NCBI GenBank assembly: GCA_017555805.1
Contig: JAFZFR010000005.1
Span: 1 to 35,798, forward strand
Length of the DNA: 35,798 bases
Source: Alistipes sp.
GTDB taxonomy: Bacteria; Bacteroidota; Bacteroidia; Bacteroidales; Rikenellaceae
Direction of reading: 5' to 3'
Of this stretch, positions 1 to 35,798 are shown piece by piece (within the stretch, counting starts at the first letter, position 1; every line of letters begins with the position of its first letter). The notes below the pieces were generated by a model. It was not told the DNA's origin. It did no database searches and saw nothing but the letters and a program-made list of their open reading frames with translations. Both the position numbers and the translations under genes were made by a program.

Positions 1-9
1 CCCTTTCTT

Positions 10-609
10 CTATCGAAAATCAACTATATCGTAGTCCTTGTAAGCGCCTTTATCAAATGCTTTCACTCTCTCCGTCCTGCTTGCGAATGAGTTTATCACC
101 ACATCCACGCGGTCCTCATAGAGAAGATACGACACCGCCAAAGGCTTTCCCGATGCGCTATCCACAATGAGCACTATCTCGCCCTCCTGCTCCTCATCTT
201 GCGCCTCCAGACGCAAAACCACCTGCTTTGCATCCTGTTTGACAATCTCCGCTGCGTAGTCATCGCCCACAAAATCGAAGCAGCGTGTTGGGTTGTCGAG
301 GATGTTACGGCTCTCCAGATCAACCACATCAACACTCACCTCTCGGCGCTCATTATCCACCTCATATCGAGCCTTTCCGTCGGCGTAAACCTCCGCCTTA
401 TCGAAGGCGATATAGTAAGCATCTCCCATCACCGAATAACTACCCGAAGTAGCATACTCGCCCGCCTTTACCGAGAATGTAACATCGTAACTACCAAGCC
501 CTTTCACATACTCCGCCACTCGGCGCAACACAGCCTGTTCGCCACCCTGGGCACGCGCCACCGATGCACCCATCAGCACCGCCATCAATATCATCACAAC
601 TCTACGCAT
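10..609 (-). CDS. lolA: LolA-like outer-membrane lipoprotein carrier protein
   Basis: A secreted protein of 199 residues, probably the periplasmic LolA-type carrier that moves lipoproteins from the inner to the outer membrane. Residues 1-20 form a signal peptide (basic start, hydrophobic core, cleavage after ARA or AQG). The rest alternates polar and hydrophobic residues, as in the LolA/LolB half-barrel, with a late GKPLAVSYL segment typical of the family. It lies 36 nt downstream of ftsK on the same strand; ftsK-lolA adjacency is common in Bacteroidota, which supports the call. No enzyme motif is expected or seen. Family membership is inferred from overall shape and neighbourhood because LolA proteins share little sequence, so a related DUF with the same fold is an alternative. 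Confidence 0.75.
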   Translation of the reverse strand: MRRVVMILMAVLMGASVARAQGGEQAVLRRVAEYVKGLGSYDVTFSVKAGEYATSGSYSVMGDAYYIAFDKAEVYADGKARYEVDNERREVSVDVVDLESRNILDNPTRCFDFVGDDYAAEIVKQDAKQVVLRLEAQDEEQEGEIVLIVDSASGKPLAVSYLLYEDRVDVVINSFASRTERVKAFDKGAYKDYDIVDFR

Positions 610-645
610 AGGCTTTTTTTCTTTATAACGCCGCAGCCCACCGTT

Positions 646-3501
646 TTAGTATGTCGAGACGCCCAACGCCTGCAACTTCGCCTCCAGCGATGGCAGGTCA
701 TAGAACTTAATCTCGCGCGGTTTCACACCCATCTGCGGACCTACGATGCCCGCACGCTCCAACTGCAACATAATACGACCCGCGCGGTTAAATCCAACCT
801 CATAATTGCGCTGAATAGCCGATGTCGAAATCATACCATTCGTCACCGCCGCACGCGCCACCTCGGCAAAGAGCGAGTCATACTTCATTGGCGCACCACT
901 CTCGCCGTCGCTCGCACCCTCTGTGCCCGACTCCATATCGAAGTCTGGCAACCCGTAAGCCGAAGGATAACCCTGCTGCTTTGAGATAAAGTCCACCAGT
1001 CGCTCCACCTCCTTGGTCTCAACCAACGCACACTGAATACGGGTCAGTTCGCCATCCTTCGAGAAGAGCATATCTCCGCGACCAATGAGTTGGTTTGCAC
1101 CTGGCTGGTCTATGATGGTACGCGAGTCAATCATCTGCATCACGCGGAACGCAATTCGCGCTGGGAAGTTAGCCTTGATACCACCCGTGATGACCTTCAC
1201 ATCGGGTCGCTGCGTTGCGATGATAAGGTGAATACCCACCGCACGCGCCTTCTGCGCCAATCGCATCACTGGCACCTCAACCTCCTTCGCGGTCATAATC
1301 AGGTCGGCAAACTCATCAATAATCACCACGATATATGGCAGGTAACGATGCTTCTTTTGAGGGTTCAGGCGTCGCGCCGTAAACTTCTCGTTATACTCCA
1401 CGATGTTTCGCGCCGTAGCCATCTTGAGCAACTCCAGACGGGCGCCCATCTCCTCCACGAGCGAGTTCAATACGCATACCGCCTTCTTTGGCTCGGTGAT
1501 GATAGGTTCCTCGTCCGACTCCATCTTGGCGAGGAAGTGGCGCTCCAACTTGTTATACACCGAGAACTCCACCATCTTGGGGTCAATCATCACGAACTTC
1601 AGTTGCGCTGGATGCTTCGTGAAGAGCAACGATGTGATGATGGCATTCAGACCAACCGACTTACCCTGACCCGTAGCACCCGCCACCAGAAGGTGAGGCA
1701 ACTTCGCGAGGTCAAATGTAAGGTTTTCATTCTGGATGGTGCGACCAATCACAATCGGCAACTCCATCTTCGCAGTCGCATTCTGGAACTCCTCCGAGCA
1801 AATAGACGAGTACATCGACACTATCTGCTTATCGCGGTTAGGCACCTCTATACCGATTGTACCCTTGCCCGGGATTGGCGCAATGATACGAATACCCTGT
1901 GCGCGCAGACTCTGTGCGATATCCTTCTCAAGGCTCTGAATCTTCGAAATCTTCACGCCCTGCGCCTGCTTAATCTCATACAAAGTCACCGTAGGACCTA
2001 CCGTCGCATCAATATCGACAATCGGAATACCAAAATATTTCAGTGTCTCCTGAATACGGCACTTGTTATCATAAATCTCGGCGCTGCTCACCTTATTTGG
2101 CGACTTGTAATCCTCCAGCAACGATACATAAGGCTTCTTGTAATACTCCAGGTCGCGCAATGGGTCGTAGAGTTCAGTCGAAATCTCACTCTCGGGCACG
2201 ATACGCACATCGTTCTCAATCACATTCACCACCACGCGCTCCTCCTCCGTCACGATTGAGGCATTCGCTGGTCGCGCACCCACGCGAGGGTTTGTTGTCA
2301 CCTCGAAGTCATCCTGCACTGGCGCTGCCGCTCGTGGCGGAAGCACACCACCGCCAACCGTACCAGCCGACGAGCCGCCCGCCGACACAACCTCGAAGCC
2401 ATCATCATCGGGCTCTACCACCTGCGTCTTGCGGTCGAGCAACACATCCACATTTATCTCATTAGGTCTTGCCGCTGGGTTTGGCATCACCATAAATTCA
2501 TCATCCACAACTTGTTCTGCCACCTGCGCCGCTGGTCGCTCCACTGGAGTCTCCACGCGCGACACCACCTCAAAACCATCATCCACACGCGCCGCCTGAC
2601 TCATCTCCTGCTCACGCTTCTGCGCCAGGTACTCGTTCATCGTCATCGGCCTCTGCCCCTCTTGTGGCTTTGGCGACACCACCTCCGTCTCATACTCTGG
2701 CTCTGGCATAGGCACAACATACTCTCTTGGTTGTGCCGCTGGTAACACTGGCTCCGCCTCCGCTACGACTGGCTCACTTGCCACCAACTCCGGCGCGGCA
2801 GGCATCTCCTGCTCCTCGGCAACATCTTCCTCGACCTCCTCTGCCTCATTGTCAGCCTTGCGTGCTGCGACAAAATCCTTAACACCCGTAAAGATTTTCT
2901 CGCTCTTATCCACCATCTTGTCGCTAACATTATTCACCTTGCTGATGAAGTTGCGATTGATAAATACACCCGTCAATATCCAACCCACCAGCAACACAAG
3001 CAACACGCCCGCGCCCAGCGCCGACGACAAGTCATCAGCACACATCACGCCCAACGCGCCACCCAGGTCGTGCGCCATCTCAGTCTTGCAGTCCACCAGA
3101 CCGAATGTCAGCGAACCCATAATGAGCACCAGCGCCGCACTCAACACAAAGTGATTGAGGTTAAGTTTCTGCTTACGGAATATGCGCCAGCCAATCACCG
3201 TCAGCACAACGGGGATAATCAGACCGCACACACCAAACATACGATCCACAAGCAGATACGCCACCTTCGCGCCCGCACCGTTGCAGAAGTTCTCAAACGG
3301 AATCTTCTCGCCCGTGAGCGACTCATCGTTATTCAACGCAGATATATCCGATGACCAGTGGAAGAAGTGCGACACCACCGATGCGATGGTAAACAGACCA
3401 ATGGCTATAATCACAAACGCCGATATCCACATAATGTTATCGTTCGATTGCGCCACTGGCTGCGCCTTCTTCTTGGTACTATTTTTTACACTTTGTGCCA
3501 T
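646..3501 (-). CDS. ftsK: DNA translocase FtsK/SpoIIIE
   Basis: Septum-located, ATP-driven DNA pump that clears chromosome ends from the division site and helps resolve chromosome dimers. In 951 residues: four membrane segments (about 24-46, 80-105, 117-137, 162-183), an acidic, Pro/Ala-rich linker (about 215-430), an alpha/beta RecA-like motor with Walker A GATGQGKS at 608-615 and Walker B IVVIIDE at 724-730, and a winged-helix gamma domain (about 872-936) that would read KOPS-like guide sequences. All expected parts are present and the length is usual for Bacteroidota. The linker holds four spaced copies of a DDxFEV-like acidic motif (near 307, 333, 366 and 397; see findings). It starts 26 nt after murI stops and has no obvious promoter of its own, so it is probably read from the upstream operon. 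Confidence 0.97.
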   Translation of the reverse strand: MAQSVKNSTKKKAQPVAQSNDNIMWISAFVIIAIGLFTIASVVSHFFHWSSDISALNNDESLTGEKIPFENFCNGAGAKVAYLLVDRMFGVCGLIIPVVLTVIGWRIFRKQKLNLNHFVLSAALVLIMGSLTFGLVDCKTEMAHDLGGALGVMCADDLSSALGAGVLLVLLVGWILTGVFINRNFISKVNNVSDKMVDKSEKIFTGVKDFVAARKADNEAEEVEEDVAEEQEMPAAPELVASEPVVAEAEPVLPAAQPREYVVPMPEPEYETEVVSPKPQEGQRPMTMNEYLAQKREQEMSQAARVDDGFEVVSRVETPVERPAAQVAEQVVDDEFMVMPNPAARPNEINVDVLLDRKTQVVEPDDDGFEVVSAGGSSAGTVGGGVLPPRAAAPVQDDFEVTTNPRVGARPANASIVTEEERVVVNVIENDVRIVPESEISTELYDPLRDLEYYKKPYVSLLEDYKSPNKVSSAEIYDNKCRIQETLKYFGIPIVDIDATVGPTVTLYEIKQAQGVKISKIQSLEKDIAQSLRAQGIRIIAPIPGKGTIGIEVPNRDKQIVSMYSSICSEEFQNATAKMELPIVIGRTIQNENLTFDLAKLPHLLVAGATGQGKSVGLNAIITSLLFTKHPAQLKFVMIDPKMVEFSVYNKLERHFLAKMESDEEPIITEPKKAVCVLNSLVEEMGARLELLKMATARNIVEYNEKFTARRLNPQKKHRYLPYIVVIIDEFADLIMTAKEVEVPVMRLAQKARAVGIHLIIATQRPDVKVITGGIKANFPARIAFRVMQMIDSRTIIDQPGANQLIGRGDMLFSKDGELTRIQCALVETKEVERLVDFISKQQGYPSAYGLPDFDMESGTEGASDGESGAPMKYDSLFAEVARAAVTNGMISTSAIQRNYEVGFNRAGRIMLQLERAGIVGPQMGVKPREIKFYDLPSLEAKLQALGVSTY

Positions 3502-3527
3502 AAATATAAATAATGTATCTTCTTTTT

Positions 3528-4298
3528 CTATTCATCAAATGCCTTACGACGCAATCTCTCGCAATACTCTGCGTCAGCAAAACTCAAAAATTCATATCGC
3601 GGCTCGTTCTCCTCCGCCGCCTTGATGCCATAATGCTCAAGCAGACTCTCCACGCGCTTGCTCACCGCCTCGCCCGAGTCGATTATCATCACATCGCGCT
3701 CTCCCACCACCTGGCGTATCGCCCTCTTTAGGAATGGATAGTGCGTGCAACCCAAAACTATCACATCAACCTCACTCTCCAGCAAAGGCTCTATCACCGC
3801 CCTCACCTTCTCAAGCGTCTCGGCACTCTGCTCCGCATCAGCCTCCACAGCCTCAACGAAACCTCGCCCGACGGCTTTTATCACCTCAACGCCCTCGCCA
3901 TATCGCTCCAGCGCCAAGCGTAACTTCTCGCTCTCAAGACTTCTCTCGGTTGCCACCACCGCTACACGCTTACGCTTTGACTTTAGGCAGGCGGGCTTCA
4001 CCGCAGGCTCCAGACCCACAATCGGCAACTCCGCGAACCGCTCACGCAGATGGTTTATCGCCGCCGCCGTAGCCGTATTACACGCCACAACTATGAGTTT
4101 GCAATCGTGCTTTAACAACTCCTCGACGCTCTGCACCGCCAACTCCCGGATGCGCTCCTCGGGCAGCGAGCCATAAGGACAATTCTTGCCATCACCCAGA
4201 TATATCAATGACTCGTCGGGCAACGCTCTATACAGTTCACGCCATACAGAGAGTCCCCCAAAACCTGAATCATATACACCTATGGGTCTGTTGTCCAT
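3528..4298 (-). CDS. murI: glutamate racemase
   Basis: Cytoplasmic, cofactor-independent enzyme that makes D-glutamate for peptidoglycan. The 256 residues carry the family signatures: the Asp-Ser pair D10-S11 in GVYDSGFGG, the first catalytic cysteine C73 in VACNTATAA, and the second, C184, in VLGCTHYPFL. Length is normal. The ATG lies only 2 nt after the aroK stop codon, so translation is probably coupled, and ftsK follows after 26 nt. One oddity is the segment ATERSLES (about 116-123), where many family members have ATxGT; this probably reflects lineage variation in substrate-pocket contacts and not loss of function. Confidence 0.96.
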   Translation of the reverse strand: MDNRPIGVYDSGFGGLSVWRELYRALPDESLIYLGDGKNCPYGSLPEERIRELAVQSVEELLKHDCKLIVVACNTATAAAINHLRERFAELPIVGLEPAVKPACLKSKRKRVAVVATERSLESEKLRLALERYGEGVEVIKAVGRGFVEAVEADAEQSAETLEKVRAVIEPLLESEVDVIVLGCTHYPFLKRAIRQVVGERDVMIIDSGEAVSKRVESLLEHYGIKAAEENEPRYEFLSFADAEYCERLRRKAFDE

Positions 4299-4300
4299 CC

Positions 4301-4816
4301 TTATTTTGCTACTGAAAGTATCTTTTCAATCAACTCCTCATCACTCATCGACGCGCAATCAATGCAGTGCTTCGCCTGCGAGTAGTAAGGCTCTCGCTCC
4401 GCCATATTGGCAGTCATAAATGCCACCAACTCCTCATCGTTCAAGCCGCGCAACTTGGGTCGCTTCTGACGACCGTGAGGACTCAAGCGCGATGCAATCT
4501 GCTCGGCGGTACGGCGCAGATAGACACACTCGCCCACCTCGTTCATACGCGCCATATTATCCCTCCAGGTTGGCACTCCGCCACCCGTCGAGACCACCAC
4601 ATCGCCATCCTCGGCGGCTATCTCCTCGATAATCTCTCGCTCACGCAAGCGGAAATACTCCTCACCTTGATAATAAAATATATCACTTACGGATGCGCCC
4701 TCTCGCTCCTCGATGAGCGAATCCATATCCACGAAGCGCATCGCACCTCGACGGGCAACCTTTCGGCCAAGCGAACTCTTGCCGCATCCCATATATCCTA
4801 CCAAAAAGAGTTTCAT
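4301..4816 (-). CDS. aroK: shikimate kinase
   Basis: Phosphorylates shikimate at the 3-hydroxyl with ATP, the fifth step of chorismate and aromatic amino acid synthesis, in the cytoplasm. The 171-residue protein has the P-loop GYMGCGKS at 7-14, the substrate-binding acidic motif VDMDS at 29-33, FRLRE at 55-59 with the shikimate-contacting Arg, the GGG loop at 78-80, and a lid segment around RPKLRG (119-124). Length is typical. It sits 9 nt downstream of parC and 2 nt upstream of murI, inside the same operon. The link with topoisomerase and cell-wall genes looks like housekeeping clustering and not a pathway relation. Confidence 0.96.
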   Translation of the reverse strand: MKLFLVGYMGCGKSSLGRKVARRGAMRFVDMDSLIEEREGASVSDIFYYQGEEYFRLREREIIEEIAAEDGDVVVSTGGGVPTWRDNMARMNEVGECVYLRRTAEQIASRLSPHGRQKRPKLRGLNDEELVAFMTANMAEREPYYSQAKHCIDCASMSDEELIEKILSVAK

Positions 4817-4825
4817 CCTTCGCTG

Positions 4826-7603
4826 CTAAAAAAGATTCAACTGCTCGGGGTCGCCCACCACTACATCCTCTTCAGCGCCCATCGAAATCACATTCGTTGC
4901 CGATGCCGAAGATGTCGCTGGTGCCGCCGTAGTCTCAACCTCTACCGCCTCGATGCTCTCCAAATCCACATCCATTGGCTCGTCTGCATCAACTGCCTCA
5001 TCCTCCGGTTCAATCTCTGGCTCTACGAAGTGGAGCGTATCGACATCGTAAGTCGTGATTCGCTTACCCTTCGCGCGAGGACTCTTCACGCCGATGAAAC
5101 TATCCACATCCACCTCATCGGCTGGGCGTGTTGCGTGTGCGCCCTTGTAGGTCACAACGAGTTTCGCACCCTCAACGCCAGTCATACATACGAAGTCAGC
5201 TACATCCTCGCCCTCAAGGAACGACAACATCTTCTCCGTAGGCTCCAACTGGAAGCGCTTCATATAGTAATACTTCTGCTCGCGGTCATAGTAGCAGAGG
5301 CTATACACCTTACCAGCCACATAACGCTCTACGCAGGTTGTCTCATCTGGGAAGTGCTGCTCGACGCCGAAGCCCGTAATATAATACTGCTGCTTCGATG
5401 TCCACACCACCAACTTATCATCGCCCTTGAACTCACCAAGCAATACACCGCGACCATCTGCGTTGAGTCGGCGTACATCCTCATCCCACCAGATATCCTG
5501 ACCGCCCAGGGTCGAAGTACCCTTCTCCTTAAGGACAATCTTATGGATGCTGTAACGCGAGAACAAGTTACCCGCCGCCGCGCGACCCTTGATTGCAATG
5601 GTCGAGAAGTCGAGGTCAGTAATCACCTTCTTCAGGCGTGGGCGTGGACGGAAGTAAACCTTCAACACCTCTGCCTCGCCGTTAGGATTAACCGACATAT
5701 AGAGCAACTCGCTCTTTGGCGTTCCCTTCGTGAGGTCATAGACCTTATCGCGTGTGATGCTCTTGATAGCGCATCGCTTCATCATTATCGCGCCACCCCT
5801 GCCATCACGATAGAGCACATTGTAAATCGTGCGCTCGTCGTTGCGCTTGAACACGCCGATGTAGTAGATGTTCTTGTCGAAGAAGTCCTTATCCGCCACC
5901 TTCTTGATGACATAGCGACCATCCTTCAGGATTACAATCACATCATCAATATCGCTACAATCGCAGACAAACTCGGCATCCTTCATACTCTTACCAATTC
6001 CGAAGAAGCCCTCTGCCCTATCGACATACAACTTGGCATTTGTCACAGCCACCTTTGTCGCCTCGATTGCATCAAACTCACGAATCTCGGTCTTACGCTC
6101 GCGACCCTTGCCATACTTCTCGCGGATGCGCTCGTAGTATGCGATGGTGTAGTCGGTCAGGTGCTCCAGGTCGTGCTTTGTCGCCTTTATATCCTCCTCA
6201 ATCTTCTTTATCTCGTTATCAGCCTTCTCTGTGTCGTAACGCGAGATGCGGATGAACTTCAACTCCGTCAGGCGTTGCACATCCTCCATCGTCACCTCGC
6301 GGCGTAGACGCTTCTTGAATGGCTCCAGACCCTTATCCACAGCCTCGTAAGCCTCCTCGCGCGTACGGCAACCCTCAATCAACTGATAGAGTTTGTTCTC
6401 AATAAATATTCTCTCGAGCGATGCCGCGTGCCAAGCCTCGTTGAGTTCGCCGAGTTTAATCTCCAACTCAAGACCCAGCAACGAGCGTGTGTGGTCGGTC
6501 GAGCGGCGAAGAATATCCTTCACACCCATAAAGCAGGGTTTCTCATCCATAATCACGCAGGCATTTGGCGAGATAGATACCTCACACGAGGTGAAAGCGT
6601 AGAGCGCATCAATCGTCTTGTCGCTCGACTCGTCATTTGCCACATGCACCACAATCTCCACCTTGTCGGCCGTCAGGTCATCCACCTTCTTCGCCTTGAT
6701 TTTACCCTTCTCGATCGCCTTCAGGATAGAGTCCTTGATTGACTCCGATGTTGTTGAGAAAGGAATCTCAGTGATTACCAGCGTGCGCTTATCCACCTTC
6801 GAGATTCTCGCGCGCACCTTCACCGCGCCGCCGCGCAGACCATCGTTGTAGCGACTCGCATCCATCAAACCACCCGTTGGGAAGTCAGGCAAAAGCATAA
6901 AATCCTCTCCCTTGAGGTGTGCGATACAAGCCGAAATCAACTCATTGAAGTTGTGAGGCAGAATCTTCGAGGCCAAACCTACGGCGATACCCTCTGTTCC
7001 CTGCGCCAACAGCAGCGGGAACTTCACAGGCAGCGTCACAGGCTCGTCGTTACGACCATCATAGGAGCGCATCCACTCGGTGGTCTTGTTGTTGAACACC
7101 ACATCGAGGGCGAACTTCGACAGACGCGCCTCGATATAACGACCCGCCGCCGCATCGTCACCCGTGAGGATGTTACCCCAGTTACCCTGCGTATCAATCA
7201 GCAGACCCTTCTGCCCCAACTGCACCAGCGCATCCTTGATTGACGCATCACCATGAGGGTGGTACTTCATCACATCACCCACGATGCTCTGCACCTTTGT
7301 TCTCACACCCTCGGCGCAGTGGCGCTTCATAGTGTGCAGGATACGGCGCTGCACTGGCTTCAAGCCATCATCGATGTGCGGCACGGCACGCTCCAGGATT
7401 ACATACGAGGCGTAGTCCAAGAACCAGTTCTTGTACATACCCGTCAGTTTCTTGACATTCTCCTCGCCCATCAAGCGCGTATATTTGCTCGCGGCCTGAG
7501 GATTCTGCTCCGCCACTGGCTCGTCACTATCCTGCATCGGCTGCTCTACAACATCGTACTCTGTTGCCTCGATCTCTTCAATTATCTCTTTATCGTTTGC
7601 CAT
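4826..7603 (-). CDS. parC: DNA topoisomerase IV subunit A (GyrA/ParC family)
   Basis: DNA breakage-reunion subunit of a type IIA topoisomerase; with ParE it decatenates daughter chromosomes and relaxes supercoils. Of 925 residues, the catalytic winged-helix and tower domains take up about the first 500. The active-site tyrosine is Y156 in AAAGRYIEARL, preceded by HPHGDAS (115-121) and QGNWGN (139-144), the region where quinolone resistance maps in relatives. A C-terminal beta-pinwheel-like region follows (about 530-840), then a low-complexity acidic tail ending in QLNLF. It begins 11 nt after parE, which is ParE-type in length, so topoisomerase IV is preferred over gyrase. The first 40 residues are an acidic extension not needed for the fold. 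Confidence 0.93.
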   Translation of the reverse strand: MANDKEIIEEIEATEYDVVEQPMQDSDEPVAEQNPQAASKYTRLMGEENVKKLTGMYKNWFLDYASYVILERAVPHIDDGLKPVQRRILHTMKRHCAEGVRTKVQSIVGDVMKYHPHGDASIKDALVQLGQKGLLIDTQGNWGNILTGDDAAAGRYIEARLSKFALDVVFNNKTTEWMRSYDGRNDEPVTLPVKFPLLLAQGTEGIAVGLASKILPHNFNELISACIAHLKGEDFMLLPDFPTGGLMDASRYNDGLRGGAVKVRARISKVDKRTLVITEIPFSTTSESIKDSILKAIEKGKIKAKKVDDLTADKVEIVVHVANDESSDKTIDALYAFTSCEVSISPNACVIMDEKPCFMGVKDILRRSTDHTRSLLGLELEIKLGELNEAWHAASLERIFIENKLYQLIEGCRTREEAYEAVDKGLEPFKKRLRREVTMEDVQRLTELKFIRISRYDTEKADNEIKKIEEDIKATKHDLEHLTDYTIAYYERIREKYGKGRERKTEIREFDAIEATKVAVTNAKLYVDRAEGFFGIGKSMKDAEFVCDCSDIDDVIVILKDGRYVIKKVADKDFFDKNIYYIGVFKRNDERTIYNVLYRDGRGGAIMMKRCAIKSITRDKVYDLTKGTPKSELLYMSVNPNGEAEVLKVYFRPRPRLKKVITDLDFSTIAIKGRAAAGNLFSRYSIHKIVLKEKGTSTLGGQDIWWDEDVRRLNADGRGVLLGEFKGDDKLVVWTSKQQYYITGFGVEQHFPDETTCVERYVAGKVYSLCYYDREQKYYYMKRFQLEPTEKMLSFLEGEDVADFVCMTGVEGAKLVVTYKGAHATRPADEVDVDSFIGVKSPRAKGKRITTYDVDTLHFVEPEIEPEDEAVDADEPMDVDLESIEAVEVETTAAPATSSASATNVISMGAEEDVVVGDPEQLNLF

Positions 7604-7614
7604 CTATGCTTTTG

Positions 7615-9483
7615 TTATGCTATTTGCTCTTCAATATCCTCCTCGATACGCAGGTTGTTCACGATGAATCCCTGACGCTCAAAGGTATTCTTACCCATAT
7701 AGAACTCCAACATATCGCCGATTGGGTCGTCTTTCGTCAGGCGCACCTTGTCCAGACGCATATTCTCGCCGATAAGTTCCTTGAACTCCTCTGGTGAAAT
7801 CTCACCCAAACCTTTGAATCGTGTAATCTCTGCCGTTGCGCCACACTTCTTGATTGCCTTCTGGCGCTCCTCGTCGGTGTAGCAGTAGAAGTTCTCCTTC
7901 TTGTTCTGCACACGGAACAGAGGCGTCTGCAGGATGTAAAGGTGACCCGCACGAATCAACTCTGGGAAGAACTGCACAAAGAACGATGTCATCAGCAGAC
8001 GGATGTGCATACCATCCACATCGGCATCGGTTGCGATAATCACCTTATTGAAACGCAAGTTCTCCAGACCATCCTCAATGTTGAGCGCCGCCTGCAAGAG
8101 GTTGAACTCCTCGTTCTCATAGACCACGCGCTTTGTGAGTCCATAGCAGTTCAGTGGCTTACCACGCAAGCAGAACACCGCCTGCGTCATCGCGTCGCGC
8201 GTCTGCGTGATAGGACCCATCGCCGAAAGACCCTCGGTGATAAATATCATCGTCTTCTCTGCCAGCGGGTTCTTGCTGTCGGTAAGGTGTACCTTGCAAT
8301 CGCGCAACTTACGGTTGTTCACCGCCACCTTCTTCGCAGTCTCACGCGCCTTCTTCTGGATGCCCGAGATAGCCTTGCGAGCCTTCTCATTCTCGGCAAT
8401 CTTCTTCTGCATCACCTGTGCAGTCTCGGGATGCTTGTGAAGGTAGTTATCGAGGTTTGTCGCCAGGAAGTCACCCACAAACTGCTGCATCGACACACCT
8501 GGCGCAATCTCCTTCGAGCCAAGTTTAATCTTTGTCTGCGACTCAAACACTGGGTCGTTCATTCTCACCGACACCGCCGCGATAATCGAAGTACGCACAT
8601 CGGCTGGGTCGTAGTCCTTTTTCATAAACTCCTTCACGACCTTCGCCACCGAGGCGCGGAACGCCGCCTGATGAGTACCGCCCTGTGGAGTGTACTGACC
8701 ATTGACAAACGAATAGTAACTCTCGCCATAGCCCGTGCCGTGAGTAATCACGATATCAATATCACTACCCGAGAGGTAGATTGGCGAATACAAAGGCTCC
8801 TCCGAGAGGTTGTCGTTCACCAGGTCCAGCAGACCATTCTTCGATACATACTCCTGACCGTTAAGGATAATCTTCAAGCCGAGGTTCAGGTAGGTGTAGT
8901 TACGCACCATCTGCTCCACATAGTCCATATTATAACTATACTCGCCGAAAATCTCCTCATCCACGCGGAACTGAATCATCGTACCGTTGCGCTCCGACAC
9001 GCCGCTCTCCCACTTGTCCGTAAGTTCCAGACCCTTCGCAAAACTAACCGTGTGAGCCTCACCCTCACGCACCGAGCGTGCGGTGAACTCGCTTGAAAGC
9101 ATATTCACAGCCTTCACACCCACACCATTCAGACCCACGGTCTTCTTGAAGGCGTCGCCCTCATACTTACCTCCCGTATTCATCTGGCTCACCGCCGCCG
9201 AGAGTGACTTGAGTGGAATGCCTCGACCGTAGTCTCGCACCGTCACAAGATTATCCTCAATAGTGATTTCAATCTTGTCACCCGCGCCCATAATAAACTC
9301 GTCGATGGAGTTATCCACCGTCTCCTTTATCAACACATATATACCGTCATCAGCCTGCGAGCCGTCGCCCAACTTTCCGATATACATACCTGGACGCAAT
9401 CGCAAATGCTCACGAGGGGAAAGGGTTTTGATGGCGTCATCATCGTACGCCACCGCCTGATTTATATTTTTTTCGTTTGCCAT
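7615..9483 (-). CDS. parE: DNA topoisomerase IV subunit B (ParE type)
   Basis: ATPase subunit of topoisomerase IV. The chosen ATG at 9483 gives 622 residues; an in-frame ATG nine codons upstream (9510) adds a basic stretch unlike the family and is rejected. The GHKL ATPase domain shows the Mg-binding helix [11 protein letters not shown] (catalytic Glu near 54), RDYGRGIPL and NGVGVKAVN. The transducer domain follows. The TOPRIM domain has [10 protein letters not shown] and the metal site [10 protein letters not shown], and the C-terminal RFKGLGE motif is present. At about 620 residues it lacks the 160-residue insert found in many GyrB proteins, in line with ParE. parC follows after 11 nt. A -7 box inside the plsC end (9547-9554) may add an internal promoter. 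Confidence 0.94.
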
Positions 9484-9546
9484 ATTCTGTTTTAGCACTT
9501 GACGCCACAAAGTAACAACCCGAAAATGTCACTTTCTGACACACTG

Positions 9547-9554
9547 CAAATTTA
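9547..9554 (-). promoter_or_regulatory. possible internal -7 box before parE
   Basis: Read on the minus strand this is TAAATTTG, a perfect TAnnTTTG match. It spans the plsC stop codon and lies 64 nt before the parE start. No TTTG box sits at the usual 19-21 nt upstream, so it may be a weak internal promoter or chance. Confidence 0.35.
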
Positions 9555-10292
9555 TTTCTTCTCTGCCGCTACCTCTGCGCGCAACTTTGCCAACTCCTCG
9601 ACCATGCTCTCACGCACCTGCAACATCAACTCCTTGCGGTCGGTCGCTGCTACGGTCTCCGCCTTAATCGCTGGCATCACGCGGATAGCCACTCGGCTAC
9701 GCCAGTTCACCTTCCAGCCGTTGAACATCTTGTTCGTACCGGTCATCACCACTGGCAAGATGTCCACACCCGCCTCTGCCGCGAGGTTGAACGCACCCGC
9801 CTTGAAACGACCAATCTCGCCTGTCTTTGAGCGTGTACCCTCTGGGAAGATTGCGATTGTAGCACCACGCTTGAGCCACATCTTACCCTCGCGCAACACC
9901 TTCGCCATAGCCTCCGTCGCATTACCGCGTTCGATTGGAATATCGCCGTGGATAGGCAACAACCAGCCTACGAATGGCACCTTAAAGACCTCTCGCTTCG
10001 ACACCCAACGGAAGTTGAGCGGAATCTTGTATGCTGCAAAAATATCTATTCCCGACTGGTGGTTCATCACCATCACATAAGGCTTGTCCTTCTCGATATT
10101 CTCCAAACCATCAATCGTGCGACGGATAAACGGAGGCACGCCAAACAGAGTGATGCAGATACAACGCGAACACTCGTGCACCCAACGACGGCTCTTGTCG
10201 AACGGATAGGTGATAATCAATACGATGATTGACATAACAAACCAAAACGACACCTGCAACAAGGTGAACAGATAGTATAAAATCGATAACAT
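9552..10292 (-). CDS. plsC: 1-acyl-sn-glycerol-3-phosphate acyltransferase
   Basis: Membrane-bound acyltransferase that converts lysophosphatidic acid to phosphatidic acid with acyl-ACP or acyl-CoA. The 246 residues begin with a long hydrophobic segment (about 3-30) that anchors the protein. The catalytic NHx4D motif is NHQSGID (H78, D83), and the phosphate-binding motif is FPEGTRS (149-155). A third conserved block, VVMTGTNKMF (about 181-190), also fits. The C-terminal 30 residues are Ala/Glu/Lys-rich and helical. It is the first gene of the long minus-strand operon and has a strong promoter just upstream. Some relatives are lipid A or ornithine-lipid acyltransferases, so the exact acceptor is not certain. 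Confidence 0.9.
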   Translation of the reverse strand: MLSILYYLFTLLQVSFWFVMSIIVLIITYPFDKSRRWVHECSRCICITLFGVPPFIRRTIDGLENIEKDKPYVMVMNHQSGIDIFAAYKIPLNFRWVSKREVFKVPFVGWLLPIHGDIPIERGNATEAMAKVLREGKMWLKRGATIAIFPEGTRSKTGEIGRFKAGAFNLAAEAGVDILPVVMTGTNKMFNGWKVNWRSRVAIRVMPAIKAETVAATDRKELMLQVRESMVEELAKLRAEVAAEKK

Positions 10293-10326
10293 AATTAAAA
10301 TTTTTGATTAAAAGGGATTCATCTCG

Positions 10327-10358
10327 CAAATTTACTCATTTTCTACCACCCGCACAAA
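10327..10358 (-). promoter_or_regulatory. Bacteroidota-type promoter for the plsC-lolA operon
   Basis: On the minus strand a TTTG box (10355-10358) is followed after exactly 20 nt by TAAATTTG (10327-10334), matching the Bacteroidota housekeeping sigma consensus. The start of transcription is predicted near 10320, leaving a leader of about 28 nt before plsC. It lies back to back with the promoter of the hydrolase gene. Confidence 0.75.
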
Positions 10359-10437
10359 ATTTTTAGTGCATTTTTTCGATGATTTTATCAACATTCTGCT
10401 TTAGCAGAGCCTTTCATCAAAGATTTTTCAGTCAAAC

Positions 10438-10470
10438 TTTTGATATTATCAAATCTAACCGCTATCTTTG
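10438..10470 (+). promoter_or_regulatory. promoter of the MBL-fold hydrolase gene
   Basis: TTTTG at 10438-10442, then 20 nt, then TATCTTTG at 10463-10470: a full match to the Bacteroidota promoter pattern. Transcription would start near 10477, which rules out the in-frame ATG at 10379 and supports the ATG at 10529. Confidence 0.75.
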
Positions 10471-10528
10471 TTTTCGGTTCGCCACGATTTTGGCGACTCA
10501 AAACCTCGAAAACTTAAAACTTTTTACG

Positions 10529-11248
10529 ATGTCAATATTTTCAATTTTCGGAGGCAAGAAAGCGCCTCAATACCCAACCGACACAATTCAGGATAGAGAA
10601 GGTAACGATGTGATTTTCACATTCTTCAAACACGCGAGTTTATCCATCACTTTAGGTGAGCGCCACATCTACACCGACCCAGTGAGCGATTTTGCTGAAT
10701 ATGCACATCTACCAAAAGGTGAGGTAATCCTCATAACTCACTCACACTATGACCATTTCGACCGCGCGGCGGTAGATGACATCACCACTCGCAACAGCAC
10801 AATCATCTGCGACAAGACCACCGCCGAAGCATTTGACGGTGAGACAGTTACGATGACACCAGGAATGAAAACCCAACTCGAAGGCGACATTCTTATCGAA
10901 GCCATCCCCGCCTACAACACCACCCCTGGTCACACCGACTTTCATCCCCAATCCAGAGAGGATTGTGGCTATGTAATCACGCTCGCAAGTGGCACCCGAA
11001 TCTACATTGCAGGCGACACCGAGCCAACACCCGAGATGCTGGCACTCAAGGATATAGATGTAGCATTCCTGCCCGTAAACCAACCTTACACGATGACCGT
11101 CGATCAGGCAATCGAGGCAGTAAAAGCCATCCGTCCAAAGATCTTCTACCCCTACCACTTCGGCCAGGTAGAGGAGATCACCGACCTTGACCGCCTCCAG
11201 GGCGAACTCTCCCCCATCACCGACATCCGCCTCTTCCCAATGGAGTAA
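10529..11248 (+). CDS. metallo-beta-lactamase-fold metal-dependent hydrolase (UlaG-like)
   Basis: A 239-residue cytoplasmic enzyme of the metallo-beta-lactamase superfamily. It has the metal-binding motif HSHYDHFD (H71, H73, D75, H76), a late DTEP segment (IAGDTEPTPEM) supplying another ligand, and a C-terminal PYHFGQVEE with the final His. This set resembles UlaG/YtnP-type and predicted Zn-dependent hydrolases whose substrates are mostly unknown. The start is set by the promoter at 10438-10470; an upstream in-frame ATG would begin before the transcript. It is a single-gene unit with no signal peptide, and a bidirectional terminator follows. UlaG itself is an ascorbate-6-phosphate lactonase, but nothing nearby suggests ascorbate use, so no substrate is assigned. 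Confidence 0.85.
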   Translation: MSIFSIFGGKKAPQYPTDTIQDREGNDVIFTFFKHASLSITLGERHIYTDPVSDFAEYAHLPKGEVILITHSHYDHFDRAAVDDITTRNSTIICDKTTAEAFDGETVTMTPGMKTQLEGDILIEAIPAYNTTPGHTDFHPQSREDCGYVITLASGTRIYIAGDTEPTPEMLALKDIDVAFLPVNQPYTMTVDQAIEAVKAIRPKIFYPYHFGQVEEITDLDRLQGELSPITDIRLFPME

Positions 11249-11264
11249 TTTTACGATAAAAAAC

Positions 11265-11303
11265 AACGATAAAAGCGAGGAGATTTTCCTCGCTTTTATC
11301 GTT
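11265..11303. terminator. bidirectional intrinsic terminator
   Basis: A perfect 16-bp inverted repeat (11265-11280 and 11288-11303) with a 7-nt loop. The stem has a GC-rich core flanked by A/T runs that give a U tract on either strand. It separates the convergent hydrolase and ACT-protein genes. Confidence 0.85.
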
Positions 11304-11328
11304 TAAAAAGTCTCAAATGTACCCTCAA

Positions 11329-11739
11329 TTAAAATCCCTGGCGGATGTCGCAATGGCAGGCGGTGAGGGTCTTGACGCAGCGGTCGATGTCGTTGGGGCG
11401 GATGACAACATTTGCCTGCTCGCCGTCGGCAAAGGCGTACATATACTCGATGAAAATATCCTGCTGCGAGAGTTGCTCGAGGATGGCCGAGAGTGCGCCT
11501 GCGGTGTTGTTACACTTGATACAAATCACCTCGGTGAGCATCACCGCGAAGTTCTCCTCACGAAGAATCTCCACAGCCTTCTCCACCTCCGACACGATGA
11601 GTCGCAGGATGCCGAAGTCGGTTGTCTCCGCCATACTGAAGGCGTGCATATTGATTCCGTGCTTACCCAGAATGCGGGTCACTTCGTTGATTCGGCCTGT
11701 CTTATTCTCAAGAAAAACCGACAATTGCTTTATAGTCAT
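11329..11739 (-). CDS. tandem ACT-domain protein
   Basis: A 136-residue cytoplasmic protein made of two ACT domains (about 3-68 and 71-134) and nothing else. ACT domains bind amino acids, so this is probably a small ligand sensor or regulatory subunit. The first domain starts KQLSVFLENKTGRINEVTRIL and the second repeats the pattern in NNTAGALSAILEQLSQ. It is the last gene of the aromatic 2-oxo acid operon, 13 nt after the CoA ligase. The same pairing of a tandem-ACT protein with phenylacetate-CoA ligase and indolepyruvate oxidoreductase is widespread in anaerobes, so an aromatic amino acid is the likely ligand. The partner it regulates is not evident from sequence. Confidence 0.88.
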   Translation of the reverse strand: MTIKQLSVFLENKTGRINEVTRILGKHGINMHAFSMAETTDFGILRLIVSEVEKAVEILREENFAVMLTEVICIKCNNTAGALSAILEQLSQQDIFIEYMYAFADGEQANVVIRPNDIDRCVKTLTACHCDIRQGF

Positions 11740-11752
11740 ACCTCTTAAAATT

Positions 11753-13054
11753 TTATTTCAAAATTCGTTTGTCGATTACATGCTTACCCTTGCCCTGACT
11801 GCGCTCGATGCTGTTTGGCTCCATCAGGCGCACATCCACACCGATTGAGAGCACGCTCTTGAGGCGGTCGGCAAGTCGCTTCTTCATATTAAGCATACGG
11901 CCGATGTCGTCGCTGAAGAAGTCGCGGCGCACCTCCACCTGAACCTGCAATGTATCGAGGTTCTTCTCGCGATCGACGATGAGCATATACTGTGGCTCGA
12001 ACTCTGGCATCTCGAGGATAACGCTCTCCACCTGCGATGGGAAGACATTGATACCGCGGATGATAAGCATATCGTCGCTACGACCCACGATGCGACCCAT
12101 TCTTACGGATGTACGACCACACTCGCACTTGCCATCCATCAGCGTGCAGAGGTCCTTTGTGCGGTAGCGAAGCAGCGGCATTCCCTCCTTTGTGAGGGTT
12201 GTGAATACCAACTCTCCCTGCTCGCCGTAGGGGAGTTGCTCCAGTGTGTCGGGGTTGATAATCTCTGGGTAGAAGTGATCCTCATTGATGTGGGAGCCAC
12301 TCTGCTCGGAGCACTCATACGACACGCCAGGACCCATAATCTCGCTCAAACCATAGAGGTTGTAACCCTTTAGTCCCAGTCGCTCCTCAATCTCCTTACG
12401 CATATTCTCTGTCCAGGGCTCGGCACCGAAAGCACCGATGCGAAGACCGATGTCCTCCTTCTTGAGTCCCATCTTCTCCAGCGTCTCGGCGAGGTAGAGG
12501 GCGTAGGATGGAGTGCAGGCGATACCCGAAATCTTCAAATCGCGGATAAGGCGGATATGCTTCTCGGTGTTGCCCGTAGAGGTCGGAATAACCGTAGCAC
12601 CCAGATTCTCAACGCCATAGTGAGCACCCAGACCTCCTGTGAAGAGTCCGTAGCCGTAGCTCACCGAGAAGGTGTCGTCACGCGTAACGCCATAGGCCGT
12701 AAGGGCACGTGCCATCACCTCCGACCACACAGCAAGGTCCTTGCGCGTATAGCCCACGATTGTTGGGTTGCCCGTTGTGCCCGACGATGCGTGCACACGC
12801 ACAATCTCCGACGCTGGCGCAGCCTGCAAGCCGTATGGGTAGTTATCGCGGAGGTCCTGCTTGGTTGTGAATGGCAGTTTCACGATATCATCAATGGTCA
12901 CAATATCCTCTGGTGCGATGTCCATCTCCTGCATCTTGTTGCGGTAGAATGGGACATTGTGATAGACATATGTTACAAGTTTCTGGAGTCGTTTGCCCTG
13001 CAATGCGCGCATATCTTCACGACTCATACACTCTTTGTTTGGGTTCCAAATCAT
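11753..13054 (-). CDS. paaK: phenylacetate-CoA ligase family protein
   Basis: ATP-dependent ligase of the adenylate-forming superfamily that joins arylacetates such as phenylacetate or indoleacetate to CoA. Its 433 residues match PaaK length. The P-loop is SSGTTGNP at 90-97; YGYGLFTGG and YGLSEIMGPG mark the acyl-binding and A5-like regions; LLRYRTKDLC is the late motif containing the ribose-binding Asp. No aerobic phenylacetate catabolism genes (paaABCDE) lie nearby. Instead it follows iorAB and an aminotransferase, so it probably works with IOR, either capturing arylacetyl-CoA energy as ATP or activating arylacetate for reductive carboxylation. Paralogues in anaerobes can prefer aryl- over phenylacetate, so the substrate is left general. 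Confidence 0.92.
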   Translation of the reverse strand: MIWNPNKECMSREDMRALQGKRLQKLVTYVYHNVPFYRNKMQEMDIAPEDIVTIDDIVKLPFTTKQDLRDNYPYGLQAAPASEIVRVHASSGTTGNPTIVGYTRKDLAVWSEVMARALTAYGVTRDDTFSVSYGYGLFTGGLGAHYGVENLGATVIPTSTGNTEKHIRLIRDLKISGIACTPSYALYLAETLEKMGLKKEDIGLRIGAFGAEPWTENMRKEIEERLGLKGYNLYGLSEIMGPGVSYECSEQSGSHINEDHFYPEIINPDTLEQLPYGEQGELVFTTLTKEGMPLLRYRTKDLCTLMDGKCECGRTSVRMGRIVGRSDDMLIIRGINVFPSQVESVILEMPEFEPQYMLIVDREKNLDTLQVQVEVRRDFFSDDIGRMLNMKKRLADRLKSVLSIGVDVRLMEPNSIERSQGKGKHVIDKRILK

Positions 13055-13087
13055 AGTTTTATAGTTTTCTCATTACCTAACTCTATC

Positions 13088-14401
13088 CTATCTTAATGGG
13101 TGGTCCTCGGCAAATGCCTTCATACGCTCCTGCATCACGCCGTAGAGGTCATCCCTCATTCGTGATGTGCAGGCGCGCACACCCTTCTGCTCGCTGCCCG
13201 TTGTCGAGAGCGAGATGCTGCTCACGCCATAGTAGAGCAACTCCTTGAGCAATTCGCCACCGCTCATCTCGCCGTAGCCGATTGTGAAGAAGAAGCCATC
13301 GCCCACATCCTCCGTAACATCGTGGTCATAGACGATATGAAAACCGTTGTCGGTAAAAATCTTCTTCATCTTCTCTGCTCGCACCGCATACTCGCGCGTG
13401 TCCTCCACAAAGTTGATTACGCCATCGCTCGATAGGCGCAACATCTCGGCATAGGCATACTGCGTCGAGGCGGTACAGCCCGATGTAATCATGTAGAGGA
13501 TGGACGCAATCAGTGTCTGACCAAACACGCCCGCATCCTTATATCGCGCCGCGAGGTCGGGGAACTGGCGGTCGAAGAGTTTGTCGCTGATGCAGGTGAG
13601 AGCCATTCGCTGACCCGCATAACTGAATATCTTTGAGGAAGATAGCATCAGGATGTAGTTGTCGGTGTAGTGTGCTACGGTTGGTGGATATGGTGGCTCA
13701 AACGGATGGCCGAGGTCGTGGCGGAAGTCCATACAGAAGTATGCCAAATCCTCCATCACGATAACATCATACTTTGTCGCCAACTCGCCGATAATCTTCA
13801 ACTCCGCATCCTCCAGACATATCCACGCTGGGTTGTTGGGGTTGGAATAGACAATCGCCGCGATGTCGCCCGCCGAGAGCATCTCCTCGAGTTTTGCTCG
13901 CAGAGCCTCGCCGCGGTAGTCGTAGATGTCGAACTCCACCCAGTCGGCGCCGATAACTCTCAACTGCGACTTCTGGATAGGGAAGCCTGGGTCGATAAAC
14001 AACACCTTATCCTTGCCCTTTGTGCGCTGTGTGCAGGCAATGAACGAACCAAACGAGCCCGCTACGCTACCAACGGTCGGCACACAGGCACGCGCCGAGA
14101 TATCCACATTCAGGAACGCCTTTACGAAGCGCGACGCCTCTGCCTTTAACTCTGGCACACCCGCCGCCGCAGGGTACTGCGAGCCTACGCCACGGTCGAG
14201 CGCGGCCTTCTCGGCCTCCACGCCATAGTGGTTTACGGGCAGACCTGGCGAGCCCTGATCCATACGGATAAAGGGTATTCCCGTCTTCTGCTCCAGATAT
14301 TGTGCTACGAGCAGCACCTCGCCGATGGTCGCACGCTGCAGGTCAGCGATGTGCAACTCACTAACGGCCTGGGCTACTAACTCCTCCGAAAAAATTTTCA
14401 T
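13088..14401 (-). CDS. class I/II PLP-dependent aminotransferase (probable aromatic)
   Basis: A fold-type I aminotransferase of 437 residues. The PLP-binding lysine is K257 in SSSKIFSYAGQR, the carboxylate and ring contacts are NPNNP (187-191) and MEDLAYF (216-222), and the conserved phosphate-binding Arg follows at about 265. It lies between iorB and the CoA ligase in one operon, so aromatic amino acid / 2-oxo acid exchange (phenylpyruvate, indolepyruvate, hydroxyphenylpyruvate) is the likely job. The omega-amidase-like gene at the head of the operon suggests glutamine could be the amino donor. Start is the ATG 14 nt after iorB. A hydrophobic-rich stretch near 300-312 is part of the fold, not a membrane segment. 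Confidence 0.88.
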   Translation of the reverse strand: MKIFSEELVAQAVSELHIADLQRATIGEVLLVAQYLEQKTGIPFIRMDQGSPGLPVNHYGVEAEKAALDRGVGSQYPAAAGVPELKAEASRFVKAFLNVDISARACVPTVGSVAGSFGSFIACTQRTKGKDKVLFIDPGFPIQKSQLRVIGADWVEFDIYDYRGEALRAKLEEMLSAGDIAAIVYSNPNNPAWICLEDAELKIIGELATKYDVIVMEDLAYFCMDFRHDLGHPFEPPYPPTVAHYTDNYILMLSSSKIFSYAGQRMALTCISDKLFDRQFPDLAARYKDAGVFGQTLIASILYMITSGCTASTQYAYAEMLRLSSDGVINFVEDTREYAVRAEKMKKIFTDNGFHIVYDHDVTEDVGDGFFFTIGYGEMSGGELLKELLYYGVSSISLSTTGSEQKGVRACTSRMRDDLYGVMQERMKAFAEDHPLR

Positions 14402-14415
14402 TTCAAACTCCTTTT

Positions 14416-14985
14416 TTATGCGTTCAGGCCGAGGTCAAAGGCCTTACAATTCATCTCCACAACGCTCTCGCCCTTCGATGCAAAGACGCGCTTGATACTC
14501 TCGCGCAACTGCTCTGGAGTGAGAATTCCGATATACTTCGCCGCCATGCCGAGCAACACTACATTGGCGCTCTTTGGCACGCTGTTCTGCTTTGCCAACT
14601 CCTCGATTGGGAGCGACGATACGCGTGGCAGAGCCTCCAACTCGCCCTTCAAAGCCTCCTCGTCGGGGTAGTTGGTGATGTTCTTGAATGGGTGCGACGA
14701 TGTCACCACCACACCCTCCTTGCCCAAGTATGGCAAATAGCGCAGAGCCTCCATCGGTTCCATCGAGATGATGATGTCGGCGCTTCCCTGCTTGATAAGG
14801 TCAGAGTAGATGACCTCGGTCGAGAGGCGTAGGTTCGACTGCACATCGCCTCCGCGCTGACTCATTCCGTGCACCTCCGCCTGCTTGAGATTGACTCCCG
14901 CCGCGGCCGCTGCGTCGCCTATGATAGTGGCAATGGTGAGGATGCCTTGTCCACCCACGCCTGCTAAAATTATATCTTTCTTCAT
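14416..14985 (-). CDS. iorB: indolepyruvate oxidoreductase subunit beta
   Basis: Gamma-type subunit of a 2-oxoacid:ferredoxin oxidoreductase. It forms arylacetyl-CoA and CO2 from aromatic 2-oxo acids together with IorA. From the ATG at 14985 the protein has 189 residues, the usual IorB length, and opens with the CoA-binding signature LAGVGGQGIL; QRGGDVQSNLR and an EALRYLPYL segment also fit the family. Longer in-frame extension upstream is rejected because this ATG overlaps the iorA stop codon by one base (TAATG), a standard coupling arrangement. Equal expression of both subunits is therefore expected. Confidence 0.94.
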   Translation of the reverse strand: MKKDIILAGVGGQGILTIATIIGDAAAAAGVNLKQAEVHGMSQRGGDVQSNLRLSTEVIYSDLIKQGSADIIISMEPMEALRYLPYLGKEGVVVTSSHPFKNITNYPDEEALKGELEALPRVSSLPIEELAKQNSVPKSANVVLLGMAAKYIGILTPEQLRESIKRVFASKGESVVEMNCKAFDLGLNA

Positions 14986-16574
14986 TACTGTTGCGCTCTT
15001 TTCTGTCGTAATTTTCTGTTCAGGGTCTGGATGCACTCGCGGCGAGGGATAATCACCGAAACGCCCTTATACTCAATCTCCTGGCGGATGATGCGGGTAA
15101 TCTCCTCCATATTCTTTGGCAGAGGTGTCACCACATGCAGATGCTCCGGCTCGACGCCCAAGCCCTTGCAGATAGCCTCAAACTTATTTGTTCCCGCCGA
15201 GTCCTGACCGCCCGTCATAGCGGTGGTGAGGTTGTCGGAGATAATCACCGTAATATTCGAGTTGTCGTTGATAGCATCCAGCAGGCCAGTCATTCCCGAG
15301 TGGGTGAATGTCGAGTCGCCGATAACGGCAATCGCAGGATGTACGCCAGCGTCTGCCGCGCCCTTCGCCATAGTGATTGACGCGCCCATATCCACACACG
15401 AATCAATCGCGCGGAATGGAGGTAACGCACCGAGCGTGTAGCAACCGATGTCGCCAAAAATGCGGGCGTCAGCATACTCCGCCGCCACCTTGTTCAGTGC
15501 ATCATATACATCTCTATGACCGCAACCCTGACACAATGCTGGTGGGCGAGGGACGACATTCTCCGCCGCCGCAAAGTTCTGCGTCTGCTCAACGCCAAGC
15601 GCCGCGCCTACATTGTCGGGCGTAAGTTCGCCCATGCGAGGCAAATCGCCAGTCAGGCGACCCTTCACAGCGTAATCAGCTCCCAACATAGCCTTAATCT
15701 GCTCCTCCGCCATTGGCTGACCATCCTCGGCAACGAGCAACGCATCACACTCCGCCGCCAGAGCCTTGATAGCCTGCTTTGGGAGTGGATACTGCGAAAC
15801 CTTCAGGACCGAGATGCCGCGCTTCGCGGGCTCGTTCTCCATCACATAGTTATATGCAATTCCGCACGCCACCACGCCGAGTTTTGCGCCCTCTGCGCTA
15901 TGATGATGGATGTATGGCGAGTTCTCGGCCGAAGCCAACAACTGTGGTTGCTTCTCAACCAGCGACGCGTACTGACGGCGCGCATTGCCTGGGAGCAACA
16001 CCCAATGTGTGCGCTCGCTGTCGGGGTTAAGCGCATTCTGTGGCAGAGGCGTTGTCACCTCTACACCAGCGCGCGAGTGCGCCAGACGAGTAACCACACG
16101 CATCAGCACCGGCAACTTCAACTCCTCGGACAGAGCAAAGGCGTAAGGCATCATATCGTATGCCTCCTGCTGCGTCGATGGCTCAAGGATTGGAATCATC
16201 GCAAACTTGCCATAGAAACGCGAGTCCTGCTCATTCTGCGACGAGTGCATCGAAGGGTCGTCGGCAGCCAACACCACCAAACCACCATTCACGCCCGTAA
16301 TGCCCGAATTGACGAAGGCATCCGCCGCCACATTCATGCCTACATGCTTCATGCAGACCAACGCGCGCTTGCCCGCGTACGACATACCGAGCGCCGCCTC
16401 CATAGCGGTCTTCTCGTTGGTACACCAGCGGCTACGCACCTCGGGTGCGTGGACCTGAATAAACTCTGTTATCTCTGTTGAGGGCGTACCAGGGTAGGCA
16501 TACACGCCGCTAATTCCCGCGTGTACCGCACCCAAGGCAATAGCCTCGTCACCCAAAAGTAATTCTTTTTTCAT
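14985..16574 (-). CDS. iorA: indolepyruvate oxidoreductase subunit alpha, lacking the C-terminal ferredoxin domain
   Basis: Catalytic TPP-binding subunit of indolepyruvate:acceptor oxidoreductase. The 529 residues from the ATG at 16574 hold the pyruvate-oxidoreductase N-terminal domain (YAYPGTPSTE, about 25-34), a middle domain, and the TPP domain with CQGCGHRD (348-355), GDIGCYTLG (374-382) and the Mg/TPP motif starting GDSTFTHSG (419-427). The protein ends soon after VIIPRREC (507-514). The two 4Fe-4S ferredoxin motifs that end archaeal IorA (CxxCxxCxxxC type) are not present, so electron transfer must use another route or partner. An upstream in-frame ATG (16643) overlaps the nitrilase gene and is not favoured. 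iorB follows with a one-base overlap. Confidence 0.93.
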   Translation of the reverse strand: MKKELLLGDEAIALGAVHAGISGVYAYPGTPSTEITEFIQVHAPEVRSRWCTNEKTAMEAALGMSYAGKRALVCMKHVGMNVAADAFVNSGITGVNGGLVVLAADDPSMHSSQNEQDSRFYGKFAMIPILEPSTQQEAYDMMPYAFALSEELKLPVLMRVVTRLAHSRAGVEVTTPLPQNALNPDSERTHWVLLPGNARRQYASLVEKQPQLLASAENSPYIHHHSAEGAKLGVVACGIAYNYVMENEPAKRGISVLKVSQYPLPKQAIKALAAECDALLVAEDGQPMAEEQIKAMLGADYAVKGRLTGDLPRMGELTPDNVGAALGVEQTQNFAAAENVVPRPPALCQGCGHRDVYDALNKVAAEYADARIFGDIGCYTLGALPPFRAIDSCVDMGASITMAKGAADAGVHPAIAVIGDSTFTHSGMTGLLDAINDNSNITVIISDNLTTAMTGGQDSAGTNKFEAICKGLGVEPEHLHVVTPLPKNMEEITRIIRQEIEYKGVSVIIPRRECIQTLNRKLRQKRAQQ

Positions 16575-16629
16575 ATATCTGTTTTCTACTGAAACTCTTT
16601 TTCCTAAAACGCTGTCTTTGGAATAAAAA

Positions 16630-17379
16630 CTAAATATCGGCATCCTTCAGCACGGGGAACTTTTCGCGGAAAGCCTCCAAGACCTCCATATCCACCTCTG
16701 CCGTGGCTTCGCACTCCTCATTATCGGCGCAAGCCGCGATGACCTTTCCGTAAGGGTCAATAATCACGCTGCCACCGCAGTACTCGCACGCAGGGTCTGT
16801 GCCCACTCTGTTCACGCCCGCCACATAGCACTGGTTCTCGATGGCGCGCGCCACAAGCAATGCACTCCACGCCGCCACGCGAGGCGTAGGCCAACTTGCC
16901 ACATACAAAATCATATCATAGTCACCTCGGTTGCGAGCCCAGATGGGGAAACGAAGGTCATAACACACCTCCAGCAATATCCTCACACCGCGCCACTCCA
17001 CAACCACGCGCTCCTCTCCCGCAGTGAAACGCAAATGCTCACCGCCATAGGTGAAAAGGTGCTTTTTGTCGTAGTGCGTCACGCTGCCGTCGGGCTTCAC
17101 GAAGTAGAAGCGGTTGTAGAATTTTCCTTGCTCCTCCACCGCCACGCTACCCGCAATAGCCGCATTGATTTCCGCCGCCTTGCGTTGCATCCACTTCAGT
17201 GTGTCGCTCTCGCTCGACTCGGCAATTCCCTCGGGTTGCGTACAGAAACCCGTCGAAAACATCTCGGGCAAAACATACAAATCCGCCCCCGCATTACGGC
17301 CAATCGCCTCCTCCGCCCGCTGTATATTCACCGCAGGCTTCGCCCACTCAATATCGCGCTGTAAGATTGTTACTTTCAT
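16630..17379 (-). CDS. nitrilase-superfamily amidohydrolase, probable omega-amidase (YafV/Nit2 type)
   Basis: A 249-residue carbon-nitrogen hydrolase with the full catalytic triad: E39 in LPEMFSTGF, K106 in DKKHLF and C139 in LEVCYDLRFP. The EMFSTGF and DLRFPIW signatures match YafV-type enzymes, which hydrolyse 2-oxoglutaramate and 2-oxosuccinamate, the by-products of transamination with glutamine or asparagine. It is the first gene of the operon with iorAB, an aminotransferase and paaK, and has its own -7 box upstream. The context fits a glutamine transaminase / omega-amidase pair that drives aromatic 2-oxo acid transamination forward. Substrate is inferred from family and context; other aliphatic amidases share the fold. 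Confidence 0.88.
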   Translation of the reverse strand: MKVTILQRDIEWAKPAVNIQRAEEAIGRNAGADLYVLPEMFSTGFCTQPEGIAESSESDTLKWMQRKAAEINAAIAGSVAVEEQGKFYNRFYFVKPDGSVTHYDKKHLFTYGGEHLRFTAGEERVVVEWRGVRILLEVCYDLRFPIWARNRGDYDMILYVASWPTPRVAAWSALLVARAIENQCYVAGVNRVGTDPACEYCGGSVIIDPYGKVIAACADNEECEATAEVDMEVLEAFREKFPVLKDADI

Positions 17380-17401
17380 CTTTCATACCTTATTATATAT
17401 G

Positions 17402-17409
17402 CAAATATA
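17402..17409 (-). promoter_or_regulatory. -7 box for the nitrilase-ior-paaK operon
   Basis: Minus-strand TATATTTG lies 23 nt before the nitrilase ATG in an AT-rich gap. No good TTTG box is seen at 19-21 nt; a TTG occurs at 27 nt. The start of transcription would be near 17395. Confidence 0.5.
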
Positions 17410-17505
17410 ATAATATATTTTATTATCTACCGCACACAACCAATAAAAAATAAATGCAGGCAGTCTTTTGCAAGGATGTTTTAAGCACTAAAGATTGGCT
17501 TTTTG

Positions 17506-18000
17506 TTATTTCATAGCGTCATTGATGGTTAAGACTAATTTATTGCCAGCGAAGTCTTTTACGAGGATGGAGGGCTGATTGAGGGTGCGGGAGAGGTGGT
17601 TGGCGAGGCGGAGGAGGGAGCGGGTGGAGAGGTTGTGGAGTTCGATTGTGATGGAGGTGGAGTCGTAGATGGCGCCGTTGGGGTTGACATAGCGACCGCG
17701 GAAGGCGTTGCCGAGGGTGTGGGTGGGAGATTTGCAGGTTGCGAGGTGGTGGGTTATGGCACCGCAATCTATCGACAGAATGTTTGAGGGAAATACAATT
17801 ACGCCGACGCGAGAGTTTGCGCTGTGGGATGCGGGTGAGAGTGTGAAATTGCGAGCATTGTCGGCGCAGGATTTGATAAAGTTACCGCGCTGGAAGCCTA
17901 CGCCATTAGGCATATCGCGACCATCGGGTGAGAAATATTTTACCTCACGAAAGTGGCGGCGAGGGAGGTGTTTAATAATTTTTGCAAATAGGTTCTTCAT
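17506..18000 (-). CDS. conserved-looking hypothetical protein
   Basis: A 164-residue soluble protein with no signal peptide or membrane segment and no recognised catalytic motif. The first 20 residues are basic. The C-terminal half alternates like a small alpha/beta domain, with a STSITIELHNLS strand, a helical RSLLRLANHLSRTL segment and a QPSILVKDFAGNKLVLTIND strand pair; this is the part that looks most protein-like. It is divergently transcribed from the WYL regulator gene and separated from it by 160 nt, and has a possible -7 box at 18029-18036. The opposite strand is open for much of this length, but that reading frame has no promoter and low-complexity content. Function unknown. Confidence 0.6.
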   Translation of the reverse strand: MKNLFAKIIKHLPRRHFREVKYFSPDGRDMPNGVGFQRGNFIKSCADNARNFTLSPASHSANSRVGVIVFPSNILSIDCGAITHHLATCKSPTHTLGNAFRGRYVNPNGAIYDSTSITIELHNLSTRSLLRLANHLSRTLNQPSILVKDFAGNKLVLTINDAMK

Positions 18001-18028
18001 AATGTTTCATTCACTACTTTTTCCACAG

Positions 18029-18036
18029 CAAAACTA
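18029..18036 (-). promoter_or_regulatory. possible -7 box for the hypothetical gene
   Basis: Minus-strand TAGTTTTG, a TAnnTTTG match, 28 nt before the ATG at 18000. No TTTG box sits at the usual distance upstream. Confidence 0.4.
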
Positions 18037-18103
18037 CCCTGCTCTTGCGCCAGAATGTTGCAGAGGGGAAATAATTTGCGGTTTCTGGGAAAGTTTTTCG
18101 GGT

Positions 18104-18139
18104 TGTGCCACAAATTGGCACATATACTTATTATCTTTG
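18104..18139 (+). promoter_or_regulatory. palindromic element plus -7 box of the WYL gene
   Basis: A 7-bp perfect inverted repeat, TGTGCCA-CAAAT-TGGCACA (18104-18122), occupies the place where the TTTG box would normally sit. After the 17-nt shared core (18104-18120) come 11 nt and then TATCTTTG (18132-18139). The ATG at 18161 is 21 nt further on. The same core with the same 11-nt spacing is found before the next gene (18953-18988). It is probably a regulator-binding site overlapping the promoter, with the adjacent WYL protein as the obvious candidate ligand. Confidence 0.7.
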
Positions 18140-18160
18140 TGGAAGAAAATAAGATTTATT

Positions 18161-18880
18161 ATGGCAGGAAACCTTTATCAACGATATGTGTGGTTGTTGG
18201 AGACCGTGAAGAGTTACAACGGAATCACCTTTGAGCAAATCGACCAGGCGTGGCAACGATCCTATCTGAATAACGATGGTGCACCACTTCCAAAACGCAC
18301 CCTACACAACCATATTGAGGCTATCAATGATATGTTTAATATGCGCATCAGGTGCAACCGACAAGGCGGATACAAATACTACATCGAGAGCGTTGATGGC
18401 GGCAAATTATCCAAGACACAAAAGGCCTTGCTGGGGCATCTGCAATTAAGCAACACTCTGTTGGACAGCAGGGTAAATCGCTATATTGAGCTCGCCGAGT
18501 GCCCTATTTATGAATTGATTCATCCGCTCGCAGATGCTATAAATCGCAAGCTGTATGTGACATTTTCGTGGACGCACCACGCCTATGGAGCACAAAGGAT
18601 TAAGATGGCGCCATACTATCTGAAGCAGTATGCAAGCGTGGGCAACAACTGGTATTTGTTGGGTGCTCTACCGAGCGGAGAGGATGTCATCTATGAGTTA
18701 AAAAACATCTCTGATGTGGTAATCAGCGACAAGACATTCATTCACCCTGAGTTATCTTACAAGGAGTATTACGACTCTATCGACCACAACAGACCCGCAA
18801 AAGAGACCGACGACTCTTTGGGTCTTCACTTCGACCACATTGCCGAAAGTGGCGAGCTGGATGAGTGGGTGGAGCGGTGA
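18161..18880 (+). CDS. WYL-domain transcriptional regulator (short form)
   Basis: A 239-residue predicted DNA-binding protein. Residues 1-75 look like a winged helix-turn-helix (YQRYVWLLETVKSYNGITFE, then PLPKRTLHNHIEAIN as the recognition region, then a GGYKYYIE wing). Residues about 115-190 are a WYL domain, with APYYLKQY and NNWYLLGALP as the signature strands. WYL domains are thought to bind nucleotides or nucleic acid, and such proteins often regulate defence or DNA-damage genes. The start is fixed by the promoter at 18104-18139; the longer open frame starting at 17708 runs antisense to another gene. It is about 60-80 residues shorter than many WYL regulators and ends in an acidic tail instead of a full WCX domain. 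Confidence 0.83.
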   Translation: MAGNLYQRYVWLLETVKSYNGITFEQIDQAWQRSYLNNDGAPLPKRTLHNHIEAINDMFNMRIRCNRQGGYKYYIESVDGGKLSKTQKALLGHLQLSNTLLDSRVNRYIELAECPIYELIHPLADAINRKLYVTFSWTHHAYGAQRIKMAPYYLKQYASVGNNWYLLGALPSGEDVIYELKNISDVVISDKTFIHPELSYKEYYDSIDHNRPAKETDDSLGLHFDHIAESGELDEWVER

Positions 18881-18943
18881 TTTGGCGCTACAATTGCCCG
18901 ACCACGATTAAAAAATAGCACATTTTAAAATAGTATTCACAAG

Positions 18944-18988
18944 CCCCTTCTCTGTGCCACGATTTGGCAGAGAAGGGGTTTAACTTTG
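18944..18988 (+). promoter_or_regulatory. second copy of the palindromic element plus -7 box
   Basis: The 17-nt core TGTGCCAC-GAT-TTGGCA (18953-18969) matches the site before the WYL gene at 15 of 17 positions, and is again followed by exactly 11 nt and a -7 box, TAACTTTG (18981-18988). Here the core is enclosed in a longer imperfect dyad, CCCCTTCTC (18944-18952) against GAGAAGGGG (18970-18978). The ATG at 19006 lies 17 nt downstream. This strongly suggests co-regulation with the WYL gene. Confidence 0.7.
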
Positions 18989-19005
18989 CAACAAAAGAGA
19001 TAAAT

Positions 19006-19680
19006 ATGGGAAAGAGGAATACTATTAAAATGAGAGATGTTCGCTTCAACAAAGAACTATTCTCCAACTATCACACAGGCACGGTGATGGACAAACTACT
19101 ATGCAGTTACCAAGGTCTGCCAAAGGGCGTGAACTATATGATTATCGGCGACCCAGGCGTAGGCAAGACAACCGTCATACTTGATATGCTGGCTAACTTC
19201 CAGCAGAAGCACCCCGCGGCACGAATACTATTCATTAGCGCCGAGATGAACGAGATTGACCTTGCGATATATGTGCAGCGCTTCCCGAAGTTCGGCGAGC
19301 TGGAGATACTCTTTGTGGAGAACAACCCCGACGAGGAGTCGCATAATTGGCAGACCATGACAGAGACGCTCAACGAGGTGAAGATGGCGAACAAATTGCT
19401 CACAAGTCTCGGCGTTGAGGAGGTCGAGGCAGAGGAGATTGTGCCCTACGCCCAACTCATAGACCGATACACGGCGGCAGGTTACGATATGAAGCATACC
19501 CCGCTTGCACAATGTCGCAGCCACATCAATATGTGGGAACTCCTCAACCGCATCACCTACTTTGCCTCACACAACCCAATATGGAGCACCGAGGACAACC
19601 GCCGCTCGGCCCTGATGACCGAAAGCAGCAAACTCCTCATCCGCCCCCGCGACATCAAGCGGTATATCGATGTGGGGTGA
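19006..19680 (+). CDS. short RecA-fold P-loop ATPase (RadA/KaiC-like N-terminal part)
   Basis: A 224-residue protein whose first 105 residues look like the start of a RadA/DnaB-type RecA domain: a lead-in helix, then YMIIGDPGVGKTT with Walker A at 48-55, then the second core strand ILFISAEMNEIDLAIYVQR and a third strand LEILFVENNP. After that the expected Walker B strand and the sensor/QxTK-like region of related ATPases are not recognisable. The tail (about 115-224) is mostly helical and charged and ends LLIRPRDIKRYIDVG. Either the protein is a truncated or chimeric ATPase, or it is a divergent family. It has its own promoter with the same palindrome as the WYL gene and is followed by a hairpin. 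Exact function unknown. Confidence 0.7.
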   Translation: MGKRNTIKMRDVRFNKELFSNYHTGTVMDKLLCSYQGLPKGVNYMIIGDPGVGKTTVILDMLANFQQKHPAARILFISAEMNEIDLAIYVQRFPKFGELEILFVENNPDEESHNWQTMTETLNEVKMANKLLTSLGVEEVEAEEIVPYAQLIDRYTAAGYDMKHTPLAQCRSHINMWELLNRITYFASHNPIWSTEDNRRSALMTESSKLLIRPRDIKRYIDVG

Positions 19681-19691
19681 GAAGAAGAACA

Positions 19692-19723
19692 AAACCCCTC
19701 CAGCCGAAGGGTTGGTGGGGTTT
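19692..19723. terminator. hairpin between convergent ATPase and TonB-receptor genes
   Basis: AAACCCC (19692-19698) pairs with GGGGTTT (19717-19723), with further partial pairing (CC/GG) inside the loop. The position between two convergent stop codons suggests a bidirectional terminator, though no long U run follows on the plus strand. Confidence 0.5.
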
Positions 19724-19751
19724 GCTGTGGAATAATGTTGAAGTCTATGAT

Positions 19752-21827
19752 TTACCTCTGCTTGCGCCATTTTGGGGTGATGGAGAGGAAGAGCGAGTAG
19801 TTGATGCCGGGCATGGGGCGGGAGAGGACCGAGAGGTAATCCTCGTTGAAGAGGTTGTTGATGGAACCCTTCAGCGAGAGGTCGGCGCGCTCCAGCGAGA
19901 AACTCTTTTCAAGCATAATGTTACTCATAAAGTATGGCGGGAGTTTGCCCGTAAGCGAGATGTCATTAGACGACATCGTGTAGCGTGTCGAGTAGTAGCA
20001 CCACTTATAGAGCAGCGACCAACTGCGCCACGACAGGCGACCCGTCACCGACGAGGAGAACTCGGGCACATAGGGCAACTGCTTGCCCACCGACTTATCG
20101 GCTAGTGTGCGGGGCTCGCCCTCGTTGATTGAGGGTGTCCACGAGAATGTGCCATTGAGTCCAAGCAACCACTCCTTTGCAAGCGCCACATCCATATCTA
20201 CCTTCAGTTCAACGCCATAGGCGTGCACATCCTTTATATTGTCGGGCGAGAAGAAGCCCTTTGTTGTCGGCAACCATATAATCCAGTCCTTGATAAATGA
20301 CTCAAACCAGTTTGCCGAGCCACTCAACGAGTAGATGCCCTTGCTGCCCACAGCAAACGACACACCCGCATCGTAGGTCCAGCCACGCTCCTCCTTTAGG
20401 TCGGGATTTCCGCCGGGCAGGAAGTAGAGGTCGTTGAGCGACGGGAAGCGGAAGTTACGCGAGACGGATGCCTTCGCCACCACATTGCCGCGCTCGGAGA
20501 GGACTCCATCGACAAAGAGTGCGGGGATGATGGGCGCCCACTTCCTGCCGAACATCTCCTCGCGGATGACCGCCGAGATACCCAGACGCTCCACTGGTCG
20601 CCACTTTGCCGACACCGAGCCCGACAACTCGGGGCGTCCCTTGCGGTAGCCCACGATTGCCTTGTCGCCATCCTGACGCACGATGTTCTTATCCTTGCTC
20701 TCAACCAAATGCTGGTGCAGCGACATATTTGCGGTGAATAGCCACTTGTCGCCCATATAGTACTCGCCCTCAACCTGACCATAGAAGGTGTTTATGCGGC
20801 TGCGCGAGCGGGTCATGTGCGCCATTATGCCGTTGCCGACATCGCGCTTGTAATCGTAGCCGACCCAGGTGTGTATGTAGCCCGCCTTTGCGCCAATCTT
20901 CCAACTCTCGCGCAGGTGGTCCCACGAGAGTACGCCACGGAAGGTCTCCTCGCGCTGACGATTCTCGAAGTCGGTGTCGCTGCCGTGATCGACGGTCAGC
21001 ATTGCCAACTCGCGGTCGGAGTTGATGTACCACGCATTCATACCGAGTCTGTCGCCGCGCCCCGTATTGTAATATACCTCCTGCAACAGATGAAAATCCT
21101 TGTACGCGCCGCTGCGGTTACGCTCGGTGGGATAATATTGTGAGATGATGTTCATATCATCATCGTAGATGTTTATCTTCTTGTCGCGGTTGGTGTAGAG
21201 GTAATCGTTTGGTGATGAGGAGTATAGCACGCGGGTCGATACCTGCCAGTGGTCGTTGCCATAGGTCAGGCGCAGAAACTCGTCAAAGGACTTGAACGAG
21301 CCCACACCCTGCACATACTGCAACCCGAAGCCATCCGCCTGCGCTGGCTTTGTCGCGAGTTTCACCGAGCCACCCAGACCGCCACCCGTCTCGTTCACCG
21401 ATGATGTGCCGTGCAGCAGCGAGGCGTCGTCGATAAAGTAGGATGGAATCATCGAGAAGTCGGTCATTCCGAGCATCGGGTTGTTTATCTTCATTCCGTT
21501 CCACGACACCTGGGTGTGCGAGGGCGAAGTGCCACGAAAGGCTACCGTAGAGAGCGTGGCGCGGCCATAACTCTTCACGAAGATTGACGAGTTGAAGGTG
21601 AGCACATCCGCCATCGAGAGGGCTATGTTCTCCTTCAGCATCAGCGTGTCGAACCTGGTCTGCTGGGCGCCAATCTCCTTCATCGGGCGCTTACCATAGA
21701 CCGTCACATCGGCAATGTTGATGCCGCGGCGAGCCCAGTCACGCGTAGGCTCCTCCTGTGCCCCGACAACGCAGGGCAGAAGCACCAAAAGGAGTATGAC
21801 GAAGATTCTTCTCATTGCGTAAACCAT
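19752..21827 (-). CDS. btuB: TonB-dependent outer-membrane receptor, probable cobalamin transporter BtuB
   Basis: Outer-membrane beta-barrel importer of 691 residues. A signal peptide (about 5-23, MRRIFVILLL... ending VGA) is followed by a plug domain (VTVYGKRP, then LSTVAFRGTSPSHTQVSWNGMKINNP, a classic plug segment) and a 22-strand-type barrel with many aromatic-alternating strands. There is no N-terminal carboxypeptidase-like domain, so it is not SusC-type. The assignment to cobalamin rests on context: a cobalamin riboswitch heads the operon and the preceding gene is a BtuG-like lipoprotein. The first ATG (21827) abuts the stop codon of that gene; a second ATG at 21815 gives a more usual signal peptide and is an equally good start. 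Confidence 0.9.
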   Translation of the reverse strand: MVYAMRRIFVILLLVLLPCVVGAQEEPTRDWARRGINIADVTVYGKRPMKEIGAQQTRFDTLMLKENIALSMADVLTFNSSIFVKSYGRATLSTVAFRGTSPSHTQVSWNGMKINNPMLGMTDFSMIPSYFIDDASLLHGTSSVNETGGGLGGSVKLATKPAQADGFGLQYVQGVGSFKSFDEFLRLTYGNDHWQVSTRVLYSSSPNDYLYTNRDKKINIYDDDMNIISQYYPTERNRSGAYKDFHLLQEVYYNTGRGDRLGMNAWYINSDRELAMLTVDHGSDTDFENRQREETFRGVLSWDHLRESWKIGAKAGYIHTWVGYDYKRDVGNGIMAHMTRSRSRINTFYGQVEGEYYMGDKWLFTANMSLHQHLVESKDKNIVRQDGDKAIVGYRKGRPELSGSVSAKWRPVERLGISAVIREEMFGRKWAPIIPALFVDGVLSERGNVVAKASVSRNFRFPSLNDLYFLPGGNPDLKEERGWTYDAGVSFAVGSKGIYSLSGSANWFESFIKDWIIWLPTTKGFFSPDNIKDVHAYGVELKVDMDVALAKEWLLGLNGTFSWTPSINEGEPRTLADKSVGKQLPYVPEFSSSVTGRLSWRSWSLLYKWCYYSTRYTMSSNDISLTGKLPPYFMSNIMLEKSFSLERADLSLKGSINNLFNEDYLSVLSRPMPGINYSLFLSITPKWRKQR

Positions 21828-22898
21828 TTATTTCCAACAAAATGCACCTGGCGTGATGCCCACATAAAAACTATCGATGAGTTCTCTTGAGCGCGAGTAA
21901 CGATAGACCATACCCTGCTGCGAGTAGTCTATCGCATCGGCAATATAGACATCGCCTGTGCGTGGGCAGACCGTAAGTCCGTAGTACAGCGTGCCGTTGT
22001 AGGGCAGGAATGGGCGCTCGGGGGCCTGGTCGGCGTTCACATCCATCTCCCATACATCATCGTTGAGCCAGTAAATCTTATCTCCAGCGCCGTTGAGTTG
22101 CACCTCCGATGGGCGGTCGCCAAGTTCAAACGCAAACTGCTTCTCGATGGTGAAGGTCTCGGCGTTGATGCGGTAGAGCGAGGGGGCCTCGTGACCATAG
22201 GGCGAATCCTCGTAGCCGCCATCGGTGATGGTCCACAGTTTGTTGTTGCAGTCCATAACGAGCGAAGTAGGCTGTATGCCCACCTCCAGTTCGCCCACAA
22301 TCTGATCGGTTTCGGTGTCAATCTTCAGCAGTCGGTTCTGGTATGACCAGCAGTTCACATAGAGGTACTTGCCCAACTGCACGATCTGCTCCGTCGAGCC
22401 GTTCTCCATAGTCATCCCAGGCACCTCGATGTAGCCCGTAATGGCGTAGCGCTTGGGGTTTACGATGAAGATGCGGTTGTCCCACACCTGCGTTATGTAG
22501 GCCTTCTCGTCGGAGATGAAGTGGATGTAGCGGGGCGAGGTGAGGTTTGTGATGCGACCAACCTCCTTGAAGGTGTTGATGTCGATGGCAAAGACCACAT
22601 GCGAGTTATTCACCACCACCCAGCCTATGCCGTCGCGGATGGTCATCGACTGCACCACATCACCCAACTTCATCGCGTTGGCACGATAGAAAATCTCATT
22701 CTCGACGCTGCGTGTCGCGGGGTCGTAGTACGAGAGCGTGGCATTTCCATACTGGAAGTTACCCTCGTTGCAGATGAAAAGACCCTCTCTGGATGACGAG
22801 GTATCGAACTCCTCCACATAACCATAGTCCCACTCCATGCACGAATGCTGGAGCAGAAGAATGGTCAAAAATATCAAGTGTACGACTCTCTTCACCAT
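21828..22898 (-). CDS. btuG: BtuG-like surface lipoprotein (YncE/DUF5074 beta-propeller)
   Basis: A 356-residue lipoprotein: a hydrophobic signal of about 19 residues ends in the lipobox LQHSC (C20). The mature part consists of repeated strand blocks with the YncE/DUF5074 flavour, for example GLFICNEGNFQYGNATLSYYD, SPRYIHFISDEKAYITQVWDNRI and KLWTITDGGY, consistent with a seven-bladed propeller. In Bacteroides such proteins (BtuG) sit on the cell surface, bind corrinoids very tightly and hand them to the partner BtuB. Here it is directly upstream of the TonB receptor (stop and next ATG touching) and downstream of a cobalamin riboswitch, so the same role is very likely. Other YncE proteins serve other TonB receptors, which is the main alternative. 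Confidence 0.85.
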   Translation of the reverse strand: MVKRVVHLIFLTILLLQHSCMEWDYGYVEEFDTSSSREGLFICNEGNFQYGNATLSYYDPATRSVENEIFYRANAMKLGDVVQSMTIRDGIGWVVVNNSHVVFAIDINTFKEVGRITNLTSPRYIHFISDEKAYITQVWDNRIFIVNPKRYAITGYIEVPGMTMENGSTEQIVQLGKYLYVNCWSYQNRLLKIDTETDQIVGELEVGIQPTSLVMDCNNKLWTITDGGYEDSPYGHEAPSLYRINAETFTIEKQFAFELGDRPSEVQLNGAGDKIYWLNDDVWEMDVNADQAPERPFLPYNGTLYYGLTVCPRTGDVYIADAIDYSQQGMVYRYSRSRELIDSFYVGITPGAFCWK

Positions 22899-23103
22899 AT
22901 TGTTACTATCTTAAAAATCAAGCACTTCTCGGTGTGGGGAGCGTTCTTGCACTGATTTGCCCTTGCTTTCCATACGGCTGTTGCAGACAAATTGCAGATG
23001 CGACACACCGCGCCACCGCTGATGCTCAAATTGCTAAATTGTGTCAAAAATGTAATAAAAAAGCGTGATTACGACCCGTTTCCCAGCAGGTGATAAATCC
23101 ATA
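22899..23103 (-). other. long leader between cobalamin aptamer and btuG
   Basis: No convincing gene is seen in these 205 nt. They contain a short U run after a weak hairpin (about 23043-23090), a pair of direct repeats CAAATTGC (plus-strand 22988-22995 and 23027-23034), and two GCGGTG copies between them on the minus strand. This is the probable expression platform, but its mechanism cannot be read directly. Confidence 0.4.
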
Positions 23104-23322
23104 ATGCGAAGGCAGGTCTTCTGACTTATCCCGTTGTCGCGCCTTCCCAATCCCCAACGATCAGTGGCAAAGAGTGCGTCCAACATCCATCCTTTTCGGC
23201 ATCGGCAATCGTGCGCCAGCCACCCCAAGGACGGGACTTACAGCAACTGGTATTGCTCCAGATTCTCACTGGATTCCCTTTTCACCCTCCGCACCGCTCG
23301 GTCCGCGAGGGCTCCTTCAGCA
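23104..23322 (-). ncRNA. cobalamin riboswitch
   Basis: Read on the minus strand, the hallmark elements occur in the proper order: GCCACTG (23162-23168 region), then GGGAAGGCGC (about 23139-23148), and the B12 box AAGTCAGAAGACCTGCC (about 23111-23127). The upstream part is GC-rich and can form the long P1-P6 arms. It lies 5' of the btuG-btuB genes and just downstream of a -7 box, so transcription of the aptamer and operon is continuous. About 205 nt separate the B12 box from the btuG ATG, a long leader with no clear intrinsic terminator, so the mode of control (anti-SD, Rho or other) is not evident. Boundaries are approximate. Confidence 0.93.
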
Positions 23323-23325
23323 CCA

Positions 23326-23333
23326 CAAAGATA
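23326..23333 (-). promoter_or_regulatory. -7 box of the cobalamin-uptake operon
   Basis: Minus-strand TATCTTTG lies immediately 5' of the riboswitch and predicts a transcript start near 23319. No TTTG box is present at the usual distance. Confidence 0.6.
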
Positions 23334-23445
23334 ATACTTTTTTCTTTACGCCCCATTATATGTGGATATTTCTCGATATTATTTAATTCGGAGGTGGAGT
23401 AAGGAGTACTCTTTCCAACAATCAATTAGACCATATCATACTTAT

Positions 23446-23490
23446 ATCATAATAAAAAATGCGAACAAAGTCCGCATTTTTTATTATGAT
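23446..23490 (-). terminator. intrinsic terminator of the PurF-like gene
   Basis: A perfect 18-bp inverted repeat (23446-23463 and 23473-23490) with a 9-nt loop and A/T runs in the stem. It lies 20 nt after the stop codon of the PurF-like gene and insulates it from the cobalamin operon. The A/T symmetry would allow function on both strands. Confidence 0.8.
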
Positions 23491-23509
23491 ATTGTTTTGT
23501 TTGACAACT

Positions 23510-24931
23510 TTACTCATCGTAACTGCTGTTGTCCCAACAGTGAGTACAGAGGCACTCCTTTGGCAGACCGATTGACTCCACAAGGTCATCCAGACGCTGG
23601 AACTTGAGCGAGGTGAGTTGCAGGTGGCGACACATAATATCGACCATCTCCTTGTGCTTTGCGCTGTCGGGGTTAGCGTACTCCATAAATGTTGCGTCCG
23701 AGATGTTGTCGGTGCCCTCCATATCGCGAATCACGCGACGAGCATACAAATCGTAGGTGCTACGCGATGTAGAGAAGTTAAGGAAGCGGCAAGGGAAGAT
23801 AAGCGGAGGACACGCAATACGCATATGAATCTCCTTTACGCCCTCGTCGAGCAACTTCACAACATTATCCTTGAGCTGTGTACCGCGCACGATACTATCA
23901 TCCATAAAGACAATCTTCTGGTCCTTTGTAAACTGGCGGTTTGGCAGAAGTTTCATCATCGCCACCAGGTCGCGCATCTTCTGGTTCTGTGGCATAAAAC
24001 TACGAGGCCAGGTTGGGGTATATTTCACGAATGGGCGCTTGTAAGGGATGCCCTTCTCGTTTGAGTAACCCACCGCGTGACCAACACCAGAATCTGGAAT
24101 ACCAGCCGCGAAGTCAGGCTCGATGTCGTTGTCACGGCGTGCCATAGCAGCACCACAACGATATCGGCTCTCCTCAACATTCACACCCTCGTACCAAGCC
24201 GATGGATAGCCGTAATACACCCACAGGAACGAACAAATCTGCATACGCTTGCCCGGAGGGGTAATCTGGCGCACTCCGTCGGCAGTAATCTGCACAACCT
24301 CGCCTGGACCAAGGTCACGCATAAACTCATAGCCGAGGTTATCGAAACTTGAGCTCTCGCTGGCGCAGACATAGCCCTTGTCGTTCTTACCGATGGTGAT
24401 TGGCGTACGGCCGAACTTATCACGCGCTGCGTAGATTGCGTGGTCTGTGAGGATAAGCATCGAGCACGAGCCCTTAATCTTGCTCTGCACGATGTTGATA
24501 CCATCCTGAATGTTCTTACCCAAGCCGATGAGGATTGCAATCAACTCCGATGCGTTGATGCTTGAATCCGAGAGCTCGGCAAAGTGGTGACGCTCGTCGA
24601 GCAACTCCTTGGTAAGTTCCTCGATATTGTCGATGCGGGCTACCGTAGCAACGGCATAGCGACCGAGGTGAGAGGTAATGGTGATAGGCTGCGACTCGCA
24701 GTCGGAGATGACACCCATACCCATTGTAGATGTACCGAAGCGAGGCAGATCGCCCTCGAACTTATTACGGAAATAGCCATCCTCCAACGAGTGGATAGAA
24801 CGCACAAACTTGCCGTTATAGACAAAAGCCATACCGGCTCTCTTTGTTCCCAGATGAGAGTGATAGTCGGTGCCGTAGAAGACCTCGTTTACACACTCAT
24901 TGCGTGATACGCAACCAAAAAAACCTGACAT
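23510..24931 (-). CDS. amidophosphoribosyltransferase-like protein with Ser in place of the catalytic Cys
   Basis: A 473-residue homologue of PurF, which makes phosphoribosylamine from PRPP and glutamine. The PRTase half is intact: the PRPP motif VFMDDSIVRGTQLKDN (about 345-360) and YTPTWPRSF are present, and cysteines at CSFLWVYYG, FPCRF and CLCTHC fit the positions of the 4Fe-4S ligands of Bacillus-type PurF. The N-terminal half has the Ntn-amidotransferase shape but begins MSGFFGCVS, so the residue exposed after Met removal is Ser, not Cys, and the usual NGN glutamine-site motif is replaced (ATVARIDN). It may therefore use ammonia, act on another substrate, or be regulatory. It is a single-gene unit with a terminator behind it. 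I recall PurF-like paralogues lacking Cys2 from other Bacteroidales, so this is probably a family trait and not a local mutation. Confidence 0.88.
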   Translation of the reverse strand: MSGFFGCVSRNECVNEVFYGTDYHSHLGTKRAGMAFVYNGKFVRSIHSLEDGYFRNKFEGDLPRFGTSTMGMGVISDCESQPITITSHLGRYAVATVARIDNIEELTKELLDERHHFAELSDSSINASELIAILIGLGKNIQDGINIVQSKIKGSCSMLILTDHAIYAARDKFGRTPITIGKNDKGYVCASESSSFDNLGYEFMRDLGPGEVVQITADGVRQITPPGKRMQICSFLWVYYGYPSAWYEGVNVEESRYRCGAAMARRDNDIEPDFAAGIPDSGVGHAVGYSNEKGIPYKRPFVKYTPTWPRSFMPQNQKMRDLVAMMKLLPNRQFTKDQKIVFMDDSIVRGTQLKDNVVKLLDEGVKEIHMRIACPPLIFPCRFLNFSTSRSTYDLYARRVIRDMEGTDNISDATFMEYANPDSAKHKEMVDIMCRHLQLTSLKFQRLDDLVESIGLPKECLCTHCWDNSSYDE

Positions 24932-24950
24932 AGAAACGATTATATTATTT

Positions 24951-24958
24951 CAAAATTA
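24951..24958 (-). promoter_or_regulatory. alternative -7 box for the PurF-like gene
   Basis: Minus-strand TAATTTTG, 19 nt before the ATG at 24931. No upstream TTTG box at the usual spacing; the box at 25025-25032 is a competing candidate. Confidence 0.3.
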
Positions 24959-25024
24959 TCTCTTTCAAGAAGCGCCGACGATGCCGCCCCCGATGGGCCG
25001 TGCGACAATGGACGCTAACGAGTG

Positions 25025-25032
25025 CAAATATA
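25025..25032 (-). promoter_or_regulatory. -7 box for the PurF-like gene
   Basis: Minus-strand TATATTTG, which would give a GC-rich leader of about 87 nt before the ATG at 24931. No clear TTTG box upstream. The leader was checked by eye for a purine riboswitch and none was recognised. Confidence 0.45.
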
Positions 25033-25064
25033 CAAAAAAATATATATGTAGGTTATGAAATTTA

Positions 25065-25778
25065 TTAAAACTCCAACAATTTATACTTCTCGCGCGTGGC
25101 GGGCATAGAAATCTTCTCCTGATAGTGCCACCACTCCTTGACATAGGGACGCAGACCCACGGCATCCATAATCTCAAGAAGGAGGTTGCGATTCTCCATC
25201 TGCTCACGCGTAATCAGCCCCTCACGATGCAGGCGCGCTACATAGGCCTTGTACTCCGCCAGCGAGAAGGCCTTATCCTCGCCCACGCGTGCCTTGCGGG
25301 TGAAGTCATCAAACCCAGCACCCATTTCGAGCGGCTCACCCTCGCCATCGACAATGGTCAAATCAACCGCAACGCCGTAGTTGTGTCTGCCACCTCGTGT
25401 GCCATCTGCAACATAGGATGTGTAGGGCGTACCCTCCACCGCGCGACGCATACGGCGCTGGACACTCAACGGGCGAGCAGCATCGTAAATCAGCAACGAG
25501 TATTCGGGCTGACGCTCACGCAGAATAGTCTGCGCCTGAATGACCTTTTTGGCGAAGTGTGGCAAAAGATATGCCCTGGTCAGCGAGCCGTACATATTCT
25601 CGCCCACAAAGTTATCTTCGGTGGCGTACTTCAGTTCCACGCCAATCTCCTCGCAGAGCGCCTGCACATCCACCAGACCATAGCGACGCATCTCGGCGTC
25701 AAAATCAACCTGCTGCGCCACCGCTACCGATAGCGACATCAGCAGCGCCAGCACAAGATATATTACTCGTCTCGCCAT
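25065..25778 (-). CDS. ddpX: D-alanyl-D-alanine dipeptidase (VanX/DdpX type, peptidase M15D)
   Basis: A secreted zinc dipeptidase of 237 residues. Residues 1-21 are a signal peptide ending AVAQ. The zinc and catalytic residues of M15D peptidases are visible: H132 and D139 in GGRHNYGVAVD, E215 and H218 in EWWHYQ, and R102 in YDAARPL. In VanX the first motif starts SxH; here the Ser is replaced by Gly/Arg, which may be neutral. Periplasmic location suggests recycling or trimming of D-Ala-D-Ala from peptidoglycan rather than vancomycin resistance, and no vanHA, sensor kinase or regulator genes are nearby. Its ATG overlaps the end of the CYTH gene by 16 nt, so the two are co-translated. Confidence 0.88.
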   Translation of the reverse strand: MARRVIYLVLALLMSLSVAVAQQVDFDAEMRRYGLVDVQALCEEIGVELKYATEDNFVGENMYGSLTRAYLLPHFAKKVIQAQTILRERQPEYSLLIYDAARPLSVQRRMRRAVEGTPYTSYVADGTRGGRHNYGVAVDLTIVDGEGEPLEMGAGFDDFTRKARVGEDKAFSLAEYKAYVARLHREGLITREQMENRNLLLEIMDAVGLRPYVKEWWHYQEKISMPATREKYKLLEF

Positions 25779-26236
25779 TGCGAATAGGGGTGTTTAAGAA
25801 GTTGTGAATTATAGTAGCGGCGGTCGCCCGTAACCTCCTCGCCGAGCCACTCGGGGCGTGGGTACTCCTCATCCTCGGAGCCAAGTTCCACCTCGGCAAC
25901 GATTAATCCCTCGTTCTCGCCATAGAAGCGGTCAACCTCGAAGGTGTGCTCGCCCACGGGGACAAGGTAGCGGGTCTTGGAGATGGTGCCCTTGCTGAAC
26001 GAGAGCAACTCGCGTGCCTCCTCAACGGGAATCTCCCACTCCCACTCCGAGCGCGACATACCAGCCTCGTTGCTGCGACCCTTGATTGTCAGGAAGCCCT
26101 GCTCGTCGCGTGTGCGTATGCGAAGCGTGAGGCTCTCCGACTTTGCCACATAGCCCTGCTCGATGCGGGTCGAGGATGCGACATAGGGCATAAAATCGCC
26201 CTTGACCAAAAACTTTCGTTCAATCTCTTTTTTCAT
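25763..26236 (-). CDS. CYTH-domain protein (class IV adenylate cyclase / triphosphatase family)
   Basis: A 157-residue cytoplasmic protein. It starts MKKEIERKFLV, which holds the diagnostic ExExK motif (E4, E6, K8), and alternates charged residues through eight predicted strands as expected for a triphosphate tunnel: RIRTRDEQGFLTIKG, EWEWEI, TRYLV and VAEVELG. Single-domain bacterial CYTH proteins are mostly inorganic triphosphatases; cyclase activity is the less likely option. The ATG at 26236 is chosen because the motif normally lies at the extreme N-terminus and because a -7 box at 26255-26262 would give a short leader; an ATG seven codons upstream (26257) lies inside that box. It heads a two-gene unit with the dipeptidase gene. 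Confidence 0.88.
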   Translation of the reverse strand: MKKEIERKFLVKGDFMPYVASSTRIEQGYVAKSESLTLRIRTRDEQGFLTIKGRSNEAGMSRSEWEWEIPVEEARELLSFSKGTISKTRYLVPVGEHTFEVDRFYGENEGLIVAEVELGSEDEEYPRPEWLGEEVTGDRRYYNSQLLKHPYSQWRDE

Positions 26237-26254
26237 AATCATCCATCTTTTGCG

Positions 26255-26262
26255 CAAAATTA
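26255..26262 (-). promoter_or_regulatory. -7 box of the CYTH-dipeptidase unit
   Basis: Minus-strand TAATTTTG, ending one nucleotide from the plus-strand -7 box of the GH76 gene. Transcription would start near 26249, only about 13 nt before the CYTH ATG. Confidence 0.5.
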
Positions 26263-26263
26263 C

Positions 26264-26271
26264 TATATTTG
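26264..26271 (+). promoter_or_regulatory. -7 box of the GH76 gene
   Basis: TATATTTG, 26 nt before the ATG at 26298. A TTTTG lies 11 nt upstream, too close to be a normal -33 box. It is immediately next to the opposing -7 box of the CYTH gene. Confidence 0.5.
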
Positions 26272-26297
26272 CACAAATAATGAAACACTAAACCGAT

Positions 26298-27527
26298 ATG
26301 AAAAACAAATTCACATACTTTGCCATCGCCTCGCTGATGCTGGCTGTGGGATGCAACAAGCCAAAGACAAACTACAACCTTGAGCACGCCCTGCAGATGA
26401 AAGATAACATCTATTCGCTCTACGATGTGGACGAGACTCCGCTGCTGGCAGAGAACTATCCGCAGGATGTGGAGGCAGAGGCGACATACCTCGCCGAGGG
26501 CGCTGAGAACAAGGTGAACAAATACTCTTACCTGTGGCCATACTCGGGCACGCTCTCTATGATGTCGGCACTCTATGAGGCGACACACGACGAGGCTATT
26601 CTTACTACGATTGACAACGAGGTCGTGGAGGGTCTGAAGATGTATTACGACACCTCGCGCGAGCCTTATGCCTACTCATCTTACATCACCGCTGACGAGG
26701 CTGACCGCTTCTACGATGACAACATCTGGCTGGTGATTGACTTTGTTGACCTCTACACCCTAACGGGCAAGCAGTCATATCTGGATATGGCACTCGACAT
26801 CTGGAAGTTCGTGTTGAGCGGTCGTGATACATTGCTGGGCGATGGTATCTACTGGTGCGAGCAGAAGAAGACAACGAAGAACACCTGCTCGAATGCCCCT
26901 GCGGCGGTGGCGGCACTCAAGCTCCACAAGGCTACGGGCGAGCAGCAGTACTTCGACCAGGGCGAGAACCTCTACACCTGGGTATATTACAGCCTCCGCG
27001 ACAAGGATAACCTCTACTGGGACAATGTCTCACTGAAGGGTCAGTTCGACCGCCGCAAGTTCTCATACAATAGCGGTCAGATGATTGAGGCGGGCGTGTT
27101 GCTCTATGAGATTACCAAGGATAACCAGTACCTCAAGCACGCACAGGCAACTGCCGAATCGTGCTTTGCGCAGTGGACAACCCCTTACACCAACAGCAAG
27201 AACCAGAGCATCAACATCCTTGAGTCGGGTGATGTATGGTTTGACGCTGTGCTGATGCGCGGTTATATGGCTTTGTGGCGTGCCGACAGCGAGGCAAAGT
27301 ACCTCACCGCATTCAACGACACGCTGAACTATGCCTGGTATTTTGGTCGTGATGAGAATGGTCTTTTCGGCAAGTTCCTCACCGCGCGTGGCGAGGATGA
27401 GAAGAAGAGTTGGTTGCTCACGCAGGCTGCCTATGCCGAGATGTCGGCACGCCTGGCAACAGTCGATTTGAAGAACGCACCAGTTGCTGCGACTGCGGAG
27501 GAGGCAGAGGCAGAGGTGGTGGAGTAA
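26298..27527 (+). CDS. GH76-family glycoside hydrolase lipoprotein (probable alpha-1,6-mannanase)
   Basis: A 409-residue lipoprotein with lipobox LAVGC (C19), so it is probably anchored to the outer membrane. The mature part is an (alpha/alpha)6-type helical repeat protein with the paired catalytic aspartates of GH76 in FYDDNIW (D140-D141), followed by IDFVDLYTLTG, GIYWCEQKK and SYNSGQMIEAGVLLYEIT, all in register with the family. GH76 enzymes cut alpha-1,6-mannan backbones of yeast mannan or mannosylated glycans. The last 20 residues are Ala/Glu-rich and acidic. No SusCD pair or other mannan-degrading genes lie nearby, so this is a lone enzyme and its role may be in host or self glycan trimming. 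Start supported by the -7 box. Confidence 0.85.
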   Translation: MKNKFTYFAIASLMLAVGCNKPKTNYNLEHALQMKDNIYSLYDVDETPLLAENYPQDVEAEATYLAEGAENKVNKYSYLWPYSGTLSMMSALYEATHDEAILTTIDNEVVEGLKMYYDTSREPYAYSSYITADEADRFYDDNIWLVIDFVDLYTLTGKQSYLDMALDIWKFVLSGRDTLLGDGIYWCEQKKTTKNTCSNAPAAVAALKLHKATGEQQYFDQGENLYTWVYYSLRDKDNLYWDNVSLKGQFDRRKFSYNSGQMIEAGVLLYEITKDNQYLKHAQATAESCFAQWTTPYTNSKNQSINILESGDVWFDAVLMRGYMALWRADSEAKYLTAFNDTLNYAWYFGRDENGLFGKFLTARGEDEKKSWLLTQAAYAEMSARLATVDLKNAPVAATAEEAEAEVVE

Positions 27528-27552
27528 CCATTTTTCGGCTCAACCGCTTTTT

Positions 27553-27572
27553 CGGCTTACGGGTTCAAGCCG
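27553..27572 (+). other. short inverted repeat after the GH76 gene
   Basis: CGGCTT (27553-27558) and AAGCCG (27567-27572) around an 8-nt loop. No U run follows; the stronger hairpin at 27594-27624 is the likelier terminator. Confidence 0.3.
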
Positions 27573-27593
27573 AGCGACATACATAGAAAAGTT

Positions 27594-27624
27594 GAAGCGC
27601 CACATTTTGGGAGTGTGGCGCTTC
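27594..27624. terminator. terminator between GH76 and cold-shock genes
   Basis: A perfect 11-bp inverted repeat GAAGCGCCACA / TGTGGCGCTTC (27594-27604, 27614-27624) with a 9-nt loop. It lies between two convergent genes and is GC-rich; it can act in both directions. Confidence 0.7.
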
Positions 27625-27647
27625 TTCATTTAGATTGGTTATGAGAG

Positions 27648-27854
27648 TTATTTCTTTGGCACGACGGTGACATTTACCGCCTGCAAGCCCTTGCCGCTGT
27701 CATCAACCTCGAACTCGACATTCTGTCCCTCGGTCAGTGCCTTGAAGCCCTCGGCGATGATACCGGTGTAGTGCACGAATATTTCACGACCCTCCTCGGC
27801 AAGGATAAAGCCATATCCCTTCTTGCTGTCAAACCACTTTACTTTGCCTGTCAT
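27648..27854 (-). CDS. cold-shock-domain protein (CspA family)
   Basis: A 68-residue single-stranded nucleic acid binding protein with a lone OB-fold cold-shock domain. RNP1 is KGYGFI at 12-17 and RNP2 is IFVHY at 25-29 (usual VFVHF); W7 and F8 of VKWFD complete the aromatic surface. It probably acts as an RNA chaperone. It has a full Bacteroidota promoter (27906-27936) and a leader of about 45 nt, and is a single-gene unit closed by the shared hairpin at 27594-27624. Several csp paralogues are usual per genome, so no letter is assigned. Confidence 0.96.
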   Translation of the reverse strand: MTGKVKWFDSKKGYGFILAEEGREIFVHYTGIIAEGFKALTEGQNVEFEVDDSGKGLQAVNVTVVPKK

Positions 27855-27905
27855 AGTAGTAATGTTTAGTCTAAAATAAATCTTGTAATTAGGTTGGTTC
27901 TAACT

Positions 27906-27936
27906 CAAAGGTAAGCATATTTTTTGAATCCGCAAA
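27906..27936 (-). promoter_or_regulatory. promoter of the cold-shock gene
   Basis: Minus-strand TTTG box (27933-27936), 19 nt, then TACCTTTG (27906-27913). Predicted transcript start near 27899. Confidence 0.75.
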
Positions 27937-28048
27937 AAAATCGCAATATTTTTTCCACGCCCGTCAACGAAGATAAACTTAAAAGTGTAAGTGAGCAAAG
28001 GAAAATTTGAAAAACACCGAAATTTATTCACGAAATATTGCATAATTA

Positions 28049-28080
28049 TTTGTTTATTCCAATAAGTTTTTATAACTTTA
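28049..28080 (+). promoter_or_regulatory. near-consensus promoter of the orphan lipoprotein
   Basis: TTTG at 28049-28052, 20 nt, then TAACTTTA at 28073-28080 (one mismatch from TAnnTTTG). The gene start at 28125 follows a purine-rich GAGGAG at 28117-28122, unusually strong and only 2 nt from the ATG. Confidence 0.55.
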
Positions 28081-28124
28081 TTGTGGGTAAGTATTTATAT
28101 TCATCATATTAAATTTGAGGAGTT

Positions 28125-28793
28125 ATGAGAAAGATTTTATTCTTGGCTTTCGTAGCCTTATCTTTTTGCAGTTGTAAAGATAATATAGATAATAAATTAG
28201 TAGGGTCTTGGGCATCTAAGCATTTTATTACTGAATATCTTGTTGCATCTGAGATTGCCGTAGATAATGTTAGTGGAACATTGTGCTTGGAGGTGTCGGG
28301 CGAGGAGTATTCTGTCTTTAACGGAGAAGATAAAGCAATGGAATTAACAAATCTCTATAATGATAATGCCTTTAAGGGTGGTGTTTATCCAGGTCTGCAC
28401 CCAGCCCTCGCTTATCCAATAGATAAGATAACCATATGCGCTAATAAGGATTTCGATGCAGAGCATCCTGTGGGTGAGCCTTTGGATGATATTGCGCGAT
28501 TGGGATTTAACTCATTTTATCCATTTATTGCAAATGGGTATGAATATTTTCCAACAAGCGAAGAATGGTGGTATCCTGACCGACTCCCTTACTCAATACC
28601 TTTCGCTGACATTAATGCCGAGGTTACAAAGTTGATTGAGGCATATTTTACAACTTGGCAAATTTCACCAAGTTATGTGGCAAAGATTGAATTCGCTTCG
28701 CAGCCCGAAAAGGCTGGCGAGTACACCTTCACAATCGAAATGACTACAAACGGCGAGACATTTGAAACAACTTTCACTCATACTTTTGAGTAG
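28125..28793 (+). CDS. hypothetical lipoprotein
   Basis: A 222-residue predicted lipoprotein: signal sequence with lipobox SFCSC (C17). The mature part begins KDNIDNKLVGSWASKHF, a pattern often seen at the N-terminus of lipocalin-like or DUF-type Bacteroidota lipoproteins, and ends with a clear pair of beta strands (EYTFTIEMTTNGETFETTFTHTF). The middle is rich in aromatic and acidic residues (NSFYPFIANGYEYFP, EEWWYPDRLPYS). No catalytic motif was recognised. Codon use is visibly more AT-rich than in the neighbouring genes, suggesting recent acquisition. It has its own promoter, a visible Shine-Dalgarno-like site and a strong terminator, so it is an isolated one-gene cassette. Function unknown. 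Confidence 0.8.
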   Translation: MRKILFLAFVALSFCSCKDNIDNKLVGSWASKHFITEYLVASEIAVDNVSGTLCLEVSGEEYSVFNGEDKAMELTNLYNDNAFKGGVYPGLHPALAYPIDKITICANKDFDAEHPVGEPLDDIARLGFNSFYPFIANGYEYFPTSEEWWYPDRLPYSIPFADINAEVTKLIEAYFTTWQISPSYVAKIEFASQPEKAGEYTFTIEMTTNGETFETTFTHTFE

Positions 28794-28815
28794 CGAGAGC
28801 ATAATCAAAAATATC

Positions 28816-28843
28816 AAGGGGGGGGCTTCGATGCCCCCCCCTT
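28816..28843 (+). terminator. G8/C8 intrinsic terminator
   Basis: AAGGGGGGGGC (28816-28826) pairs with GCCCCCCCCTT (28833-28843) around the loop TTCGAT, followed by a T-rich tract. The uninterrupted run of eight G and eight C is unusual and very stable. Confidence 0.88.
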
Positions 28844-28900
28844 TACTTTTGCGATGTAATTATATCTTCAACGATTTCACCCGCCAGAATCGGCATAAAA

Positions 28901-29004
28901 CAAAAAAAGGGTAAGCTACTTATATCGCACCGCTACAACCTAATACCCTTGCTTGCTTCCACACCTGGGGGATTCTCAGGGAGCTGGTCGTATAAGACTT
29001 ACCC
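28901..29004 (-). ncRNA. ffs: small SRP RNA (4.5S type)
   Basis: On the minus strand the RNA runs from about 29004 to 28909, with 5' GGGTAAG pairing to 3' CTTACCC at the base of the hairpin. The apical SRP signature is present as CCAGGTGTGGAAGCAAGCA (about 28946-28966): a GGAA tetraloop with the flanking asymmetric loops that bind Ffh. TGTAGCGGTGCG in the 3' arm also resembles the conserved lower stem. A run of seven U follows the 3' end (28901-28908), acting as terminator, and a full promoter lies right before the 5' end. The RNA is the scaffold of the signal recognition particle. Boundaries may be off by a few nucleotides. Confidence 0.9.
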
Positions 29005-29009
29005 GAGTG

Positions 29010-29040
29010 CAAAAGTAGAAAAATAAATTCAAAATCCAAA
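29010..29040 (-). promoter_or_regulatory. promoter of the SRP RNA gene
   Basis: Minus-strand TTTG (29037-29040), 19 nt, TACTTTTG (29010-29017). The predicted start, near 29004, coincides with the 5' end of the base-paired RNA. Confidence 0.8.
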
Positions 29041-29057
29041 ATTCGAAATTCAAAATT
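29021..29057. repeat. short A-rich degenerate direct repeats
   Basis: About five back-to-back copies of an 7-8 nt unit close to AAAATTC (AAATTC, AAAATCC, AAAATTCG, AAATTC, AAAATTG). They overlap the upstream box of the SRP promoter and may act as an A-tract UP-like element or simply be low-complexity DNA. Confidence 0.5.
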
Positions 29058-29142
29058 GTTGAGATTTTTGCAAAAAACTTAAAAATAGACTCCGTTTTGC
29101 ATTGTTCAACCTCTATTTGTGGTTGAAAATCTCTTTCGCGTG

Positions 29143-29173
29143 TTGCTTTTTTTCTGCTTTAGATGTATATTTG
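29143..29173 (+). promoter_or_regulatory. promoter of mltG-glycosyltransferase unit
   Basis: TTG at 29143-29145, 20 nt, then TATATTTG at 29166-29173; the ATG is 25 nt further on. Confidence 0.65.
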
Positions 29174-29198
29174 TAACTTACAATAAATAAAGTAGAGT

Positions 29199-30215
29199 AT
29201 GAAGAAAATATTTATATGGTCGTTCGTTGTCGGACTTATTTTGGGCGCGGCAGTTGCTGTGTGGGGCGTTATCTCGTTTAAGGGTAATGCGGTGGTTGAG
29301 GCGAAGGAACTTTACATCTCGCGCAACACCACCTACGAGGAGTTGCTCGACTCGCTCAAGCCCTCAATCAAGCACCATCTGGCGTTTGACCTCTATGCCC
29401 AGCGCCTCGAACTAAAGGATAAATATAAGGTGGGGCACTATGTCATGGAGTCGGGAATGAATGTGATTGAGATTGTGCGTATGCTCAAACTCGGTTTGCA
29501 GACGCCCGTAAATGTGACGATGAACAATGTGAAGATTCCCGCGCAGTTGGCCGGCAAACTCGCAAAGCAGTTGGAGGCTGACTCGGTGGAGATTGTCAAG
29601 GTGCTCACCGACAAGGCTCTCGCCAAGCGACTGGGTTTCAGCAGTGAACTGACAATGTTTTCAATCTTCCTGCCCAACACCTACGAATTTTACTGGACCG
29701 TCAAGCCCGAAGAGTTTGTTGAGCGAATGTACAAGGAGTACAAGCGTTTCTGGAACGAGGAGCGCGACCAAAAGCGCAAGCGCTCGGGGCTGAACCGCGT
29801 GGAGGTGGCGACGCTGGCGTCAATCGTATATGAGGAGACCCGCAAGGTGGACGAAATGCCACGCGTGGCGGGTGTATATATCAACCGCCTGAAGAAGGGA
29901 ATGCCGTTGCAGGCCGACCCAACAATCAAATATGCAATGCAGGACTTTGGTCTGCGCCGCATCTTGAAGAGTTACCTTAAGTACCCTTCACCCTACAACA
30001 CCTACATCAACAAGGGTCTGCCACCATCGCCAATATGTATGCCGAGCACAGAGGCTATCGACGCGGTGCTGAACTTCGAGAAGCACGAATACCTCTACTT
30101 CTGCGCCCGCCACACATTCGACGGCTACCACAACTTCGCAAAGACCTACAACGAGCATCTGCAAAATGCCCGCCGATATCAGCAAGAGTTGAACAAGCGC
30201 AAAATTATGAAGTAA
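29199..30215 (+). CDS. mltG: endolytic murein transglycosylase MltG
   Basis: Inner-membrane lytic transglycosylase that cuts nascent glycan strands and so sets their length. In 338 residues: one N-terminal membrane anchor (about 5-26), a LysM-like region (about 35-100), and the YceG catalytic domain. The catalytic Glu is in LASIVYEET (about E213), followed by RVAGVYINRLKKGMPLQADPTIKYA, the family signature, and by PSPYNTYINKGLPPSPI near 262-278. All core motifs are intact and length is normal. The gene is first in a two-gene unit and has its own promoter; the glycosyltransferase ATG follows its stop by 4 nt. Confidence 0.95.
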   Translation: MKKIFIWSFVVGLILGAAVAVWGVISFKGNAVVEAKELYISRNTTYEELLDSLKPSIKHHLAFDLYAQRLELKDKYKVGHYVMESGMNVIEIVRMLKLGLQTPVNVTMNNVKIPAQLAGKLAKQLEADSVEIVKVLTDKALAKRLGFSSELTMFSIFLPNTYEFYWTVKPEEFVERMYKEYKRFWNEERDQKRKRSGLNRVEVATLASIVYEETRKVDEMPRVAGVYINRLKKGMPLQADPTIKYAMQDFGLRRILKSYLKYPSPYNTYINKGLPPSPICMPSTEAIDAVLNFEKHEYLYFCARHTFDGYHNFAKTYNEHLQNARRYQQELNKRKIMK

Positions 30216-30219
30216 CGAT

Positions 30220-31347
30220 ATGAAAATCGTAATCCTCGGGCCAGCACACCCCTATCGTGGCGGCTTGGCAAGCATTATGGAGACCATGGCGCGCGAGTAT
30301 CAGAGTCGCGGTCACGAAGTGAAGATTTACACCTTCACCGTGCAGTACCCCTCGCTGCTCTTCCCTGGCAAGAGCCAGTTTGTGAGCACGCCAGCGCCCG
30401 CCGACCTCCACATCGAGCGCGTGATGAACACCGTAAATCCGCTGAACTGGGTGCAGTTGGGTCTGCGACTAAAGCGAGAGCGACCCGATATGGTGCTGAT
30501 GAAGTACTGGACTCCATTTATGGCGCCCTGCTTCGGTACGATGGCACGCATCGCCCGCACAAATGGCGTGACGAAGGTTATCTGCCAGGTGGATAATGTC
30601 GAGCCACACGAGCACCACATCATCGACCGCCCCTGCAACCACTACTATCTGGGCGGCGTGGATGGCTATGTCTATATGTCCGAGCAGGTGCACAGCGAAC
30701 TGAAGGCCTACTCGCAGGCGCCGATGATATTCTCGCCACACCCTATGTTCGAGAACTTTGGCGAGAGCGTCGAGCGCGCGGAGGCGTGCCAGAAGTTGGG
30801 GCTTGACCCAGCGACAGACTACTCGCTGTTCTTCGGTTTGATACGCGACTACAAGGGTCTTGACCTACTGCTGAAGGCGTGGGCACAATGGGCCCCCGAG
30901 GACAGAAAGTTGGTTGTTGCGGGCGAGTTTTACGCCTCACGCGAAAAGACCTATGCGCTCATCGAGGAGTTGGGCATAAAGGATAAGATTGTGATGCACG
31001 AGGGCTTTGTTGCCGATGAGGATGTGCGTTACTACTTCTCGGCGTGCGACTCGCTGCTGCTGCCCTACCGCACGGCGACGCAGAGCGGCGTGACGCAGAT
31101 TGCCTATAACTTCTCTGTGCCGATGCTTGTGACGGGCGTTGGCGGCCTGCCAGAGATTGTTCCCGACGGCAAGGTCGGAGTGGTGTGCGAGCCTACGGTG
31201 GAGGGCATCCTCGGCGGTCTTAAGCGCCTATACAATGGCGACACCCTCGCCCACCTAAAGAGCAACTTCGCCGAAGAGCGCAAGCGCTTCTCGTGGTCGG
31301 CAATGTGCGACAAACTGCTGGAGGTTTACAAGATGTCGAAGGAATAA
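30220..31347 (+). CDS. GT4-family glycosyltransferase
   Basis: A 375-residue cytoplasmic or membrane-associated GT-B glycosyltransferase. The N-terminal half starts with the glycine-rich loop ILGPAHPYRGGLAS and includes the DNVEPHEHH acceptor-side segment (about 127-135). The donor-side half has LFFGLIRDYKGLDLLLKAW (about 204-222), IVMHEGFVADEDV and SLLLPYRTATQSGVTQIAY (about 284-302), the GT4 nucleotide-sugar region, although the usual E-x7-E motif is altered by a Gln. Such enzymes transfer sugars to lipid- or peptide-linked acceptors; the acceptor here is unknown. It begins 4 nt after mltG, so it is co-expressed, which hints at an envelope role. Confidence 0.88.
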   Translation: MKIVILGPAHPYRGGLASIMETMAREYQSRGHEVKIYTFTVQYPSLLFPGKSQFVSTPAPADLHIERVMNTVNPLNWVQLGLRLKRERPDMVLMKYWTPFMAPCFGTMARIARTNGVTKVICQVDNVEPHEHHIIDRPCNHYYLGGVDGYVYMSEQVHSELKAYSQAPMIFSPHPMFENFGESVERAEACQKLGLDPATDYSLFFGLIRDYKGLDLLLKAWAQWAPEDRKLVVAGEFYASREKTYALIEELGIKDKIVMHEGFVADEDVRYYFSACDSLLLPYRTATQSGVTQIAYNFSVPMLVTGVGGLPEIVPDGKVGVVCEPTVEGILGGLKRLYNGDTLAHLKSNFAEERKRFSWSAMCDKLLEVYKMSKE

Positions 31348-31348
31348 A

Positions 31349-31382
31349 AAACAACCTGCCAAATCGATTTGGCAGGTTGTTT
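31349..31382 (+). terminator. terminator of the mltG-glycosyltransferase unit
   Basis: A perfect 34-nt palindrome: AAACAACCTGCCAAAT (31349-31364), CG, ATTTGGCAGGTTGTTT (31367-31382). It lies directly after the stop codon and ends in T-rich sequence. Confidence 0.88.
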
Positions 31383-31646
31383 GGTTTCCAGTTAATAATG
31401 CTTAGCATATTCCACCTTGAGCTTATGTCGAATCGGATTTCCGGCCTTCACTCTGGAGAAAATTCCGAACATTATACCGCTTCGTAACAAGAGATCAGAT
31501 GTGTCAAAAGTGATGTGTGGTGCTATTTGTTGCAGGCTATAATTCTCCAGTGGCATTGCTTTTTCAGGATGAAACCAGATGATGACTCACTTTTATTCGC
31601 GAAAAATTGATATATTTGTAATGCGTCAAGGTTAAAAAGTTTCGCA
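31383..31646. other. gene-poor stretch before the helicase remnant
   Basis: About 264 nt with no supported gene. It holds a -7 box TATATTTG at 31611-31618 (plus) serving the helicase remnant, and an 8-bp inverted repeat CTGGAGAA (31453-31460) / TTCTCCAG (31543-31550) about 80 nt apart, which may be chance or the edge of a decayed element. No tRNA or known RNA was recognised. Confidence 0.4.
31611..31618 (+). promoter_or_regulatory. -7 box of the helicase remnant
   Basis: TATATTTG, 28 nt before the ATG at 31647. No TTTG box at the usual spacing. Confidence 0.4.
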
Positions 31647-31963
31647 ATGGAGAAGGCGGAGATATTTGAAACGGCGGAGAGGTGTGTGAAATGTACAGGT
31701 AAGTCCTTGTTTCTTACGGGTAGGGATGGAACGGGAAAGACTACCTTTTGAAGTATGTGGCAAAGACTACATCCAAGCATTTTGTGATTCTTGCGCCGAC
31801 TGGTGTTGCCGCTATCAATGCTGGTGGCACGACAATACATTCTCTCTTCCATTTGCCATTGTGTCCATATTTACCAGATATCAAGGAACTTATAACCGAA
31901 TATCTGTTACCAGAGAGATATCGCAGCATATTCGGATGGCGATTTTGGGATACGGGGAAATAG
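31647..31963 (+). pseudogene. frameshifted and truncated Pif1-like helicase remnant
   Basis: The first 34 codons from the ATG at 31647 encode MEKAEIFETAERCV..., a helix followed by FLTGRDGTGKTTF, the Walker A of Bacteroidota Pif1/RecD-like helicases. Translation then meets TGA at 31749. Shifting frame by one base at the T run (31746-31749) restores LKYVAKTTSKHFVILAPTGVAAINAGGTTIHSLFHLP, the next conserved block including APTGVAA. So a single T appears to be missing. The restored frame then loses the family pattern and stops at 31963, after about 106 codons in all, whereas intact proteins continue for hundreds of residues with the Walker B DEISM motif. Gene is therefore decayed both by frameshift and by loss of its 3' part. 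Confidence 0.85.
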
Positions 31964-31974
31964 GGCTACTTTTG
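31943..31974 (+). promoter_or_regulatory. promoter of the TSUP permease-cutC unit
   Basis: TTTTG at 31943-31947, 19 nt, TACTTTTG at 31967-31974; start of transcription near 31981. It overlaps the end of the helicase remnant. It excludes the TTG at 31979 as translation start and favours the ATG at 32003 (or 32006). Confidence 0.7.
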
Positions 31975-32002
31975 TTGCTTGAACAATGATATTTTGCAGA
32001 AG

Positions 32003-32746
32003 ATGATGGAGTTATTGACTACTTTTCAATGGTGTATTCTTGCGCTGACGGCGCTGTGTATCGGTATGTCGAAGACGGGTGTGCAGGGTATGATGCTGCT
32101 AGTTGTGCCTTATATGGCGATGGCATTTGGGGCAAAGGAATCGACGGGCGTCATACTGCCGATGCTCTGCATTGCGGATATTATCGCCGTGGTCTATTAC
32201 AAGCGCATAGCCGACTGGAAAGTGGTTGCGAAGTTGCTCCCGACTGCAATACTTGGTTTCTTTGTCGCGATTTTTGTCGATAAGTTGATTCCCGCCAACG
32301 AGTTTCGCCAACTGATGGGTTGGACTCTCGCGCTGGCGCTGGTGGTTATGATATGGAGCGAGTTGTTTGGCAAGGAGAATCGCTGGATGAGGAAGTGGTG
32401 GTACTCGGCTCTATTCGGTCTGCTCGGCGGTTTTACCACTATGATAGGCAATGCCGCGGGGCCAGTGTTGTCGGTCTATCTGCTCTCGATGCGAAAGGAT
32501 AAGATGGAGTATATCGGCATAAACGCCTGGTTTTTCCTTGTAGTGAATCTGCTGAAAGTGCCTCTTCAAATCTTTGTGTGGGATAATATTTCGTGGGGCA
32601 CATTCTCGCTCAATCTTGCGATGTTGCCAATCATCGGCATTGGAGCGTGGTTAGGTATTATCATCGTCAAACTATTCCCCGAAAAGGCTTTTCGCCGATT
32701 TATTCAGATAGTCACAATCGTGTCGGTGGCAATGATGCTATGGTAA
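32003..32746 (+). CDS. TSUP-family membrane permease (TauE/SafE type)
   Basis: An integral membrane protein of 247 residues from the ATG at 32003, with about eight hydrophobic segments arranged as two related halves. The family signature appears as MSKTGVQGMMLLVVP in the first half and as GGFTTMIGNAAGPVLSVYLLS in the second, both typical re-entrant or helix-start motifs. TSUP proteins carry sulfite, sulfonates or other small organic anions, or act as exporters; sequence alone does not tell the substrate. It has its own promoter and is followed after 23 nt by cutC, with which it is probably co-transcribed. No sulfur-metabolism genes lie nearby. Confidence 0.87.
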   Translation: MMELLTTFQWCILALTALCIGMSKTGVQGMMLLVVPYMAMAFGAKESTGVILPMLCIADIIAVVYYKRIADWKVVAKLLPTAILGFFVAIFVDKLIPANEFRQLMGWTLALALVVMIWSELFGKENRWMRKWWYSALFGLLGGFTTMIGNAAGPVLSVYLLSMRKDKMEYIGINAWFFLVVNLLKVPLQIFVWDNISWGTFSLNLAMLPIIGIGAWLGIIIVKLFPEKAFRRFIQIVTIVSVAMMLW

Positions 32747-32769
32747 CGACAACCCTAAAATAAAAACTT

Positions 32770-33504
32770 ATGCGTAAAATAGAGATTTGTTGTTCGTCGC
32801 TAAAGGAGGTATTAGAGGCTGAAAAGGCTGGCGCCTTTCGTGTGGAGCTGTGTAGTGCCATAGCTTTGGGTGGTCTTACGCCCAGTTATGGAGTTATTCG
32901 GCAGGTGGCAGAGGCCGTTAGGACCATTAAGGTTAATGTCCTGATTCGCACCCGAGAGGGAGGTTTCTGCTACAACGATGAGGAGGTGGAAGCAATGTGC
33001 CGCGATATTGAGTTCTGTCGTGAGGTGGGAGTTGATGGCGTGGTGATAGGAGCATTGACCGCCGATGGAGAGATAGATATGGCAGCCTGTCGAAAATTGA
33101 TGACGGCGGCACAAGGGTTGTCTGTAACATTCCACCGAGCTTTTGATGTATGCAGCAATGGCGAGAAGGCGTTAGAGGATATTATCTCGCTGGGGTGTGA
33201 TCGTCTGCTCACATCTGGAATGGAGCGGGATGCCGAGCAGGGAGCAAAACATATTGCCGAGTTTGTGGAGCAAGCCGCAGAGCGCATAATCATTATGCCT
33301 GGAGCTGGTATTCGCCCAAATAATATAGCGTGGATAGAAAAAATGACAGCAGCCACAGAGTTTCACTCTACGGCTGCCGCCAATATTCCCGACCACGCTT
33401 TTGCCACCAAGAAGTTAAGCTTTGCGGCTGATAGTTGTGGCGTGGGGTTGCTCCGACGCTCTCAATATGAGATTATATCAGAGCTTGTGAATAACACTCT
33501 TTAA
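32770..33504 (+). CDS. cutC: CutC family protein
   Basis: A 244-residue TIM-barrel protein of the CutC family. Conserved blocks are IEICCSSLKEVLEAEKAGAFRVELCSAIALGGLTPS split over residues 4-39, VNVLIRTREGGFCY (about 54-67), VIGALTADGEID (about 91-102), SVTFHRAFDVC (about 118-128) and the late HSTAAANIPD. CutC was named for copper tolerance, but a direct role in copper handling is not well established. Length is normal. It follows the TSUP gene by 23 nt. Its last 27 nt overlap the 3' end of the convergent transglutaminase gene, which leaves no room for a normal terminator. Confidence 0.92.
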   Translation: MRKIEICCSSLKEVLEAEKAGAFRVELCSAIALGGLTPSYGVIRQVAEAVRTIKVNVLIRTREGGFCYNDEEVEAMCRDIEFCREVGVDGVVIGALTADGEIDMAACRKLMTAAQGLSVTFHRAFDVCSNGEKALEDIISLGCDRLLTSGMERDAEQGAKHIAEFVEQAAERIIIMPGAGIRPNNIAWIEKMTAATEFHSTAAANIPDHAFATKKLSFAADSCGVGLLRRSQYEIISELVNNTL

Positions 33505-35798
33505 TTGCTCTCCTATTGAGGTGTTGTAGCCTTGTGAGAAATATACCACCCTGCCAAATGTGTCGCAGATGGCAATGATAGGGAGTTGGTTGGATGTGGA
33601 GTCGCAGCCCGCGCAAAGCATCTGACCAACTTTTTCATTTACATCTAATCCATAGTGAGGCTTGAGTGCCGCCAAAGGCTCACGATTGAGTTTTGAGGCA
33701 TCCTCCTTTGAGCGTGACAGTATAATTATCGGGCGATTCCACTTGTTCAAGTCCTCGCTGATAGAGCTTATGCCTCGCAGGGCGTGGTTGGTGGGTTCAT
33801 CGGCAGTACCCATCACCGCCACGATGAAATAACCGCGTCCCGTTGTAGAGAGCAACGAACGCTCTGCCTCCTCGCCTTGAGGGAGATATAACTGCTCGGC
33901 ATCCATTGAACCGATAACGCCTATGTGGTCCTCGGCGGGGCGAATGATTAGTTCTATATCGGTATCCTTACCCTTTTCGATGCGGAATGTGGTGTTGTAG
34001 GAGAGGATACTGCCATTAGCCATACGGTTACCCGTCGAGAGCAGATAATATCCCTCATCCAACTCTACCGAACTTGCCAAAAGGTCTGACGCCTTACTAC
34101 CCATATCCACTGACAAATCCCTATCAAAGCGTATTACCTGACACACGCCATCCTCAATGCGTGAGATGGTGTAGTGGCTCGAATATTTTGGTTTAGGAAT
34201 GGTTGGCACTCGGGTTGGGTCGTAGTGCAAAATAAGTCGTCCCTTGTTCGCAACCTGCTCTGCCACCTTGCCGCCAATCTCTACCTTCACCCACTCTCTG
34301 CCATTGTGATATTCGGGGCGCTGATCCTGCGGATTAAGACGCGCTGGGATGTGGAATGAGCGACAAGCAGCCACGAAGAAACGATCTCTCGATGCAGAGT
34401 CTGCCGCACGCAGGCGCAACACTCCCGCAGGTGTGGTCTGCAATGCTATTGGGTTATACTCGTCGCACAAAGTGATATTCTCTGTGCACCAAGCAATGAT
34501 ATGCAAAGCCGAAGGCTCTGTCGTACCAATCTCCACGCCGAGGGTTTCGCGTATTTGTGTGCGATATGGTTGAAGGAACTCCTGTGCAATACGAGGAGAG
34601 AGGATATATCGGCAATAGAGAGCATCCAAATCAGCCTTGCGGGTAGAGTGCAACGCATCATTGAGAATATCCAGCCCTGTGTCGTGCAGGTCTTTAGCAG
34701 ATATATTCTCAAGCAAAGCTATAGCTCGCTGACGCTCCTCACCCTCTGCCGAGTCAATGAAAGATTTGATTGTCTGCCAATTTCCTCTTGCACCGACTAT
34801 CTGGCGCTGCTCGCGTGGGGTGTAACCATCGAGCGACTCTTTTGTAGCGAATGTAGCGACATAAGCCAAGCGTAACGAATCCTCGTGGGCAAGGCGTACC
34901 TTGTTTTGAGCAATCTGCTCCTCGGTGAGTTTGACTGGGAGGTCGCCCTGCACTGGTGGGATGACATCATCGCTAAATGAGAATACATCACCATCTTTAT
35001 ATTTCAGTTCTATGGTAAGCTGCTCGCCAGAGAGCTTGCCATAACCAAAACGACCCTCGAACGATGCCCAAACAAGCATATCGCCCAAACCGCTATGGAT
35101 AGAGGTCTCGCCTGCGGAGTCGGTGTGAAGTTTTACTACCGAGTTGAACTCTCCGTAGTTGAAAATTTTATACTCTACCAATGCGCCCTCGACGGCTTTA
35201 CCCTCCGTATCTACTACCTTAACGGTTGTCTTGCGTACTGGAGCGTAATTTTCTATCACATTAATCTCGGTGAAGCAGTTTGTGCGTTGAATCACATCCT
35301 CCTTGCCGTGATAATCACCTCTTACACGAGTGTGCATCAGCAGGGCGCGTGTTGCTGGTTGGTTGAACCACGCCACATTAAGCTCTGGCTCGGGTTCGCA
35401 AGCTCCCAGGAACTCCCAATCGCCATCAATCCACACCTCCACCCAGGCGTGATTGCTATCGGTGTGTGCCCAGCGCGGAGTATATACCTGACGCGCGGGG
35501 ATGCCGACTGCTCGCATCGCCGATACGGTAAATGTCGATTCCTCGCCACAACGACCCTCGGCATTGACTATTGTAGCCATCGGAGAAGAGGTGCGGGCAT
35601 CAGAGGGGATGTATGTAACCCTTTCGTGACACCAATGGTTTACCTCCAGAGCTGCATCGTGCAACGAGAGCCCCTTGACACGCTCTTTGAGTTCGTCATA
35701 ATAGACCTCGCGGAAATCATCCATTCGCTCGTTATTGACCCTGACAGGCAGAACAAAGTGACGGAAAATATCCTCCGGCACAGCCTTGCCCCACGCCA
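33478..35798 (-). CDS. large transglutaminase-domain protein, 5' end beyond the window
   Basis: The frame is open to the right edge, where it reads ...WGKAVPEDIFRHFVLPVRVNNE, so the start and a probable signal peptide are missing; at least 772 residues are seen. Counting from the GTG at 35781, a transglutaminase-like protease domain lies at about 1-150 with Cys78 in EGRCGEES and His111 in SNHAWVEVW, followed by GACEPEPE, which occupies the place of the usual third acidic residue. A carboxypeptidase-regulatory or MG-like strand domain follows (about 160-260). A second, degenerate transglutaminase-like domain without Cys is near 420-520, and a thioredoxin-like end (ICDTFGRVVYFSQGYN) closes the protein. 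Probably a secreted or surface peptide-modifying or proteolytic enzyme; substrate unknown. Confidence 0.85.
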   Translation of the reverse strand, partial: AWGKAVPEDIFRHFVLPVRVNNERMDDFREVYYDELKERVKGLSLHDAALEVNHWCHERVTYIPSDARTSSPMATIVNAEGRCGEESTFTVSAMRAVGIPARQVYTPRWAHTDSNHAWVEVWIDGDWEFLGACEPEPELNVAWFNQPATRALLMHTRVRGDYHGKEDVIQRTNCFTEINVIENYAPVRKTTVKVVDTEGKAVEGALVEYKIFNYGEFNSVVKLHTDSAGETSIHSGLGDMLVWASFEGRFGYGKLSGEQLTIELKYKDGDVFSFSDDVIPPVQGDLPVKLTEEQIAQNKVRLAHEDSLRLAYVATFATKESLDGYTPREQRQIVGARGNWQTIKSFIDSAEGEERQRAIALLENISAKDLHDTGLDILNDALHSTRKADLDALYCRYILSPRIAQEFLQPYRTQIRETLGVEIGTTEPSALHIIAWCTENITLCDEYNPIALQTTPAGVLRLRAADSASRDRFFVAACRSFHIPARLNPQDQRPEYHNGREWVKVEIGGKVAEQVANKGRLILHYDPTRVPTIPKPKYSSHYTISRIEDGVCQVIRFDRDLSVDMGSKASDLLASSVELDEGYYLLSTGNRMANGSILSYNTTFRIEKGKDTDIELIIRPAEDHIGVIGSMDAEQLYLPQGEEAERSLLSTTGRGYFIVAVMGTADEPTNHALRGISSISEDLNKWNRPIIILSRSKEDASKLNREPLAALKPHYGLDVNEKVGQMLCAGCDSTSNQLPIIAICDTFGRVVYFSQGYNTSIGEQLKSVIHKL

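Follow-up and report, generated by a model that had tools for sequence, protein, structure and literature searches.

Palindromes at a fixed distance from the -7 box are predicted operators of a WYL regulator in an Alistipes genome

In a 35,798-nt stretch of Alistipes sp. DNA (contig JAFZFR010000005.1; hereafter the window), the gene for a WYL-domain protein and the gene that follows it each carry a nearly identical palindrome at the same distance from the -7 box. We propose that both palindromes are probably operators of the WYL protein encoded between them, which would most likely act as an activator at a promoter that has no -33 box. Very probably, the palindrome serves as the operator of the WYL protein itself, because the fixed offset recurs in front of related WYL genes and because the half-sites covary with the recognition helix of the protein; this reading is tempered by a second gene set, which supports the fixed offset weakly. 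WYL regulators are common, and few of them have known operators. Among the open-access papers listed in a survey of titles and opening lines of abstracts, none described an operator for a WYL regulator of Bacteroidota. The kind of regulator is thus known; a locked operator on sigma-ABfr promoters, with half-sites specific to each clade, is new as a prediction.

Results

Two matching palindromes precede the WYL gene and its neighbour

The arrangement described in the initial annotation was confirmed by direct reading and by pattern scans. The two 17-nt sites, TGTGCCACAAATTGGCA (18104-18120, forward strand, upstream of the WYL gene) and TGTGCCACGATTTGGCA, differ at 2 of 17 positions (15/17 identical), and each is followed by an 11-nt gap and then by a -7 box of the form TAnnTTTG (Table 1). 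Site 1 belongs to a slightly longer palindrome, TGTGCCA-N5-TGGCACA, centred 19 nt upstream of the TA in the -7 box of the WYL gene, and site 2 retains the core TGCCA-N5-TGGCA. With up to 3 mismatches allowed, the composite pattern matched twice in the window and not once in 100 shuffles of it. Across the whole genome (2.0 Mb in 114 contigs, 83% complete) the core occurred at five places, and core plus -7 box at these two only. Two of the remaining three core matches lay within long frames, and the third lay outside the listed frames with no -7 box behind it.

Table 1. Positions of the genes, predicted operators and -7 boxes in the window
Feature	Position	Strand	Basis
Possible weaker third operator, TGCAACATTCTGGCG, 11 nt, TAGTTTTG	18029..18065	-	Looser scan and reading; doubtful, dyad symmetry poor
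Predicted operator 1, TGTGCCA-CAAAT-TGGCACA	18104..18122	+	Direct reading, pattern scans, position and covariation tests
-7 box of WYL promoter, TATCTTTG	18132..18139	+	Direct reading, pattern scan
WYL regulator gene, 239 aa, winged HTH and WYL domain	18161..18880	+	Pfam, AlphaFold model, PDB profile and structure matches
Predicted operator 2, TGTGCCACGATTTGGCA, ahead of neighbour gene	18953..18969	+	Direct reading, pattern scans
-7 box of neighbour-gene promoter, TAACTTTG	18981..18988	+	Direct reading, pattern scan
Neighbour gene, 224 aa, in-frame fusion	19006..19680	+	Two separate matches in one relative

The doubtful third site sits in front of a divergent orphan gene (17506-18000, 164 aa), for which we found no convincing family match and no relative among the collected loci. 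Operator 2 is nested in a longer G+C-rich inverted repeat (window 18944-18978, CCCCTTCTC...GAGAAGGGG), and the 61 nt around it, treated as single-stranded DNA, gave a predicted fold of -14.7 kcal/mol (z = -4.28 relative to shuffles).

The regulator is a short WYL protein with an altered ligand groove

The assignment of the first gene to the WYL-type DNA-binding proteins was borne out. The AlphaFold model (pLDDT 86) has a winged HTH followed by a WYL (Sm-fold) domain, and the Pfam WYL score of 19.7 bits falls slightly below the cut-off of 21.8. Among PDB profiles the family matched PafBC best (E = 3.5e-16), followed by DriD over its full chain (2e-12), CapW (4e-4) and BrxR (0.11). Structure searches with the model returned PafBC, DriD, BrxR and CapW, with DriD as the top match for the WYL part.

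The C-terminal WCX domain is absent from the window protein, whose 239-aa chain stops shortly past the WYL domain; many relatives (~300 aa) extend further at this end. In the scheme of the PafBC paper, where class A has the WCX domain, it would belong to class B (HTH and WYL alone). In the ligand groove, a conserved and positively charged region to which ssDNA binds in PafBC/DriD-like regulators, the consensus of the relatives (43 rows) reads RWY...RIYALDRI, compared to NWY...VIYELKNI in the window protein, from which the groove arginines of the consensus are missing. Because both the WCX domain and these arginines are missing, sensing of ssDNA in the manner of DriD appears doubtful for the window protein, and its signal may differ or have been lost, since the groove departs from the relatives' consensus.

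The palindrome recurs 19 nt upstream of the -7 box of WYL genes

We scored palindromes with a 5-nt spacer at offsets of -35 to -5 from the gene-proximal -7 box in two sets of WYL genes. The first set held 85 distinct Bacteroidales genes gathered mainly through protein similarity, 64 of them with a TAnnTTTG box; it was not fully blind, as a few genes (at least G101, G233 and G180) came from stretches fetched with the motif, and near-identical copies were kept. Matching pairs in this set averaged 3.5 of 6 at a centre of -19, and the mean did not exceed 2.0 at any other offset. Five or more of the 6 pairs were found in 23 genes at -19, in 5 at -18, in 4 at -20 and in no more than 2 at any other offset tried (n = 64). 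The second set comprised 67 genes from 80 loci, after 13 repeats of the first set had been left out, and 48 of these genes had a box. Here, too, the mean was highest at -19, but the peak was weak (2.38 of 6 pairs, followed by 2.23 at -11.5). Five or more of the 6 pairs matched in 3 genes at -19, in 3 at -20, in 2 at -18 and in 0 to 2 at every other reported offset. Many genes of the second set have the outer arms alone (TGTG...CACA), which our scoring misses.

Taking both sets together, 67 of 138 distinct WYL genes had at least 4 of 6 pairs at -18 to -20, compared to 102 of 1070 other ORFs. When box-bearing genes alone were counted, the numbers were 67 of 102 and 102 of 337 (p = 3e-10), a conservative comparison given that the control ORFs came largely from WYL or motif stretches and hence include operators. 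A TAnnTTTG box was missing within 150 nt of the assumed start in 36 of the 138 WYL genes, and 35 of the 102 box-bearing ones fell below 4 of 6 pairs. The control ORFs with a box (n = 337) themselves reached at least 5 of 6 pairs in 30 cases at -19 and in 2 to 11 cases at other whole-number offsets, and 20 of those 30 lie on contigs with a strict motif match (defined below), so that their presence is partly by construction. The other 10 are in loci L153, L205, L232, L253, L254, L270, L277, L286, L292 and L303, with unrelated sequence in L270 and L277.

The left half-site takes the place of the -33 box

The -7 consensus of the phylum and its less certain -33 motif have been described (PMC7366714). 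As the initial annotation had noted, the element stands where a TTTG box would be: the left half-site of the operator covers the place of the -33 TTTG. TTTG was found at TA-24/-23 in 46 of 245 control promoters and in 3 of 67 WYL promoters (p = 0.004); these 67, which also served for the covariation analysis below, had been selected for at least 4 of 6 pairs. WYL promoters instead have TTTG at TA-18 (a fraction of 0.36 of the 67) and TA-19 (0.12), where it opens the right arm, and the TTTG at TA-18 may have a role of its own.

We favour an activator because of the fixed distance, the rarity of the -33 box and the kinship to PafBC and DriD. The WYL protein might instead be a repressor similar to BrxR or CapW that covers the -33 region, silences its own gene and the neighbouring ones, and is released upon ligand binding. 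BrxR is described as a repressor that binds inverted repeats, and inverted repeats are reported to lie often within 200 bp upstream of its homologues. Both CapW and BrxR also matched the window model in structure searches, and the operator overlaps the promoter core, over which autoregulated repressors likewise place their operators. A repressor would, however, need no single exact spacing, yet in all WYL clades the centre stays within 1 nt of -19. Instead of being preserved beneath the operator, the -33 box is rare, and by sequence the family is nearer to PafBC and DriD than to CapW and BrxR, as the E values above indicate. We therefore consider repression less likely, although it is the alternative to be taken most seriously, and retain activation as the preferred reading.

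Half-sites covary with the recognition helix

Operator similarity and recognition-helix similarity were correlated over all pairs of the 67 genes (r = 0.41, 0 of 2000 permutations), and also over protein pairs with less than 45% identity (r = 0.30, 0 of 2000 permutations). The adjacent DNA, used as a control, gave r = 0.12 and 0.05, respectively, and two other parts of the protein gave 0.34 and 0.39 for all pairs and 0.19 and 0.20 for pairs below 45% identity. The half-sites vary by WYL clade while the offset stays constant. Helix RTLHNHI goes with TGCCA or GCGCCA, RTFHRHK with CTGCCA, RTFHQHREA with TATGCAA, RTLQRDF with CGACA and RTFTRYKDH with CAGACA. The second WYL gene of the window genome (contig 111) has a different operator, CTGTCG...TGGCAG, and its AAA ATPase neighbour carries a similar one, CTGACA...TGGCAG. 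Operators of neighbouring genes modestly matched the WYL operator of their own locus (0.693 vs 0.641; 244 of 10,000 permutations; 11 loci), in a comparison that omitted the window, where the frame caller had picked an upstream start, and retained spurious palindromes in L055 and L201.

Two side observations concern operators of this kind. In L015 (contig 11 of G020), a second palindrome, TGCGCCAAATCTTGGCG, with a -7-like box lies directly upstream of the first one of the WYL gene. In L159 (1-1371), the gene divergent from the WYL gene looks on visual inspection like one for a DNA polymerase III alpha-like PHP protein, and its operator TATGCAA/TTGCATA resembles that of the WYL gene.

The strict motif is associated with WYL genes across the genus

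For genome-wide counts we used the strict motif TGCCA-N5-TGGCA-N10-12-TAnnTTTG, with the reversed pattern as a control. It matched 27 times in 17 of 180 genomes of the genus, where the reversed pattern did not match at all. Across the order there were 16 matches (the two of the window included) in 12 of 393 genomes, and because the reversed pattern matched 4 times there, single matches at this level may be due to chance. Among the 41 distinct strict copies in the collected stretches, 36 were followed within 160 nt by an ATG frame of at least 50 codons.

These counts bear on whether the two sites of the window could be a coincidence, or the product of a recent duplication of a promoter segment, with no shared control. 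The presence of just two copies in the genome would fit either origin. Against these origins stand the empty shuffle scan, the differing flanks of the two 17-mers, the genus-wide excess over the reversed pattern and the placement of most strict copies ahead of a reading frame, as well as the recurrent offset and the covariation with the recognition helix. On the shuffle scan and the genus-wide counts we rejected both, and we regard them as extremely improbable.

A WYL gene (profile E ≤ 1e-12) was present in 14 of the 17 genus genomes with the motif and in 46 of the 163 without it (Fisher p = 2e-5). Motif-bearing genomes with no WYL gene, which the initial annotation had raised as evidence against the link, numbered three at this threshold, all of them incomplete assemblies (92, 86 and 73%), a mixed outcome for that check. 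Within the stretches around a strict motif, 16 of 30 held a WYL gene, where ~0.5% would be expected per 20 kb (an estimate from 93 WYL matches in the genus, with genomes taken to average 2.05 Mb). The other 14 stretches showed no WYL gene, and some of them are on short contigs or run to a contig end. The strict copy stood only at the WYL gene's own promoter in 4 of the 16 WYL-holding stretches (L132, L134, L148 and L150), and in the other 12 a copy was carried by another gene.

The 14 stretches with no WYL gene in them would be expected if some other regulator, such as a LexA-like S24 repressor, owned the palindrome and WYL genes were merely among its targets. Bacteroidetes LexA is reported to use palindromes with a 5-nt spacer, CTAA-N5-TTAG or GGA-N5-TCC, some of them diverged. 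Against such an owner, the half-sites covary with the WYL recognition helix beyond the neighbouring DNA, they differ among WYL clades at an unchanged offset, and two WYL genes of one genome have different operators. The published LexA motifs also differ from the TGCCA/TGGCA half-site. The gene between the two sites codes for a WYL protein and not for an S24 peptidase. We judged LexA ownership unlikely, and ownership by any other regulator has little probability left. The shared offset (weak in the second set), the covariation and the co-occurrence in genomes together uphold the proposed tie between the element and the WYL protein.

We confirmed 139 relatives of the short WYL family and analysed the best 80 of them; by their record titles these came from Bacteroidota, nearly all from Bacteroidales, with one exception. 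The exception, the WYL relative in L238, comes from an assembly filed under Candidatus Merdenecus (Lachnospiraceae), where it sits on a contig of 4.6 kb that is either stray or the result of a transfer. A search of viral contigs gave no relative of the short WYL family, and the notion of the motif as a phage marker was dropped as unsupported.

The neighbour gene is a remnant of an ATPase locus

The second gene had been annotated as a RecA-fold ATPase under the control of the WYL protein. The first part of this assignment holds for about the first 120 residues: residues 5-124 align with the first half of a RecA-like ATPase, at 74% identity to the one in G023, with Walker A at residues 48-55. 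The homology stops at about residue 124, ahead of the GWDIVAIDS stretch of the longer ATPase relatives, which we take to be Walker B. The remainder, residues 120-223 (~104 aa), is a 47% match to the C-terminal part of the protein that is encoded next in relatives. Longer ATPase frames with the missing region were found in G063, G023 and G458, the last running past the end of the collected locus. Since the two matches are disjoint and fall on two adjacent genes, we rejected the plain reading as a working RecA-fold ATPase. Control of an ATPase by the WYL protein is thus not supported as worded for the window, where the neighbour is a deletion fusion devoid of the Walker B region; it fits the ancestral arrangement.

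No match to the chimeric protein was found in the genome contig database. The name DUF932-like was dropped for the partner protein, as Pfam has nothing for it. In the same-genus relative G458 (L160) the gene order is WYL, PLD-like protein, ATPase; the window has no PLD-like gene between the two and may have lost it as well. From these sequence comparisons, and barring an assembly error, we read the neighbour gene as a remnant of a larger locus.

At 5 of 6 RecA-like ATPase loci, with the window and both of the near-identical relatives L160 and L048 counted, a -7-like box is preceded at exactly -19 by an operator-like site. Apart from the window, which has 5 of 6 pairs, these dyads are weak (3 or 4 of 6), and one of the boxes is TTTCTTTG. 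The sixth locus, L249, has 4 pairs at -20 and a sequence unlike the others, and was left uncounted. In G023 the left arm ACATAAGC of the ATPase locus is also found in the WYL operator of that genome. Control of the neighbour by the WYL protein is supported because 4 of the 5 other ATPase loci have an operator-like site at -19.

Other genes carrying the operator and the neighbourhoods of WYL genes

Strict copies stand ahead of a ~560-aa AAA ATPase in several genomes (L052, L053, L135, L136, L140 and others); further carriers are a small protein family, a DnaB-like protein and uncharacterised proteins. In L056 an operator precedes a series of genes, the third of which encodes an ATP-dependent DNA ligase, and five operator-like sites occur in this one locus. 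A single palindrome between two divergent promoters, at the fixed distance to each, was found in L055 and L137. In G003 an AAA ATPase gene with an operator lies 48 kb from a WYL gene, and the two operators have the left arm CTCTGCCA in common.

Among 124 non-redundant loci (100 with a WYL gene), most of them chosen through the WYL gene so that the counts reflect neighbourhood and not enrichment, the recurrent families were AAA ATPase (29), 3'-5' exonuclease (28), metallophosphoesterase (13), RtcB (13), GmrSD (12) and PDDEXK_4 nuclease (7). GmrSD and PDDEXK_4 proteins are encoded close to some WYL genes. In 21 of 28 cases no more than 40 nt separate the exonuclease gene from the WYL frame, so the two may share an operon. 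In the exonuclease and RtcB clusters checked for an operator of their own (at least 5 of 6 pairs) none was seen. Genomes of the Bacteroides and Prevotella type (L256, L257, L264 and others) repeatedly contain RtcB RNA ligase genes and WYL-adjoining 3'-5' exonuclease genes.

PADLOC, run on 10 chosen proteins, returned a weak WYL match and partial ATPase matches (IetA best, with mad8 weak for the RecA-like ATPase), and no complete defence system among these 10. The WYL protein at L055 6897-8219 has a C-terminal part that by eye resembles a UPF0227-type hydrolase (HGLASGA motif), which is separately encoded elsewhere.

Discussion

In the proposed mechanism, the WYL protein would bind both sites, probably as a dimer with one half-site for each recognition helix. 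Binding at operator 1 would provide autoregulation of the WYL gene, and operator 2 would place the neighbour under the same control. The dyad would be locked 19 nt upstream of the TA in a sigma-ABfr -7 box, with its left arm in place of the -33 TTTG. Such a promoter would be weak alone, and the WYL dimer in its induced state would help the polymerase there, in a manner similar to DriD, PafBC or SiwR. We infer the binding, the dimer, activation over repression, and nucleic-acid damage or attack as the signal.

Autoregulation together with control of the neighbour remains the simplest reading, as had been suggested, whereas the description as a small module does not always apply, L056 with its five sites being larger. 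The interpretation offered in the initial annotation is thus supported in part. In the window, the target reads as a degraded remnant of a RecA-like ATPase locus, so that, autoregulation aside, little more than a vestige of the circuit may be left.

Related bacteria show this arrangement again, with the protein and its switch changing in step, which suggests a little-studied stress or defence control system. We consider it possible, if somewhat short of likely, that the one-component WYL regulators of Bacteroidota form a large and diversifying family whose members take the place of the -33 box. Every paralogue would have its own palindrome locked to the -7 box and would switch on dispersed, locus-specific repair or defence genes (AAA ATPases, a DNA ligase operon, RecA- and DnaB-like ATPases, the 3'-5' exonucleases that follow WYL genes, and perhaps RtcB). 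This would amount to a phylum-specific damage response beside LexA that can be read from sequence through operator-helix covariation. The fixed offset and the covariation point to such a damage or defence response, and would make operators and regulons predictable for many WYL genes of gut bacteria that await characterisation. It also becomes testable whether WYL proteins can rescue the unusual -7/-33 promoters of the phylum.

Among known systems, DriD of Caulobacter crescentus is a WYL activator with sites at a single distance from the -10 element and poor -35 elements. As described (PMC12340889), it shares with the present case a winged HTH and WYL architecture, a pseudo-palindromic site and a bidirectional promoter; it was second to PafBC in PDB profile matches and first in structure for the WYL part. 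In contrast to DriD, the promoters here are of the sigma-ABfr type, the window protein has no WCX domain and has altered groove residues, the operators diversify by clade, several paralogues occur per genus, and activation is predicted and a response to ssDNA doubtful.

The actinobacterial regulators PafBC and SiwR are also WYL proteins and are described as acting at the -26 region. The reported site of SiwR, an imperfect palindrome of 19 bp, lies between -35 and -10, and SiwR is described as an activator of adjacent genes. PafBC, the best PDB profile match, is described as working by sigma adaptation, as a heterodimer with a non-palindromic motif in which the WCX domain joins PafB to PafC. 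This heterodimer and motif set PafBC apart from our case, and promoters and targets are other than those of PafBC and SiwR.

BrxR and CapW, WYL repressors of phage-defence islands, have the same overall fold, and published accounts give many BrxR homologues upstream inverted repeats and an island context with nucleases. They differ in a weaker sequence match and in being repressors, and the available portions of the reports give no exact spacing rule.

Bacteroidetes LexA is similar in its 5-nt-spacer palindromes, in binding its own promoter and in the divergence of motifs between paralogues, as described in published work. LexA differs in having an S24 peptidase, another HTH and other half-sites, and it has no relation to WYL proteins.
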